Part shown: positions 1-58,260 of the stretch, piece after piece | Layout of the letters: each line of letters opens with the position of its first letter | Numbering within the stretch: the stretch's first letter is position 1 | DNA from: Vicinamibacterales bacterium | GTDB taxonomy: Bacteria > Acidobacteriota > Vicinamibacteria > Vicinamibacterales > UBA2999 | Assembly (NCBI GenBank): GCA_030680175.1 | Contig: JAUXWO010000090.1 | Coordinates: forward strand, 73,933 to 132,192 | DNA length: 58,260 bases | Direction: 5' to 3' | Made by a program: the position numbers and the translations under genes | Notes under the pieces: generated by a model | What the model saw: the letters and a program-made list of their open reading frames with translations, nothing else | Database searches by the model: none | Told to the model about the DNA's origin: nothing

Positions 1-275
1 CGCTGGTCGGCGGCGACGCGCTTCAGCCGGCAGATCGCCACGGGCTTCCCGTCCACCCGCGTCCGCCGGCAGGCCGGCTCGCACGGCCGATCGCACGTGC
101 GGCCCAGGATGCCGGGGAAGACGTTGGACTCCCGGTTGAGCAGGTACGCGTCCGTGAAGCGCTCCTGCGCGATGAGCCGGATGTACTCGGGGACGTTGGT
201 GTGGGCGGGACACGCCCACTGACAGTCCACGACCTTGTGGAAGTAGTCCGGGTGCCGATCGTCCGTGCGCTTCAT
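1..275 (-). CDS. FAD/NAD(P)-dependent oxidoreductase, GltD-like, N-terminal fragment
   Basis: The first 91 codons of a gene that runs off the left edge, starting at the ATG whose complement is at 273-275. The peptide begins MKRTDDRHPDYFHKVVDCQW and carries closely spaced cysteines (CQWACP, then CDRPCEPAC, then a further Cys in AICRLKR). This is the pattern of the N-terminal Fe-S (Fer4_20, dihydropyrimidine dehydrogenase domain II type) region that precedes FAD- and NAD(P)-binding domains in glutamate synthase small subunits and related NAD(P)H oxidoreductases. The catalytic domains lie outside the window, so the substrate cannot be named. The family call is fairly safe; GltD itself is only one option. 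Confidence 0.75.
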   Translation of the reverse strand, partial: MKRTDDRHPDYFHKVVDCQWACPAHTNVPEYIRLIAQERFTDAYLLNRESNVFPGILGRTCDRPCEPACRRTRVDGKPVAICRLKRVAADQ

Positions 276-474
276 GCCTGAACCCCCGCGGGACGACATT
301 CAGGAACGAAGTCGCCGGTGGAATGGGCCGCCGAGAGCCGAACCGAGTCGAATGTGTCGCTGAAGCGAATTATAGGCCAGAAGGCCGAACGGGGTCAGAA
401 AGGGGGGATCGGGGACCGGGGATCAGGGATCCGCTGGCAGACGGCATCCAACTGGGACGCCGGGCCCGGCCGGG

Positions 475-2067
475 CTAGGGCGCCGGGTCAGGGGCCGGGG
501 CGGGCCGGGCGGGGGAGGCCGTCTCGACGAGCCGGCGGCTGCCCGACTCGCAGACGAATCCCTTCGCGAACGCCTCGTCGGGCGACCGCTGCTCGATCGT
601 CCGCACGAAGTAATGGTCGGCCTGCAGCCGCTCGCGCGTCACATCGAGGATGTAGTACCCGCGCCGCCGCCCCTCGACGTAGCGCAGGTGCGGCCGCGCC
701 GCGAGGATGGCCGCCAGTTGCCCCTCACCGTCCGGGCCGGCGCCGACGCTGCTCGGCGAGGTCACCGACGTGCAGGCCAACTCCACGCCGAGCGAGCCGC
801 GCCCCGTCCCCGGGTCGTAGTCGTCGAACGGACGCCGCGGCAGATCGTAGGCCCACACGCTGTGCACGTCGCCGGTGAGCACGGCGAAGTTCGTGACGCC
901 GGTCTCCTCCACAAGGTCGAACATCCGGTCGCGCGCGGCGCGGTACCCGTCCCAGTTGTCGGTCGCCACGGCCGGCGACCCGGGCCGGCTCTGCGGCGCG
1001 AACGGCGTCTGCTGGCCGAGGATCTGCCAGCCGGTCCCGGCCCGCACCGACTCCGTGAACTCGCCGCCAAGCCATCCTTCCTGCGCTCGGCCGAGCATCG
1101 ACCGGTGTGGGGCGTCAAGGGTCGCGATGTCCTCACGCGACGCCGCCTGCTGGTCGCGGCCGACCAGGCGGGAATCGACCATGATCACGTCGGCCAGCGT
1201 CCCGAACGAGAACGTGCGCGCCAGGCGCGCGTGCCGGACCGAGCCATGCTCCCGCACGGGCATCCACTCGTAGTACGCCTGGACCGCGGCATTGCGCCGG
1301 ACGTACCAGTCGCCCTCGCCGTCCTCCGGGTTGTGATTCTGCGCGCCGCCCCACCAGGCATCGTTGGCCAGTTCATGGTCGTCCCAGACGCAGATGAACG
1401 GATGCTGGCGGTGCACCTCCTGCGAATCGGGGTCGGCCTTGTACTGCGCGTGCCGCGTGCGGTAGTCCTCCAGGCTGAGCGTCTCGCGATCCGGCGCCGG
1501 CACCCGGCCGAGCGCCGTGCCGTCGCCGTACTGCGCGTTCGGATACTCGTAGATGTAGTCCCCGAGGTGCAGCACCGCATCGAGGTCGGGGCGCCTGGCG
1601 ATCGCGGCGTACGCGTTGAAGTAGCCGAACGGCAGATTCGAGCACGACGTCACGGCCAGCCGGAGGCGCTCGGCGCCCGCGCCGGGCAGCGTGCGCGTGC
1701 GCCCCATGGCCGACGGGACGCCAAGGGCCTCGAACCGGTAGAAATAGTGCGTGCCGGCCTCGAGCCCCGGCACGTCGACCTTCACGGTGAAGTCGCGCGC
1801 CGCCCCGGTACGCGACTCGCCGCGCGCCACGATATCGGTCAGCCGAGCATCGCGCGCCACCATCCACCGCACGGGCACCGCGTCAGTCCCATCGGTCGTG
1901 ACCCGCGTCCACAGGATCACCCGGTCCGTGAGCGGGTCGCCGCTCGCCACGCCGTGACGGAACACCGCATCGGCCGTCGCCGCCGCGCCGGGCGCGCACC
2001 GAATGAGCGGCAGCGTCCCCAACGCGGCGGTCGTGGCCAGAAAGTGCCGGCGGCTTAGATGGCGCAT
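475..2067 (-). CDS. phoD: PhoD-like metallophosphatase (alkaline phosphatase D family), Tat-exported
   Basis: A 530-residue PhoD-family phosphatase/phosphodiesterase, expected to release phosphate from extracytoplasmic phosphoesters. I start it at the ATG complementing 2065-2067; a longer in-frame start would translate a tandem repeat. Residues 1-30 have a twin-arginine signal (LSRRHFLATTAALG), followed by the PhoD N-terminal domain (FRHGVASGDPLTDRVILWTR) and the metallophosphatase core: HLGDYIYEY, WDDHELANDAWW and GDVHSVWA hold the usual Asp/His/Asn metal ligands. A Cys follows the signal (LIRCAPG), but it is not a clean lipobox. It reads away from the repeat tract at 2085-2122. Its -10-like TAGACT sits only 7 nt before the ATG. 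No Pho box was recognised. Confidence 0.9.
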   Translation of the reverse strand: MRHLSRRHFLATTAALGTLPLIRCAPGAAATADAVFRHGVASGDPLTDRVILWTRVTTDGTDAVPVRWMVARDARLTDIVARGESRTGAARDFTVKVDVPGLEAGTHYFYRFEALGVPSAMGRTRTLPGAGAERLRLAVTSCSNLPFGYFNAYAAIARRPDLDAVLHLGDYIYEYPNAQYGDGTALGRVPAPDRETLSLEDYRTRHAQYKADPDSQEVHRQHPFICVWDDHELANDAWWGGAQNHNPEDGEGDWYVRRNAAVQAYYEWMPVREHGSVRHARLARTFSFGTLADVIMVDSRLVGRDQQAASREDIATLDAPHRSMLGRAQEGWLGGEFTESVRAGTGWQILGQQTPFAPQSRPGSPAVATDNWDGYRAARDRMFDLVEETGVTNFAVLTGDVHSVWAYDLPRRPFDDYDPGTGRGSLGVELACTSVTSPSSVGAGPDGEGQLAAILAARPHLRYVEGRRRGYYILDVTRERLQADHYFVRTIEQRSPDEAFAKGFVCESGSRRLVETASPARPAPAPDPAP

Positions 2068-2074
2068 GGGCGGG

Positions 2075-2080
2075 AGTCTA
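2075..2080 (-). promoter_or_regulatory. -10-like box TAGACT, 7 nt before phoD ATG
   Basis: On the minus strand the sequence reads TAGACT, 7 nt, ATG. Transcription starting about 7 nt after the -10 would begin at the start codon, giving a leaderless message. There is no Shine-Dalgarno sequence in the 7 nt. Confidence 0.45.
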
Positions 2081-2084
2081 CTCC

Positions 2085-2122
2085 GGGTAGTGGGTAGTGG
2101 GTAGTGGGTAGTGGGTAGTGGG
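2085..2122. repeat. Heptamer tandem repeat GGGTAGT x5 plus GGG, G-quadruplex-capable
   Basis: GGG tracts occur at 2085, 2092, 2099, 2106, 2113 and 2120, each separated by TAGT, giving five exact 7-bp units and a terminal GGG. Six GGG tracts with 4-nt loops on the plus strand satisfy the G-quadruplex rule. The array lies just upstream of the phoD-like gene, beyond its -10 box. Confidence 0.9.
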
Positions 2123-2189
2123 AGTCGACGTACAAACACGAAGATCACGAAGGCCGCGAAGACGACACGTAGCCAATCCTTTCAGGGTC

Positions 2190-2362
2190 ACCCGCGACGT
2201 CAAACTCTCCAGATCGCGACAGCTCTCCAGATCGCGACATAGGATCGCCAGATCGTGAGATTCAGGTCGTCAGATCACCAGATCACCAGATCAGATCACC
2301 ACATCACCACGTCATCACATCACCAGATCGCAATCTGTCTATCTATCTGTCCATCTATCTGC
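2190..2362. repeat. Low-complexity degenerate repeats (GATCACCA and ATCT units)
   Basis: The gap between phoD and ogt holds no gene but is built of short degenerate repeats: CTCCAGATCGCGACA twice, then GATCACCA-type octamers (about 2270-2330), then ATCT/CTGT tetranucleotides (2332-2360). The last tract enters the 3' end of the ogt gene and encodes its last ten or so residues. Confidence 0.8.
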
Positions 2363-2826
2363 TCGTGGTCCAGCAGGGCCCTCTTGATCGGCAGGCCGCC
2401 GCCGAAGCCGACGAGGCGGCCGTTCGACCCGATCACCCGATGGCAGGGGACGATGAGGGGGAGCGGGTTGGCGCCGTTGGCCAGGCCCACCGCCCGTACG
2501 GCCTTCGGGTTGCCGAGACGCGTGGCCAGTTCCAGGTAGCTGATCGTCTCCCCATACGGAATGCGGCGGAGGGCCTCCCAGACACGCAGCTGGAACGCCG
2601 TGCCGTGCAGCGCAATCGGCGCGGTGAATACGCGCAGCGTCCCGGCGAAGTAGCGATCCAGCTCCGCGCGCGCGCCCGCGAACGCCCCCGGCGCCTCGGT
2701 CCACGACGGGTCGGGCCCCTGGGCGCGCGGACCCGACTGAAACGCCAGCACGTGCAGCACCCCGCCCTCGCCCGCGAGCATCAACGGCCCGATAGGGCTC
2801 TCGACGGTGACGTAGTTCTTCGGCAT
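2320..2826 (-). CDS. ogt: Methylated-DNA--protein-cysteine methyltransferase
   Basis: A 168-residue O6-alkylguanine-DNA alkyltransferase that transfers alkyl groups from O6-alkylguanine to its own cysteine in a suicide repair reaction. The active-site motif PCHRV is at 127-131 (Cys128), preceded by the helix-turn-helix and arginine-finger region (GETISYLELATRLGNPKAVRAVG) and followed by GFGGGLPIKRALLDHE. The start at the ATG complementing 2824-2826 gives normal family length. Oddity: the last residues (QIDGQIDRQIAIW) are translated from the ATCT/CTGT simple repeat, so the C-terminus looks like a repeat-derived extension. A heptamer array lies directly before the start codon. Confidence 0.93.
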   Translation of the reverse strand: MPKNYVTVESPIGPLMLAGEGGVLHVLAFQSGPRAQGPDPSWTEAPGAFAGARAELDRYFAGTLRVFTAPIALHGTAFQLRVWEALRRIPYGETISYLELATRLGNPKAVRAVGLANGANPLPLIVPCHRVIGSNGRLVGFGGGLPIKRALLDHEQIDGQIDRQIAIW

Positions 2827-2941
2827 TCGCTCTTCGCACTTCGCTATTCGCTGTTCGCTGTTCGCTGTTCGCTGTTCGCTGGCGCACCGTCCACCGTTCA
2901 CCGCCCCCCGTCCACCGTGCACCGCCCCCCGTCCACCGTCG
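2826..2941. repeat. Heptad tandem repeats (TTCGCTG array, then nnCACCG/21-bp units)
   Basis: From 2826 to 2881 the plus strand is eight consecutive 7-mers, TTCGCTC, TTCGCAC, TTCGCTA, then five exact TTCGCTG. From about 2884 to 2941 it continues as 7-mers of type nnCACCG that form a 21-bp (3 x 7) unit repeated about 2.4 times (2891-2911, 2912-2932, partial). The array touches the ogt start codon on its 5' side, so copy-number change would alter the ogt leader. Confidence 0.9.
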
Positions 2942-2989
2942 TATCCCGTCGGTGCGGCCCTGTCAACCCTCGCCCGGTTCCGATTCGGC

Positions 2990-3018
2990 TTGAGCCGCCT
3001 GCACGTTGCCGGTACGCT
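2990..3018 (+). promoter_or_regulatory. Promoter of the mnh operon (TTGAGC, 17 bp, TACGCT)
   Basis: TTGAGC at 2990-2995 and TACGCT at 3013-3018 are separated by 17 bp. The GTG chosen for mnhA follows 6 nt later at 3025, so the transcript would start at or next to the start codon. This supports that start over longer upstream in-frame codons, which would translate the repeats. Confidence 0.55.
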
Positions 3019-3024
3019 TATCCG

Positions 3025-5319
3025 GTGTTGTACGCCGTGCTGGCCGGATTCGCAGGTGCCGGCATCGCGCCCCTCGCGCACCGTGCGCTCGGGCGCGCCT
3101 CCGGCTGGGTCCTGGCGGCAATTCCCCTCGCGCTCACGCTCTACTTCGCCAGCTTCCTTCCCGCGGTCAGCGCGGGCGAGGTCATCCGGTGGAGCCGCGC
3201 CTGGGTGCCGTCGCTCGGGGTCGTGCTGTCGTTCGAACTCGATGGGCTGGGCCTGATCTTCGCCCTCCTCATCTCGGGCATCGGCACGCTCATCGTCGTG
3301 TACGCGGGCGGCTACCTCGCCGGCGACCCGAAGCTCGGACGGCTGTATGCGCTCCTGCTGGCCTTCATGGCCTCGATGCTCGGCCTCGTGCTGTCGGCGA
3401 ACCTGATCCTGCTGTTCGTCTTCTGGGAACTCACGAGCATCACGTCGTACCTGCTCATCGGCCACAAGCACGAGTCCGAGAAGGCCCGCAAGGCCGCCCT
3501 GCAGGCCCTGCTCGTCACCGTCACTGGCGGCCTGGCCCTCCTCGCGGGCCTGCTGCTGCTCGGCATCGCCGGCGACAGCTTCGATCTCCCCCTGCTGGTG
3601 GCACGCCGCGACCTGATCGCGGCGCACCCGCTGTACCCCGCGATCGTGCTGCTCGTGGCCGCCGGGGCGTTCACCAAGTCCGCCCAGATGCCGCTGCACT
3701 TCTGGCTGCCCGGCGCCATGGAGGCGCCGACGCCCGTCAGCGCGTATCTCCATTCGGCGACGATGGTGAAGGCGGGGGTGTTCCTGCTCGCGAGGCTCGC
3801 GCCCCTGCTCGCTGGCTCGGTGCTCTGGTACGGCCTGCTCGTCGGCTTCGGCACGCTGACGATGGTCGTCAGCGCGTTCCTGGCCACGCAACAGACCGAC
3901 CTGAAGCGGGTGCTCGCCTACACCACCGTCAGCGCCCTCGGCACCCTCACGATGCTGATCGGGCTCGGCACGCCGGCAGCGCTCAAGGCGGCGGTCGTCC
4001 TCGTCGGCGCCCACGCGCTCTACAAGGCCGCCCTCTTCATGGTGGCCGGCATCGTCGATCACAAGACGGGGACGCGCGACATCCTGCGGCTCAGCGGCCT
4101 GCGCACGGCGCTCCCGATCACGACGGTCGGGGCCGGGCTCGCGGCGCTCTCGGCCGGCGGCCTCGTCCCCTTCTCCGGCTTCCTGGCCAAGGAGACGACG
4201 TACGCCGCCCTGATCGAGTTCCCGTGGCTGCTGGCCGCCTCCGTGCTGGCCAACGCCTTCGGGATGCTCGTGGCGCTCGTGGTCGGGTGGCGCATCTTCA
4301 CGGGCGAGAGCCAGGTGATCCCCGACGACCCGGGTCCGGTGCCCGTCGCACTCTGGCAGGGGCCGCTGCTGCTCGGGATCGCCGGGCTGCTGCTCGGCGT
4401 CTTCGGCTGGATGGGGGAGGGCATCGTGGCCCACGCCGCGAGCGACATGGCGGGCCAGCGTGTGCCGGTCAAGCTCGCGCTCTGGCAGGGGTTCGAGTTC
4501 GAGGCCCTGCTGGCGCTCGGGCTGAGCGTCTTCACCCTGCTGCTCGGCCTGGCCTTCTACAAGGCGCACGGACTGCTCCTGCGCCTGGCCACGAGCCTCG
4601 ACTGGCTGTACCAGCGCGGCCCCTACCGGCTCTTCGACCTGGGCCTGGCCGCGTTCGTCTCGCTCGCGAAGTGGCAGACACAGATCCTGCAGCACGGCTA
4701 CCTCCGGTATTACATCCTGACGGTCGTCGTCACGCTGCTGCCGATCGGGGTGCTCCTTGCGGCGCCAGGCTCGCCGGTCTGGCCGGTCACGTTCGGGCCG
4801 GTCGGCCTCTTCGAGACCGCGCTCGTGGCGGTCGTGCTGGCCTCGACGGCCTTCGTGATGTCAACGGATTCGCGCATGGCGGCCGTCGCCGGCCTCGGCG
4901 GCGTGGGCTACGGGGTCGCCCTGCTCTACCTGTCGTACGGCGCGCCGGACCTCGCCCTCACCCAGTTCGCCATTGAAACGCTCAGCGTCGTGATCTTCGT
5001 GCTGGTGCTCTACCGGCTGCCGGAGTTCCGGGTGCTCACCACGCGTGCCCAGCGCCTGCGCGATGCGGTCATCGCGACCTCGGCGGGGGCCGTGATGACG
5101 CTGCTCGTCCTGGCGGCGCAGTCGCAGTCTGGCGCCTCGCGGGTCAGCGGCTTCTTCGCCGAACAGTCCGTGCCGGCCGCGATGGGGCGCAACGTCGTCA
5201 ACGTCATCCTGGTGGACTTCCGCAGCCTGGACACGCTCGGCGAGGTGGTCGTCCTCGTCGTGGCGGCGCTCGGCGTCTTCGCGCTGCTCAAGCTGCGGCC
5301 CGAAGGGGAGGCGCACTGA
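3025..5319 (+). CDS. mnhA: Na+/H+ antiporter subunit A (Mrp complex)
   Basis: A 764-residue multi-spanning protein, first subunit of the Mrp-type Na+(K+)/H+ antiporter, a membrane complex related to complex I. The NuoL/ND5-like core is clear ([67 protein letters not shown]). The last 150 residues match the MrpA C-terminal and MbhE-like regions ([27 protein letters not shown]). The length is typical of MnhA without a fused MnhB. Start GTG 3025 (TTG 3028 is an alternative) follows a promoter-like sequence. It overlaps mnhB by one base (TGATG), so the seven genes are translationally coupled. Confidence 0.93.
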
Positions 5320-5729
5320 TGTTCTCGCTGATCCTCTCCACGACCGCGCGCGCCATCATGCCGCTCACGCTGGTCTTCTCGGTGTACCTGTTGATGCGGG
5401 GGCACAACGCGCCGGGCGGGGGGTTCGTCGGCGGCCTGATTGCGGCCGTGGCGTTCGCCATCGCGTCGCTGGCCGACGGCGTGGCGACGGCGCGGCGCGC
5501 GCTCGTCGTGGATCCACGGCGGTTGATGGCGGTCGGGCTGGCCCTCGCCCTGGCGAGCGGCTTCGGCGGCGTGGCGGCCGGGCAGCCGTTCCTCACGGGC
5601 CAGTGGGCCGAGGTCATGGTGCCCGTCGTCGGGAAGATCGGCACGCCGCTCGTCTTCGATGTCGGCGTCTACCTGGCGGTCCTCGGCGTCTCGCTGACGA
5701 TGCTGTTCGCGCTCTCGGAGGAGGACTGA
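5319..5729 (+). CDS. mnhB: Na+/H+ antiporter subunit B
   Basis: 136 residues with about four membrane segments, matching Mnh[21 protein letters not shown] followed by [21 protein letters not shown] is the family signature. It forms part of the Mrp antiporter with the flanking genes. The ATG overlaps the mnhA stop and its own stop overlaps the mnhC start, each by one base. Confidence 0.92.
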
Positions 5730-6079
5730 TGGACACCCTCCTCGCCGTTCTCATCGGCGCGCTCTACGCGGCAGGCCTCTACCTGATGATGCGCCGCAGC
5801 ATCGTCCGGCTCATCTTCGGCCTCGTCATCCTCGGACACGCGGTCAACCTGCTGATCTTCGCCGCCGGGCGGCTCACGCGGGCGCATCCCCCGATCGTCC
5901 CGGAGGGGGCCGCCGCGCTCGTACCGCCGTATGCCGATCCGCTGCCGCAGGCGCTGATCCTGACGGCGATCGTGATCGGCTTCGGCCTGCAGGCGTTCGC
6001 GCTGGTGCTGTTCCGCCAGGCGCACCGCGTCTCCGGCGCCGAGGACCTGGACGCCATGCGCACGACGGACTCGCACTGA
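5729..6079 (+). CDS. mnhC: Na+/H+ antiporter subunit C (NuoK-like)
   Basis: 116 residues, three membrane helices, NuoK-like. [30 protein letters not shown] and the later [25 protein letters not shown] are the conserved MnhC stretches. Start ATG 5729 overlaps the mnhB stop; the stop overlaps mnhD. Confidence 0.93.
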
Positions 6080-7575
6080 TGGCCTCGCTGCTCGTGCTTC
6101 CCATCGTGACGCCGCTCGGGACCGCCGTCCTGGCCCTGTTCCTGTGGCGGCACCGGCGGGCGCAGCAGGCGGTCAGCCTGCTCGGTGCGGCCGCGCTGCT
6201 CGCGTGGGCGGTCGCGCTGCTGCTGTCGGTGTCACGCGACGGGATCCAGGCGACGGCGATCGGCAACTGGCCGGCGCCGTTCGGCATCACCCTCGTCGCC
6301 GATCTGCTGAGTGCGATGATGGTCACGCTGGCCGCCATCGTCGGCGCCGCCGTGGCCGTCTACTCCGTGGCCACGATCGACGCGCGTCGCGAGTCGTTCG
6401 GCTACCACCCGATTTTCCACGTGCTGCTGGCGGGCGTGTGCGGCGCGTTCCTCACAGGCGATCTCTTCAACCTCTACGTGTGGTTCGAGGTCCTGCTGAT
6501 CTCGTCGTTCGTGCTGATGGGGCTCGGCGGAGAGCGCGGGCAGCTCGAGGGATCGGTCAAGTACGTCACGCTGAACCTGCTCTCGTCGGCGCTGTTCCTC
6601 GCGGCGGTCGGCGTGCTGTACGGCACCGTGGGGACGCTCAACATGGCGGACCTCGCGGTGGCGCTGCAGGACCCGCGGGTCGACAGCCGGCTCACACTGG
6701 CGATCGCGCTGCTCCTCCTCGTCGCCTTCGGCATCAAGGCCGCGATGTTCCCCGTCTTCGCCTGGCTGCCGGCGTCGTACCACACGCCGCCCGCGGCGGT
6801 GGCCGCGGTCTTCGCCGGCCTGCTGACGAAGGTGGGCGTCTACGCCCTCGTGCGCGTGTTCACGCTGATCTTCACGCACGACACCGGCGTCACGCACGGG
6901 CTCATCCTCGTGCTCTCGGGGCTGACCATGGTCTCGGGCGTGCTGGGCGCCGCGGCGCAGGGCGAGTTCCGGCGCGTGCTGTCATTCCACATCATCAGCC
7001 AGATCGGCTACATGCTGATGGGTCTCGGCCTCTACACCCGGCTCGCGCTGGCGGGCACGGTGTTCTACCTCACGCATCACATCATCGTGAAGACGAACCT
7101 GTTCCTCGTGAGCGGGATCGTGCACCGGCTGAAGGGCACGCTCGATCTGGCGTCGCTCGGCGGGCTGTACCGCACCCGCCCCATCCTGGCGCTGCTGTTC
7201 CTCGTGCCCGCGCTCTCGCTCGCGGGGCTGCCGCCCCTGTCCGGCTTCTGGGCGAAGCTGCTGCTCGTGCAGGCGGGCCTCGAGGCCGAGTCGTATTCCA
7301 TCGTCGTCGTGGCGCTCGTGGTCAGCCTGCTGACCCTGTACTCGATGACCAAGCTCTGGACGGAGGCCTTCTGGAAGGCGGCGCCGGATGCCGCCGAGGC
7401 GCCCCTCAGCGCGGGCGAGTGGCGGGGCCTGCTCCTGCCGGTGGCGGCGCTGGCGCTGCTGACGGTGGTGCTCGGCCTCGGCGTCGAGCCCGTGCTCGCG
7501 CTGTCGCTCCGCGCCGCGGAGCAGCTGCTCAACCCGGCGGAGTACATCCGGGTGGTCCTCGGAGGACGTCCATGA
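6079..7575 (+). CDS. mnhD: Na+/H+ antiporter subunit D (NuoN/M-like)
   Basis: 498 residues with the NuoM/NuoN-like proton-translocating fold. Conserved segments include [40 protein letters not shown] with following [17 protein letters not shown], and [17 protein letters not shown]. The lysine and glutamate positions typical of this antiporter fold are present. Length is normal. It is coupled to mnhC and overlaps the mnhE start by 4 nt. Confidence 0.95.
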
Positions 7576-8045
7576 CCGGCATTCCCATCGCGCTCCTGCT
7601 CGCCGCAATCTGGGTGGCGCTCACGGGGCAGTTCTCGCTGGTCAACCTCGGCCTCGGCGTCCTCCTCGGGCTGGGCGCGGTGCGCTTCGCGGTGCCCGCG
7701 CGCCGGGGCGAGAAGCGGCTGCGCCTCTCGTGGGCGCTGGTGCGGTTTCCGATCGTCGTCATCTGGGCCCTTCTGCTCTCGAATCTGCGGGTCGCCCGCA
7801 CCGTGCTCTTCACCCCAGTGGACCGGCTGACGCCCGGCATCATGGCCGTGCCGCTCAGGCTCACGACCGACGCCGAGATCACGGCACTGGCCAACCTCAT
7901 CACACTCACGCCGGGCACCCTGACCCTGGATGTCTCGACCGACCGGCGGGTGCTGTTCGTGCACGTCCTTGACCTCAGCGACCCGGACGCGGCCCTCGCC
8001 TCGATCCGGGCGTTCGAGCAGGGCGTGCGGGAGATCTACAGATGA
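7572..8045 (+). CDS. mnhE: Na+/H+ antiporter subunit E
   Basis: 157 residues. Two N-terminal membrane helices are followed by the cytoplasmic part that defines MnhE ([20 protein letters not shown], then [20 protein letters not shown]). Starts at ATG 7572 inside the end of mnhD (ATGA overlap) and overlaps mnhF in the same way. Confidence 0.93.
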
Positions 8046-8308
8046 CGATCGAGGCCTTCATGCTGTGGGGCGCCATGCCCGCACTCGCGGCGAGCGCGGT
8101 CTGCGCCACGATCCGGCTGCTGAAGGGGCCGAGCCTGGCGGATCGCGCCGTGGCCGTCGACCTGCTGGGCGCCATCTGCATCGGGTTCGTGGCGGCGTTC
8201 GCGCTGGCCGTTGACGAGCCCATGCTCGTCGACGTTGCGCTCGCCATCGCCCTGATCGGGTTCCTGGGCACCGTGGCGTTTGCCCGCTACATCGAGCGGG
8301 GGGCCTGA
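8042..8308 (+). CDS. mnhF: Na+/H+ antiporter subunit F
   Basis: 88 residues, three helices, with the MnhF pattern LLKGPSLADRAVAVDLLGAI and IALIGFLGTVAFARYIERG. ATG 8042 overlaps the mnhE stop; the stop overlaps the mnhG ATG by one base. Confidence 0.93.
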   Translation: MTIEAFMLWGAMPALAASAVCATIRLLKGPSLADRAVAVDLLGAICIGFVAAFALAVDEPMLVDVALAIALIGFLGTVAFARYIERGA

Positions 8309-8694
8309 TGGAACTGCTGCGCACCGCGCTCGTCATCGGACTGGCGACCATCGGCGCGGGCCTGCTGCTCATCGCCGCCGTCGGCACGCTGCGGCTGCCG
8401 GACCTCTTCCTCCGCATGTCGGCCACGTCCAAGGCCTCGTCACTCGGCGCCTCCTGCCTGCTCGTGGCGCTGGCCGTCGCGTCCACGGATGTCGGCATCG
8501 CCGTGCGCGCGCTGGCGGGCGCCACGTTCCTGCTGCTGACGACGCCCGTCGGGGCCCACATGATCGGCCGTGCCGCCTACCTGTCGGACACACCGCTCTG
8601 GAAGGGCACGGTGCGGGACGACCTGCGGGGCTGCTACGATCCGGACACGCGCACCCTCGCGGCGCACCCGCCCGCGAAGACGCCAGACGCCTGA
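8308..8694 (+). CDS. mnhG: Na+/H+ antiporter subunit G
   Basis: 128 residues with the MnhG signature GTLRLPDLFLRMSATSKASS and TTPVGAHMIGRAAY. It is the last gene of the seven-gene Mrp operon; the C-terminal 35 residues are hydrophilic. With mnhA-F it makes a complete complex expected to export Na+ in exchange for H+. Confidence 0.93.
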   Translation: MELLRTALVIGLATIGAGLLLIAAVGTLRLPDLFLRMSATSKASSLGASCLLVALAVASTDVGIAVRALAGATFLLLTTPVGAHMIGRAAYLSDTPLWKGTVRDDLRGCYDPDTRTLAAHPPAKTPDA

Positions 8695-8756
8695 AGACGC
8701 CGACGCGTCTGCTACAGTAGGCCCCGGGCACCGCCCGCCCGCGAGCCGAGAACCGC

Positions 8757-10193
8757 ATGTCCGTCAGCCCGGAATCCGTGTCTGCCCCGTTTCCCCTGCC
8801 GCTCGACCAGTATCCCGGGGCCGACGGCGCCGCGCTCCTCGACCTCATCGCCGCGCGCGCCGAGTTCTACCCGTTCAACATCGCCGCCACCGCGATCTTC
8901 CTGCTGGCCGTCACGCACACGTTCTTCGCCAAGCGCTTCGTGACATGGTCGCACCACGTCCAGGCCCGCCACGACGCCGCGCGCCGCGCCGCCGGCCTCG
9001 CGCCGCGCCTCTCGTTCCCGGCGGAGGTGCTGCACTTCCTCGGCGAGATCGAGGTCGTGTTCGGACTCTGGGTGGTGGCCGTGCTCGCCGCGATCACCGC
9101 GTCGTTCGACTGGGACACGGCCGTCCACTACCTCTCCGATCAGGTCAACTTCACGGAGCCGATGTTCGTGGTCGTCATCATGGCGATCGCGGCCTCGCAT
9201 CCGATCGTCAGCTTCGCGCAGGACGCGCTGCGCCGCGTGGCCGCGCTCGGCGACGGCACGCCCGCGGCGTGGTGGGTGACGATCCTGACGGTGGGCCCGC
9301 TGCTCGGTTCGCTCATCACCGAGCCCGCCGCCATGACGATCAGCGCCGTGCTGCTCGGCCGCCAGTTCTACGCCTGCCGTCCGAGCACGCGGCTCCGTTA
9401 CGCCACACTCGGCCTCCTGTTCTGCAACATCTCGATCGGGGGCACGCTGACACACTTCGCGGCGCCGCCCGTGTTGATGGTGGCGCGCACCTGGGATTGG
9501 TCGCTCGGCTTCATGGCCGCGAACTTCGGCTGGAAGGCCTGCGTCGCGATCGGGGTGGCCAACCTGACGTACTACCTGGTGTTCCGCCAGGAACTGGACA
9601 GCCTGGCCGCGAACCGCGACCTCGCCGTGCACGAGCAGGTCGCCGCCGCCCCCGCGACGGAGGACGTGCCGGCCTGGGTGGTCCTGGCGCACATGGCCGC
9701 ACTCGCCTGGACGGTCGCCTTCGCCCACTACCCGGTGCTCTTCGTCGGCGGCTTCCTCTTCTTCCTTGGCTTCGCGGCGACGACCGCGCCCTATCAGACG
9801 CCGATCGACCTGAAGCCCCCCATGCTCGTCGGGTTCTTCCTGGCGGGCCTCGTGATCCACGGCGGCCTGCAGGGCTGGTGGATCGCGCCCACACTCGGCG
9901 CGCTGACGGACGTCCCGCTCTTCGCCGGCGCCGTCATGCTCACCGCGTTCAACGACAACGCGCTCATCACCTACCTGGCGACGCTGGTGCCCGACCTGAA
10001 CGAGGCGCTCAAGTACGCGATCGTCGCGGGGGCGGTCACCGGTGGCGGGCTGACCGTAATCGCGAACGCCCCGAACCCGGCGGGACAGGCCCTCCTGTCG
10101 AGGTACTTCGACGGCGGCATCTCTCCCCCCGGCCTCCTGGCCGGTGCGCTGGTGCCGACGTTCATCTCGGCGGCCTGTTACCTGCTGCTGTGA
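8757..10193 (+). CDS. Putative Na+/H+ antiporter (Na_H_antiport_3 / PF07399 type)
   Basis: 478 residues, about 11-12 membrane helices. The sequence resembles the putative Na+/H+ antiporter family PF07399 (formerly DUF1504): LHFLGEIEVVFGLW, VNFTEPMFVVVIMAIAASHP, LGSLITEPAAMTISAVLL, CNISIGGTLTHFAAPPVLMV and LTAFNDNALITYLATLVPDL. The discontinuous TEPA and NDNA stretches are like those in ArsB/NhaD-type transporters. Start ATG 8757 has a weak purine-rich site upstream and a TACAGT -10-like box at 8711-8716, so it may have its own promoter, 62 bp after mnhG. The family is confident; the transported ion is inferred from the family name and neighbours. Confidence 0.8.
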   Translation: MSVSPESVSAPFPLPLDQYPGADGAALLDLIAARAEFYPFNIAATAIFLLAVTHTFFAKRFVTWSHHVQARHDAARRAAGLAPRLSFPAEVLHFLGEIEVVFGLWVVAVLAAITASFDWDTAVHYLSDQVNFTEPMFVVVIMAIAASHPIVSFAQDALRRVAALGDGTPAAWWVTILTVGPLLGSLITEPAAMTISAVLLGRQFYACRPSTRLRYATLGLLFCNISIGGTLTHFAAPPVLMVARTWDWSLGFMAANFGWKACVAIGVANLTYYLVFRQELDSLAANRDLAVHEQVAAAPATEDVPAWVVLAHMAALAWTVAFAHYPVLFVGGFLFFLGFAATTAPYQTPIDLKPPMLVGFFLAGLVIHGGLQGWWIAPTLGALTDVPLFAGAVMLTAFNDNALITYLATLVPDLNEALKYAIVAGAVTGGGLTVIANAPNPAGQALLSRYFDGGISPPGLLAGALVPTFISAACYLLL

Positions 10194-10238
10194 CGTGATA
10201 GAACTGGCGGATGCGATCGACCGCATCCGCATCGCCGG

Positions 10239-10266
10239 GCAGGCCGCTTCGATCGGAGCGGCCTGC
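10239..10266 (+). promoter_or_regulatory. Perfect 10-bp stem-loop directly before the GTG of the TPR gene
   Basis: GCAGGCCGCT (10239-10248) and AGCGGCCTGC (10257-10266) pair perfectly around an 8-nt loop. The GTG at 10267 follows the last paired base. There is no U-run, so it is a poor intrinsic terminator; it could limit translation or stabilise the upstream mRNA. A smaller inverted repeat (GATGCG/CGCATC) lies just before it. Confidence 0.5.
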
Positions 10267-11385
10267 GTGACCGACCATCCCCCCAGTCCCCCCAGCACCC
10301 CGGGCCCGCCGGTCCACGTGTACGTGCTGGTGGCGGCTGCGCTCGCGGCCATGTTCGCCGGGACGACCTGGCTCGGCCGCGAGTATCACGACACCAAGGC
10401 CGCGCGCGCGGACGCGCACTTCACCCGCGGGCGGGTGCTGCTCGACGCCGGCGATGCCGAGGGCGGCATCATCGAACTCCGCGCTGCCGTCACGCTCGAC
10501 CGCGGCAATCCGGACTACGCACGGCGGCTGGCGCGGGCGCTCATCGCGGCCGGTGCGCCGCGCGAGGCGCAGACCTACCTCGACGGCGTGCTCGCCGCCG
10601 ATCCGACAAGCGGACTCGCCAACCTCACCCAGGCACAGGTCGCGCGCGCCCTCGATGATCCCGACGCGGCGGAGGCGTACTACCAGCGGGCCTGGTTCGG
10701 CGTCTGGCCCGAGGGCCAGCAGCAGCGCGCGCTCGTGGGCTTCGAACTCGCCGAGTACCTGCTCAGCCGGGGCGAGACCACGCGCGCGGTGGGGGTGTTG
10801 TCCCAGCTGTCGACGGATATGCCGGACACCCCGCGCCTTCTCGTCCGGCTCGGCGGGCTGCTCCTCGAGGCCGGCGCCGCCGCCGACGCCGTCCCGGCCC
10901 TCGAACGCGCGGTCGAGCGGGACGCGGAGAACGCCGAAGCCTGGCGGACGCTCGCCAGCGCGCAGTTCGTGACCCGGAACTACGCCACGGCGCGGCTCGC
11001 GGCCCTGCGCGCCAGTGAGCTGGCGCCCGAGGATGGCGATGCGCGGCGCATCGCGGACACGAGTGCGGCCGTGCTCCGCCTCGACCCCGGCCAGCCACGC
11101 CTGGCCACGCGCGAGCGCTTGCGCCGCTGGCAGCTGATGCTGCAGCTGGCCGCCGAGGCCTACGACGCGTGCCTGCCCCAGCCCGAGGATCCGCCGGGCC
11201 CCCTGCGCACGCAGGCGAACACGCTGCTGGCGCTCCGGGTGACGGCGGTGGACGAAGAGGTGGTGCTGCCGGTCATCGAGCAGCTCTGGCAGGACCGCGC
11301 GGCCCGCTGCCCCGTGGTGCCGGAGGCCTTCACCGCCCTGTCGCTCGTGCTTGACGCGCTCGCCTCGCGGGAGACCGCCCGGTGA
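10267..11385 (+). CDS. Membrane-anchored TPR-repeat protein
   Basis: 372 residues. After a short Pro-rich stretch (HPPSPPSTPGPPVH) there is one N-terminal membrane helix (VYVLVAAALAAMFAGTTWLG), then tetratricopeptide-type helical pairs across residues 40-270 (for example HFTRGRVLLDAGDAEGGIIE, then AVTLDRGNPDYARRLARALIAAG). It is probably a periplasm-facing scaffold. The GTG at 10267 is chosen because upstream in-frame codons translate the stem-loop; GTG 10197 is the alternative. It lies between two ion transporters and overlaps the ClC gene by GTGA, so it is co-translated with it, but no direct role in transport can be read from the sequence. Confidence 0.7.
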   Translation: MTDHPPSPPSTPGPPVHVYVLVAAALAAMFAGTTWLGREYHDTKAARADAHFTRGRVLLDAGDAEGGIIELRAAVTLDRGNPDYARRLARALIAAGAPREAQTYLDGVLAADPTSGLANLTQAQVARALDDPDAAEAYYQRAWFGVWPEGQQQRALVGFELAEYLLSRGETTRAVGVLSQLSTDMPDTPRLLVRLGGLLLEAGAAADAVPALERAVERDAENAEAWRTLASAQFVTRNYATARLAALRASELAPEDGDARRIADTSAAVLRLDPGQPRLATRERLRRWQLMLQLAAEAYDACLPQPEDPPGPLRTQANTLLALRVTAVDEEVVLPVIEQLWQDRAARCPVVPEAFTALSLVLDALASRETAR

Positions 11386-13106
11386 AAGCGCCCTACACCC
11401 TCGCCGACTTCCGGCCGACGTGGCGGCTCGGGGACACCCAGCGGTACCTCCTGCTGTCGATCCTGATCGGGATCTTCGCCGGGCTCCTCGTCACGGTCTT
11501 CCACGTGTCCATCGACATGCTCTCGTGGCGCGTGCTGGGCACGCCGATCGGCGCCAATCCCTGGGCGACCGTCCTCGGGCCGGCCGTCGGCGCGACGGCC
11601 GCCGCCTGGCTCGTCAGGCTGGGGATTCCCTCGGCGCAGGGCTCCGGCATCACGTACACGAAGTCGGCCATCTACGTCTCGGACGGCTACATCCCGTCGA
11701 GCAGCGTCTTCGGGAAGTTCCTGGCGTGTGCGCTCTCGATCGGATCGGGCGCGCCGCTCGGCCCCGAGGATCCCGCGCTGCAGATGGGCGCCGGTGTCGC
11801 GTCGCGCCTCGGCCGGACGCTGCGGCTCTCGCGCGACCACATGCGGCAGATCGCGCCTGTCGGCGCCGCGGCAGGCATCGCCGCCGCGTTCAACACGCCC
11901 ATCACGGCCGTGCTGTTCGTCATCGAGGAGGTGCTGTCGGGCTGGGATGCCGGGGTGCTCGGCTCGATTGTGCTCGCCGCGGTCTCGGCCTCGGTGGTGA
12001 CGCGCACCTTCCTCGGCGACGAGCCGCTCTTCCAGGTCCCGCGGTTCACGCTGACGGACCCGTCGGAACTCCTCCTGTACGCCGGGATTGGGCTGGCCGG
12101 CGGCCTCGCGGGTGCGCTCTACACGCGCGGGCTGCTGACACTCCGCGCGCGCGCGCGCCGCGCCTCGCCGTGGACGACGCCGCTGCTCCCACTGGCCGCC
12201 GGACTGGCGGTCGGCGTCACCGGTTTGTTGCTGCCGCAGGTCCTCGGCGCGGGCTACGGTGCCATCGACGCGGCGCTGCACGATGAGTTCCCCTGGGGGC
12301 TGCTGCTCGCGCTCGGCGTGGCCAAGGCCATCCTGACCGCGGTGTGCTTCTCGGCGGGCGTGCCCGGCGGGCTCTTCGCGCCCACGCTCTTCGTCGGCGC
12401 GATGCTCGGCGGCGGCATCGGCGGCCTCGCGGCCGGTTACTGGCCTGCGCCGACGAGCCCGGCCAGCGCCTACGTGCTCGTCGGCATGGGCACGTTCTTC
12501 GCCGCGGTCTTCCGCACGCCGATGACGTCCATCTTCATGGTGTTCGAGGTGAGCGCCACCTACGTCATCATCCTGCCCGTGATGGTGGCCAACACCGTCG
12601 CGTACCTCGTGTCGCGCAGCCTGCAGACCCAGTCGCTCTTCGAGGGGCTCACCCGGCAGGACGGGGCGCGGTTCCCGACCGCCGAGGGCCGCGAACGGCG
12701 GACACGGCCGGTCGAACGGTTGATGGCGGCCGCCGACTACCCGCGCGCCCCCCGCACGGCAACGCTCGGCGACGCGCGGCGCCTCAAGGCCGGCGCGGCG
12801 CTCGACTTCCTGATCGTGGATGGGGGGGAGACCGGCGAACAGCTCGTGCGGGTGCCCGCGGACCCGGCCCCGCCCGACGAGACGCCACTCGACGATCTCG
12901 CGCGCCAGCACGCGCTCGAGGAACTCCACCCCGACGATCGCCTCGACGACGCGCTGGAGTTGCTCGGCGATCACCCGGTGATCGCCGTCGTGGGCCGCGG
13001 CGCGCCGACGCGCGTGCTCGGCGTGCTTCGCCGCGAGCACGTGCTGGCCGCCTACGGCCTCACCGCGCCGCCCCGGCCGGTCAGCGAGACACGCGCCGCC
13101 ACGTAA
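11382..13106 (+). CDS. clcA: ClC-family Cl-/H+ exchanger with C-terminal CBS-like region
   Basis: 574 residues. The chloride-binding segments are present in order: GSGIT (87-91), GPEDPALQ (127-134, with the gating Glu129), GIAAAFNTPITAVLFVIEEV (165-184) and GVPGGLFAPTLFVGAMLGGG. The gating glutamate, and a glutamate in FVIEE at the place of the inner proton-pathway Glu203 of E. coli ClC, argue for an H+/Cl- exchanger rather than a channel. The last 150 residues resemble a divergent CBS pair (FLIVDGG and VIAVVGRGAPTRVLGVLRRE). The GTG start overlaps the TPR stop. The 3' end overlaps the convergent lipoprotein gene by 26 bp. Confidence 0.92.
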   Translation: MKAPYTLADFRPTWRLGDTQRYLLLSILIGIFAGLLVTVFHVSIDMLSWRVLGTPIGANPWATVLGPAVGATAAAWLVRLGIPSAQGSGITYTKSAIYVSDGYIPSSSVFGKFLACALSIGSGAPLGPEDPALQMGAGVASRLGRTLRLSRDHMRQIAPVGAAAGIAAAFNTPITAVLFVIEEVLSGWDAGVLGSIVLAAVSASVVTRTFLGDEPLFQVPRFTLTDPSELLLYAGIGLAGGLAGALYTRGLLTLRARARRASPWTTPLLPLAAGLAVGVTGLLLPQVLGAGYGAIDAALHDEFPWGLLLALGVAKAILTAVCFSAGVPGGLFAPTLFVGAMLGGGIGGLAAGYWPAPTSPASAYVLVGMGTFFAAVFRTPMTSIFMVFEVSATYVIILPVMVANTVAYLVSRSLQTQSLFEGLTRQDGARFPTAEGRERRTRPVERLMAAADYPRAPRTATLGDARRLKAGAALDFLIVDGGETGEQLVRVPADPAPPDETPLDDLARQHALEELHPDDRLDDALELLGDHPVIAVVGRGAPTRVLGVLRREHVLAAYGLTAPPRPVSETRAAT

Positions 13107-13608
13107 GCGTCGCCATCACCCGGCCCTCTTCCACGACAGAGAGGCGCAGCACATCCCCCTGCAGGTCGTAGTGGCGCCACTCGCCCGGCGGCGCGGCATC
13201 CGGAATCAACCGATCGGCCGGCACCCGGGGCTGCAGGCCGATATACGCCAGCTGCCCGCGGTCGGGCGACGCCTTCGCCAGGAAGTCGACGAGCACCACG
13301 CGGGGCGGCGTCACGGCCGGATCCGTCGGCGCCAGCTCGACGTGCACCGTGATGTTGGCGAACTCGTCGTACGTCAGCTCCCCGCTCGCCGCCCGCGGCA
13401 CGAGCCGCCCCTCGCGCTGCACCTCGAGCGACACGAGAGTCCAGCGGCCCAGCAGTTCCTGATCCGGCCGGACAGCGGCCGGCGTCGACGGTGTCGTCTG
13501 CACCCGGCCCGTGGAGCCGCCGCAGGATGCGAGCGCGATCACCGAGAGCAGCACGAGCAGCCGCCTCGCGGCGCGGCCCGCGCCCGGGCGGTCGAGTACA
13601 GGTGTCAT
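13081..13608 (-). CDS. Lipoprotein, lipocalin-like fold suspected
   Basis: 175 residues from the ATG complementing 13606-13608. The N-terminus has Arg residues, a hydrophobic stretch and a lipobox (VIALASCGG, Cys at about 30). The mature part begins QELLGRWTLVSLEVQREGRL and has alternating beta-like strands ending LQGDVLRLSVVEEGRVMATL, which resembles lipocalin-like (lipocalin_5 type) domains. The ligand is unknown. It converges on the ClC gene and diverges from namZ. Confidence 0.65.
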   Translation of the reverse strand: MTPVLDRPGAGRAARRLLVLLSVIALASCGGSTGRVQTTPSTPAAVRPDQELLGRWTLVSLEVQREGRLVPRAASGELTYDEFANITVHVELAPTDPAVTPPRVVLVDFLAKASPDRGQLAYIGLQPRVPADRLIPDAAPPGEWRHYDLQGDVLRLSVVEEGRVMATLTWRRVSR

Positions 13609-13663
13609 CCGTTCAGCATGCCGCTTCGCCCTCCCCGGGGCAAGGGGAACCGGACCGCGACGG

Positions 13664-13669
13664 TATAAT
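13664..13669 (+). promoter_or_regulatory. Consensus -10 TATAAT, 6 nt before the namZ GTG
   Basis: A perfect TATAAT is followed by CGGCAC and then GTG at 13676. Initiation 7 nt after the -10 would put +1 on the start codon, a leaderless arrangement. No good -35 hexamer is seen. Confidence 0.6.
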
Positions 13670-13675
13670 CGGCAC

Positions 13676-14842
13676 GTGTCCGTGACGCTCGGCTCCACCC
13701 TCCTGCTCGCCTCGGGCCGTCTCCGCGGCCTGCGCGTCGGCATCGTCGCCAACCCGGCCTCCATCGACCACGAGTACCGGCACATCGTCGATCGCCTGGC
13801 GGACGCGCACGACGTCCGCCTGGCGGCGATCTTCGGCCCGCAGCACGGCTTCCGCTCGGACGTGCAGGACAACATGATCGAGACGCCGCACGGGCAGGAT
13901 GCCACGCGGCGCATCCCCATCTACTCCCTCTATAGCGACACGCGCGAGCCCGCGCCCGAGATGCTGGAGGGGCTCGATGCCCTGGTCATCGACCTGCAGG
14001 ACATCGGCGCGCGCATCTACACGTACATCTACACGATGGCCAACTGCCTGCGTGCGTGCCAGCGCCACGGCATCCACGTGATCATCTGCGATCGGCCGAA
14101 CCCGATCGGCGGCATCGGCGTCGAGGGCCCCACGCTCGAGGCGGGCTACGAGTCGTTCGTCGGGCAGTTTCCCATCCCGATGCGCCACGGCATGACCATC
14201 GGGGAACTGGCCCGGTGCTTCAACGAGCACTTCGCGATTGGCGCGGACCTCGAGGTCGTGCCGATGACCGGCTGGCAGCGCGGGATGTACTGGGACGAGA
14301 CGGGCCTCCCCTGGGTGATGCCCTCCCCGAACATCCCGACGCTCGAGAGCGCCGTCGTCTATCCCGGCACCGTCCTCTTCGAGGGGACACTCGCGTCGGA
14401 GGGCCGCGGGACGACGCGCCCGTTCGAGCTCATCGGCGCGCCGTGGATCGAGCCGGAACGTTTCGCCGCCGGCCTCAATCAGCGCGCGCTGCCCGGCGTG
14501 CACTTCCGTCCCGTGGTCTTCGAGCCCACGTTCCAGAAGCACGCGCGCACGACATGCGGCGGCTGCCAGGTGCACGTCACCGATCGCCGCCAGTTCCGGC
14601 CCGTGGCCACCGGTGTCGCCGTGCTCGAGGCCGTGCGCGCGGCGGATCCGTCGAGCTTCGCCTGGCGGCCGCCCCCGTACGAATACGAGGCGCGCCTCCA
14701 GCCGATCGACATCCTCGCAGGTTCGCCCGCGCTGCGGGAGGCGATCGACCGCGGCGTGCCGGCCGCCGACATCGCGGCCGGATGGGCCGAAGCCTCCGAC
14801 GCGTTCCAGTCCCTCAGGACGCCTTTTCTTCACTACACATGA
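13676..14842 (+). CDS. namZ: Exo-beta-N-acetylmuramidase NamZ family (DUF1343)
   Basis: 388 residues of the DUF1343/NamZ family, which releases terminal MurNAc from peptidoglycan fragments. Family motifs include GLRVGIVANPASID, IFGPQHGFRSDVQDNM, LVIDLQDIGARIYTYIYTM, DRPNPIGG, VEGP, PMRHGMTIGELA, SPNIPTLESAVVYPGTVLFE and SEGRGTTRPFELIGAPW. No signal peptide is seen from GTG 13676; a start further upstream would run through the TATAAT box. The final ATGA overlaps the next gene. Role in wall recycling is inferred from the family. Confidence 0.88.
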   Translation: MSVTLGSTLLLASGRLRGLRVGIVANPASIDHEYRHIVDRLADAHDVRLAAIFGPQHGFRSDVQDNMIETPHGQDATRRIPIYSLYSDTREPAPEMLEGLDALVIDLQDIGARIYTYIYTMANCLRACQRHGIHVIICDRPNPIGGIGVEGPTLEAGYESFVGQFPIPMRHGMTIGELARCFNEHFAIGADLEVVPMTGWQRGMYWDETGLPWVMPSPNIPTLESAVVYPGTVLFEGTLASEGRGTTRPFELIGAPWIEPERFAAGLNQRALPGVHFRPVVFEPTFQKHARTTCGGCQVHVTDRRQFRPVATGVAVLEAVRAADPSSFAWRPPPYEYEARLQPIDILAGSPALREAIDRGVPAADIAAGWAEASDAFQSLRTPFLHYT

Positions 14843-15342
14843 CGATGGAACCGGCGCCCCGGCGCTTCGAGCGCACGATCGTGATCCACGCCCGCCCCGC
14901 GCGCGTCATGCGGGCCTTCATCGATCACGCCGACCTCGCGGTCTGGTGGCAGGTGGCGCGCTCGGTCGCGCTGACGAAGCCGCTCGGCACCTACGTCGTC
15001 GACTGGGGGGTGGCCGAGACCCATGACGAGGTGCTCGGCCCGCTCGGCGGCGTCTTCCAGGGGACAGTGATGGAGTACCGCGATGCGCGGGAGCTCTTCG
15101 TCGCCGACGCGCACTGGCTGCCCCCGCAGGGCCTGCCCCTCGGCCCGATGGCGCTCGAGGTCGTCTGCACCGCCGAAGGGCGCGGCGGCATCACGAACCT
15201 CACGGTGCGTCAGAGCGCCGACGAGTCCTCCGAGGTGGAGGAGGCGCGCTGGACGCGCTACTTCGAGGTCATCTCGGCCGGGTGGACCCACGCGCTCGAC
15301 GCCCTGCAGCGCCACCTCGAGGCCGAGACCTACCGTAAATAA
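14839..15342 (+). CDS. SRPBCC / AHSA1-like domain protein
   Basis: 167 residues with the START/Bet v1-like pattern of activator-of-Hsp90 (AHSA1)-type proteins: FERTIVIHARPARVMRAFID, a central KPLGTYVVDWGV, and a C-terminal helix WTRYFEVISAGWTHALDALQ. Such proteins bind hydrophobic ligands; the ligand here is unknown. ATG 14839 overlaps the namZ stop by 4 nt, so the two are probably co-translated. The FAD oxidoreductase follows 12 bp later. Confidence 0.8.
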   Translation: MTMEPAPRRFERTIVIHARPARVMRAFIDHADLAVWWQVARSVALTKPLGTYVVDWGVAETHDEVLGPLGGVFQGTVMEYRDARELFVADAHWLPPQGLPLGPMALEVVCTAEGRGGITNLTVRQSADESSEVEEARWTRYFEVISAGWTHALDALQRHLEAETYRK

Positions 15343-15354
15343 AGGGGCGCAGAG

Positions 15355-16542
15355 ATGAGCGCGACGGCAGACGTCATCATCATCGGCGGCGGCGTGATCG
15401 GCTCCAGTGCGGCGTGGCACCTGCGCCAGGACGGCTTCAACGGACGCATCGTCGTCATCGAGCGCGACCCGACGTACGCGCGGGCCTCTGCCTTCCTGGC
15501 GATGGGCGGCATCCGGCAGCAGTTCTGCACCCCGGTCACGGTGCAGATGGTGCAGTTCAGCGTCGAGCTGTGGAAGCGCTTCGACGCGGGCATGGCCGGG
15601 TCCGGCCATACGCCCCGTGCGTGGTTCCGGCAGCGGGGCTACCTGTTCCTCGCCGATGAGGCCGCCGCCCCCGCGTTGCGCGACCGGTACGAGGCCGAGC
15701 GCCGCGCCGGCGCGCACGTCCGCCTGCTGTCCCGCGACGAACTCCGCCCGCTCGTCCCCGATCTCGTCCTCGACGACATCGTCTTCGGCGTCTTCGGGCC
15801 TGACGACGGGTATGCGAACCCGCGGGAGGTGCTGGCCGGATTCCGCCACGCGGCGGGCGCCGCCGGGGCCGTCTACGTCACGGACGATGTCGCGGAGGTC
15901 ACCCATGCGGGCGGGCGCGTGACCGGCGTCCGGCTCGCAAGTGGCGGCACGTGGTCGGCGCCGCTGGTGGTCAATGCCGCTGGCGCATGGGGCGGGCACG
16001 TGGCGGCACGCGCAGGATTGTCGATCCCGGTGGAACCGCTGCGGCAGATGCTCTTCCGCGCCACGCTTCCGCACCACTGGCCGTACCGCTTCCCGATGGT
16101 GGTCGACCCCTGCGGCGTGCATTGGCGGCACAACGACCCGGTCAACGCGGGCGACGAGGATGGGATCATCGTCGCCTTCACCAAGTGGGATGAGGCACCC
16201 GGCGAGCGCTTCGATGCCGACCAGGATCGATGGGCACGGGAGGTGCATCCAGCGCTTGTGCGCCGGCTCCCCGCGCTTTCCGATCTGCGGGACGCCGTGG
16301 GCTGGGCCGGGCTCTACGAGATGACGCCGGATCACAACCCGGTGATCGGCGAGCACCCGGCGCTCGAGGGCTTCGTCTTTGCGTGCGGCTTCAGCGGCCA
16401 CGGCCTGATGATGTCGCCGGCCACCGGGAAGGTCGTCTCGGAGATCGTCCGCCTGGGCCGATCGGAGACCTTCAACGTGGACCTGTTCGCGCCGGACCGC
16501 TTCGAGCGCGGCGCGCTCGTGCACGACGCCGCCACGATCTGA
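15355..16542 (+). CDS. FAD-dependent amino-acid/sarcosine oxidase-like oxidoreductase (DAO family)
   Basis: 395 residues. Residues 6-20 form the Rossmann dinucleotide motif (DVIIIGGGVIGSSAAWHLR), an acidic residue ends the second strand (IVVIERD), and the C-terminus has the second FAD contact region GLYEMTPDHNPVIGEHPALE followed by FACGFSGHGLMMSPATGK. This matches the DAO superfamily (sarcosine oxidase beta, glycine oxidase, FOXRED1-like). The substrate cannot be told. It is the third gene of the namZ unit and converges on pyk. Confidence 0.85.
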   Translation: MSATADVIIIGGGVIGSSAAWHLRQDGFNGRIVVIERDPTYARASAFLAMGGIRQQFCTPVTVQMVQFSVELWKRFDAGMAGSGHTPRAWFRQRGYLFLADEAAAPALRDRYEAERRAGAHVRLLSRDELRPLVPDLVLDDIVFGVFGPDDGYANPREVLAGFRHAAGAAGAVYVTDDVAEVTHAGGRVTGVRLASGGTWSAPLVVNAAGAWGGHVAARAGLSIPVEPLRQMLFRATLPHHWPYRFPMVVDPCGVHWRHNDPVNAGDEDGIIVAFTKWDEAPGERFDADQDRWAREVHPALVRRLPALSDLRDAVGWAGLYEMTPDHNPVIGEHPALEGFVFACGFSGHGLMMSPATGKVVSEIVRLGRSETFNVDLFAPDRFERGALVHDAATI

Positions 16543-16557
16543 ACGGGGAGTGGCCGA

Positions 16558-17964
16558 TCACACCTTCTTGATCCGGACGAAGTTCGCGTTGGCGCGGGTC
16601 AGGTCGAGGCTCGCGTTCACGAACACGACGGTCGAGCCGGCCGGGAGCCCGCGCTCGCGGATGCGGTCGACGAGGCTGGCCGCCACCTCATCGACATCGC
16701 CCTCGATCGTGGCCGTGAGCGGCACGACGCTGCGCCACAGCGCCAGGCGGCGCGCGATCTCCTCGCGTTCCGTGGCCGCGTAGATCAGCGCGTGCGGGCG
16801 GCGGGCCGACAGCAGTCTCGCCGTGCGCCCTTTGCGCGTGACCGCGACGAGCGCCTCCGCATGGCCCTGATTGGCCAGCATGACCGCGGCATCACACAGG
16901 GCGGGCACGTGGTCCGCGCCCTGCGTGACGGGCGGCGCCAGGCTGGGCAGGCGGATGGACTCGGCCGCGCGGATGATGCTGTCGAGCACCTGCACGGCGC
17001 GCGTCGGGTGCGCGCCGATGGCCGTCTCGCCGGACAGCATGATCGCGTCGGCGCCGCCATCGACCGCACCGGCCGCATCGCTGACCTCCGCGCGCGTCGG
17101 CCGCATCTCCGTCCGCATCGATTCGAGTACCTGGGTCGCGACGATCACCGGCACCCCGCGCAGGCGGCCCATCTGCAGGATCTCGCGCTGCACACGCGGC
17201 ACCTCGGCCATCGGCAGCTCGAGCCCGAGGTCGCCGCGCGCCACCATCACCGCGTCGGCGGCCGCCATCACCTCTTCGAGGCGCGCCACGGCCTCGGGCC
17301 GCTCGATCTTGGCGATGAGCGGCACGTCGGGCCGGCCGGCGCGCTCGGCGAGCTGCCGCGCCCGCCAGAGGTCCCCCGCCGACTGGACGAAGCTGAGCGC
17401 GACGAGATCCACGCCGAGCGCGAGGCCGAAGGCGAGGTCCTCCGCGTCCTTCTCGGTCACCCCGACGGCCGGCAGCGGCACGTTGGGCGCATTGATGCCC
17501 TTGTGCTCGCCGAGCGGCCCGCCGTCCACAATCTCCGTCTCGATCGCGCCGGCCGCACTCGACAGCACGAGCAGCTCGATGCGGCCGTCGTCGAGGAGCA
17601 GGCGATCGCCGGCGGAGACCGCCGTGGCGAGCGGCGCGTAGGTGGTGGACACACGCGTGGCCGTGCCGGCCTCCTCCCCGATCGCGATCGTGAGCCGCTG
17701 TCCAACGACCAGCTCGACGGGTCCGCCGCCGGTGAGGCGCCCCGTGCGGATCTTGGGCCCGCTCAGGTCCTGCAGAATCGCCACGTGCCGGCTGGCGCGC
17801 GCCGCGGACCGGCGCACGCGGTCGAACACCTCCGCGTGCTGCGCGTGGCTGCCGTGCGAGAAGTTGAGCCGGAACACGTCCACGCCGGCCGCGATGAGCG
17901 CGTCGATCGCCTCGTCGGTGCGCGTGGCCGGGCCGAGCGTGGCGATGATTTTGGTGTGTCGCAC
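16558..17964 (-). CDS. pyk: Pyruvate kinase
   Basis: 468 residues; converts phosphoenolpyruvate and ADP to pyruvate and ATP. Motifs: TKIIATLGPATRTDEAIDAL, RLNFSHGSHAQH, DLSGPKIRTG, ALSFVQSAGD, the catalytic PLIAKIERPEAVARLEEV, MVARGDLGLELP, ATQVLESM and MLSGETAIGAHPTRAV. Length is that of a normal pyruvate kinase without an extra C-terminal domain. It starts at GTG (complement 17962-17964), 6 nt from a TAAGCT box, and is divergent from an O-methyltransferase across 28 bp. Confidence 0.96.
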   Translation of the reverse strand: MRHTKIIATLGPATRTDEAIDALIAAGVDVFRLNFSHGSHAQHAEVFDRVRRSAARASRHVAILQDLSGPKIRTGRLTGGGPVELVVGQRLTIAIGEEAGTATRVSTTYAPLATAVSAGDRLLLDDGRIELLVLSSAAGAIETEIVDGGPLGEHKGINAPNVPLPAVGVTEKDAEDLAFGLALGVDLVALSFVQSAGDLWRARQLAERAGRPDVPLIAKIERPEAVARLEEVMAAADAVMVARGDLGLELPMAEVPRVQREILQMGRLRGVPVIVATQVLESMRTEMRPTRAEVSDAAGAVDGGADAIMLSGETAIGAHPTRAVQVLDSIIRAAESIRLPSLAPPVTQGADHVPALCDAAVMLANQGHAEALVAVTRKGRTARLLSARRPHALIYAATEREEIARRLALWRSVVPLTATIEGDVDEVAASLVDRIRERGLPAGSTVVFVNASLDLTRANANFVRIKKV

Positions 17965-17970
17965 GTGACC

Positions 17971-17980
17971 AGCTTACAAT
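17971..17980. promoter_or_regulatory. Overlapping divergent -10 boxes between pyk and the O-methyltransferase
   Basis: The ten bases AGCTTACAAT read TAAGCT on the minus strand (17976-17971, 6 nt before the pyk GTG) and TACAAT on the plus strand (17975-17980, 12 nt before the methyltransferase ATG). The two hexamers share the TA at 17975-17976, so polymerase can serve only one direction at a time. Confidence 0.5.
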
Positions 17981-17992
17981 CGGTGGGTTCGA

Positions 17993-18670
17993 ATGAGCCA
18001 GATCACTCCGGTGCCCGTCGCCGATTACCTCGGCGGGCTGCGCTCCCTGCCCCATCCCCATCTCGCGCAGATGGCCGCCGACGGACGCGCGCAGGGCCTG
18101 CCGATTGTCGACGATGCGACCGGCGCACTGCTGCATGCACTCGTGCGCGCGACCGGCGCCAGGCGCGTGCTGGAGATCGGCACGGCCATCGGGTACTCGG
18201 CCGCCTGGATGGCGACGGCGCTCCCCGGCGATGGCCTCCTGATCACGCTGGAGCGCGAGGCGGAGCGTGCCGAGGCGGCCCGGCGCCACTTCGTCGCCGC
18301 CGGCGTCGATGCGAAGGTGAACGTCATGATCGGCGACGCGAGCCGCTACCTGCACAAGATCGCGGGGCCCTTCGACCTGATCTTCCAGGACGCCGACAAG
18401 GGACAGTACGGCCCGATGCTCGACCGCCTGGTGTCACTGCTCTCGCCGCGCGGCGTGCTGGTCACCGACAACATGCTCTGGAACGGCGAGGTCGTGCCAG
18501 GGTTCGTCACGACACCCGGGCGCAACGCCGCCGACACGGCGGCCATCGCCGACTACAACCGCCGCCTGGCCGGCGACCCGCGCCTCTACACCACCGTGCT
18601 GCCCGTCGGCGACGGTGTGGGGGTATCGGTCCGCGTCGCCGCCGAGGCAGGAAGAGGCACCCATGAGTGA
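17993..18670 (+). CDS. SAM-dependent O-methyltransferase (class I, family 3 type)
   Basis: 225 residues like bacterial catechol/caffeoyl-CoA-type O-methyltransferases. The SAM-binding motif VLEIGTAIGYSAAWMATALP, the acidic second strand (LLITLERE), metal-binding motif DLIFQDADKGQYGPMLD and VLVTDNMLWNGEV are all present. The substrate is unknown. Its end overlaps the next gene by 8 bp, starting a five-gene coupled run to 21575. Confidence 0.88.
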   Translation: MSQITPVPVADYLGGLRSLPHPHLAQMAADGRAQGLPIVDDATGALLHALVRATGARRVLEIGTAIGYSAAWMATALPGDGLLITLEREAERAEAARRHFVAAGVDAKVNVMIGDASRYLHKIAGPFDLIFQDADKGQYGPMLDRLVSLLSPRGVLVTDNMLWNGEVVPGFVTTPGRNAADTAAIADYNRRLAGDPRLYTTVLPVGDGVGVSVRVAAEAGRGTHE

Positions 18671-19010
18671 GCACCTGAAGGAGTTCCGGGAATTCCGCGA
18701 GAAGATGAACACGCGGATTCTGGAGTCGGACAACCTCGAGATCAAGCGCTTCTTTGCGCTCGACTCCCGCGCCTACGAGCCGGGCGCGCTGCCGACGCAG
18801 ACCAAGGAGCTGATGGGACTCGTCGCCTCGATGGTGCTGCGCTGCGACGACTGCATCACGTACCACATCGTCCGCTGCCGCGAAGAGGGCGTGAGTCGAG
18901 CGGCCTTCCTCGAGGCCTTCAATGTCGCGCTGGTCGTCGGCGGCTCCATCGTGATCCCGCATCTGCGCCGCGCCGTCGCGACGCTCGATGAACTCGAGGT
19001 GCAGGCATGA
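18663..19010 (+). CDS. Carboxymuconolactone decarboxylase/AhpD-like protein
   Basis: 115 residues. The AhpD-type pair of redox cysteines is in MVLRCDDCITYHIVRC (CxxC at about 60-63), with the preceding LPTQTKELMGLVASM and following EEGVSRAAFLEAFNVALVVG typical of the carboxymuconolactone decarboxylase family. Members with CxxC often act as thiol peroxidases or disulfide reductases. Start ATG 18663 overlaps the methyltransferase end; its stop overlaps the next small gene. Confidence 0.85.
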   Translation: MSEHLKEFREFREKMNTRILESDNLEIKRFFALDSRAYEPGALPTQTKELMGLVASMVLRCDDCITYHIVRCREEGVSRAAFLEAFNVALVVGGSIVIPHLRRAVATLDELEVQA

Positions 19011-19177
19011 CGCTCGACCAGTGGCTGGCGGACGCGAAGGCGGACGCGGAACGCCGGGGCGTCGAGGGGCTGCCGGCCCTGCTGGAGACGCTCGCCGCGG
19101 CCACGGCCGCCCTGCGCGCCGCGGACTGGAACGACGTGGCGGACGGCCCCTCGCCCGTCGACGAGGAAAGCGCGTGA
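19007..19177 (+). CDS. Small hypothetical protein, 56 aa
   Basis: An ORF that fills the space between the AhpD-like gene and the amidase exactly: its ATG overlaps the upstream stop (ATGA) and its TGA overlaps the amidase GTG (GTGA). The protein begins MTLDQWLADAKADAERRGVE and is helical, Ala-rich and acidic at the end. No known domain was recognised. The two coupled junctions are the main reason to believe it is translated. Confidence 0.65.
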   Translation: MTLDQWLADAKADAERRGVEGLPALLETLAAATAALRAADWNDVADGPSPVDEESA

Positions 19178-20532
19178 GCGACGTCCTCGATCAGACGATC
19201 GCCGACCTCGGTCCGCAGGTGGCGCGCGGCTCGGTCAAGGCGGAGGCGCTCGTCGAGCGCTGCCTCGAGCGCGTGGCCGCGCGCAATCCCTCACTGAACG
19301 CGTTCATCACCGTCACGGCCGACGAAGCGCTGGCCGCGGCGCGGCAGGCCGACGCGGAGATCGCGGCGGGACGCCACCGCGGCGCCCTGCACGGCATGCC
19401 GGTCTCGCTCAAGGACCTCATCGATCAGGCGGGCACCCCGACGACGGCGGGCTCGCGGGTACGCCGTGACCACCGCGCGGACCGCGATGCCACGGTGACG
19501 ACACGCCTGCGCGATGCGGGGGCAGCACTCATCGGCAAGACGAACCTGCACGAGTTCGCCTTCGGCACGACGACCGAAGACTCAGGCTTCGGACTCGCCC
19601 GCCATCCGATCGACCCCGCGCGGTCGCCGGGCGGCTCGAGCGGCGGGTCGGCCATCGCCGTGCGCACGGGGATGTCGCTCGCCTCGGTCGGCACGGATAC
19701 GGGCGGGTCGATCCGGATCCCCGCCGCGGCATGCGGCGTGGTGGGCCTCAAGGCCTGCCATGGTGAGATTTCCGCCGACCGGGTCGTCCCGCTCAGCCGT
19801 CAGCTCGACCACGTCGGCCCGCTCGCGCGTTCGGTCACCGACGCGTGGCTGATGTACGAGGCGATGCGCGGCGAGCCGAGGCGCTGCGGCGAACAGCTCG
19901 AGGGCGTGCCGGTGCGCGGCCTGCGGCTCGGACTGCTCCGCGCCTACGCGTTCGATCGGATCGATGCCGATGTCGAGGCCTCGGTGCTCGAGGCCGTGGA
20001 ACGCCTCCGCCGCGCCGGGGCCGAGATCGACGAGGTGCGGCTGCCGCACGCGCCGGACATCGCCGCCATCTACCTGCACCTCGTCCTGTCGGACGCGGCG
20101 GCCTATCACACGCCGACCCTCGACTCGCGGCCCGGCGACTACACGCCGAACGTGCGCCTGCGGCTCGAGATGGGACGGTATGTGATGGCCGAGGACTACG
20201 TGCGGGCCGGGCTCGGGAAGCGCGTGATCCGCCGCGAGGTCGAGGCGGCGCTCGACGGCCGCCACGGCCTGCTGCTGCCCACGCTCGCCATCCCCGCGCC
20301 GCCGCTGGGCGCGGCGACCGTCCGGATCACGCAGGGCGACGAGCCCGTCCGGACGGCCATGCTCCGGTTGACCCAGATCTTCAACCTGTCGGGACACCCG
20401 GCGATCAGCCTCCCTTGCGATCCCACACCCGCGGGCCTGCCGGTCGGCCTGCAGATCGCGGGCCGCCGCGACGGCACCCTGGCGCTGCTGCGGCTGGCGC
20501 GCACGGTGGAGAGCGTCATCGCGCACGCATGA
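19174..20532 (+). CDS. Amidase signature family hydrolase
   Basis: 452 residues. The Ser-cisSer-Lys triad is visible: Lys80 in PVSLKDLID, Ser155 in SPGGSSGGSA and the nucleophile Ser179 in GTDTGGSIRIPA, the amidase signature. The family includes GatA, but a free GatA would be expected with gatB/gatC, which are absent, so a general amidase is more likely. GTG 19174 overlaps the 56-aa ORF; the ATGA at the end overlaps the hydrolase gene. Confidence 0.88.
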   Translation: MSDVLDQTIADLGPQVARGSVKAEALVERCLERVAARNPSLNAFITVTADEALAAARQADAEIAAGRHRGALHGMPVSLKDLIDQAGTPTTAGSRVRRDHRADRDATVTTRLRDAGAALIGKTNLHEFAFGTTTEDSGFGLARHPIDPARSPGGSSGGSAIAVRTGMSLASVGTDTGGSIRIPAAACGVVGLKACHGEISADRVVPLSRQLDHVGPLARSVTDAWLMYEAMRGEPRRCGEQLEGVPVRGLRLGLLRAYAFDRIDADVEASVLEAVERLRRAGAEIDEVRLPHAPDIAAIYLHLVLSDAAAYHTPTLDSRPGDYTPNVRLRLEMGRYVMAEDYVRAGLGKRVIRREVEAALDGRHGLLLPTLAIPAPPLGAATVRITQGDEPVRTAMLRLTQIFNLSGHPAISLPCDPTPAGLPVGLQIAGRRDGTLALLRLARTVESVIAHA

Positions 20533-21575
20533 TCACACGAGCCTTCCACGCGTGGGAGGCCCGCCTGGCCTCGGTCAGCACCGATCGTGTCGTGCGCCCG
20601 TTCGAGTGGGGCCTCGACTGGCTGGACGGCGATCACGCGGACGCGCCGACGCCGCGCGAGGCCATCCGCGCGTGGGGCGACCGTGCGGTCGCTGACTCCA
20701 CCGCGTTCTTCACGCCGGCGCCGACCAGCGATTATGAGCACGTGGCCGGCCCCGGGGGCGGGGACAGCACCACGCTCCGCTTCCCGAGCGCCCTCGTGAC
20801 GCCCCATCCCGAGAACAACACCGTGGTGGCGCGGTACTTCCCGGCGCCCGCCACGCGCAGGGGCGGCCGCGCCGCGGCGCGGCGCGCGGTGGTCGTGCTC
20901 CCCCAGTGGAATTCAGACGCCGGCGGGCATGTCGGCCTGTGCCGTCTGCTGGCACGCACCGGCGTCAGCGCGCTGCGTCTGAGCCTGCCGTACCACGACG
21001 CGCGCCGGCCGCCCGAACTGCACCGCGCCGACTACCTCCTGAGCGCCAACATCGGGCGCACACTGCAGGTGTGCCGGCAGGGCGTGCTCGACGCGCGCCG
21101 CGCCATCTGGTGGCTCCACGGCCAGGGCTACGATCGCATCGGCCTGCTTGGCACCAGCCTGGGCTCGTGCCTGGCCACACTCACGGCGTGCCACGAGCCC
21201 CTCGTCACCGCGCAGGCGTTGAATCACGTCTCCCCGTACTTCGCCGACGTCGTGTGGCGGGGACTTTCGACGCGGCACGTGCGCGCCGGGCTCGAGGGCC
21301 ATATCGACCTCGACGACCTGCGCGAGGCGTGGCGCCCGATCAGCCCCTGGACGTACATCGATCGCGCGGCGCGGCTCAAGACGCTGCTCGTCTACGCGCG
21401 CTACGACCTGACGTTCCCGCTGGACCTGTCGCGCATGCTGATTGATGAATTCCGGCAGCGGGGCCTGCCCCACGAGGTGGCCATGCTGCCGTGCGGCCAC
21501 TACAGCACGGGGGTCGCCCCGTTCAAGTACCTCGATGGGTACTACCTTCAGAGGTTCATCGACAGGAACCTCTGA
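20529..21575 (+). CDS. Alpha/beta hydrolase (ABHD18-like)
   Basis: 348 residues. The nucleophile elbow GTSLGSCLATLTACHEP lies in the middle of the protein, after VVLPQWNSDAGGHVGLCRLL. A late Asp (VYARYDLTFPLDLS) and His (PCGHYSTG) complete a plausible triad. It resembles the ABHD18-type family, whose substrate is not established. It is the last gene of the coupled run. Confidence 0.75.
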   Translation: MITRAFHAWEARLASVSTDRVVRPFEWGLDWLDGDHADAPTPREAIRAWGDRAVADSTAFFTPAPTSDYEHVAGPGGGDSTTLRFPSALVTPHPENNTVVARYFPAPATRRGGRAAARRAVVVLPQWNSDAGGHVGLCRLLARTGVSALRLSLPYHDARRPPELHRADYLLSANIGRTLQVCRQGVLDARRAIWWLHGQGYDRIGLLGTSLGSCLATLTACHEPLVTAQALNHVSPYFADVVWRGLSTRHVRAGLEGHIDLDDLREAWRPISPWTYIDRAARLKTLLVYARYDLTFPLDLSRMLIDEFRQRGLPHEVAMLPCGHYSTGVAPFKYLDGYYLQRFIDRNL

Positions 21576-21610
21576 GCCCATTCGGCGGGCGCAGTGACTG
21601 GGCGGGGGCT

Positions 21611-21626
21611 CCGGCCGGACGGCCGG
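21611..21626. terminator. GC hairpin between convergent genes
   Basis: CCGGCC, GGAC, GGCCGG forms a 6-bp stem with a 4-nt loop between the stop of the hydrolase gene and the stop of the minus-strand small membrane protein. No U-tract follows, so termination strength is uncertain. Confidence 0.4.
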
Positions 21627-21851
21627 TCAGAGGTACTTCAGGAGGCCGACGAAGGCGCCGTAGAGGGCCGTCGCGAGTTGGCGGACGAGCGGAGACACCT
21701 CGCCCGAATCGACCGACTCGGCCACCGTCACCGGGTCGGTGAGCAGCAGCCAGACGGTCGCCCCGGCAATGATGGCGGCCAGCAACCCCACGATGCCGAA
21801 CAGGCTGAAGCTCAGGTTGCCGAGCCCGGACGCGCGACGACGTGCTGCCAT
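21627..21851 (-). CDS. Small single-span membrane protein, 74 aa
   Basis: Starts MAARRRASGLGNLSFSLFGI and has one strong hydrophobic helix (FGIVGLLAAIIAGATVWLLL), then a short polar segment and an amphipathic end. On the minus strand a TATGAT -10-like box sits 19 nt upstream of the ATG. No family was recognised. Confidence 0.6.
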   Translation of the reverse strand: MAARRRASGLGNLSFSLFGIVGLLAAIIAGATVWLLLTDPVTVAESVDSGEVSPLVRQLATALYGAFVGLLKYL

Positions 21852-21962
21852 GGCTTACGTGCTCGAGCGGATCATAGCACCGCGATCACGAGGTTGGACG
21901 ACGGGCGCCGGCGAAGAGTTCGCCGGGACGCCCGTCCATCGTGCAGGCCGCCCCCCGGGGGG

Positions 21963-22985
21963 TCAGCACTCCAGAACGATCTTTCCGAACTGGCTCGCCG
22001 CCTCGAGCCGCCGGTGGGCCTCGGCGGCTTCGGCGAGCGGGTAGGTACAGTCGACCACCGGCCGGAGTTCGCCGGCAAAGAAGAACTGCGTCGCCCGCAA
22101 CAGCTCCGCCTTGGTGCCCATGTAGGATCCCAGCAGGGAAAGCTGGCGGCTGAAGAGGAAGCGCAGATCGATCGCGGCCTCGTGGCCGGTCGTCGCGCCG
22201 CACGTCACGAGCCGCCCCCCGCGCGTGAGGCACTTCACGCTGCGCGCCCACGTCGCCTGCCCCACATGCTCGACGACGATGTCCACGCCGCGGCCGTCGG
22301 TGAGGCGCCGGATCTCGGCGGGCACGTCCTGGGTGTGATGGTTGAGGCTCTCGTAGGCCCCGAGTTCGCGCGCGCGCGCCAGCTTCTCGTCGGTCCCTGC
22401 CGTCGCAAACACACGGGCGCCGTGCAGCCACGCGATCTGGATCGCCGCCTGCCCGACGCCGCTCCCCGCCGCCAGCACCAGCACGTCCTCGCCCGCGCGG
22501 ACGCGCGCGCGCGTCACCAGCATGTGCCACGCCGTCAGGAACGCCAGCGGGAACGCGGCCGCCTCGGCGAAGCCCACGGAGTCGGGCACGGCGACGAGGT
22601 TCTGCAATGGGACGCACACGTACTCGGCATAGCCGCCCTGGCTCTGGTACCCGAGCACGTCGTAGCGCGGACACTCGTTATCGCGGCCATCCAGGCAGGC
22701 CTCGCACCGGCCGCACGACACGCCGGGCTGCAGGAGCACGCGTCGCCCCGGCGCGAACTCCCCGCCGGGCGTGGACACGATCTCGCCGGCCACGTCGGCG
22801 CCGGAAATGTGGGGAAACGGGATGCGCACGCGCTCGATCCCGCGGCGCTGCCAGAGGTCCAGGTGGTTCAGCGCGCACGCACGGACGCGCACGAGCGCCT
22901 CGCCCGGGCCCGGCACGGGATCCGGGGCATCCTCGTAGCGTAGCACCTCGGGGCCCCCGTGCTCGTGGAATCTGACCGCCTTCAC
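21963..22985 (-). CDS. Zinc-type alcohol dehydrogenase / quinone oxidoreductase-like (MDR)
   Basis: 340 residues of the medium-chain dehydrogenase/reductase superfamily. It has the GroES-like N-terminal domain (VRFHEHGGPEVLRYEDAPDP), the structural zinc cysteines CGRCEACLDGRDNEC, a Rossmann motif VLVLAAGSGVGQAAIQIA and GADVAGEI. NAD(P)H-dependent oxidoreduction is expected; the substrate is not predictable. Start GTG (complement 22983-22985) is preceded on the minus strand by TACAAT (23011-23006) and a purine-rich GAGGTCAGGGA. It is 44 bp downstream of the M16 gene pair. Confidence 0.87.
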   Translation of the reverse strand: MKAVRFHEHGGPEVLRYEDAPDPVPGPGEALVRVRACALNHLDLWQRRGIERVRIPFPHISGADVAGEIVSTPGGEFAPGRRVLLQPGVSCGRCEACLDGRDNECPRYDVLGYQSQGGYAEYVCVPLQNLVAVPDSVGFAEAAAFPLAFLTAWHMLVTRARVRAGEDVLVLAAGSGVGQAAIQIAWLHGARVFATAGTDEKLARARELGAYESLNHHTQDVPAEIRRLTDGRGVDIVVEHVGQATWARSVKCLTRGGRLVTCGATTGHEAAIDLRFLFSRQLSLLGSYMGTKAELLRATQFFFAGELRPVVDCTYPLAEAAEAHRRLEAASQFGKIVLEC

Positions 22986-23029
22986 GTGTCCCTGACCTCA
23001 GCTGGATTGTACTCCGGCGCCGGGCGGGC

Positions 23030-24397
23030 CTACACCCCCAGGACGGCGGGTTCGCCCAGGTTCAAGGACCGGAGGGAGCCCGCAATCGACTCGTGGTCGC
23101 CGACGATGAGCGTGACGAGACGGGAGGGATCGAGGTAGTGCCGGGCCACACGGGTCAGATCGGCGAGGCCGACGTCCGAAATGGCTGGGACGAACGCCTC
23201 GAAGTACGAGTCGGGCAGCCCGTGCAGCGCCAGTTGCGCCACGGATCGGGCCACCTGCTGCGCCGTCTCGAAGCCGCGCGGGTAGCCGAGCGTCAACGAC
23301 CGGACGGCCAGATCCCGCTCGAGGTCGGTGACGGGCTTCGCGCCGCGGATGAGATCGATCTCGCGGAGTGCCTCCGTGATCGCCGCCGCCGTCACCTCCG
23401 TCTGCACGCTCATCTGCAGGACGAACGGGCCGAGGCCCCGCCGCAGGTCGATGCCCGTCCGCGCGCCGTAGGTGTAGCCCTTGTCCTCGCGCAGGTTCAG
23501 ATTCACGCGGCTCACGAACTGCCCGCCGAGCACCGTGTTCAGCAGCAGGAGCGCGTGATAGTCGGGCGTGTCGCGCGATGCGCACAGGTGGCCGATGCGC
23601 AGCTCGGACTGCGCGGCGCCGGGCCGCGGCACGATCGCCAGCCGCTCGGCGGGCACGAGCGGCGGCGCGGCGAGGGCCGCGGTGCGGTCGAGCGGCAACG
23701 CCCCGGAGGGCCACGCCGCGAACGCGCGGACGCCCGCCTCGAGCAGATCCGCATGGCGGGCGTCGCCCGCCATCACGAGCGTCGTCCCCTGCGGGATGTA
23801 GGCGCGCTGGTGGAACGCGCGCACATCGGCGGCCGTCATGGCGCCGAGCGCGGCCTCGGTGCCGATGCTCAGGTGCCCGTAGGGATGGTCGCCGTAGATG
23901 ATCCGGGCGAACGCGCGCTCGGCCACCGCCGGCGCGTGGTCGCGCAGCTGGCGCAGGCGATCGAGGCGCAGCCCGCGCACGCGCGCGAAGTCCTCGTCGG
24001 CGAGCGTGGGCGCCATGACGATCTCGCCGAGCATCTCGAGCGCCGGCTCCAGGAACCGCGCGAGCGTCGTCATCGAGATGACGGTCGCGTCGGCGGTCAC
24101 GTCGATGTCGAGGTCGGCCCCGAGTCGGGCGAGGCGGTCGGCCACCTCGAGCGCGTCCCGGCCGCCGCTGCCTTCGTCAACGAGGTCGGCGGTGAGCGCG
24201 GCGAGGCCGGGCCGATCGGCAGGATCGGCGGACGAGCCGCCCGGGAGCAGCAGCACCAACGACACGACCGGGACGGCGTGGTGCGCGAGGGCGCGGACCT
24301 CGAGGCCGTTGTCGAGGACGCGGCGCTCGAGGCGCGGGAAGCGGAAGGCCGGCGCGGCCTCCGTCGACGGCAGCGCCGACCGATCGACGCGGCTCAT
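23030..24397 (-). CDS. M16-family peptidase-like protein lacking HxxEH
   Basis: 455 residues with the insulinase/mitochondrial-processing-peptidase fold. Where the zinc motif HxxEH would be, it reads PGLAALTADLVDEGSG, so this copy is probably the non-catalytic partner, like the alpha or C-terminal half of two-subunit M16 proteases. Conserved non-catalytic regions remain (LRIGHLCASRDTPDYHALLL, VSRVNLNLREDKGYTYGA). Its ATG overlaps the stop of the catalytic partner by 4 nt, so equal expression as a heterodimer is likely. Confidence 0.87.
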   Translation of the reverse strand: MSRVDRSALPSTEAAPAFRFPRLERRVLDNGLEVRALAHHAVPVVSLVLLLPGGSSADPADRPGLAALTADLVDEGSGGRDALEVADRLARLGADLDIDVTADATVISMTTLARFLEPALEMLGEIVMAPTLADEDFARVRGLRLDRLRQLRDHAPAVAERAFARIIYGDHPYGHLSIGTEAALGAMTAADVRAFHQRAYIPQGTTLVMAGDARHADLLEAGVRAFAAWPSGALPLDRTAALAAPPLVPAERLAIVPRPGAAQSELRIGHLCASRDTPDYHALLLLNTVLGGQFVSRVNLNLREDKGYTYGARTGIDLRRGLGPFVLQMSVQTEVTAAAITEALREIDLIRGAKPVTDLERDLAVRSLTLGYPRGFETAQQVARSVAQLALHGLPDSYFEAFVPAISDVGLADLTRVARHYLDPSRLVTLIVGDHESIAGSLRSLNLGEPAVLGV

Positions 24398-25698
24398 GAG
24401 ACGTGCACCGGCGTGGACCCGGGCAGCGCCAGGTGCTCGGCGCCGCGCGGCACGACGCTCAGCGCCACGTGTGGCGCGTCCACGAGGTACCGGCGGACGG
24501 CGGCGGCCATCAGCCCCGGCGTCATGTCGCGGTAGCGCGCCCGGTCATCGGCGAAGTAACCCGGGTCGCCGCGGAACACGTTATAGGCGTTCAACTGATC
24601 GGACTTGCCGCCGAAGCCGCCGATGGTCTGCAGGCGGTAGACGAATTGCGCCTCGGTCTGCACGAGGCTGCGCTCGACCTCGCTCGGGGTGGGCCCGTCG
24701 GTGGCCACCGCGGCCAGCGTCTCGAGGATGACGCCCGCCAGCGCGTCGAGCGCGTGCCCGGGCGCCGCGGTGGCGATGAGCTGGAAGATGCCCGACATCT
24801 CGCGCGAGCTCTGGTAGGCCATGACGTCGACCGCGACGCGCCGCTCGTAGACGAGCGCGCGGTAGAGGCGCGAGGTCTTGCCGTGCGCGATGAGGTCGGC
24901 GGCGAGATCGAGTTCGGCGTCGCCGGGCGCAAACATCGCGGGCGAATGCCAGCTCAGGTACAACCGCGGCAGCTCGACGCGGTCGTCGAGGCGCAGGCGC
25001 ACCTCGGCGGCCAGCGCGGCCTCGTGCGAGACGGGAGCCACGGGGAGGCCGGCGGGGATCTCGCCGAAGTAGCGATCGGCAAGCGCGAGCGCCGCCTCGG
25101 TGTCGATGTCGCCGGCCAGCGTCAGCGACGCGTTGCCCGGATGGTAGTACGCCCGGAAGAACGCCTGCACCTCGTCGAGCGTCGTCGCGCGGAGGTCGTC
25201 GGCGGACCCGATCGTGAGCCAGTGATACGGGTGGTCGGCCGGGAAGAGCGCTGCGGACGAGGCCATGCCGGCCAGGCCGTAGGGACGGTTCTCGTAGTTC
25301 TGACGGCGCTCGTTCAGGACGACGTCGCGCTGGTTGGTGAACTTCGCCTCGGTGAGCGCGGGGAGCAGGTGCCCCATGCGGTCCGATTCCATCCAAAGCG
25401 CGAGATCGAGCGCGCCGGTCGGGACGACCTCCCAGTAGTTGGTCCGGTCGGCGTTGGTCGAGCCGTTCAGCAGGCCGCCGGCGCGCTGGAGCGGCTCGAA
25501 GTAGCCGCGGTCGTGATGCGCGGAGCCCTCGAACATGAGGTGTTCGAACAGGTGGGCAAACCCGGTGCGCCCGGGCCGCTCGTTCTTCGAGCCCACGTGG
25601 TACCACACGTTCACCGCCACCATCGGCAGCTGATGGTCTTCGTGCACGAGCACGTCGAGCCCGTTGGCGAGCGTCCGCTTGGTGTAGGGTATGTGCAT
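24394..25698 (-). CDS. M16-family zinc metallopeptidase (catalytic partner)
   Basis: 434 residues. The inverted zinc motif HLFEH is present in GFAHLFEHLMFEGSAHHDRG, with the downstream Glu in ERRQNYENRPYG. It is expected to degrade peptides or process signal peptides with the inactive homologue. No signal peptide was recognised. It starts at an ATG whose complement is 25696-25698, preceded on the minus strand by TACGAT (25725-25720), and is divergent from the MFS gene. Confidence 0.92.
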   Translation of the reverse strand: MHIPYTKRTLANGLDVLVHEDHQLPMVAVNVWYHVGSKNERPGRTGFAHLFEHLMFEGSAHHDRGYFEPLQRAGGLLNGSTNADRTNYWEVVPTGALDLALWMESDRMGHLLPALTEAKFTNQRDVVLNERRQNYENRPYGLAGMASSAALFPADHPYHWLTIGSADDLRATTLDEVQAFFRAYYHPGNASLTLAGDIDTEAALALADRYFGEIPAGLPVAPVSHEAALAAEVRLRLDDRVELPRLYLSWHSPAMFAPGDAELDLAADLIAHGKTSRLYRALVYERRVAVDVMAYQSSREMSGIFQLIATAAPGHALDALAGVILETLAAVATDGPTPSEVERSLVQTEAQFVYRLQTIGGFGGKSDQLNAYNVFRGDPGYFADDRARYRDMTPGLMAAAVRRYLVDAPHVALSVVPRGAEHLALPGSTPVHVS

Positions 25699-25719
25699 TC
25701 GTGGGGGAACCAGCGCTCG

Positions 25720-25729
25720 ATCGTATCGT
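25720..25729. promoter_or_regulatory. Overlapping divergent -10 boxes between M16 operon and MFS gene
   Basis: ATCGTATCGT reads TACGAT on the minus strand (25725-25720) and TATCGT on the plus strand (25724-25729). They share TA at 25724-25725, the same geometry as between pyk and the O-methyltransferase. If the plus-strand box is used, the MFS start must be at ATG 25767 rather than 25701 or 25728. Confidence 0.4.
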
Positions 25730-26936
25730 GAACCGCCCAGCGCGTAAACCTCCGAACGCGTGGCGCATGCTCGGGCTGGTGGCCCTGGCGCAGTGGCTCG
25801 GGATGACGTTGTGGTTCTCGGCCACGGCCGTCACGCCGCGCCTCGTGGCGGAATGGACGCTTTCCCCCTCGCAGGCGTCCTGGCTCACCCTGGCCGTCCA
25901 GGCCGGGTTCGTGGCCGGCACGCTGGCGAGCGCCCTGACCAACCTCGCCGATCTGATCAACCCGCGGCGGCTCGTGTTCCTCGGCTGCCTCGTGGGCGCT
26001 GCGGCCAACGCCGCCGTCCTCGCGACCGACACGCCGGCCGTGGCGATCGGCCTGCGGCTGCTGACCGGCGCCGCGCTGGCGTGTGTGTACCCGCCAGGGA
26101 TGAAGATCGCCGCCGGCTGGTTCCTCGAGCGGCGCGGGTTCGCACTCGGCATCCTGATCGGGGCGCTGACGATCGGCAAGGCCTTCCCCTACCTGTTGAC
26201 CGCGATCTTCGGCGCCGACTGGCAGACGCCGATGCTCATCGCCTCGGCGCTGGCGGTGGCCGGAGGGACGCTGGTCCTCGCCGCCGTCGAGGACGGACCG
26301 CACGTCAGCGCGACCTCGCCGTTTGATCCCCGCGCCGTGTGGGCGGTGTTCGCGAGCCGCGGCGCACGGCTGGCCACGTTCGGGTACCTCGGCCACATGT
26401 GGGAGCTGTACGCCATGTGGGCGTGGGTCGGTGTGCTGGCGACGGCGAGCCTCACGGCCTCGGGCGTGGCCGGCGCGGAGACGGTCGGCGCGGTGGCGGC
26501 GTTCCTGGCGATTGGGAGCGGCGCGGCCGGATGCGTCTCCGCCGGCTGGCTGGCCGACCGTGTGGGCCGTGCGCGCGTGGCGATGTGGGCGCTCGCGACG
26601 AGCGCGTCCTGCGCGGCGGCGATGAGCCTGGCGTACGGCGGACGTCCCGGGTGGCTGTACGTGCTGCTCGCGGTCTGGGGGTTCGCGGTCGTCGCCGACT
26701 CGGCGCAGTTCTCGGCGCTCGTCAGCGAGCACGCGCCGCGCGATCACGTCGGCACGGCGCTCACGATGCAGGTCTGCCTCGGCTTCCTGCTGACGCTCGT
26801 CACGATCGAGGCGCTGCCCCGGGTGGCGGGCGTCGTGGGCTGGCAGCACGCGTCGTGGCTGCTGGTGCCCGGCCCGGTGCTCGGGTGGCTGGCGATGCGG
26901 GGCCTGCGTCGTCCGGCCCCGTCACGGGTATCCTGA
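25728..26936 (+). CDS. MFS transporter
   Basis: About 402 residues with 12 predicted membrane segments and the MFS loop motif between helices 8 and 9 (AGWLADRVGRARVAMWALAT). The first helix is VALAQWLGMTLWFSATAVTP. CynX/nitrate-type MFS proteins are similar in the N-terminal part; no substrate can be assigned. In-frame starts are GTG 25701, GTG 25728 (used here) and ATG 25767. Its TGA stop lies inside the first Fur-like palindrome of the downstream receptor gene. Confidence 0.8.
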   Translation: MNRPARKPPNAWRMLGLVALAQWLGMTLWFSATAVTPRLVAEWTLSPSQASWLTLAVQAGFVAGTLASALTNLADLINPRRLVFLGCLVGAAANAAVLATDTPAVAIGLRLLTGAALACVYPPGMKIAAGWFLERRGFALGILIGALTIGKAFPYLLTAIFGADWQTPMLIASALAVAGGTLVLAAVEDGPHVSATSPFDPRAVWAVFASRGARLATFGYLGHMWELYAMWAWVGVLATASLTASGVAGAETVGAVAAFLAIGSGAAGCVSAGWLADRVGRARVAMWALATSASCAAAMSLAYGGRPGWLYVLLAVWGFAVVADSAQFSALVSEHAPRDHVGTALTMQVCLGFLLTLVTIEALPRVAGVVGWQHASWLLVPGPVLGWLAMRGLRRPAPSRVS

Positions 26937-26948
26937 GATCCATTCTCA
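26934..26948. promoter_or_regulatory. Fur-box-like palindrome 1 (TGAGATCCATTCTCA)
   Basis: A 15-bp site with arms TGAGA/TCTCA matching 10 of 14 defined positions of the 7-1-7 Fur consensus TGATAATNATTATCA. It overlaps the MFS stop codon and lies just upstream of the -35 of the TonB receptor promoter. Confidence 0.5.
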
Positions 26949-26956
26949 CTATTTGA

Positions 26957-26986
26957 TTGACGACCTCCGAAGTCCGGATTTACGAT
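26957..26986 (+). promoter_or_regulatory. Promoter of the FecA-like receptor gene (TTGACG, 18 bp, TACGAT)
   Basis: TTGACG at 26957-26962 and TACGAT at 26981-26986 with an 18-bp spacer. The predicted +1 near 26993 falls between the two Fur-like sites. Confidence 0.55.
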
Positions 26987-27030
26987 GACCTTGTCATCTT
27001 GAGACTGAGTCTCATTACTAGTTCGGAGGT
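26963..27030 (+). promoter_or_regulatory. Nested inverted repeats closing over the Shine-Dalgarno sequence
   Basis: ACCTCCGAA (26963-26971) is the exact complement of TTCGGAGGT (27022-27030), which contains the GGAGG ribosome-binding site of the receptor gene. Inside lie two perfect hairpins, GATGAC-CTT-GTCATC (26985-26999) and TGAGACT-G-AGTCTCA (27000-27014). As RNA this would be a three-way junction hiding the SD, but only if transcription starts before 26963; the best promoter starts later. It may instead be DNA-level operator symmetry. Confidence 0.4.
27000..27014. promoter_or_regulatory. Fur-box-like palindrome 2 (TGAGACTGAGTCTCA)
   Basis: A perfect 7-1-7 inverted repeat matching 10 of 14 positions of the Fur consensus TGATAATNATTATCA, placed just downstream of the predicted transcription start and 66 bp from palindrome 1. 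Confidence 0.6.
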
Positions 27031-27034
27031 TCCC

Positions 27035-29416
27035 GTGGCTTCGCTCCAACGCGCCATCCTCTCCCTCGTCCTCCTCGCCACCCTCCCCGCGATGGCCGCG
27101 GCCCAGGCGCCAGGTGCCCTGCGCGTCACCGTCCTCGACCCCTCCGGCCTCGTCATCCACGGCGCCGCCGTCGCCATCGTCGAAGCCGGCGCGCAGGCCC
27201 GCACCGATGCGTCGGGCCTGGCCGTCTTCGAGGGCCTCGCCGAGGGGCGCTACACCGTGCGGGTGCAGGCGGACCACCTCTCCGACGTCGAGCAGCGTGA
27301 CGTGCCGGTGGCCGCCGGCCAGATCACCGCCGTCGCCGTCCCGTTCGTCGCCTTGCGCTCCCGCGAAACCCAGGTCGACGTCGTCGGCGAAGCCCGCGAA
27401 CACCTGCGCGCCATCCCAGGATCGGTGGACCTCATCTCGCGCGAGGAACTGGTGCGGAGCCGCACCTTCGACGCCAACGAGGTGCTGCGCCGGATTCCCG
27501 GTGTGGTGGTGCGCGAGGAGGCGGGGCCCGCCGCCATGCGCCTCAGCATCGGCATCCGCGGACTGAATCCCGATCGCAGCCGACAGGTCCTCGTCCTCGA
27601 AGACGGCCTGCCTCTGGCACTCGCCCCGTACGGCGAGCCCGAGATGTATTACAGCCCGCCGATCGAGCGCATGCAGCGCATCGAGGTCCTCAAGGGCAGC
27701 GGCTCGATCCTCTTCGGCCCGCAGACCATCGGCGGTGTCGTCAACTTCGTCACGCCCGACCCGCCACTGCGGCAGCGCGCCGACATCGATGTCACCGCCG
27801 GCCAGCGCGAGCTGTTCGTCGGCCGCGGCACCTGGGGGGCGACGTACGGACGGCTCGGGCTCTTCGCGGGCGCGCTCCGCAAGCAGGGCGACGGCTTCCG
27901 TCGCTTCGAATTCGATATCAACGACCTGTCCACCAAGCTCACCTGGCAGCTGACCGACCGCCAGTCGCTGGCGTTCAAGGCCAACTACTACGACGAGATC
28001 TCGAACTCCACCTATCTCGGCCTGACCCAGCCGCAGTACGACGCGGATCCGAATGACAACGCCGTGCCCGGCGACGAGCTCGACGTGCGCCGGGTGTTCG
28101 GCTCGCTGCACCACCGGGTCGTCTTCAACGACCGGACGTTCCTCACCACCACCGCCTTCGCCTACGACACGACACGCTTCTGGCGCCGCCAGAACTTCGA
28201 CCGTGCGCCGGCGGCCGGCCGCACCTACGCGGGCGTGTCGGGCGACCCCACCGTGCCCGGCGGCGCGGTGTACCTGCGGACGGACGCGCTCAGCCGCGAC
28301 CGCGAGTTCCGCGTGGCCGGTGTCGAGACGCGCCTCATGCGCGACCACCGGGCCTTCGGCGTCCGGCAGGCGTTCGAGGGAGGGGGCCGCTTCCTCTACG
28401 AGCGCGCCATCGACCAGCAGGTCAACACGGACCTCGTCGGCGGCGCCCGCGTCATGCGTGATGATGAACGGCGGCCGGCGCACGCCTGGTCGGCCTTCGC
28501 GCAGAACCGGCTGTTCCTTGGCGACCGCGTCACGGTGACGCCGGGCGTGCGTGTCGAGCACTACGCGTTCACCCGCCACATCCTGCTCGCCCCGGTCGGC
28601 GGCGTGCCCACGGCGCGCGACATCAAGACCTCGGACGTCGTCAGCGAGGTCGTGCCCGGGCTGGGCGCGACGTGGTCGGCGCACGCCAACGTCACCGTGT
28701 TCGCGGGCGCGCATCGCGGCTTCGCGCCGCCCCGCGTGAAGGACGCGATCACGGCCGCGGGCGTCTCGCTCGAACTCGACGCCGAGCGGAGCTGGAACTA
28801 CGAGGTGGGCACGCGCTGGACGCCGCGCGGCGGCATCCACGCCGACGCGACGTTCTTCGTGCTCGACTTCAGCAACCAGATCATCCCCGGCGCGCTCTCC
28901 GGCGGCGCGACGACGACGCTCGTCAATGCGGGGCTGACGCTGCACCGCGGCGTCGAGATGAGCACGGGCGTGGACTTCGCACGGCTCACGGGCCGCGACC
29001 GCGGGCTGTCGGCGGACATCCGCTACACGTGGCTGCCGACCGCGCGCTTCGAGAGCGGGGTCCTGACGGGCAACCGGCTCCCGTACGCACCAGAGCACGT
29101 CACCTCGCTCCTCCTGGCGTGGCGCGATGCACGCGGACTCACCCTCCAGGCCGACGGCACGTTCCTGAGCGACCAGTTCGGCGACGACCACAACCGCACG
29201 ACGGGCACGGTCGACGGCACGGTCGGCCCGGTGCCGGCCTACGGGCTCTGGAATCTCTCGGCCAGCTACGAGCTGCGCAGCGGCCAGCGCCGGATCGCGC
29301 CGTTCGTGACGGTGAAGAATGCCGCCAACCGCATCTACATCGCCTCGCGCGCGCCGCAGGGCATCCAGCCCGGCCCGTTCCGCCAGGTGAACGTCGGTGT
29401 GTCGATCGGATTCTAG
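27035..29416 (+). CDS. TonB-dependent receptor, FecA-like
   Basis: 793 residues from GTG 27035, chosen because GGAGG lies 5 nt upstream and a signal peptide follows directly (AILSLVLLATLPAMAAAQA). Residues 28-110 are a carboxypeptidase-regulatory-like beta domain, then the plug (SVDLISREELVRSRTFDANE, IRGLNPDRSRQVLVLEDGLP, YGEPEMYYSPPIERMQRIEV, GSILFGPQTIGGVVNFVTP) and the outer-membrane barrel ending in aromatic FRQVNVGVSIGF. The plug is closest to ferric dicitrate receptors (FecA), so iron chelate uptake is the best guess, consistent with the Fur-like operators. No TonB or ExbBD genes are nearby. Confidence 0.9.
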   Translation: MASLQRAILSLVLLATLPAMAAAQAPGALRVTVLDPSGLVIHGAAVAIVEAGAQARTDASGLAVFEGLAEGRYTVRVQADHLSDVEQRDVPVAAGQITAVAVPFVALRSRETQVDVVGEAREHLRAIPGSVDLISREELVRSRTFDANEVLRRIPGVVVREEAGPAAMRLSIGIRGLNPDRSRQVLVLEDGLPLALAPYGEPEMYYSPPIERMQRIEVLKGSGSILFGPQTIGGVVNFVTPDPPLRQRADIDVTAGQRELFVGRGTWGATYGRLGLFAGALRKQGDGFRRFEFDINDLSTKLTWQLTDRQSLAFKANYYDEISNSTYLGLTQPQYDADPNDNAVPGDELDVRRVFGSLHHRVVFNDRTFLTTTAFAYDTTRFWRRQNFDRAPAAGRTYAGVSGDPTVPGGAVYLRTDALSRDREFRVAGVETRLMRDHRAFGVRQAFEGGGRFLYERAIDQQVNTDLVGGARVMRDDERRPAHAWSAFAQNRLFLGDRVTVTPGVRVEHYAFTRHILLAPVGGVPTARDIKTSDVVSEVVPGLGATWSAHANVTVFAGAHRGFAPPRVKDAITAAGVSLELDAERSWNYEVGTRWTPRGGIHADATFFVLDFSNQIIPGALSGGATTTLVNAGLTLHRGVEMSTGVDFARLTGRDRGLSADIRYTWLPTARFESGVLTGNRLPYAPEHVTSLLLAWRDARGLTLQADGTFLSDQFGDDHNRTTGTVDGTVGPVPAYGLWNLSASYELRSGQRRIAPFVTVKNAANRIYIASRAPQGIQPGPFRQVNVGVSIGF

Positions 29417-29422
29417 CGAGGA

Positions 29423-29522
29423 AGGCTGTCGGCGATCAGCTCTCAGCGATCGGCTCTCGGCGATCGGCGCAGTACCGTCGCCGAAAGCTGAACGCTGGAC
29501 GCTGACAGCCGATTGCTGACAG
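29423..29522. repeat. Degenerate inverted repeat cluster between convergent genes
   Basis: Repeated words such as GCTCTCGGCGATCGG (29424-29470) and GCTGACAGCCGATTGCTGAC (29498-29530) are approximate reverse complements of one another, so the gap between the receptor and mrp genes can fold in several ways. No gene is present. Confidence 0.6.
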
Positions 29523-29546
29523 CCGATAGCCGCGCGCGGCTATCGG
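29523..29546. terminator. 24-bp perfect palindrome over the mrp stop codon
   Basis: CCGATAGCCGCG followed by its exact complement CGCGGCTATCGG. It contains the mrp stop codon (complement 29540-29542) and lies about 110 bp after the receptor stop. Fold-back gives a strong stem usable from both directions; there is no U-run. Confidence 0.5.
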
Positions 29547-30643
29547 ACCGGGATCAGCGGGATCTTGCCCTTGAAGGCGAGCGCCGCCTTGTGGGCGGCC
29601 ACCGAGACGTGCGCGGCGGTGCGTTCGGCCACCTCCATGAACGCCTTCGCCGCGACCGACGCCGGCTCGCCGATGACCAGCGGGATCCCCTGGTCGCTCC
29701 CGACGCGAATCGGCTGGTAGATCGGCAAGCGCCCGAGAAACGGAATCTCGAGGTCGGTGGCCAGCCGCTCACCGCCGCCGTGCCCGAAGATGTCGCTCTC
29801 GTGGTGGCAGCTCGGACACTCGAAGAAGCTCATGTTCTCGACAAGCCCGAGCGTCGGAATGTTCAGCTTCTGGTACATCCGTACGGCCCGGCGGCTGTCG
29901 GCGAGCGACACCTGCTGCGGCGTGGTCACGACGATCGCGCCAGCCACGGGCACCGTCTGGCTGAGGCTGAGCGCCACATCGCCCGTGCCGGGCGGCATGT
30001 CGACGATCAGGTAATCGAGGTCCTTCCACGCCACTTCGCGGAAGAACTGCTGGATGGCGCTGTGCAGCATCGGCCCGCGCCAGACGACCGGCGTCTCGTC
30101 TGTCGTCAGGAACCCCATCGACACGATCTGAATCCCGAACTTCTCCGCCGGGATGATCTTCTGGCCGTCGGTGGCGAGCTGCGCGGCGATCCCGAACATG
30201 ATCGGCACGTTCGGCCCGTAGATGTCGCCGTCGAGGATGCCGACCTTGCTGCCACGCTGCGAGAGCGCGACGGCGAGGTTCACGGACACCGTCGTCTTGC
30301 CGACCCCGCCCTTGCCCGCGCCGACGGCGATCACGTTCTTCACGCCCGGCAGCGGCGGCCGCCCGTGCTCGGGCGCGGTGACCGACCGGACGACCGCGGT
30401 CATCGTGATGTCCACGCCGGTCACACCCGGCACGGCCGACACCGCCGCCTGGGCCTGATCCCGCAGCCGGTCCTTCACGGGACAGGCCGGGGTCGTCAAC
30501 TCGATGCTGAACGCCACCTGCCCGCCGTCGATGCGCAGATCCTTGATGAAGCCGAGGGCGACGATGTCCTTCCCGAGGTCGGGGTCGATGACGACCGTGA
30601 GCGCGTCGAGAACCTGCTGGGGCTGGAGCGAGTCGATGGCCAT
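29540..30643 (-). CDS. apbC: Mrp/NBP35-type P-loop ATPase, Fe-S cluster carrier
   Basis: 367 residues. The N-terminal MIP18/DUF59 domain (VLDALTVVIDPDLGKDIVAL; TTPACPVKD) is followed by a ParA/MinD-like ATPase with the deviant Walker A GAGKGGVGKTTVSVNLAVAL, VGILDGDIYGPN, the signature DYLIVDMPPGTGD and a CxxC (FFECPSCHH) that binds the bridging Fe-S cluster. Start ATG complements 30641-30643; a longer start would translate the 17-bp repeats. On the minus strand TAAGCT lies 7 nt before the ATG. GGAGG is also there, but only 2 nt from the ATG, too close for normal SD use. Confidence 0.93.
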   Translation of the reverse strand: MAIDSLQPQQVLDALTVVIDPDLGKDIVALGFIKDLRIDGGQVAFSIELTTPACPVKDRLRDQAQAAVSAVPGVTGVDITMTAVVRSVTAPEHGRPPLPGVKNVIAVGAGKGGVGKTTVSVNLAVALSQRGSKVGILDGDIYGPNVPIMFGIAAQLATDGQKIIPAEKFGIQIVSMGFLTTDETPVVWRGPMLHSAIQQFFREVAWKDLDYLIVDMPPGTGDVALSLSQTVPVAGAIVVTTPQQVSLADSRRAVRMYQKLNIPTLGLVENMSFFECPSCHHESDIFGHGGGERLATDLEIPFLGRLPIYQPIRVGSDQGIPLVIGEPASVAAKAFMEVAERTAAHVSVAAHKAALAFKGKIPLIPVR

Positions 30644-30695
30644 GTCCTCCAGCTTACCGACTTCCACGACCCCGCACCATAGGCCCCGGCCCCAG

Positions 30696-30762
30696 GGCAC
30701 CATGAGCACCCCGGCACCATGAGCACCTCGGCACCATGAGCACCTCGGCACCCCGGCACCTC
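30696..30762. repeat. 17-bp tandem repeat (GGCACCATGAGCACCTC)
   Basis: Three consecutive 17-bp units at 30696, 30713 and 30730 and a partial fourth at 30747, in the gap between mrp and the DUF4870 gene. The rest of this 197-bp gap shows no gene. Confidence 0.85.
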
Positions 30763-30840
30763 TTCCTTTAGTGATATCCTTCGGGCGGTTCACGCTCGCT
30801 CGCGTACCGACCGCTCCCCGCAGCACAAGGAGACGCGCAG

Positions 30841-31194
30841 ATGACCGACACGACGCCCGCCGGCGGTGCCCCGTCCGGCAACCGCAACATCATGATCGTC
30901 CTGTCCTACCTCTGGCTGCTGGCGCTCGTCCCGCTGCTCGTGGAGAAGGACGACAAGGAAGCGCAGTGGCACGCCAAGCACGGCATCGTGCTGATGCTGG
31001 CCGAGATGATCCTCTACGTCGGTGTCGGCGTGGTGCAGTACATGCTGGGGGCGCTGCTCGGCTGCCTGATCGGCGTGCTCTTCATGCCGATCTACATCGG
31101 CGTCCTCGTCGTCCACATCCTGTGCATCGTGAAGGGCGTGGGCGGCCAGCGGTTCATCATCCCCGGCGTCAGCCAGTACGCCGACCGGCTCTAA
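30841..31194 (+). CDS. DUF4870-type small membrane protein
   Basis: 117 residues with three hydrophobic helices and the conserved DUF4870 features LVEKDDKEAQWHAKHGIVLM after the first helix and GQRFIIPGVSQYADRL at the end. Function of the family is not established. AAGGAG stands 9 nt before ATG 30841, a clear ribosome-binding site. Confidence 0.85.
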   Translation: MTDTTPAGGAPSGNRNIMIVLSYLWLLALVPLLVEKDDKEAQWHAKHGIVLMLAEMILYVGVGVVQYMLGALLGCLIGVLFMPIYIGVLVVHILCIVKGVGGQRFIIPGVSQYADRL

Positions 31195-31252
31195 CGCGCT
31201 CGGGTTTGCGCCGGTCCACCGTCCTTCGGCCGGACCGGCGCCCCGCGTCCCC

Positions 31253-31576
31253 ATGCGCGTACACCTCATCGCCGCCCTCGTGCTGTTGACGGTGCTGGCG
31301 GGCCTCGACGCGTCCCGCCCGCCGGACCGGCAGGTGTCCGCCGCCCTCGCGCTCGCGGGGCTGACCGTCTATCAAGCGACCCTGTCGAAGGTGTACGGCG
31401 CCATGGGCGTCACGTGCCGGTTTGCCCCGACGTGCAGCCACTACGCGCGCGTGTGCCTGCAGCAGCATGGGATCATCGAGGGGAGCCGGCTCGCGCTGCG
31501 GCGCGTGCTCCGATGCGGGCCGTGGACGCCGCTCGGGACGGTCGACCCGCCGCCGGCCGCGGTGTCAGGCGCCTGA
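31253..31576 (+). CDS. yidD: Membrane protein insertion efficiency factor YidD, N-terminally extended
   Basis: 107 residues. The YidD core is unmistakable: YQATLSKVYGAMGVTCRFAP, PTCSHYARVCLQQHGIIEGS and LRRVLRCGPWTPLGTVDPPP. YidD helps YidC-dependent insertion at the inner membrane. It is about 30 residues longer than usual at the N-terminus, the extra part being a hydrophobic signal/anchor segment (LIAALVLLTVLAGL). It is not next to rnpA/yidC here. The 3' end overlaps the convergent membrane protein gene by 12 bp. Confidence 0.88.
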   Translation: MRVHLIAALVLLTVLAGLDASRPPDRQVSAALALAGLTVYQATLSKVYGAMGVTCRFAPTCSHYARVCLQQHGIIEGSRLALRRVLRCGPWTPLGTVDPPPAAVSGA

Positions 31577-31963
31577 GACGGCCGCCGGCTCGAAGAGCCG
31601 CCGGCCCTCGTCGGTGAGCAGCACCCAGCACGCATAGATGCCGAGCGCCGTGCCGAACGGCAGCAGCACGATGTTGATGACGGCCAGGCCCAGCGCGATG
31701 AGCCGCGCCCACGGCACGGCGCGCCGCAACTGGCTGCCCGCCCACAGGTGCAGTGCCGCCCACACCACCGCGAGCGCCGCAACCACGGCCAGGGTGATGG
31801 CCGTGATGCCCGCAGCGAGGCTGGCGCCCTTCTGCACGAGGCCCGTCGACGAGACGATCGCGGCCGCGCCCGCCGACAGCGCGAAGCCCGCGATCCCCAC
31901 CAGCAGGAAGAGGCCGCCCCAGATCAGATACAGAAGCGCGAGGAAGTCGACGTGGCGCTTCAC
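31565..31963 (-). CDS. Hypothetical membrane protein, four helices
   Basis: 132 residues from GTG (complement 31961-31963), which overlaps the stop of the DnaJ-like gene (GTGA). About four hydrophobic segments (LALLYLIWGGLFLLVGIAGF, ITLAVVAALAVVWAALHLWA, LGLAVINIVLLPFGTALGIY). No named family was recognised with confidence. Co-translated with the DnaJ-like protein. Confidence 0.7.
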   Translation of the reverse strand: MKRHVDFLALLYLIWGGLFLLVGIAGFALSAGAAAIVSSTGLVQKGASLAAGITAITLAVVAALAVVWAALHLWAGSQLRRAVPWARLIALGLAVINIVLLPFGTALGIYACWVLLTDEGRRLFEPAAVSGA

Positions 31964-32421
31964 GTCACGGCCACGCGCAGTTCCACCCGGGTCCGCGGCC
32001 CGCGCGGATGCGCCACGCTGAAGCTGAAGCGGTCGCCGTCCGCCACGCCGGCCGGCACGGACACGGTCAGGAGGTGCGGGACGTAGGCATCCCCCGAGCC
32101 GAGGCACGTCGCGCAGGGCTCGCTCCACGTCTCGCCGCGGCCACCGCAGTCGCCGCAGGTGCGGCGCACGGGCACTTCGAGCGGCACGGCAGCGCCGCGG
32201 CCGGCCTGCCCGGGCGACAGGAGGATCTCGGTGCGCAGGGGCACCCGCAACGCATCGTCGGCAAACGCGACCGACATGCGCTCGACGGCCTCGCCCACCG
32301 ACGGGAAGTCGATCGCGACCTCGTCGGCGAGGCACGACGGCGCAGCCTCGAGCCCCGACGCCCGCGCGATCGCGGGGCCGTGGTCGTTGACGCGCCACTG
32401 ACGAAGGACGGACGGTTTCAT
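31960..32421 (-). CDS. DnaJ-like protein without J domain, half zinc finger
   Basis: 153 residues from the ATG complementing 32419-32421. The centre has LRTEILLSPGQAGRGAAVPL, like the DnaJ segment before the zinc finger, then two CxxCxGxG repeats (CGDCGGRG and CATCLGSG) instead of four, then LLTVSVPAGVADGDRFSFSV as in DnaJ C-terminal domain. The J domain (HPD motif) is absent. It may be a substrate-binding module without Hsp70 stimulation. The N-terminal 50 residues are not recognisable. Confidence 0.65.
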   Translation of the reverse strand: MKPSVLRQWRVNDHGPAIARASGLEAAPSCLADEVAIDFPSVGEAVERMSVAFADDALRVPLRTEILLSPGQAGRGAAVPLEVPVRRTCGDCGGRGETWSEPCATCLGSGDAYVPHLLTVSVPAGVADGDRFSFSVAHPRGPRTRVELRVAVT

Positions 32422-32515
32422 CACGGCATCAGCGCGGCGCCGGCCACGGCGCGCGCGTTGGTCGTACGATAGGAGCGCACACGGCCCGGAGTCAAGGCGC
32501 ATCGGCGCCGCACCA

Positions 32516-32544
32516 TTGATTGTCAGGCGCGGCGCGCGTAGCAT
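32516..32544 (+). promoter_or_regulatory. Promoter (TTGATT, 17 bp, TAGCAT)
   Basis: TTGATT at 32516-32521 and TAGCAT at 32539-32544 with a 17-bp spacer; the Shine-Dalgarno AGGGGAGG (32551-32558) and ATG 32565 follow. Confidence 0.5.
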
Positions 32545-32564
32545 GCGCGAAGGGGAGGTCGCCG

Positions 32565-32732
32565 ATGCGACGAGAGTGCCCACAGTGCGGCGAGTTCATG
32601 CGCCAGGTCACGCGCGAAAGCGTGCTGCAGGTGCCCGGCAACCCACAGCCGACCCGGACCCAGATTCGCGAGTGGGTCTGTCCGGAGTGTGATTACTTCG
32701 AGGAAGATGACAGTCGGGACGGGGACGCGTGA
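32565..32732 (+). CDS. Small zinc-ribbon protein, 55 aa
   Basis: Starts MRRECPQCGEF after a strong AGGGGAGG site. Two CxxC pairs (CPQC near the start and CPEC at about 42-45, in REWVCPECDYFEEDD) form a rubredoxin-like or zinc-ribbon knuckle. Function unknown. It converges on another small two-CxxC protein. Confidence 0.75.
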   Translation: MRRECPQCGEFMRQVTRESVLQVPGNPQPTRTQIREWVCPECDYFEEDDSRDGDA

Positions 32733-32745
32733 GCCCCCGGGGCGC

Positions 32746-32994
32746 CTAGCGAGCGCCGATGGTCAGCAGCACTTCCTTGCGGAGGGTGTCATCGAGGCTG
32801 TCGAGCGACATCGTCGTGTCGCACTCGTCGCACAGCAGCTCGAAGGCCGCCGGCTGGGTCTCGTCGGTCACTTCGACACGCGCGCCCTCGATGTGCAACA
32901 CGTGCATCTGCAGCGTCTTGACCAGAAAATTACGTTCGTTTCCACAACTCGGACAGGTCAACGCCACACTGCTCTCCTCGGAACCACCCGGCAC
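32746..32994 (-). CDS. Small zinc-ribbon (CpXC-like) protein, 82 aa
   Basis: Two CxxC pairs, CPSC in VALTCPSCGNERNFLVKTLQ and CDEC in FELLCDECDTTMSLDSLDD, about 40 residues apart. The start could be the ATG at 32994 or an internal GTG about nine codons later. Function not known. The roughly 100 bp between it and addA hold no gene. Confidence 0.65.
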   Translation of the reverse strand: MPGGSEESSVALTCPSCGNERNFLVKTLQMHVLHIEGARVEVTDETQPAAFELLCDECDTTMSLDSLDDTLRKEVLLTIGAR

Positions 32995-33092
32995 ACGCCC
33001 GACAGGTCGGCGTTCCGGACTCAGACACGACCGCTCAAGTGTATTGAAAAGAGTCAGGGGGATACAAGAACGAAAGCGCCCCCAGGGAGCGA

Positions 33093-36000
33093 TCAGCCCG
33101 CGGGTGTCGCGTAGATGAGGCGTCCCCGGACGTTTCGGCCCGGAAACAGGGCCTGTCCTGCCTCGATATAGGCCTCGAGCTGGCGCGCATGCGCCGCGGA
33201 GGCCACGCCGGTCTTGAATTCCACGACCGTCACGTCACCGCCCGGCGCGACCACCAGGCAGTCGATCACGCCGCGCACGATCCCCCCGTCCCGCCCCAGC
33301 GAGAACGCCAGTTCGTGCAGGCGCTCTCCGGAGTCCAGCAGCGCGCGCACCTCGTCCTGACCGGCGATCGCCGCAAACGCGCGGGCCGCCTCGTCGAGCA
33401 CCTGCGCCAGGCCGTCCACCTCCCGCCGCTCGGTCTCCCGCACCAACGCGTCGAGCGCCACGCGCAGTGCGTCGATGTCGGCCGCGAGCGCAAACGGCAC
33501 GCGCGCCTGAATCGCGCGATGCACGAGCGTGCCCGCCAGGGCCAGACGGCCCGCGTCCGCGGCGCGGCGCGGACCCACGGGCCGATCGTCGCCGGCGGGT
33601 GGGGCCTCACCGGTCACGGTGCCACGGCGGGCCGATGCCCCCTCGCCGATCGGACCGAAGTCGTCCACGCGGGCCGCCGGCCAGGGATCCGGTGGAGCAG
33701 GCCGCGCGGCCGGGTCGGGATCGCCCACGCGAAACGTGTGCGCGTGTTGCGGTCCTGACCACGCGACCGGCTCCCCGGGCGCGAGGGCCGCGGCCAGTTC
33801 GAAGACCGGAAAGATCGAGGGCGGCAGCACGTCGGCCAGGCTGCCCTTGCCCGGACGGAAGCGGCCCTCGCGACTGAGTGTCGAGACGAGGTACAGGCGA
33901 TCGCGCGCGCGCGTCACGGCGACGTAGAGCAGGCGCTTGGTCTCCTCGCGTTCGCGTTGTGCCGCGTCGAGATCGAGGCCCGACTCGAACTCCCCGATGG
34001 CCACGGTATCCACCGCCGTCTCATCGCTCCCAGCGACGGCCGCGGGTTCGATCCCCGACACGCGGATGGCATCGAGACCGCCTCCGGTGCCGCGCGTCAG
34101 GTTCACGATGAAGACCACGGGGAACTCGAGCCCCTTGGCGGCATGCACGGTCATCAGGTTGACGGCATCGATCGCGTCAATCACCGCGTTCGATTCGTCC
34201 CCGGCCGCCAGCTGGGTGAAATGCCCGGCCACCCGCGCCATCGTCGCGTACCCGCGGTTCTGGATGCGGCGCACCAGGGCGCGCAGCTTCTTCAGGTTCT
34301 CGCGCGCCTGTACGACCCCGCGGCCCGCGAGCTCCACCGCATAGGCGGACTCGGAGAGCACCTGGTCGAGCAGCTCGGCCGGCGGCACGCGATCGGTCTG
34401 CCGCCGCCAGCGCGCCGTGGCTTCGCGGGCGCGGACAAGGACGGCGCGATCCTCCTCGGTCAATCGCGCCATGGCCGGCGGCGCGGCTTCGTCCGCCAGC
34501 GCCGCCGCCAGCCCGGGCGCCAGCGCCTTCACCGCCGGGTCCGACAGCCGGAGGAAGCGTGACCGCATGAACGCCGCCGCCCGCAGATCCGATCGCGGAT
34601 CGGCAAGATAGTGGACGAGCGCGAGCACGTCCTTGATCTCGTCGGCGTCGAAGAAGCCGAGCCCCTTGTAGACGTAGAAGGGGAGGCTCGCACGCTCGAG
34701 CTCGCGCTCGAACTCGCGGTGCGAGTCCCGCGACCGGAAGAGCACCGCCACATCGCCGGGCTGGATCGGACGGCGCACACCGGTGTCCCGGTCGCGGACG
34801 AGCGCCCCGCGATCGATGAGGCCGGCGATCTCGCCCGCCACCGCGCGCGCGCACGCGGCCACGTCGGCGCCGGCCATCACGCCGAGCGCCTCCTCCTCGC
34901 GCACGGCATCGGCCGCCAGCGGAAACCGGTCCTGCTCGTCGTAGCGGAAGGCGTCCTGGCGCGCGGGCTGCTTCTCGATCCCCGCGAACAGGTCGTTGAC
35001 GAACGCCAGGAGCGGCGGCCTCGATCGGAAGCTGCGCGCGATGGCGCGGCGCACGTCGGTGTCCGGCCGCAGCGCGCCGATGAAGCGCGCGGCTTCGTCG
35101 AGCACCGCCACGTCCGCATCGCGAAATCCGTAGATCGACTGCTTCCGGTCGCCGACGATGAAGACCGATGGCGGGAGGCGGCCGTCCCCGGCGAGGCCGA
35201 GGCCCTCGCCCCAGGACCGGATGAGCAGTTCGACCAGTTCCCATTGCGCGCGGCTGGTGTCCTGGAACTCATCGACCAGCACGTGCTGGTAGCGCGCCTC
35301 GAGCCGGTACCGGCTGCGCGAGAACTCCTCCATCTGCCGCAGGAGCACGAGCGCGCGCGCCAGCACGTCGGAAAAGTCGAGCACGGCGTGTTCGTCGAGC
35401 GTGCGACGGAACTCCTCCAGCGCCCGGGCAAACAGCCACCGCACCCCCCGCGAGAGGATCACGTTCAGGTCGCGGCGGTGGGCCGCCATCACCACCGCGA
35501 GCGGCGGGGCGAGCGAGCCGACGAGTGCCAGATGCGTCTGGTAGGCGCTCCGCGACGCGAACGCGGACGCCTTGTTGGCCAGGCGCTTGCGCGGCTCGCC
35601 CTTCTGCGTGAAGAAGTAGTCGCGCACCCGCGCGAAGAGCGCCTGCAGCCGGCCCGCATCGAGCACGGGGCCGCCGGCGTCCACGGCCGCCACCGCCAGC
35701 CGCTGCAGGTCGCGCGACAGCAGGTCGAACCGCGCATCATCGTTCGGCCCGCACGCGAGGAACCCGTCGAGTCCGCCGGGGGCGTCCGCGAACGCCCGCG
35801 CCAGGCGCACCGCCGCGCGGCGCGTGACCTCGTCGGCGGTGAGCGCCCGCGGCCCGCGCGCAAGGTAGCGGTCGAGCGCGCCCTCGGCCACGAGCCGGCG
35901 ATCGAGCAGCCGGGCGAGCCCGCGGCGCAGGGGCATCTCGCCCAGTGCGGTGAAGACGAGTGCGACGTCCTCGAGGTGCGCGCTCTGGGCACGGCCGATC

Positions 36001-36479
36001 CGCAGCGCCCGGTCCAGGGCCTCGTCGATGAGCCGCGGCGTCTCCGTCTCGTCGGCCATCGCGAACCCGGGATCGACGTCGGCCTCCAGTGGAAACTCCC
36101 GGAGCAGCGACAGGCAGAATGCGTCGATCGTGCTGATCGCGATCTCGCCCAGCCGATCGCGCAGGTCCTGCCAGCGCTCCGGTGTGAGCGCGCCCTCCTC
36201 CGCCTGCTCGCGCAGGCGATCGACGATGCGCTGGCGCATCTCGGCGGCGGCCTTGCGCGTGAAGGTGATGGCGAGGATGTTGCGCGGGTCGATGCCGGCG
36301 CGCAGCAGGTTGATGTAGCGGTCCACGAGGACCCGCGTCTTGCCGGTGCCGGCCGACGCCTCGAGCGCGACGTTCCTTCCGGGATCGACCGCTTCACGCC
36401 GCGCCGCCTCGTCGCGCGCGATCATCGGATCCGGCGCGTCCGCGCCGCCGAAGTCGATCGTGATCTGCCGGTCACTCAT
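33093..36479 (-). CDS. addA: Helicase-nuclease AddA (UvrD/RecB superfamily)
   Basis: 1128 residues. An SF1A helicase: Walker A ASAGTGKTRVLVDRYINLLR near residue 43, ILAITFTRKAAAEMRQRIVD, the Walker B VLVDEFQDTSRAQWELVELL, GDRKQSIYGFRDADV, and motifs V/VI (MTVHAAKGLEFPVVFIVNLT; LLYVAVTRARDRLYLVS). The C-terminal RecB-type nuclease has GVIDCLVVAPGGD and VVEFKTG with QLEAY. With AddB it resects double-strand breaks for RecA. It starts 8 bp inside the end of addB, so it is coupled. Confidence 0.92.
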   Translation of the reverse strand: MSDRQITIDFGGADAPDPMIARDEAARREAVDPGRNVALEASAGTGKTRVLVDRYINLLRAGIDPRNILAITFTRKAAAEMRQRIVDRLREQAEEGALTPERWQDLRDRLGEIAISTIDAFCLSLLREFPLEADVDPGFAMADETETPRLIDEALDRALRIGRAQSAHLEDVALVFTALGEMPLRRGLARLLDRRLVAEGALDRYLARGPRALTADEVTRRAAVRLARAFADAPGGLDGFLACGPNDDARFDLLSRDLQRLAVAAVDAGGPVLDAGRLQALFARVRDYFFTQKGEPRKRLANKASAFASRSAYQTHLALVGSLAPPLAVVMAAHRRDLNVILSRGVRWLFARALEEFRRTLDEHAVLDFSDVLARALVLLRQMEEFSRSRYRLEARYQHVLVDEFQDTSRAQWELVELLIRSWGEGLGLAGDGRLPPSVFIVGDRKQSIYGFRDADVAVLDEAARFIGALRPDTDVRRAIARSFRSRPPLLAFVNDLFAGIEKQPARQDAFRYDEQDRFPLAADAVREEEALGVMAGADVAACARAVAGEIAGLIDRGALVRDRDTGVRRPIQPGDVAVLFRSRDSHREFERELERASLPFYVYKGLGFFDADEIKDVLALVHYLADPRSDLRAAAFMRSRFLRLSDPAVKALAPGLAAALADEAAPPAMARLTEEDRAVLVRAREATARWRRQTDRVPPAELLDQVLSESAYAVELAGRGVVQARENLKKLRALVRRIQNRGYATMARVAGHFTQLAAGDESNAVIDAIDAVNLMTVHAAKGLEFPVVFIVNLTRGTGGGLDAIRVSGIEPAAVAGSDETAVDTVAIGEFESGLDLDAAQREREETKRLLYVAVTRARDRLYLVSTLSREGRFRPGKGSLADVLPPSIFPVFELAAALAPGEPVAWSGPQHAHTFRVGDPDPAARPAPPDPWPAARVDDFGPIGEGASARRGTVTGEAPPAGDDRPVGPRRAADAGRLALAGTLVHRAIQARVPFALAADIDALRVALDALVRETERREVDGLAQVLDEAARAFAAIAGQDEVRALLDSGERLHELAFSLGRDGGIVRGVIDCLVVAPGGDVTVVEFKTGVASAAHARQLEAYIEAGQALFPGRNVRGRLIYATPAG

Positions 36480-39474
36480 CGCCGCGCTCCGCGCCGGCCG
36501 GCGCCTCGGCCGTCTCGGCGGTGACGTAGTCCTTCCGGCAGACGCTGCCGAACGCGCAGATCGCGCAGAGCTGTCTGTCGTCCGGGGCCGGCGGGAAATG
36601 GCCGGCGGCGATGTCGTCGAGCGCGCCGAGCATCCGCCCCTGCGCCGCCGTGAGCCGCGCGGGCAGATCGGCAGGCCGGGTCGTCAGCGGCACCACCGTC
36701 CTCGCGCCCTCGAACGAGATGTAGCAGGCCTCGCCGAGCGTCCAGTCACGCCCGCGGCGGCCGGCCAGCGCCACCGTGGCGCACACGCTGTAGATGGGGA
36801 GCTGCAGCGCCTTCTTCGGGTCGGGCACCTTCTTCGACTTGTAGTCGATGACGCGAAAGGTGCCGTCCGAGATCAGATCGATGCGGTCGGCCTTGCCGCG
36901 GAGCGTCACGGCCCGCGTGCCGCCCGCCTCCGCCTCCAGCTGGAACGCGCCCTCGAACGGAAACTCGAGCAGGCGGTCGACAATCGCCTCGGGGCGTTCG
37001 GCTTCCATGGAGAAGACCCGATGGGCGATGCCCGCGCCGACCGCCGACCCACGCAGGCGCGGGCGCTCGAGCGCCGCCTCGGACGGTGAGAGCGTCGCCA
37101 GCGCCTCCTCGGTGATCGTGTCGAACAGGCCCCGCGCGTCATCGAGCGTGGCCGGCGTGATCTGCCCCTGGTGGCGCCCGGCCCACGCCTGGTAGAACCG
37201 CTCGAAGAGCTCGTGCAGGAAGCGGCCGCGTTCGAGCGGCGTGCGCGTGTCCTCGTCTTCGGGTTCGGCTTCGAGCCCGAGGACCTCGGACGCGAAGAAC
37301 CGGAAGGGGCACTCGAGATAGCGCTCGACGCGGCTCACCGAGACGCGCGGCATGGCCCAGGCGCCGGCTTCCCCGTGGAACGACGCCGCCTCCGCGGGCG
37401 TGCGCGTCATACGCAGCGTGGCCCACGCCGCGGCCTCGGGTCCGGTGGCCTCGGGTACGAGGGGCGGGTACACCAGGGCTTCCCACGAGAAGATGCGCGC
37501 GGACAGATCGTGCGAGGCCACCACCTGGGGCAGGCCGAGGCCGCGCACATCCTCCAGCAGCGACGAGGGCTCGACGATCGAGTCGTCTTCCAGCGTGATG
37601 GTGGAGAGCGTCGTCCGATCCCGCGCGAGGTGCAGCAGATCCGCGAAGCCCGCGCGCGCGGCGGCGAGGCGCGACTTCTCCTCCGGCCACTGCAGGTTCG
37701 AGAGCAGCGAGGCCGGGTAGAAGATGCTGCGCCGCTCGCGCTCCGGCCACTCCCCTTCCACGAGGCCGAGCACCAGCACCTCGTCGAATTCGCCGTAGAG
37801 CGCGGACGCGGGGTCGAGGATCTGGACGCCGCCTTCGCCGGTGCGCGGCGCGAACGTCTGGCCTTCGAGCCATCGGCGCACGGCCGCGGCGAGGTCCGCG
37901 ATGGTCACCGCCGCCTCGGGATCGTGGCGGGCGTAGGCCCCGGCCAGGGCTTCGAGCGCGGCCAGCACCGCGGCACGCACGCGCCGGTGACGCGACGCGG
38001 TCGGCGCATCGGCCGAGTCGCGCGGGGCGTGGGCGGTGAGGAACGTCACGAGATCCGCGATCTGGTCGGGCACGGGCCGCCTGGACGTGAGCGGCGTGAG
38101 CGCGCGGACGATCGCGACGAGCGCCACCGCCGCGGGCGCGGCGGCCTGTCGCGTGCGGGCGTCACGGCGCGATCCGCCAGGCACCCCCGACCACTCGGCG
38201 GACAGCGCCTCGAGATGCGCGGCCTCCCCGAGGTACCGCGCCTCGGCCAGCGCCCAATCGAGCGCGGTCACCGCGGACGCCGGTACGGGCATGCCGTCGG
38301 CCTCGAACGCGAAGTGCGGCGATCGCAGCAGCGCGATCGCCGACGCCCGGGTGAAGCCCGACGTCACGCACCCGAACACGAGGTCGAGCGCGGCGGCGTA
38401 GGGTTCCGCCGCCAGCGGCAGCGTGTCGAGCGTCTCGAAGGGAATCCCGGCATCGCCGAGCACGTCGCGCGCCAGGTAGAGATACGGCAGAGGGCGCCGG
38501 ACGACGAGGGCGGTGCGGGCGAGGGGGCGCCCGCGTCCAGCGCGATGCTCGGCGCGGAGGCGGCGGGCGACCCCGGCCAGCTCCTCCTCACGATCGCGGC
38601 TCGTGAACACCCACGTCCCTGCGTCCGGCACCTGCAGCACCGGGCGGCCCCATCCCGCATCGGGCGCGTAGGCGTCAATCAGGCCGGGCAGATGTTCGTG
38701 CAGGCGTTCGAGGTAGCCGGCCGAGAGCAGGGCTTCGGTCGCGAGGAGGTCGACGTGCGCGAGGCCCGGCAGCCGCGCGATGACATCGAAGTCGGCATGC
38801 CACAGTCCCTGCGGATCGGCGGCGCGGTCCAGTACGGTGACGATGAGGCGGCCGAGCGGGCGGGCGGGGGGGTCGGCGATCAGCCAGTCGCGCAGCGCGT
38901 GTTCGTCCACCGCGCCGCTCTCGAGGACGCGACGCTCGTAGCCGCGGAACGTCGCCGCGAGGAACCGCGTCTGCTGCAGCATCCGGACGGCCCCGCGATC
39001 GACATCGACATCCTGCTCCAGCTCACCGGCGAGGTACTCCTCGAAGCGGGCCACCGTGCGCAGCTGGCGCCGCAGCGCGTCGTAGAGCAGCATCATCTCG
39101 GCCACCAGGCCGGGCCGCAACGTGAAGGGCGTCGGCGTGCCACCGCGATCCGCCTCGCCCGCCGCGGCCGACAGCATCACCTCCCGCTCGAAGGCCGAGA
39201 GCCGCCGGGGCGGGTCGGTGAGGCGCTGGTGCAGCGCGTCGTAGAGGTCGGCGCGCGAGCCGATGGCGGGGAGGGCCAGCGCGGGGCGCGACCCGTCGAG
39301 CAGCAGGTCTTCGAGCGTGCGCCGCAACTGCTCGGCGGCCGCGCGCGTCGGGACCAGCACGAACGCCTCGGCCGCCTCGGCCGGCGAGCACGCGCCGACG
39401 AGCCCGGCGATGGCGCGGCGCAGCGACGCCGCGTCGGCCGCCCGCAGCAGGCGCGTCTCGCGGGGAGTACTCAC
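36472..39474 (-). CDS. addB: AddB-like nuclease/inactive helicase subunit
   Basis: 1000 residues from GTG (complement 39472-39474), which overlaps the upstream stop by GTGA; the longer reading frame upstream runs across the neighbour. The first 700 residues are an AddB/RecC-like helicase relic. The C-terminal PD-(D/E)xK nuclease has YLECPFRFFASEVLGLE, GRFLHELFERFYQ, GKADRIDLI, RVIDYKSKK and QLPIYS, and the final cysteines LCAICAFGSVC that with the earlier Cys bind a 4Fe-4S cluster as in AddB. The Walker A in the N-terminus is not evident (PTRAAAEQLRRTLEDLL). Forms the AddAB complex. Confidence 0.88.
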   Translation of the reverse strand: MSTPRETRLLRAADAASLRRAIAGLVGACSPAEAAEAFVLVPTRAAAEQLRRTLEDLLLDGSRPALALPAIGSRADLYDALHQRLTDPPRRLSAFEREVMLSAAAGEADRGGTPTPFTLRPGLVAEMMLLYDALRRQLRTVARFEEYLAGELEQDVDVDRGAVRMLQQTRFLAATFRGYERRVLESGAVDEHALRDWLIADPPARPLGRLIVTVLDRAADPQGLWHADFDVIARLPGLAHVDLLATEALLSAGYLERLHEHLPGLIDAYAPDAGWGRPVLQVPDAGTWVFTSRDREEELAGVARRLRAEHRAGRGRPLARTALVVRRPLPYLYLARDVLGDAGIPFETLDTLPLAAEPYAAALDLVFGCVTSGFTRASAIALLRSPHFAFEADGMPVPASAVTALDWALAEARYLGEAAHLEALSAEWSGVPGGSRRDARTRQAAAPAAVALVAIVRALTPLTSRRPVPDQIADLVTFLTAHAPRDSADAPTASRHRRVRAAVLAALEALAGAYARHDPEAAVTIADLAAAVRRWLEGQTFAPRTGEGGVQILDPASALYGEFDEVLVLGLVEGEWPERERRSIFYPASLLSNLQWPEEKSRLAAARAGFADLLHLARDRTTLSTITLEDDSIVEPSSLLEDVRGLGLPQVVASHDLSARIFSWEALVYPPLVPEATGPEAAAWATLRMTRTPAEAASFHGEAGAWAMPRVSVSRVERYLECPFRFFASEVLGLEAEPEDEDTRTPLERGRFLHELFERFYQAWAGRHQGQITPATLDDARGLFDTITEEALATLSPSEAALERPRLRGSAVGAGIAHRVFSMEAERPEAIVDRLLEFPFEGAFQLEAEAGGTRAVTLRGKADRIDLISDGTFRVIDYKSKKVPDPKKALQLPIYSVCATVALAGRRGRDWTLGEACYISFEGARTVVPLTTRPADLPARLTAAQGRMLGALDDIAAGHFPPAPDDRQLCAICAFGSVCRKDYVTAETAEAPAGAERGDE

Positions 39475-40856
39475 GGGAGCGACGGGGGCTTGAGGGCCGC
39501 GTCGAGATCGCTGCGCGCGCGCACGACCAGCATCAACGCCCCGGCCGCGGCCGCCGAGGCGTGGCTCGCCTGTTCGAGGCTGGCCGTCGAGATGGCGTCG
39601 AGGCGCAGCCGCACGGCGCTGGCCGCCAGATCCCACGCCGATCGCAGCAGCGCATGCACGGGCGCGACGGCCGTCGGCGGCGTCAGCGCCGTCAGCCGTG
39701 TGCCTTCGCGCGCGAGCCGCGCTTGCAGCGTCTGGAGCACGCGCGGCGTCGGACCGGCCTGTGCGCGGATGTCCTCGAGGCTGGCGGTGGCGCCGTGCAG
39801 CGCGTCGAGCGCGCTCGACACCGAGCGCCGGTACGCGCGAACGCCGCCGATCTGCATCCGCCACTGATCCTGCGCCAGGCGCAGCCGGCGGGCGGCGTCG
39901 AGCTGCGTGTCAACGGCCGCCAGCAGCACGGCGACCGACTCGGGGCGCTGCCGCCCCAGCCGCTCGTCATCGCGTCTCACCGACGCGCGCAGCCGCTCGA
40001 GGCTGCGGACGTCGGCGCGGGCCGCGTGACGCTGGGCCGCCGTGAGGGTCGACGTGCGCAGGGCGCCGTACTCGCGTTCGAGCCGGCGCTCCTCCGCGAG
40101 CACCGTGGACGCTTCCCCGCGCAGCCGGCTGGCCAGCGCCTCGGGCAGCAACTCGACGGCGCGGTCGAGCACGCCGAGCAGCGTCTGGAGCAGCGACTGC
40201 CGCTCGGCGGGCGTGGCGGCGAGCCGCGAGGCCAGCAGGAGCTGCTCGGCCACTTCGCCCTGGCTCGGCGGCGGCAGCAGTTCGACATCGGGGATGGGCG
40301 GACCGTCGGAGACGAGCGCCAGGTCGAAGCGATCCTCGCCGGCCGCAATGCGCAACTCGGCGATCACCTCGTCGAGCAGCCCGATCATCTCGCGCACCTC
40401 GCGGGCGCGGTAGCCGTAGTGCCGCCGCGGCCAGTCGGTGAGCGCCTGACGTGCCCGCTGGGCCGTCGAGAGGCGGCTCGCCGCATCCGGCAGCAGGGCG
40501 ATGTCGTTCAGCACGCGCGCGATCTCGGCGCTGAAGTACGCGAAGTCCGATTCGCCGCGCGTGGTCGCGTAGTGGGAGGCGCGCGCGGCCTCCGCGTACC
40601 GCTCCGTGCGCGTCCAGTCCACCTGATCGGCCGGAAGCGTGACGATGTGGAGATCGGGGGCGGGGGCGGCGGGATCGAGGGGGACGGAGAAGATGACGCG
40701 GTCGTCGAGGCGCGCCCACTCGCCGTAGCTCGCCAGGTGCGTGCCGTCGGTCAGGAACACCCGGAGCAGGACGGCCGACGGCGCGGTCTGCGCGACCGCG
40801 GTGTGGGCGCCGCACACCATCAGGATGCCCAGCATCAGCCTGTGTGCCCGGCGCAT
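39471..40856 (-). CDS. Secreted alpha-helical protein of unknown function upstream of addBA
   Basis: 461 residues from the ATG complementing 40854-40856. A signal peptide (RAHRLMLGILMVCGAHTAVA, cleavage about AVAQ) is followed by a small beta part (VLLRVFLTDGTHLASYGEWA, VIFSVPLDP) and then long Arg/Ala/Leu-rich helices with coiled-coil character to the end. No family recognised. Odd context: a probably periplasmic protein is co-transcribed, with a GTGA overlap, with the cytoplasmic AddAB repair enzymes. Minus-strand TACCCT is 7 nt before the ATG. Confidence 0.7.
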   Translation of the reverse strand: MRRAHRLMLGILMVCGAHTAVAQTAPSAVLLRVFLTDGTHLASYGEWARLDDRVIFSVPLDPAAPAPDLHIVTLPADQVDWTRTERYAEAARASHYATTRGESDFAYFSAEIARVLNDIALLPDAASRLSTAQRARQALTDWPRRHYGYRAREVREMIGLLDEVIAELRIAAGEDRFDLALVSDGPPIPDVELLPPPSQGEVAEQLLLASRLAATPAERQSLLQTLLGVLDRAVELLPEALASRLRGEASTVLAEERRLEREYGALRTSTLTAAQRHAARADVRSLERLRASVRRDDERLGRQRPESVAVLLAAVDTQLDAARRLRLAQDQWRMQIGGVRAYRRSVSSALDALHGATASLEDIRAQAGPTPRVLQTLQARLAREGTRLTALTPPTAVAPVHALLRSAWDLAASAVRLRLDAISTASLEQASHASAAAAGALMLVVRARSDLDAALKPPSLP

Positions 40857-41157
40857 GACGTCAAGGGTAGTGGATCGCCCCGGCCCCGTCCAGAGTGACC
40901 ACACGTGGGGCCATCGTCGCCCAGACCAGGCGAACCGCCCCTGTGGAAATCCTGTGGACGAACGGTGCAAACCCTGTGGATGGCCGGACAGCGAAATAAT
41001 TCCCGAGGCGATCTTCCGGGCAGGACGCGTGCCCCATCATCCACCTCGCGGTCTTCGTGCCGCGCTTCGCTTGATCTCGTGGCGCGACCGCGTAAGATCG
41101 TGCCTCCGATTCATCCGCGGCCGGCCCCCTCCGGCCACTTCTGCTCAGCACGGGATT
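40857..41157. other. Intergenic stretch with three CCTGTGGA words
   Basis: A 301-bp gap between divergent genes with no supported gene. It holds TACCCT (40864-40869, minus) and three CCTGTGGA words at 40940, 40951 and 40973. Extended to nine bases (TGTGGAAAT, TGTGGACGA, TGTGGATGG) they resemble complementary-strand DnaA boxes with one or two mismatches each. Confidence 0.4.
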
Positions 41158-41367
41158 GTGACTGTTCACCACTACGAAGAACTCATCGCCGGCCGCCTGT
41201 ACTTCATCGAGGTGTCGGCTGTGGACCAGGCGCGCTGGCGGGCGCAGATTGCGCGGCGGCCCGGCATGCCGACGGCGATGATGCCGTTCTACGGCCCGAC
41301 GCCGGAGGACGCCGCGAAGGAGCTCAGCAAGTGGCTCACGCTCATCACGGGCGGGGGGGCAAGCTAG
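41158..41367 (+). CDS. Small hypothetical protein, 69 aa
   Basis: From GTG 41158 the protein reads MTVHHYEELIAGRLYFIEVS and later MPFYGPTPEDAAKELSKWLT. It is charged and soluble, and no domain was recognised. Its TAG shares its last base with the GTG of the asparaginase gene, so the two are coupled; the coupling and the natural amino acid composition support it as a real gene. Confidence 0.6.
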   Translation: MTVHHYEELIAGRLYFIEVSAVDQARWRAQIARRPGMPTAMMPFYGPTPEDAAKELSKWLTLITGGGAS

Positions 41368-42470
41368 TGCGCGCCCGCCTCCCGCTCGCCGCCCTGGCCC
41401 TCGCCGTGGTGTTGCTCGTGACGGCGGCACTGCCCGTCGCGCAGACGCCCACGACGCCGGCTGCCGTGGCGCAAGCCGCCCTGCCGCGCGTGCACATGGT
41501 GGCCACCGGTGGCACCATCTCGAACCGCGACGGGGCACGGCTGACGGCCTCGGAGCTGGCGGCGTCGATGCCCGGCCTCGAACGCCACGCCACGCTCACC
41601 CACGAGCAGTTCGCCAACGTCGCCAGCACGCAGCTCACGCTCGACCAGTGGGTGCAGCTCTCGCAGCGCGTCAACGCGCTGTTCCGCGACGATGCCGGGC
41701 TGGCGGGCATTGTCGTGACGAGCGGGACGGACACCCTCGAGGAGACGGCGTTCTTCCTCCACCTCACCGTCCGCGATCCGCGCCCCGTCGTCCTCGTCGG
41801 CTCGATGCGCAATCCGAGCACGCTCGGCTACGAGGGGCCGGCCAACCTGCTCGAGGCGATCCGCGTGGCCGCCTCGCCCGCCTCGCGCGGCATGGGCGCG
41901 CTCGTCGTGTTGAACGACGAGATCAACTCGGCGCGCGACGTGACCAAGACCGACGCCCTCCGCCTGCAGACCTTCCAGAGCCGCACGCACGGCCTGCTCG
42001 GCATTGTCGACAGCGATCGCGTGGTGTTCTTCCGGCAGCTGCTGTCGCGACACACGACGCGGAGCGAGTTCGACATCACGGCGGTGACGGCGCTGCCGCG
42101 CGTGGACGTGCTGATGACGTATCAGGGCGCACCCGGCGACCTGATTCGCGCGGCGGTGGACGCCGGGGCGAAGGGCTTGGTGATCGCCACGGCCGGCGCG
42201 GGGTCGCTCAGTGGCACGCAGGCCGACGGCCTTTCGTACGCCGCGGAGCGCGGCGTGTTCACCGTGATCAGCACGCGCACGGGCGCCGGCCGTATCGCGG
42301 CGTTCGACGGCCCGCTCCCCGCGAACCTGCCCCCCGCCATCGCGCGCCGCGCCGCGTTCATGGTGAATGCCGAGGACCACACCCCGATCAAGGCGCGCGT
42401 CCTGCTGATGCTGGCGCTCCTCCGGACGCAGGATCGCGGCGAGATTCAGCGGATGTTCAAGGAGTACTAA
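41367..42470 (+). CDS. ansB: L-asparaginase (type II, exported)
   Basis: 367 residues. A signal sequence (LPLAALALAVVLLVTAALPV) precedes the asparaginase core: MVATGGTISNRDGARLTASE with the first catalytic Thr, VVTSGTDTLEETAFFLHLTV with the TDT motif, VGSMRNPSTLGYEGPANLLE, VVLNDEINSARDVTKTDALR, and MTYQGAPGDLIRAAV. It hydrolyses asparagine to aspartate and ammonia, probably in the periplasm. Start GTG 41367 overlaps the upstream stop. Confidence 0.92.
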   Translation: MRARLPLAALALAVVLLVTAALPVAQTPTTPAAVAQAALPRVHMVATGGTISNRDGARLTASELAASMPGLERHATLTHEQFANVASTQLTLDQWVQLSQRVNALFRDDAGLAGIVVTSGTDTLEETAFFLHLTVRDPRPVVLVGSMRNPSTLGYEGPANLLEAIRVAASPASRGMGALVVLNDEINSARDVTKTDALRLQTFQSRTHGLLGIVDSDRVVFFRQLLSRHTTRSEFDITAVTALPRVDVLMTYQGAPGDLIRAAVDAGAKGLVIATAGAGSLSGTQADGLSYAAERGVFTVISTRTGAGRIAAFDGPLPANLPPAIARRAAFMVNAEDHTPIKARVLLMLALLRTQDRGEIQRMFKEY

Positions 42471-42472
42471 GG

Positions 42473-42521
42473 GAATCCATTATAGGCCTTGCTGGAATCC
42501 ACTTTGACTTAGAATGGATTC
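42473..42521 (+). promoter_or_regulatory. vapB operator/promoter: three GAATCCA boxes and TAGAAT
   Basis: GAATCCA at 42473-42479 and 42495-42501 and the inverted TGGATTC at 42515-42521, the last touching the ATG. TAGAAT (42510-42515) is 6 nt from ATG 42522, so the message would start at the ATG. Such repeated boxes over the promoter fit autoregulation by the VapB/VapBC complex. Confidence 0.6.
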
Positions 42522-42725
42522 ATGAAGACCACCGTGGATATTCCTGATGACGAGCTGGCGGATGCCATGCGGTTCACCAAGGCGGCCACGAAGCGGGAGG
42601 CCATCGTGACGGCCATCGTGGAGTTCAACCGCCGCCGACGGATGGCCGAACTGACCAGGCGCGCGGGCACCTGCGTCGATCTGATGACGGTGGACGAGTT
42701 GCGCGCGGCGCGGCGGCGCAACTAG
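42522..42725 (+). CDS. vapB: VapB-type antitoxin (ribbon-helix-helix)
   Basis: 67 residues: MKTTVDIPDDELADAMRFTK, then ATKREAIVTAIVEFNRRRRM, the pattern of VapB (DUF2191-type) antitoxins whose N-terminal ribbon-helix-helix binds DNA and whose C-terminus (ELTRRAGTCVDLMTVDELRA) wraps the toxin. Its TAG stop is formed from the TA target and first base of the inserted repeat element; without the element the stop would be TAA two bases before vapC. Confidence 0.87.
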   Translation: MKTTVDIPDDELADAMRFTKAATKREAIVTAIVEFNRRRRMAELTRRAGTCVDLMTVDELRAARRRN

Positions 42726-42831
42726 TGGAGTGTATCGACTGAAGTGGTACTACCGGCGCCTCTGCTCAACCGCGATTCCGCGGGCCGCCCAACGGGCGGC
42801 CCGGTAGTAAGTAGTCAACAACACTCCACTA
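42723..42831 (+). mobile_element. TA-flanked structured mini-element, copy A (between vapB and vapC)
   Basis: About 105 bp between two TA dinucleotides (42723-42724 and 42830-42831) with perfect terminal inverted repeats GTGGAGTGT/ACACTCCAC. Inside are ACTACCGG/CCGGTAGT (42749-42756, 42801-42808), CCGCG/CGCGG (42770-42774, 42779-42783) and GCCGCCC/GGGCGGC (42784-42790, 42794-42800) stems. A second copy is at 55262-55374. It encodes no protein. TA flanks and size fit a MITE moved by an IS630/mariner-type transposase, which is an inference; no transposase is in the window. Confidence 0.75.
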
Positions 42832-42834
42832 ATC

Positions 42835-43203
42835 ATGGTTCTGGTCGACTCGTCCTCGTGGATTCACTTCCTGCGCGCCGACGGCGACCCCGCCGTTCGC
42901 ACCAGAGTCGAGGCCCTGCTGCACGCAGGCACCGCGCGATGGTGCCCACTCGTCCGGCTCGAGTTGTGGAACGGCGCGGGGGGTGAACGCGAGAAGAAGA
43001 TCCTCCGGGAGTTCGAGCGGCTGATCCCGGAACTGTCGATCACGCCTGCGGTCTGGGACGAGGCGTTCGACCTGGCGCGTCGTTGCCGTGCCGCCGGGGT
43101 GACGGTGCCGGCGACGGATCTGCTGATCGCCGCGTGCGCGCGACACCACGCGGCGGCCCTGGAGCACGCGGACGCCGACTTCGACGACATCGCCGGGGTT
43201 TGA
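42835..43203 (+). CDS. vapC: VapC-type PIN-domain ribonuclease toxin
   Basis: 122 residues with the PIN-domain acidic residues: Asp5 (MVLVDSSSWI), Glu43 (RLELWNGAGG), Asp95 (PATDLLIAAC) and the C-terminal Asp113/115 cluster (HADADFDDI). VapC toxins cleave tRNA or rRNA. Its ATG lies 3 nt after the right end of the mini-element, so its coupling to vapB is now interrupted by 109 bp. The stop codon overlaps the -35 of the tRNA-Ala promoter. Confidence 0.9.
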   Translation: MVLVDSSSWIHFLRADGDPAVRTRVEALLHAGTARWCPLVRLELWNGAGGEREKKILREFERLIPELSITPAVWDEAFDLARRCRAAGVTVPATDLLIAACARHHAAALEHADADFDDIAGV

Positions 43204-43229
43204 CGCCTCGTCGCGCGGCGGGTTATAGT
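43200..43229 (+). promoter_or_regulatory. tRNA-Ala promoter (TTGACG, 18 bp, TATAGT)
   Basis: TTGACG at 43200-43205 (over the vapC stop) and TATAGT at 43224-43229 with an 18-bp spacer, 15 nt before the tRNA. Confidence 0.65.
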
Positions 43230-43244
43230 CAGAAGTTCCAGAGA

Positions 43245-43320
43245 GGGCCTGTAGCGCAGTTGGGAGCGCGCCTGAATGGCATTCAGGAGGTCACCGGTTC
43301 GATCCCGGTCAGGTCCACCA
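43245..43320 (+). tRNA. tRNA-Ala (GGC)
   Basis: 76 nt including an encoded CCA. The acceptor GGGCCTG pairs with CAGGTCC and contains the G3-U70 wobble that marks alanine tRNAs. The anticodon arm is CCTGA-ATGGCAT-TCAGG with anticodon GGC at 43278-43280; the T arm is CCGGTTCGATCCCGG. The last 22 nt are repeated 100 bp downstream. Confidence 0.96.
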
Positions 43321-43398
43321 TCTCCCTCATTTCATTCGGTCGATGGTGTCCCGACCGTGCTCAGTGGCGCGGCGGCCGCTGCGCGCCCGCCAGCGGCA

Positions 43399-43420
43399 TC
43401 GATCCCGGTCAGGTCCACCA
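43399..43420 (+). repeat. Second copy of the tRNA-Ala 3' end (22 bp)
   Basis: TCGATCCCGGTCAGGTCCAC plus CA is identical to 43299-43320, the end of tRNA-Ala including CCA. The 78 bp between them (43321-43398) hold no gene. Period is exactly 100 bp. Confidence 0.9.
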
Positions 43421-43479
43421 ACCTTCGCTCACGCTTGCCAACATACGCGTGAGCTACGGTTGGCAAGCCACGCGAAGGT
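43421..43479 (+). repeat. Three interleaved perfect 8-bp stems (hairpin or pseudoknot)
   Basis: ACCTTCGC (43421-43428) pairs with GCGAAGGT (43472-43479), TTGCCAAC (43435-43442) with GTTGGCAA (43459-43466), and GCTCACGC (43427-43434) with GCGTGAGC (43447-43454). The third stem crosses the second, so they form a pseudoknot or alternatives. Starts immediately after the repeated tRNA end. Confidence 0.7.
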
Positions 43480-43558
43480 GGACTGGCCATTGCACCTTCC
43501 AGTTCGAACGCTACCTGAAGTCCGGGGCGGGCTGCGCGTTTGCGCAGCGGCAGCTGCG

Positions 43559-43687
43559 GTGAGCCTGAGCGGCCGCCTCGTGTACGCCAACGCCGACGGG
43601 TCCACGCGGGTCTCGGAGTGCTACTCCTTCAACGTGTTCGATCAGCGCGACGGGCAGTGGAAGTACGCGGCCGCCTTCCTCCCATAG
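43559..43687 (+). pseudogene. C-terminal remnant of an NTF2/DUF4440-like protein
   Basis: The frame reads SGRLVYANADGSTRVSECYS, then FNVFDQRDGQWKYAAAFLP and a stop, the usual C-terminal end of DUF4440/SnoaL-like secreted proteins. The N-terminal two thirds are missing; upstream is structured repeat and tRNA debris. It is probably the scar of a gene cut by the event that duplicated the tRNA end. No promoter was seen for it. Confidence 0.5.
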
Positions 43688-43808
43688 GGCGGCGACGGCC
43701 AGACGGCGACGGCCATCGGATGTGGCGCCGTCAACCGCGCGCGGGCGGCGGGGCGGCGGTCGGCGCGGATCCGAGGCACAATTGGGGCAGACCGCCCGCG
43801 ACACCCCC

Positions 43809-44357
43809 ATGCACTTCAACGTTCTCAATCGAAAAGTCCACTACTGGTCCAGCGCGATCGTCGCCATCCCGCTGCTCGTCATCATCACGAGCGGCCTGCT
43901 CCTGCAGGCGAAGAAGCACTGGACGTGGGTGCAGCCGGCCGAACACCGCGGGACGGGCACGACGCCAGTCCTCGACCTCGAGGCCATCCTCGCGAGCGTG
44001 CGGTCGGTGCCGGACCTGCAGGTCGGGGGCTGGGACGATGTGGACCGGCTGGACGTGCGGCCGGGGCGCGGCGTCGTGAAGGTGCTGCTCCGGAGCGGCT
44101 GGGAGGTGCAGGTCGACCTCGGGACCGGTGAGGTCCTGCAGTCGGCCTACCGCCGCTCCGATCTGATCGAATCCATCCACGACGGGTCGATCTTCGGCGG
44201 CGATTGGACCAAGCTCGGCGTCTTCCTGCCGGCGGGCGCCACCCTGCTGCTGCTGTGGTTCGGGGGGCTCTGGATGTGGTGGGTGCCGTTCATCGCCAAG
44301 CGGCGGCGCAGCGCGCGAAGAGCCGCGGCGCACGACGACCACCCGCGGCCGCTCTGA
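43809..44357 (+). CDS. PepSY-associated membrane protein
   Basis: 182 residues. The N-terminal helix (HYWSSAIVAIPLLVIITSGL, then LLQAKKHWTWVQPAEHRG) and the C-terminal helix (FLPAGATLLLLWFGGLWMWW) with a PepSY-like soluble domain between (ILASVRSVPDLQVGGWDDVD, GWEVQVDLGTGEVLQSAYRR) match the PepSY_TM class, often linked to iron-reductase functions. The basic tail is cytoplasmic. No RBS stands out before ATG 43809. Confidence 0.8.
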   Translation: MHFNVLNRKVHYWSSAIVAIPLLVIITSGLLLQAKKHWTWVQPAEHRGTGTTPVLDLEAILASVRSVPDLQVGGWDDVDRLDVRPGRGVVKVLLRSGWEVQVDLGTGEVLQSAYRRSDLIESIHDGSIFGGDWTKLGVFLPAGATLLLLWFGGLWMWWVPFIAKRRRSARRAAAHDDHPRPL

Positions 44358-44385
44358 GCGCCGCACACGCGTGGGAGCCCAGTGG

Positions 44386-46305
44386 CTACCACGCGCTGGC
44401 GACGCGGACATCGAGACACCCGTCGAGCGGGGGCGCATCGCCGTCCGGTCCTTCGAACCCTGGTGGAATCTCCCAGTCGCCGTCCGTCACCACGCCGAGG
44501 TCGAAGACCGCCGCGCGGCCGGCGTCCGTGAACGACTCCACCGCGCGCACCAACCCGAGTTTGCTCAGCTCCTCGAGCAGCAACCCGTCAAACCCGTCCG
44601 GCACGTCATCGAAGCGGAAGCCGAAGTAGACAATCGCGCGGCGTCGTCCGGCCAGCGCGCCGGCCAGCGCATCCTCGCGGCAGCGCGGCCCCGGCCGCCG
44701 GTAGCCCACCTCGAGGATGGGGCTCCCATCAGGCAGCGCGCCACCGCCGCCGGGGCCGGTGAGCGGCACACCGCCGTACCACCAGACGGCGGGCAGGGCG
44801 AGGCGCGTGGTCAGGAGGACGTCCCCGGGCTGCTGCTGCTGCAGCATCCACTGCACGGCGCGACGATCGTCGAGCGCGTGGTTGCTCTCGGACGTGCGGA
44901 TGAACTCGCCGTAGCCGCGCTGCACGAGGTCCACCCCGAGCAGCAGCACGGCGACAGCAGCGGCCGCCGACGCGATCACACGCAGGGGCGAGGGCCGCCG
45001 GCGGCCGGCGTCCCGCCATCGCGATGCGCGGTCCGCGAGCAGCGCGAGGCCCACATAGAGTGCCGGCACCATCCACAGCGAGAGCCGCTCGAAAAGCGGC
45101 ACCTGGCGCACGGCCGCGAACAGGAACGCGGAGGCCGGCACCGTCGCCACGATCACGCCAAGGCGCGCGCGGGGGCCGCCCATCGTAGCAATCAGCCCGG
45201 CCGCCACGGCGACCCAGAAGAGCACGCCCCAGCCGCTCCCGCCCGGCTTGATGGCCAGCGGCTCGAGCGTCCCGGCGAACCACCGCAGCGTCTCCACGGC
45301 ACCCGCGGATGCCGGCGGGAGCGCGAAGGCCCAGTAACCATCAAGGTAGGCATTGTCGAGCGTGTACCGCACCGACACGACGTAGTGCAGGGCGAACGAC
45401 GCGAGCCACATCAGGCCGAGGGCCGCGTGCCTCCACAGCGCGTGCCAGCCGTGGTGCCGCCACGTCAGGAGCGCCAACGCCGCGGCACACCCCGGCGCGA
45501 CAAGCAGGGCGCCATTCGCCACCCACAGCCCGGCGGCGGCCACGATCCACCACGTCACGAGTCGACGATGCAGGTCGCGCAGCGTGCCGGCTTCCGAGGC
45601 CCAGGCTGCAAGGGCCGGGAGCGTCAACCCGAAGAGGACATCCGCTGAGTAGTGCTTCAACTCGAGCGCGTAGAAGAGGACCCACTCACCGCAGACCACA
45701 CACAGCACCAGCATCGTCGCGCCCACGGGCGTGAGCCAGCGGCGGCCGATCACGAATGCCGCGACGGGTGTGGCGGCCGCGAAGAGCGCCGGCACCAGCC
45801 GCAACGCGGGCTCGCCGTCGCCGAACAGCACGAACGCCGCCCGCTGCAGCACGAGCCAGCCGTAGGGCGCGGACTGTCCGAGCCACAGCGCGCCGGCCAG
45901 GTCCGTCATGGAACGCTCGCGCAGGTTGATCGCGATCATCTGCTCGTCGAGCCACAGCGGCCGGCCGAGCGCCCATTCGAAGGCGAGCGCCCCCGCCGCG
46001 CCGGCCACGAGCGCCCCCGCGGGCAGCCACGCCCAGTGCCGCCGTATCGCGCCAAGGGCCGTGGCCGCCCGCAGTCGCCACCAGCGGGCATCACGGCGCC
46101 ACTCGCGGAGCGGCGCGGGCCACGCGAGCCCCCACGCGACGAGCGCCGCCACAAGCGCGATCACCCACGCGTTGCGCGGACTGCGGGAGGTGATGTCGAC
46201 GCCCTCCACCGGCACCACAACGCCGCCGGTCACCTGGACGACGAGCGCCCATGCGATGCACAGCAGGGTGACGATCTGGAGCGCGCGTCGCGGGAAGGCG
46301 CGCAT
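44386..46305 (-). CDS. Glycosyltransferase family 39-like membrane protein
   Basis: 639 residues with about 11-12 membrane helices. The first periplasmic loop has the acidic pair of GT-C enzymes (GRPLWLDEQMIAINLRERSM) and the following SAPYGWLVLQRAAFVLFGDG, as in dolichyl-phosphate-mannose mannosyltransferase/ArnT-type proteins that use polyprenyl-phosphate sugars. The C-terminal soluble domain is about 120 residues. Acceptor unknown. Its ATG (complement 46303-46305) overlaps the stop of the MobA-like gene by ATGA. Confidence 0.82.
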   Translation of the reverse strand: MRAFPRRALQIVTLLCIAWALVVQVTGGVVVPVEGVDITSRSPRNAWVIALVAALVAWGLAWPAPLREWRRDARWWRLRAATALGAIRRHWAWLPAGALVAGAAGALAFEWALGRPLWLDEQMIAINLRERSMTDLAGALWLGQSAPYGWLVLQRAAFVLFGDGEPALRLVPALFAAATPVAAFVIGRRWLTPVGATMLVLCVVCGEWVLFYALELKHYSADVLFGLTLPALAAWASEAGTLRDLHRRLVTWWIVAAAGLWVANGALLVAPGCAAALALLTWRHHGWHALWRHAALGLMWLASFALHYVVSVRYTLDNAYLDGYWAFALPPASAGAVETLRWFAGTLEPLAIKPGGSGWGVLFWVAVAAGLIATMGGPRARLGVIVATVPASAFLFAAVRQVPLFERLSLWMVPALYVGLALLADRASRWRDAGRRRPSPLRVIASAAAAVAVLLLGVDLVQRGYGEFIRTSESNHALDDRRAVQWMLQQQQPGDVLLTTRLALPAVWWYGGVPLTGPGGGGALPDGSPILEVGYRRPGPRCREDALAGALAGRRRAIVYFGFRFDDVPDGFDGLLLEELSKLGLVRAVESFTDAGRAAVFDLGVVTDGDWEIPPGFEGPDGDAPPLDGCLDVRVASAW

Positions 46306-46913
46306 CACAGGGGTCCGGGTGTCCGGGAAAACAACGCCGCGTACGCCTCCGGCGTGTCGACATCGCGGAACGCACCGGGGTCGTCGACCTCGACGTTCAC
46401 GATCGCCGCGGCGTGGCGGCGCACGACTGGTTTCGCACCCTCGGCAGGATCTGCGCGACGGAGATCGTCCAGCACCGCGCGGTCGAAGATCACCGGATGC
46501 CCGTGCGCGTCCCCGCGGGCGGGGCGCACGATCGGCGCGCGCGTCCGGCGCCAGGCCCCGACGATCGCGCGCACCGTCTCCGCCGACACCAGCGGCACGT
46601 CCACGAGCGTCATGAGCACCCCCTCGAGCGCGGACGTCTCCACCGCGTCCAGACCGGCGAGGATCGAGGTGAGCTGGCCCTCCGCCCACCGCGCATTCAC
46701 CACGAAGCGCACCTTCGCCGGGTCCCCCCGCCACGCATCGCGCACCGCGTCATCGTCCGCCCCGGTGACAACGGTCACGTGCGGCAGCCCGGCGGCCAGC
46801 AGGGTGTCGACGATGGCGGCCAGGAAGGTGCGGCCGTCTGGCAGGGGCAGCGCCGCTTTGGGACGCCCCATCCGGGTCGAGGCGCCACCCGCCAGCACAA
46901 GGGTCTCAAGCAC
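46305..46913 (-). CDS. MobA/MocA-like nucleotidyltransferase
   Basis: 202 residues. N-terminal MLETLVLAGGASTRMGRPKA is the NTP-transferase signature, followed by VTVVTGADDD, VNARWAEGQLTSILAGLDAV and MTLVDVPLVSAETV with the metal-binding Asp, then GHPVIFDRAVLDDL. It resembles MocA (molybdenum cofactor cytidylyl/guanylyltransferase-like) and related CTP:sugar-type enzymes. moaE/moaD 9 kb away are compatible with a cofactor role, but the coupled glycosyltransferase makes a sugar nucleotide role possible too. Confidence 0.8.
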   Translation of the reverse strand: MLETLVLAGGASTRMGRPKAALPLPDGRTFLAAIVDTLLAAGLPHVTVVTGADDDAVRDAWRGDPAKVRFVVNARWAEGQLTSILAGLDAVETSALEGVLMTLVDVPLVSAETVRAIVGAWRRTRAPIVRPARGDAHGHPVIFDRAVLDDLRRADPAEGAKPVVRRHAAAIVNVEVDDPGAFRDVDTPEAYAALFSRTPGPL

Positions 46914-46959
46914 CGAAAACGCCCCCTGGGTAAACGGGCAGGGGGCAGGGTCCGTATAC

Positions 46960-46988
46960 TTGACTTCCCCTACCGTCCTGCCTACACT
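46960..46988 (+). promoter_or_regulatory. Promoter of the cold-shock gene (TTGACT, 17 bp, TACACT)
   Basis: TTGACT at 46960-46965 and TACACT at 46983-46988 with a 17-bp spacer, near consensus. Transcription from about 46995 gives a 5' leader of about 300 nt before ATG 47297. That leader contains no clear gene; long structured leaders are known for cold-shock mRNAs. Confidence 0.6.
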
Positions 46989-47296
46989 TGCCGCACGTTT
47001 TTGGCCTCGTGTTCCTCCGGTGTCCCGACCTGTTCGGTGACGGCCTTATATCGCAGATAGCCACGGTATCGCGGTTCGGGCACTGGTAGAGGGTGAAGAC
47101 CGTCGGATGGACGTCGCCAGCAGCACACCGCTGGACCATCCGGGGGCGATCGCTCGAGGCCACGGGCGTGGTTGGAGGCCCCCCTCCGTTCCGCGGTTCG
47201 GGCGTTCGTTCGGTTCCGGCGACCGTTCCGCACCAGGCCTCGTGAGCCCTGAGAAGCTCTCTCCGGGGACTATCACGTACATCGGAGGACAACGGT

Positions 47297-47503
47297 ATGC
47301 CGACCGGCACGATCGCACGTTTGCTCATCGACAAGGGCTTCGGATTCATCCGCGATGATTCCGGCGTTGAACACTTCTTCCATCGCAGCTCGGTGCGCGG
47401 CGCCGTGTTCGAGTTGCTGCGTGAAGGCCAGCACGTCGAGTTCACCCCCGAAGACTCGGGCAAGGGACCGCGCGCTGGTGACATCCGCTTGATTGAAGGC
47501 TGA
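47297..47503 (+). CDS. csp: Cold-shock-domain protein
   Basis: 68 residues: TIARLLIDKGFGFIRDDSG with the RNP1-like KGFGFI, then VEHFFHRSSVRGAVFELLRE (RNP2-like FFH) and HVEFTPEDSGKGPRAGDIRL. Small single-domain nucleic-acid chaperone. GGAGGA stands 8 nt before the ATG, and a strong hairpin terminator follows the stop. Confidence 0.92.
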   Translation: MPTGTIARLLIDKGFGFIRDDSGVEHFFHRSSVRGAVFELLREGQHVEFTPEDSGKGPRAGDIRLIEG

Positions 47504-47524
47504 CGCCTTCATTTGCCTTCCCCT

Positions 47525-47549
47525 CCCGGCCCCAGACCACGGGGCCGGG
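47525..47549 (+). terminator. Rho-independent-type terminator after the cold-shock gene
   Basis: CCCGGCCCC (47525-47533), 7-nt loop, GGGGCCGGG (47541-47549), then CTTCGTT. A perfect 9-bp GC stem followed by a weak T-rich run, 22 bp after the stop codon. Confidence 0.75.
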
Positions 47550-47635
47550 CTTCGTTCCCCGCGTCCACCCCTTCTGAATCAGCCGCAGCGCGTCGGTCAG
47601 GCGCGAGCACCGCGCGCGTCGAGCGAACGCCCTGA

Positions 47636-47641
47636 TATGAT
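47636..47641 (+). promoter_or_regulatory. -10 box TATGAT of the tRNA-Sec gene
   Basis: TATGAT ends 6 nt before the first base of tRNA-Sec, so the primary transcript would start at or next to the mature 5' end. No clear -35 was found. Confidence 0.5.
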
Positions 47642-47647
47642 CGCGTC

Positions 47648-47742
47648 GGAAGCGAACGGGGCCCGGTGGCCCTCCCGGTCTTCAAAATCGGTCGCCGCCC
47701 TCTCGGGGGCGGGCTGGGTTCGACTCCCAGGCGCTTCCGCCA
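47648..47742 (+). tRNA. selC: tRNA-Sec (UCA), selenocysteine
   Basis: 95 nt with encoded CCA. Acceptor GGAAGCG pairs with CGCTTCC, discriminator G. The anticodon arm CCGGT-CTTCAAA-ATCGG holds anticodon TCA at 47682-47684. A long GC-rich variable arm (GCCGCCCTCTCGGGGGCGG) and T arm CTGGGTTCGACTCCCAG follow. These are the hallmarks of bacterial selC, so the organism should decode some UGA as selenocysteine. No selenoprotein was noticed in the window. Confidence 0.95.
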
Positions 47743-48080
47743 TTCTCGCCTCGGCTCAAATGGCGTCAGCGCCTGGTCGCCAGGCAGACCGGCGTCGCCT
47801 CCGGCTCGCCTTGGTCGGCACGACTCCCGTTCCGCTTCCGCCATTCTCGCCCCGGCTCGAATGGCGTCAGCGCCTGGTCGCCAGGCAGACCGGCGTCGCC
47901 TCCGGCTCGCCTTGGTCGGCACGACTCTCCGTTCCGCTTTCGCCATTCTCGCCTCGGCTCAAATGGCGTCAGCGCCTGGTCGGCAGCCAGACCGGCTTCG
48001 CCTCCGGCTCGCCTCGGTCTGGTCGGCTCCCAGGCAACACGGCGTCGCCTTCGGCTCGCCTCGGTCGGCTCCCCAGGCGG
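47721..48080 (+). repeat. 100-bp tandem units carrying copies of the tRNA-Sec 3' end
   Basis: The tRNA end CGACTCCCAGGCGCTTCCGC plus CA (47721-47742) recurs as CGACTCCCGTTCCGCTTCCG plus CCA (47821-47843) and as a third diverged copy (47922-47945). The spacers 47743-47820 and 47844-47921 are each 78 nt and nearly identical, with a GCCTGG-TCG-CCAGGC hairpin and a GTCGCCTCCGGCTCGCCTTG core. The last unit decays to about 48080 with more copies of the core. No protein is encoded. Confidence 0.88.
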
Positions 48081-48090
48081 CCGCCTCTCG

Positions 48091-48300
48091 TCAGTCCAGC
48101 TGCTCGTGGTGAATGTCGATGGCGCGCGGGCCGGAGCGCGTCCACTCCTGGCCGAAGCCGACGCGCTCGCCGGTCCACAGGTCGTCGAAGCCCGGGTCGC
48201 GTACGCCGTCGCGCACGAAGTACCAGTCCTGGCCGCTGTCGTCGTGGATGAACCCGAAGCCGCGGTCAGGCTCGATGCGAATGATGCGTCCGTACAGCAT
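48091..48300 (-). CDS. Cold-shock-like domain protein, 69 aa
   Basis: From the ATG complementing 48298-48300: MLYGRIIRIEPDRGFGFIHD, then DSGQDWYFVRDGVRDPGF and a final basic-acidic tail. The RGFGFI RNP1-like motif and WYFVRD in the RNP2 place mark it as a divergent cold-shock fold. GGGAGGTGAG precedes the ATG. It is 5 bp after the degenerate ABC gene and probably the last gene of the erpA operon. Confidence 0.82.
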   Translation of the reverse strand: MLYGRIIRIEPDRGFGFIHDDSGQDWYFVRDGVRDPGFDDLWTGERVGFGQEWTRSGPRAIDIHHEQLD

Positions 48301-48305
48301 GGCTC

Positions 48306-49025
48306 TCACCTCCCGAGTATCTTGCTCCAGAATCCGGCCGGCTGACACTCGCCCGTCACCGGCTGATGCGTCAGCCGTGTGCCCTCCAGCGCGCGGGCGA
48401 AGACGTCGTCGGCCGTGATGGCGAGCAGCGCGAGGCGCCGCGCACGCGCGAGGCGGCCGAGGTCGGCGCCGTAGTCCGCCACGCGGTCACGCGGCATCGT
48501 CGCGGTCGGGTGCTCCACCAGCAACACCGCGGGGTCGAGCGCCAGGGCCCGGGCGACGCGCACACGCGCCTGGGTCTCGGCATCCGCGTGGCCGACCGGC
48601 CGGTCCCACTGCGCCTCCGGGATGCCGGCCTCGCGGGCCAGGGCATCCACCCTCGCGATCCACTCGGCGGGCACGGGATCCAGGGCGATGGTGAACGGCA
48701 GCGCGAGGTTCTGGCGCACCGTGAACGGCTCGATCAGCACGGCGCGCGTCGTCACCAGGCCGATCCGGTCCAATAACGCCAGCCACGCCTCGGTCTCGGT
48801 GATCGACGAGGTGGCCTGATCAAAGAGCCGCACCTCGCCTTCGTCCGGCAGCGCGGCGCCCGTCAACAGCCCGACCAGCATCTCGGCCGCGCGCTCGTCG
48901 AGGCCGGCGAGGGCGACCACGTCCCCGGCGTGCAGTTGGAGCGCCCGCATCCGCAGCGGACGCAGCCCCTGGTAGTCCTTGTGCAGGCCGGTGATGGCGA
49001 CGAGGGGCGGCGCCACGGCAGTCAC
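48306..49025 (-). CDS. Degenerate ABC-type ATPase domain protein (probable pseudoenzyme)
   Basis: 239 residues with the overall ABC-ATPase order, but all catalytic motifs are changed. The Walker A slot (41-48) reads GLDERAAE with no GK[ST]; the LSGGQ slot reads HADAETQARVRVARALALDP; Walker B is AVLLVEHPTA, lacking the DE pair. The region around FTVRQNLALPFTIALDPVPA still resembles MlaF/Mkl-type ABC proteins. Without the lysine it is unlikely to hydrolyse ATP. No permease is adjacent. GTG start (complement 49023-49025) overlaps the PHP gene stop. Confidence 0.7.
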   Translation of the reverse strand: MTAVAPPLVAITGLHKDYQGLRPLRMRALQLHAGDVVALAGLDERAAEMLVGLLTGAALPDEGEVRLFDQATSSITETEAWLALLDRIGLVTTRAVLIEPFTVRQNLALPFTIALDPVPAEWIARVDALAREAGIPEAQWDRPVGHADAETQARVRVARALALDPAVLLVEHPTATMPRDRVADYGADLGRLARARRLALLAITADDVFARALEGTRLTHQPVTGECQPAGFWSKILGR

Positions 49026-49864
49026 CCGCGCGCGGCGGCACGGCCGCTCGCGCGGTGCTCGAGGTCCTCGAGGTGCCGTGCAGGCAGCACCGTGCCGCCG
49101 AGCACACGGCGGCCGTATCCGCCTTCGATCTCGCCGTGGTAGTCGGAGCCGCCGGTGACGCCCAGCCCGAGCCTGGTGGCGATGGCGAGGTAGCGTGCCT
49201 CCGCCTCTCGGTCGTGCTCGGAGTGGAACACCTCAATCGCGTCGAGCCCCTCAGCCGCGAGCGGCTCGAGCAGGTCGTCTCGCCTGGTGACGCCGGGGTG
49301 CGCGAACGACGCCACGCCGCCGCTCTCGTGAATGAGGCGGATCACCGCCCGCGGACTGCGGCCGCTCCGCGGCACGAACGCCGGCTGCCCCGCCGCCAGG
49401 TACCGGTCAAACGCCTCCTGCATCGTCGTCACGTGGCCCGCGTCCACGAGCGCGCGCGCCAGCAGCGGGCGGCCCACCGACCGGCCCGGATGGCGCGCGG
49501 CCGGCACGAGGATGCGATCGGCGTCGATGGGCGCCCCGAGTGCGGCGAGCCGCCGGGCGATCTCGCGCACGCGGTCCACGCGGAGCGCGCGCTGCCGCTC
49601 GAGAAACACCGCGAGGGCCGGGCTGTGCTCGTCGATGAAGTAGGCGAGCATGTGAACGTCACGGCCGTCGGCGACGGCCGTGATCTCGATGCCGCTGATG
49701 ACGCGGACGGACGGCGCGGCCGCGCGGACCTCGGCGATGGCCGCGACCGTGTCGTGGTCGGTGACGCTGATGGTGGTGAGACCGAGGCCGATGGCGCGCG
49801 CGGCCAGGTCCACCGGCGTGGACCGGCCATCGGAGGCCGTCGTGTGCATGTGCAGGTCGATCAC
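49022..49864 (-). CDS. PHP-domain phosphoesterase (RNase AM/TrpH-like)
   Basis: 280 residues from GTG (complement 49862-49864). PHP metal motifs: VIDLHMHTTASDGRSTPVDL, TISVTDHDTVAAI, VISGIEITAV, DVHMLAYFID, SFAHPGV and the final GVTGGSDYHGE. This matches the TrpH/YciV group (5'-3' exoribonuclease or 3',5'-nucleoside bisphosphate phosphatase). It starts 11 bp after the Fur-rubrerythrin gene and is overlapped by the next gene. Confidence 0.88.
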   Translation of the reverse strand: MIDLHMHTTASDGRSTPVDLAARAIGLGLTTISVTDHDTVAAIAEVRAAAPSVRVISGIEITAVADGRDVHMLAYFIDEHSPALAVFLERQRALRVDRVREIARRLAALGAPIDADRILVPAARHPGRSVGRPLLARALVDAGHVTTMQEAFDRYLAAGQPAFVPRSGRSPRAVIRLIHESGGVASFAHPGVTRRDDLLEPLAAEGLDAIEVFHSEHDREAEARYLAIATRLGLGVTGGSDYHGEIEGGYGRRVLGGTVLPARHLEDLEHRASGRAAARG

Positions 49865-49875
49865 GCGGCCGCCCC

Positions 49876-50862
49876 TCAGCGCGAGGCCGAGGTCCGGGCG
49901 CGCTTGGCGCCGGCCGCCGCCTTGCGCTGCTGGCGCCGCTTGACGAGCCCGCGGTACTCGCGGATCAGCAGCTCGAGGTGCGCGCGCTCCTCCTCGGCGA
50001 ACTCGAGGAAGATCTGCTTGCCTTCCGAGTCCTCGAATCGCTCGCCGTACCGCTTGAAGAAGCGGTGCGAGCCGCGCTCGCAGCGGATGCCGATCTTGAG
50101 CGCTTCGAGGTCGTCGATGCCCTCGCGGCGCAGATCCTCGGCGCCCTTGGCGAACAGGCCGTTGGCCGCGCCCTTGAAGAAGAGGAACGTCGGCTGCGAC
50201 TCGAGCCGCGGGTCTTCCTTCAGGAGCTGCTTGTAGCGCGTCTCGAGCGTGCCGAGGTGCTCTTGCTCCTCCTCGGCCAGCCGCTCGAACACGGCGCGTC
50301 CCCGCGCGTCCTTCGCGATCCGCGCCGCACGCGAGTAGAAGTCGAGGCCGCTGCGCTCGGTGGCAATCGCGATGCGCAACGCATCCCGCGCAAAGAGCAT
50401 CTCGCTCGTCGCGCCGCCCTTGGCGGGCGCCCGCCCTGTCCGGCAGGCCTCGCACGTGCCGTAGATCTGCACCACGCTCTGCCGCGCCGTGAAGCCCCGC
50501 GCCTGTGCGACCTCCTCGACGAGGGCCTCGATGTCGGAGCTCAGGAACTCGTAGCTCTGGTTGCAGGTCTTGCAGATCAGATGGAAGTGCCGCGGGTGGC
50601 GGTAGGAGTGCTCGAAGCGGAAGCGCCCCTCGCCGAAATCCACCTTCCGTGCGATCCCGGCCTCCACCATCCACTGCAGCGTCCGGTACACGGTGGCGCG
50701 GCTGATGCGCTGATCCTCGCCCCGGATCAGATCCACGAGGTCGTCGGCGCTCAGATGGCCTTCCTGGCGCAGGAACGCATTGACGATCACGTCGCGCTTG
50801 GTGGAGCGCTTCGTGCCGGCCGGCCGGAGCCGGTCGAGATCGGGAAGGGCAGGGGTCCGCAT
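49876..50862 (-). CDS. Fur/PerR-family regulator fused to a rubrerythrin-like diiron domain
   Basis: 328 residues from the ATG complementing 50860-50862. Residues 15-142 are a Fur-family repressor: winged helix KRDVIVNAFLRQEGHLSADD and ISRATVYRTLQWMVEAGIAR, metal-sensing HSYRHPRHFHLICKTC, and Cys97/100/137/140 for the structural zinc. Residues 152-305 are a complete four-helix diiron bundle with ligands Glu169, Glu199xxHis202, Glu262 and Glu292xxHis295 (EEEQEH, EEERAH). A basic tail ends it. The frame is continuous across the junction. Likely an iron- or peroxide-responsive repressor carrying its own iron/peroxide-reactive module; this combined role is inferred. It sits between erpA and the PHP gene. 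Confidence 0.9.
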   Translation of the reverse strand: MRTPALPDLDRLRPAGTKRSTKRDVIVNAFLRQEGHLSADDLVDLIRGEDQRISRATVYRTLQWMVEAGIARKVDFGEGRFRFEHSYRHPRHFHLICKTCNQSYEFLSSDIEALVEEVAQARGFTARQSVVQIYGTCEACRTGRAPAKGGATSEMLFARDALRIAIATERSGLDFYSRAARIAKDARGRAVFERLAEEEQEHLGTLETRYKQLLKEDPRLESQPTFLFFKGAANGLFAKGAEDLRREGIDDLEALKIGIRCERGSHRFFKRYGERFEDSEGKQIFLEFAEEERAHLELLIREYRGLVKRRQQRKAAAGAKRARTSASR

Positions 50863-50948
50863 GGCTGGTGACGTGTCGGAACAGCAGCCGGGCGGCCTGG
50901 GCGGCCGCACCGGCCCCGAGTGTGAGACGTGCGAGGCGTCCCGCCGCG

Positions 50949-51329
50949 CTAGACGTTGAACGACGAGCCGCAGCCGCAGGTCGAGGTCGCGTTCGGGTTC
51001 TTGATCGTGAAGCCGCCGCCGGTAATCGTGTCGACGAAGTCGACTTCGGCGCCCTTCACGTAGCTCAGGCTCACCGGGTCGATGTACAGCTTCACGCCGT
51101 TCGACTCGAACAGCTGGTCGCCGACGCCGACGCCTTCCTCGATCATCAGGCCGTACTGGAAGCCCGAGCAGCCGCCGCCCTGCACGAAGACGCGCAGGCC
51201 GCTGTCGTTCTTGCCCTCTTCCGCGAGCAGTTCCTGGATCTTCGCCGCCGCCGACGTCGTCACGTTGATGATGCCGGGCGCGCCCACCGGCGCCTGCGTG
51301 GGGGTCGCCCCCTGAGTCTCAGTCTGCAT
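50949..51329 (-). CDS. erpA: Iron-sulfur cluster insertion protein (ErpA/IscA, A-type carrier)
   Basis: 126 residues. The A-type carrier core is clear: INVTTSAAAKIQELLAEEGK, LRVFVQGGGCSGFQYGLMIE with the first Cys, and the C-terminal TSTCGCGSSF pair. It passes Fe-S clusters to apo-proteins. The N-terminal 18 residues are a Thr/Gln/Pro-rich tail. On the minus strand TATACT, then GGAGAGGA, precede the ATG. It is 86 bp upstream of the Fur-rubrerythrin gene. Confidence 0.92.
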   Translation of the reverse strand: MQTETQGATPTQAPVGAPGIINVTTSAAAKIQELLAEEGKNDSGLRVFVQGGGCSGFQYGLMIEEGVGVGDQLFESNGVKLYIDPVSLSYVKGAEVDFVDTITGGGFTIKNPNATSTCGCGSSFNV

Positions 51330-51476
51330 GCTGTCAATCCTCTCCGAGCAGTATAGCGCGTGCCGACGGACTCACCGGTCGTGGACCCCGCCGCGCCACC
51401 CGATCATTGTACCACCGATCCGCGCAGTGGCCCTGGCGCTCAACGCGTTGAAAACAGGCCAGTTACACGCCGCCTG

Positions 51477-53030
51477 CTACCCGTGCTCCGATCCGCCGTT
51501 GCTCACCTCAGGGGTGGCCAGCTCGGCAAGCCGGACGCCCGATTCCGCCTCGATGTCCCGGTGCAGGCTGTTGCCGTGCGCGTCCATGGTGACGATGGCG
51601 GGGAAGGCCTGGAGCTGGAGGTGCCACATGGCCTCCGGTGTGCCGAAGTCGAGCAGCGACACCCCGTCCACCCGCTCGATGCACCGCGCGTAGAACTGCG
51701 CCGCGCCGCCCACCGCGTTCAGGTACACCGCGCCATGCTCCTTGAGCGCCGCGAGCGTCTTCGCGCCCATGCCGCCCTTCCCCATCACCGCGCGGACGCC
51801 GTACTTCCCGATGATGTCGCCCTGGTAGGGCTCCTCGCGAATGCTCGTCGTCGGCCCGGCGGCGGTGATCGTCCACGATCCGTCGGGCTGCTTCGCGACG
51901 ACGGGGCCGCAGTGGTAGAGCACGGCGCCCTGCAGGTCCACCGGCGGCGCGTGGTGCATCAGGTGGTGATGCACGGCGTCGCGGCCCGTGTAGGCGCGGC
52001 CGGTGATCAGGACGACGTCGCCGACCGTCAGGGACCGGATCGTGGCCTCGTCGATCGGCGGCGTGAGCACCACCTCGCGGCCCGTGCGGCGGAAGCCCGC
52101 CTGGTCCATCATCGGGATCGTCGGGACCGATGGGTCGCGATAGAGCCAGCGCGTGATCGCACCGCTCGCCGGGTGGAGCCGCACACCGAGCCGGCGATAC
52201 GCCCAGCAGTCGTACGCCACCGAGACGAAGAAGCTGGCCGGCAGCCGGTTCTGCGCGCCGACCTTGCAGCCGATGAGCGACACGCGCCCGCCGAAGCCCA
52301 TCGTGCCCACGCCGAGCGTGTTCACCGTCCGCATGATCTCGGCCTCGAGGTCGGCCAGCCGCGGGTCCGGGTTCACGTCATCGAGCGTCCGGAAAAGCTG
52401 TTCCTTCGCGTGCACGTAGCCGGATGTCCGGTCGCCGCCGATGCACACGCCGATCGCGCCGGGCGCGCAGCCCTTGCCCTGCGCCTGCCACACGGCGTGG
52501 AGGATGCACTTGCGCACACCCTCGAGGGTGCGGTCCGCCCGGCCGAGGTGCGGCAGCTCCACCGGCACGGAGTACTGCGCGTTCATGTTCTCGCAGCCGC
52601 CGCCCTTGAGGATGAGCTTCACCTCGATCGCCTCCTCCTCCCACTGCTCGAAGTGGATGATGGGCATGCCCGGGCCGAGGTTATTGCCGGTGTTCTCGCC
52701 GGTGATCGAGTCGACGGAGTTCGGCCGCAGCTTGCCGCGGCGCGTGGCCTCGGCCACGGCCTCGCGGATCTGCTGCTTCATCCAGATCTGGTTGGCGCCG
52801 ACCGGCGTCTTGACCTCGAAGGTCGGCATGCCGGTGTCCTGGCAGATGGCGCCCTCGACCTCGGCCGCCTGGTCGATGTTCTGCGCGATGATCGTCAGCG
52901 CCTGAGCCGACCGTGTGCCGGCCGGCTCGTCCGCCACGGTCTGGCGCATGGCCGCCCGCACATCGGGCGGCAAGTCTGTGGACGTCTTGACGATCAGGGC
53001 GACGACGGACTCGAGGAAGTCTGGCAGCAT
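51477..53030 (-). CDS. fumA: Fumarate hydratase, class I (iron-sulfur)
   Basis: 517 residues from the ATG complementing 53028-53030 (the longer frame upstream overlaps a divergent gene). Class I fumarase, single-chain: AICQDTGMPTFEVKTPVGAN, GENTGNNLGPGMPIIHFEQW, LILKGGGCENMNAQYSVPVE, GKGCAPGAIGVCIGGDRTSG, and the C-terminal beta domain GKYGVRAVMGKGGMGAKTLA. Conserved cysteines hold the 4Fe-4S cluster. Interconverts fumarate and malate in the TCA cycle. A TATACT -10 lies 8 nt from the ATG. Confidence 0.94.
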   Translation of the reverse strand: MLPDFLESVVALIVKTSTDLPPDVRAAMRQTVADEPAGTRSAQALTIIAQNIDQAAEVEGAICQDTGMPTFEVKTPVGANQIWMKQQIREAVAEATRRGKLRPNSVDSITGENTGNNLGPGMPIIHFEQWEEEAIEVKLILKGGGCENMNAQYSVPVELPHLGRADRTLEGVRKCILHAVWQAQGKGCAPGAIGVCIGGDRTSGYVHAKEQLFRTLDDVNPDPRLADLEAEIMRTVNTLGVGTMGFGGRVSLIGCKVGAQNRLPASFFVSVAYDCWAYRRLGVRLHPASGAITRWLYRDPSVPTIPMMDQAGFRRTGREVVLTPPIDEATIRSLTVGDVVLITGRAYTGRDAVHHHLMHHAPPVDLQGAVLYHCGPVVAKQPDGSWTITAAGPTTSIREEPYQGDIIGKYGVRAVMGKGGMGAKTLAALKEHGAVYLNAVGGAAQFYARCIERVDGVSLLDFGTPEAMWHLQLQAFPAIVTMDAHGNSLHRDIEAESGVRLAELATPEVSNGGSEHG

Positions 53031-53038
53031 AGACGGCC

Positions 53039-53046
53039 AGTATAAT
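53039..53046. promoter_or_regulatory. Back-to-back -10 boxes between fumarase and methyltransferase genes
   Basis: AGTATAAT reads TATAAT on the plus strand (53041-53046) and TATACT on the minus strand (53044-53039). The minus box is 8 nt from the fumarase ATG; the plus box gives a leader of about 45 nt for the methyltransferase. Confidence 0.6.
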
Positions 53047-53097
53047 CCGCGCGTTTGTCCGCCCACACGGGGCGGCGCTCTGTGGTTCAATGGTCGC

Positions 53098-53865
53098 ATG
53101 ACACGGGGGCGACGGCGCGAGGCGGCGCGCGCGGGCACGGTGGCCGTTCTGGCGGTGGTCCTCGCCGGCGCGGCGGGCGCGGCACAGCCCCGTCCGCGCG
53201 GCGAGCACGGCGGGCTGTTCCCGCCCCAGGATCTCGGGCTGCTCGAAGCGCCCGATCGCGACCGCTGGCAGCAGCCCGACCAGATCATGGATGCGCTCGG
53301 CATCGCCGATGCGTCGGTCGTGGCCGACGTGGGGGCCGGAGCCGGCTGGTTCACGGTGCGGCTGGCACGCCGCGTCGGGCCGAACGGCCACGTGTACGCG
53401 CAGGACGTGCAGCCACAGATGCTGGCCGCGATCGCCCGCCGCGTCCAGCGCGAGGGGCTCGGGAACGTCGAAACGGTGCGCGGCGACGACGACCATCCGC
53501 GCCTGCCCGACAACGCGGTCGACGCCGTGGTGATGGTGGGGGTCGTGCGCGAGGTGCCGAACCTGGAGGCGCTCTTCGCGAACCTCGCCGGCGCGCTCAC
53601 GCCGCAGGGACGGATCGGGGTCGTGGATTTCCGGCTGGAAGGCGGGGGGCCCGGCCCCGAGCGCGAGGCGCGGGTGAGCCCCGAGGTGGTGCAGGCCGCC
53701 GCGGAGCAGGCCGGTCTCCGGCTGCTCCGCAGCGAGTCATTCCTGCCCTATCAGTACTTCCTGATCTTCGTGAAGCCCGTTCCCGGCGAGAGGAACGACC
53801 AGGCCATCGGCAGCAGCGCCGCGGCGAGCAGCACCTTGGCCACATCGGCCAGCACGAAGGGATAG
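53098..53865 (+). CDS. Exported class I SAM-dependent methyltransferase-like protein
   Basis: 255 residues from ATG 53098. A signal-like start (ARAGTVAVLAVVLAGAAGAA) is followed by DRDRWQQPDQIMDALGIADA and a Rossmann methyltransferase domain (VVADVGAGAGWFTVRLARRV; VYAQDVQPQM; VDAVVMVGVVREVPN; GRIGVVDFR). Such putatively exported methyltransferases are seen in several phyla; their substrate is unknown. The last 38 codons lie over the 3' end of bioY on the other strand. Confidence 0.8.
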   Translation: MTRGRRREAARAGTVAVLAVVLAGAAGAAQPRPRGEHGGLFPPQDLGLLEAPDRDRWQQPDQIMDALGIADASVVADVGAGAGWFTVRLARRVGPNGHVYAQDVQPQMLAAIARRVQREGLGNVETVRGDDDHPRLPDNAVDAVVMVGVVREVPNLEALFANLAGALTPQGRIGVVDFRLEGGGPGPEREARVSPEVVQAAAEQAGLRLLRSESFLPYQYFLIFVKPVPGERNDQAIGSSAAASSTLATSASTKG

Positions 53866-54407
53866 AAGGCGGCGGCCAGCGCCGGCTGCACGCCAATCGC
53901 GCCGGGCATCAGCAACGCCAGCCACGCGACGCCGCCCGCGAAGACGATCGTCAGGCCCGCGAACATCGCGACGACCGACGTGAGGTAGCGCCGATCGAAC
54001 CGGCGCTCCGCCAGCCACCCGGTGACGAAGGCGGCGATCGGGTAGGCGAGCAGGAATCCGCCGGTCGGCCCGAGCAGGCGGGCGCCGCCCTGCGGCAGCA
54101 TCGGCGAGAACGCAAAGACCTGCAGACCGGCGATGCCGGCGGCGAGGTAGAGGACCTGGCTCAGGGCGCCAAGGCGCGCGCCGAGCACGGCGGCGCCCAG
54201 CAGGACGACCATGGGCTGCAGCGTGAACGGCACCGGCGTGAACGGCAGCGGCACGCTCACCTGCGCCGCCGCCGCGGTCAGCGCGGTCAGAAAGATCACC
54301 GAGGCCACCTGAATGCTGCGCGTGGCCGCCGCCGCGCGGGCGCGCGCGGTGACGAGGTCGAGCAGGACGGTAGCGGAACCCTGGGCTGGCGCGCGATAAT
54401 CGTGCAT
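53751..54407 (-). CDS. bioY: Biotin transporter BioY
   Basis: 218 residues, six membrane helices, the S-component of ECF biotin uptake. Signature: VSVPLPFTPVPFTLQPMVVL, GALSQVLYLAAGIAGLQVFA, LLGPTGGFLLAYPIAAFVTG, and FYPFVLADVAKVLLAAALLP. No BioM/BioN genes are beside it, so it may use a shared energising module or act alone. Start ATG complements 54405-54407, with TACAAT 10 nt upstream on the minus strand; divergent from thiD by 21 bp. Confidence 0.92.
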   Translation of the reverse strand: MHDYRAPAQGSATVLLDLVTARARAAAATRSIQVASVIFLTALTAAAAQVSVPLPFTPVPFTLQPMVVLLGAAVLGARLGALSQVLYLAAGIAGLQVFAFSPMLPQGGARLLGPTGGFLLAYPIAAFVTGWLAERRFDRRYLTSVVAMFAGLTIVFAGGVAWLALLMPGAIGVQPALAAAFYPFVLADVAKVLLAAALLPMAWSFLSPGTGFTKIRKY

Positions 54408-54428
54408 CACGAGGCGGATTGTACTCCC

Positions 54429-55250
54429 ATGCGCACAGCCCTGACAATTGCGGGATCGGACTCGGGCGGTGGCGCCGGCATCCAGGCGGATCTCAAGACC
54501 TTCGCCGCCCACGGCGTCTACGGGACGTCCGCGATCACGGCGCTCACCGCGCAGAGCACGGTCGGCGTCGCCGGGGTGTGGCCCGTGCCCGCCGAGTTCG
54601 TCACGCTGCAGATCGAGACGGTCGCCGGCGACCTCGGGTGTGACGCCGTCAAGACCGGCATGCTCGCCAGCGCCGTGATCGTCGAGGCCGTGGCCGCGGC
54701 GATCGCCGCGCTCGACCTGCCGAACCTCGTCGTTGATCCCGTGATGGTGGCCAAGAGCGGCGACCACCTGCTCACGCCCGACGCCGTCCACGCCCTGCGC
54801 CTCACCCTGCTGCCCCTCGCCCGCGTCGTCACGCCGAACATCCCCGAAGCCGGGGTGCTCGCGGGGATGACGGTGACCTCGCTCGCCGACGCGCGGGAGG
54901 CGGCCCGGCGCATTCACGCGCTCGGGCCGGAGGTCGTGATCGTCAAGGGCGGCCATCTCGAGGGCGACGTCCTGACCGACGTGATCTTCGACGGCGATCG
55001 CGTCGTCGAACTGACGGGGCCACGCGTGCCCGGCCGGCACACGCACGGCACCGGCTGCACGTTCGCCGCCGCCGTGGCGGCGCGGCTCGCCTGCGGCGAC
55101 ACGGTCGAGGCCGCCGCGCGCGCCGCCAAGGCGTACGTCGCGGGCGCGATGCGCGCCGGCATTCCGCTCGGTCAGGGCCATCGCCCGCTGGATCACTTCT
55201 GGGCCATGCCGCGCCCGGCGGCGGCGGGCCCGTCCGGCGGCGGCGGCTGA
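54429..55250 (+). CDS. thiD: Hydroxymethylpyrimidine/phosphomethylpyrimidine kinase
   Basis: 273 residues. ThiD motifs: [90 protein letters not shown] and the anion hole [20 protein letters not shown]. It phosphorylates HMP to HMP-PP in thiamine synthesis. No TPP riboswitch is possible in the 21-bp intergenic gap with bioY. The Gly-rich tail (PSGGGG) is unusual but short. Confidence 0.94.
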
Positions 55251-55261
55251 CGCGGGCGATA

Positions 55262-55374
55262 TACTGGCGGTGTGCATCGACTGAAGAGGTACTACCTGCC
55301 TCTCCCTTCAACCGCAGCTTCTGCGGGTCGCTCAACGGGCGGCCCGGTAGTGGACCGTCAACAACACTCCACTA
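55262..55374 (+). mobile_element. TA-flanked structured mini-element, copy B (between thiD and moaE)
   Basis: Second copy of the element at 42723-42831, same orientation, between TA (55262-55263) and TA (55373-55374). Shared blocks are ATCGACTGAAG, GGTACTACC, CAACGGGCGGCCCGGTAGT and GTCAACAACACTCCACTA. The left end is diverged (CTGGCGGTGT), so the terminal repeat is imperfect. Stems are kept: CCGCAG/CTGCGG replaces CCGCG/CGCGG, and GTCGCTC still pairs with GGGCGGC through two G-U pairs. The right end is 7 bp before the moaE ATG. Confidence 0.75.
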
Positions 55375-55381
55375 GACCGCG

Positions 55382-55873
55382 ATGACCGTTCCGATGATTG
55401 CCGTCACCGGCGCGGTGCTCGAGGTGGCCCCGCTGGCCGCGCTCGTCAGCACCGCCAGCAGCGGCCGGCCCGGGCCGGGGGCGCTGACGACGTTTGTCGG
55501 CCTCGTGCGCGACCACCACCAGGGGCGGGAGGTCACGCACCTCGAGTACGAAGCCTACGTGCCCCTCGCGGAGAAGGCGCTGGCGCGCATTCTCGCCGAG
55601 GCGGCCGCCGAGTGGCCCGATGCGCGGCTCGCGATCCACCATCGTACCGGCCGCCTGGGCATCGGCGAAGCCAGCGTCGTCATTGCCGCGGCGTCCCCCC
55701 ACCGCGCGGACGCGTACGCGGCCAGCCGCTACGCCATCGAACGCATCAAGCAGATCGTGCCGGTCTGGAAGCACGAGTACTTCGCCGGGGGCGACGCGTG
55801 GGTCGAGGGCGCGACCGCCGATCCGGACGACGAGGCGGCGCGTGCCGCGGCGCTGGCGATCGCGCGGGGTTGA
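55382..55873 (+). CDS. moaE: Molybdopterin synthase catalytic subunit
   Basis: 163 residues. MoaE motifs: GALTTFVGLVRDHHQGREVT, HLEYEAYVPLAEKALARILA, IHHRTGRLGIGEASVVIAAA, SPHRADAYAASRYAIERIKQ and the catalytic lysine stretch VPVWKHEYFAGGDAWVEGA. It inserts sulfur into precursor Z with MoaD. It starts 7 bp after the mobile repeat. Confidence 0.95.
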   Translation: MTVPMIAVTGAVLEVAPLAALVSTASSGRPGPGALTTFVGLVRDHHQGREVTHLEYEAYVPLAEKALARILAEAAAEWPDARLAIHHRTGRLGIGEASVVIAAASPHRADAYAASRYAIERIKQIVPVWKHEYFAGGDAWVEGATADPDDEAARAAALAIARG

Positions 55874-55922
55874 GCCGCCGCGGTCACCGTCGTTTGTCTT
55901 CTGACTTCCGCCTCCCGCCTTC

Positions 55923-55928
55923 TATACT
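55923..55928 (+). promoter_or_regulatory. -10 box TATACT between moaE and moaD
   Basis: TATACT with CTGACT 16 bp upstream. The transcript would start near 55935 and cover moaD-prfA-prmC. A 22-codon frame starts at ATG 55931 and ends in the moaD start region; it may be a leader peptide or chance. Confidence 0.4.
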
Positions 55929-55989
55929 GGATGGCTGTGGCTCCCCTGACCGTCCTCCGCACGCGTCCGTCCGCCGCCGGCGAGGCCGC

Positions 55990-56253
55990 GTGCGGGTGAC
56001 CGTCCGCCTGTTCGCGCGGCTCCGGGAACTGGCCGGCGCCGGCGAGCTGGTGCTCGAGGTCGCGGCGCCCGCCACGGTCGCCGACGTCTGGGCGGCGCTG
56101 GCCGCCGCGCACCCGGCGGTGGCGCCGTACGAGCGCACGATGTCGTGCGCGGTCAATGAGGAGTACGCGCGGCTCACGACGGGAGTGCGCGCGGGTGATG
56201 ACGTGGCCTTCCTGCCGCCGGTCTCCGGCGGCGCGGGGGCGAGTGACGCATGA
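55990..56253 (+). CDS. moaD: Molybdopterin synthase sulfur carrier subunit with C-terminal extension
   Basis: 87 residues from GTG 55990: [60 protein letters not shown] and FLPPVSGG, a normal ubiquitin-like MoaD. The functional Gly-Gly is residues 80-81, but the frame continues with AGASDA before the TGA. MoaD must end in Gly-Gly to accept sulfur, so either the tail is trimmed by a protease or the protein is inactive. The TGA overlaps the prfA ATG. Confidence 0.85.
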
Positions 56254-57326
56254 TCGACAAGCTGCAGTCCTACGAGAACCGCTACGAGGAACTCCTGTCG
56301 TCGCTGGGCACCCAGGCGGTGCAGAGCGACGCGGGGGAGTACCGCAAGCAGGCCAAGGCCCTCTCGGACCTCGAGCCGATCGTGCAGGCCTTCCGCGCGT
56401 ACCGGCGGGTGGTCGAGCAGATCGCGCAGTCCGAGGAGCTGGCGCGCGGCGCGGACGCCGAAATGCGCGCGCTCGCTGAACTGGAGCTGGGCGAGCTCGA
56501 AGGGGAACGCGAGCGGCTCGCGGCCGAGCTGAAGATCCTGATGCTCCCGAAGGATCCGCTCGACGAGAAGAATGTGATCCTCGAGATCCGCGCGGGCACG
56601 GGCGGCGAGGAAGCCGCCCTCTTTGCCGCGGATCTCTTCCGGATGTACTCCCGCTTCGCCGAGCGCGTGGGCTGGAAACTCGACGTGATGTCGATGAGCG
56701 AGGCCGACCAGGGCGGCATCCGCGAGGTGATCGCCAACATCGAGGGCCAGCGCGTCTACAGCCGGCTCAAGTTCGAGAGCGGCGTCCACCGCGTCCAGCG
56801 CGTCCCGGACACCGAAGCGAGCGGCCGCATCCACACGTCCACGGCCACCGTCGCGGTGCTGCCGGAAGCCGAGGAAGTGGACGTCCAGATCGAGGCCAAG
56901 GACCTGCGGATCGACACGTTCTGTTCGAGCGGGCCCGGCGGCCAGAGCGTCAACACCACGTATTCCGCCGTGCGCATCACGCACATCCCGACCGGCACGG
57001 TGGTCTCGCAGCAGGACGAGAAGTCGCAGATCAAGAACCGCGCGAAGGCGATGAAGGTGCTGCGCGCGCGCCTCTACGAGATGGAGATGCGCAAGCAGCA
57101 CGACGCCATCGCCAAGGAGCGGCGCGGCCAGGTGGGCACCGGCGAGCGCTCCGAGAAGATCCGGACGTACAACTACCCACAGAGCCGCATCACCGATCAC
57201 CGCATCAACTTCACGACCCACCAGCTGCCGGCCGTCATGAACGGCGACGTCGAGGAACTGCTCGACGCGGTCAGCTCGCATTACCAGGCGCTCGCCTTGA
57301 AAGAGGCCGGCACCGCTCCAGGTTAG
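56250..57326 (+). CDS. prfA: Peptide chain release factor 1
   Basis: 358 residues, usual RF1 length. The GGQ motif is in [20 protein letters not shown], the stop-codon recognition tripeptide is PDT in [20 protein letters not shown] (RF1 has PxT), and [20 protein letters not shown] is typical. It releases peptides at UAA/UAG. ATGA overlap with moaD and a short gap to prmC, which methylates its GGQ glutamine. Confidence 0.97.
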
Positions 57327-57336
57327 GCGCCTCCCC

Positions 57337-58197
57337 ATGACCATCCGCGACCACTTGCGCGAGGCCCGGCAGCAGCTCGCGGCCGCGGGCATTCCCGAGG
57401 ACGAAGCCGTGCGCGATGCGGCGCTGCTGGCGCGCCACGTGCTCGGGTGGGACCGCGCGCGCCTGGTCGTAGGCGAACCCGACCCCGCGCCCCCGGCGTT
57501 CGCCGACGCGTACGCGCGGCTGGTGGCCCGGCGCGCGGCGCGCGAGCCCGTGGCGTACCTGAGGGGCGTCCAGGAGTTCTACGGCCGCGACTTCGCGGTC
57601 TCGTCGGCCGTCCTGATCCCGCGTCCCGAGACCGAGTTCGCCGTCGAGGAAGCCCTCGCGTGCCTGGCCGAGCTCGACATGCCGCCCGAGCCGCGCGTCG
57701 TCGACGTCGGCACCGGGTCCGGGTGTATCGGCATCACGCTGGCGCTCGAGTGGCCGTCGGCGCACGTCGTGGGCACCGATATCTCGGAGACGGCGCTCGC
57801 CGTCGCGCAGGCGAATGCCGCGCGGCACGGCGTGGACGGGCGCCTCACCTGGTGGCACGGCCCGTACCTGGCGGGGCTGGCGCCGCCGCTCGACCTCGTC
57901 GTGTCCAACCCGCCGTATGTGGCCGATCACTACGTCGACGCGCTCGTGCCGGAAGTCGCGGATCACGAGCCCCACGTGGCGCTCTTCGGCGGGCGTGACG
58001 GCCTGCGCGACGTCCGCGAGCTCGTCCGCCAGGCCGGCGAGCGCCTGCGGCCCGGAGGCTGGCTGGTGATGGAAATCGGCGATGCCCAGGACGAGGCCGT
58101 CCGGCGCCTGATCGCCGACACGCCCGGCCTGACGCTGGTCCGGATGCGAGACGACCTGCAGGGCATCCCCCGCACCGCCGTCCTCCGCCGCCGATAG
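57337..58197 (+). CDS. prmC: Release factor glutamine methyltransferase PrmC
   Basis: 286 residues. The SAM motif VVDVGTGSGCIGITLALEWP, the second-strand acidic residue (VVGTDIS), the catalytic NPPY in LVVSNPPYVADHYVDALVPE, and YLRGVQEFYGRDFAVSSAVLIPRPETE are all present. It methylates the Gln of the release-factor GGQ motif. It lies 10 bp after prfA, the usual order. Confidence 0.96.
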   Translation: MTIRDHLREARQQLAAAGIPEDEAVRDAALLARHVLGWDRARLVVGEPDPAPPAFADAYARLVARRAAREPVAYLRGVQEFYGRDFAVSSAVLIPRPETEFAVEEALACLAELDMPPEPRVVDVGTGSGCIGITLALEWPSAHVVGTDISETALAVAQANAARHGVDGRLTWWHGPYLAGLAPPLDLVVSNPPYVADHYVDALVPEVADHEPHVALFGGRDGLRDVRELVRQAGERLRPGGWLVMEIGDAQDEAVRRLIADTPGLTLVRMRDDLQGIPRTAVLRRR

Positions 58198-58260
58198 GGG
58201 GTCTGGCACCGTGACACGGAAAACGGCGCAGTTTCTGCCACCCAATTGTGGGAGCCGTTT

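What the first reader, a model, noticed from the sequence alone, without database searches (positions are those of the whole stretch)
42723..42831. Mobile ~110-bp structured element inserted between vapB and vapC, with pairing-preserving changes relative to a second copy
Copy A (42723-42831) and copy B (55262-55374) share blocks over their whole length and lie between TA dinucleotides. Within the shared fold the differences keep pairing: stem CCGCG/CGCGG in A is CCGCAG/CTGCGG in B (a G-C pair replaced by A-T), and GCCGCCC becomes GTCGCTC, both changes giving G-U pairs with the unchanged GGGCGGC. That pattern argues for selection on an RNA structure rather than just DNA palindromes. Removing copy A with one TA leaves AAC TAA TC ATG, i.e. 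a vapB stop two bases before the vapC start, the tight coupling expected of vapBC. So the element is a recent insertion that changed the toxin-antitoxin mRNA. I do not recognise it as a named family.
Basis: partly seen in the sequence, partly recalled or inferred. Interest (0 to 1): 0.75.

Follow-up and report, generated by a model that had tools for sequence, protein, structure and literature searches.

The report
Mini-transposon family landing on stop codons
A 109-base jumping element without a transposase gene sits between an antitoxin and a toxin gene; its relatives are scattered through this Acidobacteria-group genome at CTAG sites, about half of them on the stop codons of genes, which the element's own first bases rebuild.

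Summary
Copy A (42723-42831) is a real mobile insertion, one of at least 93 copies in the host genome; 76 of 84 full-length ones are exactly 109 nt. Ends are TAGTGG…CCACTA; flanks C|TA…TA|G in 82 of 93: target CTAG, TA duplicated, as for IS630-group transposons. Intact IS630 elements in related genomes share target and TAGT ends; no partner transposase was found in the host draft. Best reading: a new IS630-type MITE family, much like pneumococcal RUP. New here: 51 of 93 elements carry a neighbouring gene's stop codon on their first three bases, equally at both ends; free CTAG sites are rare and mostly stops (17 of 29), which explains it. The RNA-selection claim from A versus B fails: 0 of 17 predicted pairs have both-sided changes in 52 copies. 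But the internal hairpin changes less than the rest of the element and one of its pairs covaries across genera. Its role is unknown.

The parts
42723..42831 (+). Element copy A, both terminal TA included (109 nt)
   Evidence: one of at least 93 copies; not seen upstream of 16 homologous vapC genes
42723..42733 (+). Left terminal inverted repeat TAGTGGAGTGT; its first three bases TAG are also the vapB stop codon
   Evidence: inverted repeat I1; ORF 42522-42725
42821..42831 (-). Right terminal inverted repeat, ACACTCCACTA on the + strand
   Evidence: (I1), 100% complementary to the left arm
42782..42802 (.). Conserved internal hairpin GGGCCGCCC-AAC-GGGCGGCCC
   Evidence: Best kept part of the family: 14 of 1520 G/C cells changed against 230 of 3760 elsewhere; its outer pair covaries between genera
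42522..42725 (+). vapB antitoxin gene, ending on the element's TAG
   Evidence: PF09957; ORF; junction also
42835..43203 (+). vapC toxin gene (PIN domain), start now 109 nt after the vapB stop (1-2 nt in the closest homologues)
   Evidence: PF01850; homologues
55262..55374 (+). Element copy B, degenerate (113 nt), just upstream of moaE
   Evidence: MoaE
55325..55345 (.). Internal hairpin of copy B, GGGTCGCTC-AAC-GGGCGGCCC
   Evidence: two changes against copy A that leave G-U pairs

Best explanation
The feature is a MITE: a short non-autonomous DNA transposon with the ends and target of the IS630/Tc1-mariner group. A transposase supplied in trans (inferred, not found in the host draft) moves it into the TA of CTAG, duplicating TA (supported by flanks, tandem junctions and element-free homologous vapBC loci). 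Because CTAG is rare in this genome and most free sites lie where a codon ending in C meets a TAG stop, about half of the landings fall on stop codons; both ends begin TAG, so the stop is rebuilt whichever way the element lands and the protein is unchanged (shown by gene models and profile matches). At vapBC it landed on the vapB stop and moved the vapC start from about 2 nt to 109 nt away, putting a strong hairpin between them; weaker vapC translation is expected but inferred. The internal hairpin is kept by some constraint on the element or its transcripts whose nature is not shown.
For: Copies: 93 placements score above 60; 84 align over the full length and 76 of these 84 are exactly 109 nt. 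82 of 93 have C before and G after the TA-bounded element; 72 of 93 left and 60 of 93 right junctions read CTAG. Tandem copies share one TA. A second family with the same ends and 109-nt length but another interior has 6 full copies. Empty sites: none of 16 vapC homologues outside the host shows the element in the 70 nt displayed upstream; the four closest have stop + 1-2 nt + start. Stop landing: in a non-overlapping gene set 54 genes end inside an element, 52 of them on its first three bases (50 TAG, 2 TAA; 26 at each end; 51 of 93 elements). In relatives, with a looser gene rule, 27 at that place against 22 elsewhere inside, from 60 elements. Profile hits reach the C-terminus in 9 of 10 tested genes ending on an element. 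IS630's preference for CTAG: title of Tenzen and Ohtsubo 1991, seen in the reference list of PMC2170065. Related IS630 copies: 7 of 23 loci gave ends starting TAGT, all 7 in C|TA...TA|G.
Against: No IS630 transposase (PF13358) in the host draft, nor in G145 with 18 matches or G002 with 9, and no fetched IS with exactly these ends; 143 contigs may hide one. An internal hairpin better kept than the ends is not what a simple deletion derivative predicts. Outside the host the target is looser: only 27 of 60 elements have C...G flanks, the rest mainly C...A, T...G and T...A. No empty site from a near-identical strain was available: the closest vapC homologue is 79% identical. One copy of the second family (L064) has CTAA on both sides, which a 4-bp duplication would also explain.
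Confidence: 0.86

Rival explanations
1. The element is, or has become, a functional RNA or mRNA 3'-end element: after landing on stop codons its G+C hairpin protects mRNA ends or limits read-through, and the host keeps it, REP-like.
For: The hairpin resists change; in copies on stop codons 8 of 836 hairpin G/C cells changed against 18 of 741 in other copies (no test between the groups was run); one pair covaries between genera; divergent-gene settings are the rarest, 7 of 93.
Against: Copies away from stop codons keep the hairpin better than their other parts too; no orientation bias (26 and 26); no run of T after the hairpin in either direction (sequence of copy A); ends and target are explained by transposition; no RNA data.
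Confidence: 0.2
2. One reading: a structured RNA mobile element selected through base-pair-preserving changes such as those between A and B.
For: Both copies fold, A strongly. The quoted differences exist. The 26-32/81-87 stem has 10 both-sided cells among 80 copies.
Confidence: 0.08
3. Integron attC-like or REPIN-like element mobilised by a tyrosine recombinase or a Y1 transposase.
For: Similar length and hairpin; gene stops lie on the ends, and starts are sometimes close to them, as in cassettes.
Against: TA-bounded inverted ends in CTAG, both orientations equally at genes, and the attC core motifs (recalled) are not seen by eye in the family alignments. No integrase search was run.
Confidence: 0.02

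Closest known systems
RUP, repeat unit of pneumococcus (Streptococcus pneumoniae, with IS630-Spn1)
   Same: 107 bp, 108 to 110 copies per genome, inverted ends paired in the predicted fold, TA target, IS630-type ends (passages of PMC2229807; passages of PMC3049150)
   Different: Different bacteria; here no matching IS was found in the host, the target is CTAG, often at gene ends, whereas RUP was proposed to favour IS elements, and here an internal hairpin is conserved between genera
IS630 / ISY100 group (Tc1/mariner superfamily)
   Same: TA duplication, preference for CTAG (IS630), cut-and-paste at inverted ends (passages of PMC2170065); intact relatives in the same bacterial family have TAGT ends in CTAG
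   Different: The element has no transposase gene and its ends match no fetched IS exactly (12 of 14 bases between L161 and the right end of G145 copies; read)
Correia/NEMIS elements of Neisseria
   Same: About 105-107 bp for the short form, TA at the ends, inverted ends, stem-loop transcripts (passages of PMC2229807)
   Different: Sequence not compared; no CTAG stop-codon landing is mentioned in the passages read
REP/REPIN repeats
   Same: Palindromic repeats proposed to act in termination or mRNA stabilisation
   Different: REPs are 20-40 bp (start of the abstract of PMC3733652); here a TA-bounded element of 109 nt with terminal inverted repeats

Membership tests
MITE (miniature inverted-repeat transposable element) | Short, multi-copy, no transposase gene | tested here: met
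   109 nt, at least 93 copies
MITE (miniature inverted-repeat transposable element) | Terminal inverted repeats | tested here: met
   11 nt perfect in copy A; alignment of 52 copies
MITE (miniature inverted-repeat transposable element) | Target-site duplication and empty sites in relatives | tested here: met
   TA on both sides; homologous vapBC loci lack the element. The closest is 79% identical, so the exact ancestral bases are inferred
MITE (miniature inverted-repeat transposable element) | Related autonomous element supplying the transposase | tested here: inconclusive
   No PF13358 in the host; IS630 copies with similar but not identical ends in relatives
IS630/Tc1-mariner group by ends and target | TA duplication | tested here: met
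   Left end TA in 66 of 80, right end TA in 59 of 80 copies; the rest are changed in one or both bases
IS630/Tc1-mariner group by ends and target | Preference for CTAG (IS630) | tested here: met
   Host: C at -1 in 77 of 80, G at +1 in 76 of 80. Relatives are looser, C...G in 27 of 60. Literature title seen
IS630/Tc1-mariner group by ends and target | DDE (DDE_3) transposase inside | tested here: not met
   No room for one in 109 nt; therefore called a MITE of this group, not an IS630 element
RUP | Sequence match to the RUP consensus | not tested
   RUP sequence not fetched; only described properties compared
Rfam RNA family | Covariance-model hit above the gathering score | tested here: not met
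   Window: only two tRNAs; element region: one chance-level hit, E 3.5; 8 related loci: none of 8 listed hits reaches gathering
Integron attC site | RYYYAAC / GTTRRRY core sites (recalled) and fixed orientation to the cassette gene | tested here: not met
   Core motifs looked for by eye: not seen at the ends; orientation 26 and 26

The most novel reading that the evidence does not exclude
The internal hairpin (GGCCGC-GACAACGGA-GCGGCC in other genera, GGGCCGCCC-AAC-GGGCGGCCC here) is a working nucleic-acid module carried by the element: a binding or structural part needed for mobilisation, or an mRNA 3'-end device that makes insertions at stop codons harmless or useful. That would make these a self-standing, structured class of mini-transposon kept over genera, not decayed copies of one insertion sequence.
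Probability: 0.25. Interest if true: 0.7.

Novelty: new member of a known kind. Interest (0 to 1): 0.45.

Why it matters
It shows how a CTAG-seeking element can spread through a genome with little harm: where CTAG is rare in coding DNA, TAG stop codons are a main source of the CTAG sites left, and ends that start with TAG rebuild them. The rule is simple, can be tested in any genome with IS630-type elements, and predicts hairpins added just after the stop codons of dozens of genes. It also gives a natural case in which a toxin-antitoxin pair was spread apart by 107 added bases, and a mini-transposon whose inside is better kept than its ends, which needs an explanation.

Tried and rejected
RNA-selection reading from A/B covariation: rejected on 52 copies and 80 copies. 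Rfam at gathering and at E up to 5: nothing credible. A search for the partner transposase: PF13358 absent from the host, present in 5 of 7 element-bearing relatives tried and in 15 of 43 genomes of the family; 23 such loci were scanned for TA-bounded inverted ends: 7 have TAGT ends, two have TAAACAG ends (L163, L343), one TACGGTG (L164, flanks A and A), none identical to the element; the others gave weak pairs or none. Pairing of element-like ends 0.1-3.5 kb apart in the fetched loci gave nothing that I judged an autonomous version, by eye (the output was cut). Viral contigs: 1 hit to the hairpin pattern (L316, not examined) and 0 to the end pattern; plasmids: no match with one relative's copy as query. 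A protein-coding reading of the interior and a hammerhead-like CUGANGA were considered and dropped by eye. That stop landing needs a special stop-codon preference was judged unnecessary: 51 of 93 elements against 17 of 29 free CTAG sites.

Limits of the counts: one search scored 40 of 129 candidates, at most 25 and at most 9 candidates per genome, so copy and genome counts are lower bounds. The 93 placements include 9 that align only in part. Gene calls rest on my own codon-usage script, not on an annotation. A first count took the best-scoring gene near each end: 54 at the first three bases (27 per end), 14 elsewhere inside (5 at offset 17); it included one antisense reading over vapC and missed vapB, so I recounted with a non-overlapping gene set (52, 1 at offset 2, 1 at offset 6), which drops weak overlapping readings in other frames. 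A stricter coding score gave 47 (24 left, 23 right). Fisher tests treat copies as independent; the parsimony count on a tree is safer. In one search the loci overlap each other and the window in part. Rows dropped before counts: one search used 80 copies of exactly 109 nt out of 90 selected; one search used 22 of 28; one search's group comparison used 83 of 93; one search used 67 of 75 placements; one search used 60. Three host copies in the alignment are shifted at the hairpin, which adds three mismatches at the covarying pair.

Full report
WHAT IS THERE. The two sequences are at the reported places. Copy A is 109 nt from TA to TA with an 11-nt perfect terminal inverted repeat and an internal G+C hairpin; it folds far better than shuffled sequence (z -6.6). 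Copy B is an eroded relative (z -2.2; no inverted-repeat pair of 8 nt or more reported). The genes on either side of A are vapB and vapC (PF09957 and PF01850).

MULTIPLICITY. Searching the host genome (4,984,022 bases, 143 contigs) with copy A listed 50 matches although only 40 of 129 candidates were scored; copy B gave 51. The end pattern TAGTGGMSTGTNNSGWC with one mismatch allowed gave 115 places against 3 for the reversed pattern. An iterated profile over the 138 fetched loci gave 100 distinct placements; 93 score above 60; 84 of these align over the full length, 76 of them exactly 109 nt, 4 of 108, 3 of 110 and 1 of 104. Among 80 copies of exactly 109 nt the mean pairwise identity is 0.87. 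Some copies stand in tandem or head to head and share one TA. A second element family has the same ends and the same 109-nt length with a different interior, 6 full copies.

HOW IT MOVES. C precedes the left TA in 77 of 80 copies and G follows the right TA in 76 of 80; 82 of 93 have both. So the target in the host is CTAG with TA duplicated. Copies whose outer bases differ (copy A: C on the left, A on the right) indicate that the duplication is TA and not the whole tetramer; one copy of the second family (L064, CTAA on both sides) would fit either. TA duplication is typical of the IS630/Tc1-mariner group, and the title of Tenzen and Ohtsubo 1991, seen in the reference list of PMC2170065, states the preference of an IS630-associated transposon for TA in CTAG. 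In the host's own bacterial family 15 of 43 genomes have a DDE_3 transposase; among 23 such loci examined 7 have intact ends starting TAGT, each of the 7 in C|TA…TA|G, for example TAGTGTCCTGTCTC in L161 and TAGTGTCCCGTTAC in L345. The first differs at 2 of 14 bases from the right end of copies in genome G145, TAGTGGCGTGTCTC. The host draft itself has no DDE_3 match, nor have G145 or G002, which carry many copies; multi-copy insertion sequences are often lost in drafts (general knowledge), so this is not decisive. The element is therefore placed as a MITE of the IS630 group, with the partner unknown.

EMPTY SITE. VapC homologues occur in 68 of 149 related genomes including the host. Of 16 homologous loci outside the host that were fetched and examined (L287-L302) none shows the element in the 70 nt displayed upstream of vapC; the three closest (76-79% identity) read stop + 2 nt + ATG (TAG-CG-ATG, TGA-CG-ATG, TAG-CG-ATG) and the next TGA-C-GTG. 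In the window vapB now stops on the element's own TAG and vapC starts 109 nt after that stop. Loss of translational coupling, and so lower VapC, is expected but not shown.

STOP-CODON LANDING. In a non-overlapping gene set made by my codon-usage script, 54 genes end inside an element; 52 of them end on its first three bases (50 TAG, 2 TAA), 26 at the left and 26 at the right end, vapB among them, so 51 of 93 elements carry such a stop; the other two end at offsets 2 and 6. A first, looser count gave 54 at that place and 14 elsewhere inside, a stricter one 47. In 9 of 10 such genes tested, profile matches run to within a few residues of the model's end and to within a dozen residues of the stop (FliD, RseP, a deaminase, an acyl-CoA dehydrogenase, an M20 peptidase, an ATP-grasp ligase, a histidine kinase, an ArsA-type ATPase, an asparaginase; the tenth, a TPR protein, cannot tell), so the stops are natural and not truncations. 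The pattern recurs in other genomes under the looser rule: 27 at the first three bases against 6 at offset 20 and 16 scattered, from 60 elements. Target supply is enough to explain it. With 71.4% G+C the window should hold about 150 CTAG by base composition (my arithmetic); outside the elements it holds 6, of which 5 are stop codons; the fetched loci hold 23, of which 12 are stops, 10 intergenic and 1 coding. Together 17 of 29 free CTAG sites are stops (59%), against 51 of 93 elements (55%). So no special taste for stop codons is needed: a CTAG-seeker in a CTAG-poor genome lands at gene ends, and ends that begin TAG rebuild the stop in either orientation. In relatives the flanks are looser (C…G 27, C…A 12, T…G 7, T…A 5, other 9 of 60), so there TAA and other stops can serve as well; the supply was not counted there.

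STRUCTURE AND CONSTRAINT. The core hairpin (columns 60-80) is nonetheless the best kept part: 14 of 1520 G/C cells changed against 230 of 3760 elsewhere. In 22 copies that were found through the end pattern and not in the lists, and so were not chosen for the hairpin, the figures are 9 of 418 in the hairpin, 50 of 660 in the rest of the interior and 18 of 374 in the ends. On a tree, changes per G/C site are 0.74 in the hairpin, 2.63 in the rest of the interior and 2.18 in the ends (rank tests p 0.001 and 0.03). Copies on stop codons and other copies both show it (8 of 836 and 18 of 741 hairpin cells changed, against 132 of 2068 and 133 of 1833 outside).

RELATIVES. A covariance model of the host copies matched 8 of 149 genomes including the host; a model of the wider family matched 11 of 396 genomes drawn from the phylum, the host included, 8 of the 11 in the host's own family. 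The 20 divergent relatives keep 108-112 nt, TA-type ends, a motif near CACAACAAGCCTTCGACCGCGA and a hairpin like GGCCGC-GACAACGGA-GCGGCC. The pair just outside those six is paired in 66 of 67 sequences with three Watson-Crick types (G-C 41, C-G 16, T-A 8; one G-T), where 2000 shuffles gave a mean of 34 and a maximum of 47; it is the strongest covarying column pair of the alignment (z 17.8, next 7.1). Relatedness is only roughly handled by weighting. So a hairpin is conserved; whether as DNA or as RNA is open.

KNOWN OR NEW. RUP of Streptococcus pneumoniae is the nearest description: 107 bp, 108 to 110 copies, TA target, ends like IS630-Spn1, ends paired in the fold (passages of PMC2229807, and of PMC3049150). 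I saw no description of this family or of CTAG-driven stop-codon landing in the listings of my searches, which cover open-licence PMC papers only; apart from passages of four papers I saw listings and starts of abstracts. Verdict: a new member of a known kind, with two points worth following: the harmless landing rule and the over-conserved hairpin.

Noticed in passing
L051:1396-1502 (- strand) and 5 further full copies in the host genome: A second element family with the same terminal repeats and the same 109-nt length but an unrelated interior (GGGCCGTTCC...GGAACGGCCC hairpin), several of them directly adjoining copies of the first family.
   Followed up: partly
window 43245-43317 and 43400-43420: The last part of a tRNA gene (GATCCCGGTCAGGTCCACCA) is repeated about 100 bp downstream, like the attachment-site scar of a lost integrated element.
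   Followed up: no
window 47648-47738: A selenocysteine tRNA gene (tRNA-Sec, 64.8 bits), so the host probably makes selenoproteins.
   Followed up: no
L197:3274-3468, L240:5151-5299, L220:5409-5518: In relatives some copies carry extra G+C-rich sequence inserted in the loop of the core hairpin, in L197 with two similar units, which suggests a further small repeat at that place.
   Followed up: no
L091:1516-1576 and L100, about 1575-1645: Fold-back miniatures of about 60-70 nt, made of two left-end-like halves facing each other, also bounded by element-type ends.
   Followed up: no
window and fetched loci of the host genome: CTAG is about 25-fold below the number expected from base composition in the window (6 against about 150); the reason for this avoidance was not examined.
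   Followed up: partly
flanks of copies in relatives (L208, L185, L243, L226, L140, L143 and others): Outer flanks in relatives are often CATC on the left or GATG on the right, so an ATG often sits right against the element end; this may be a wider palindromic target (CATCTAGATG) or a start-codon effect (by eye).
   Followed up: no
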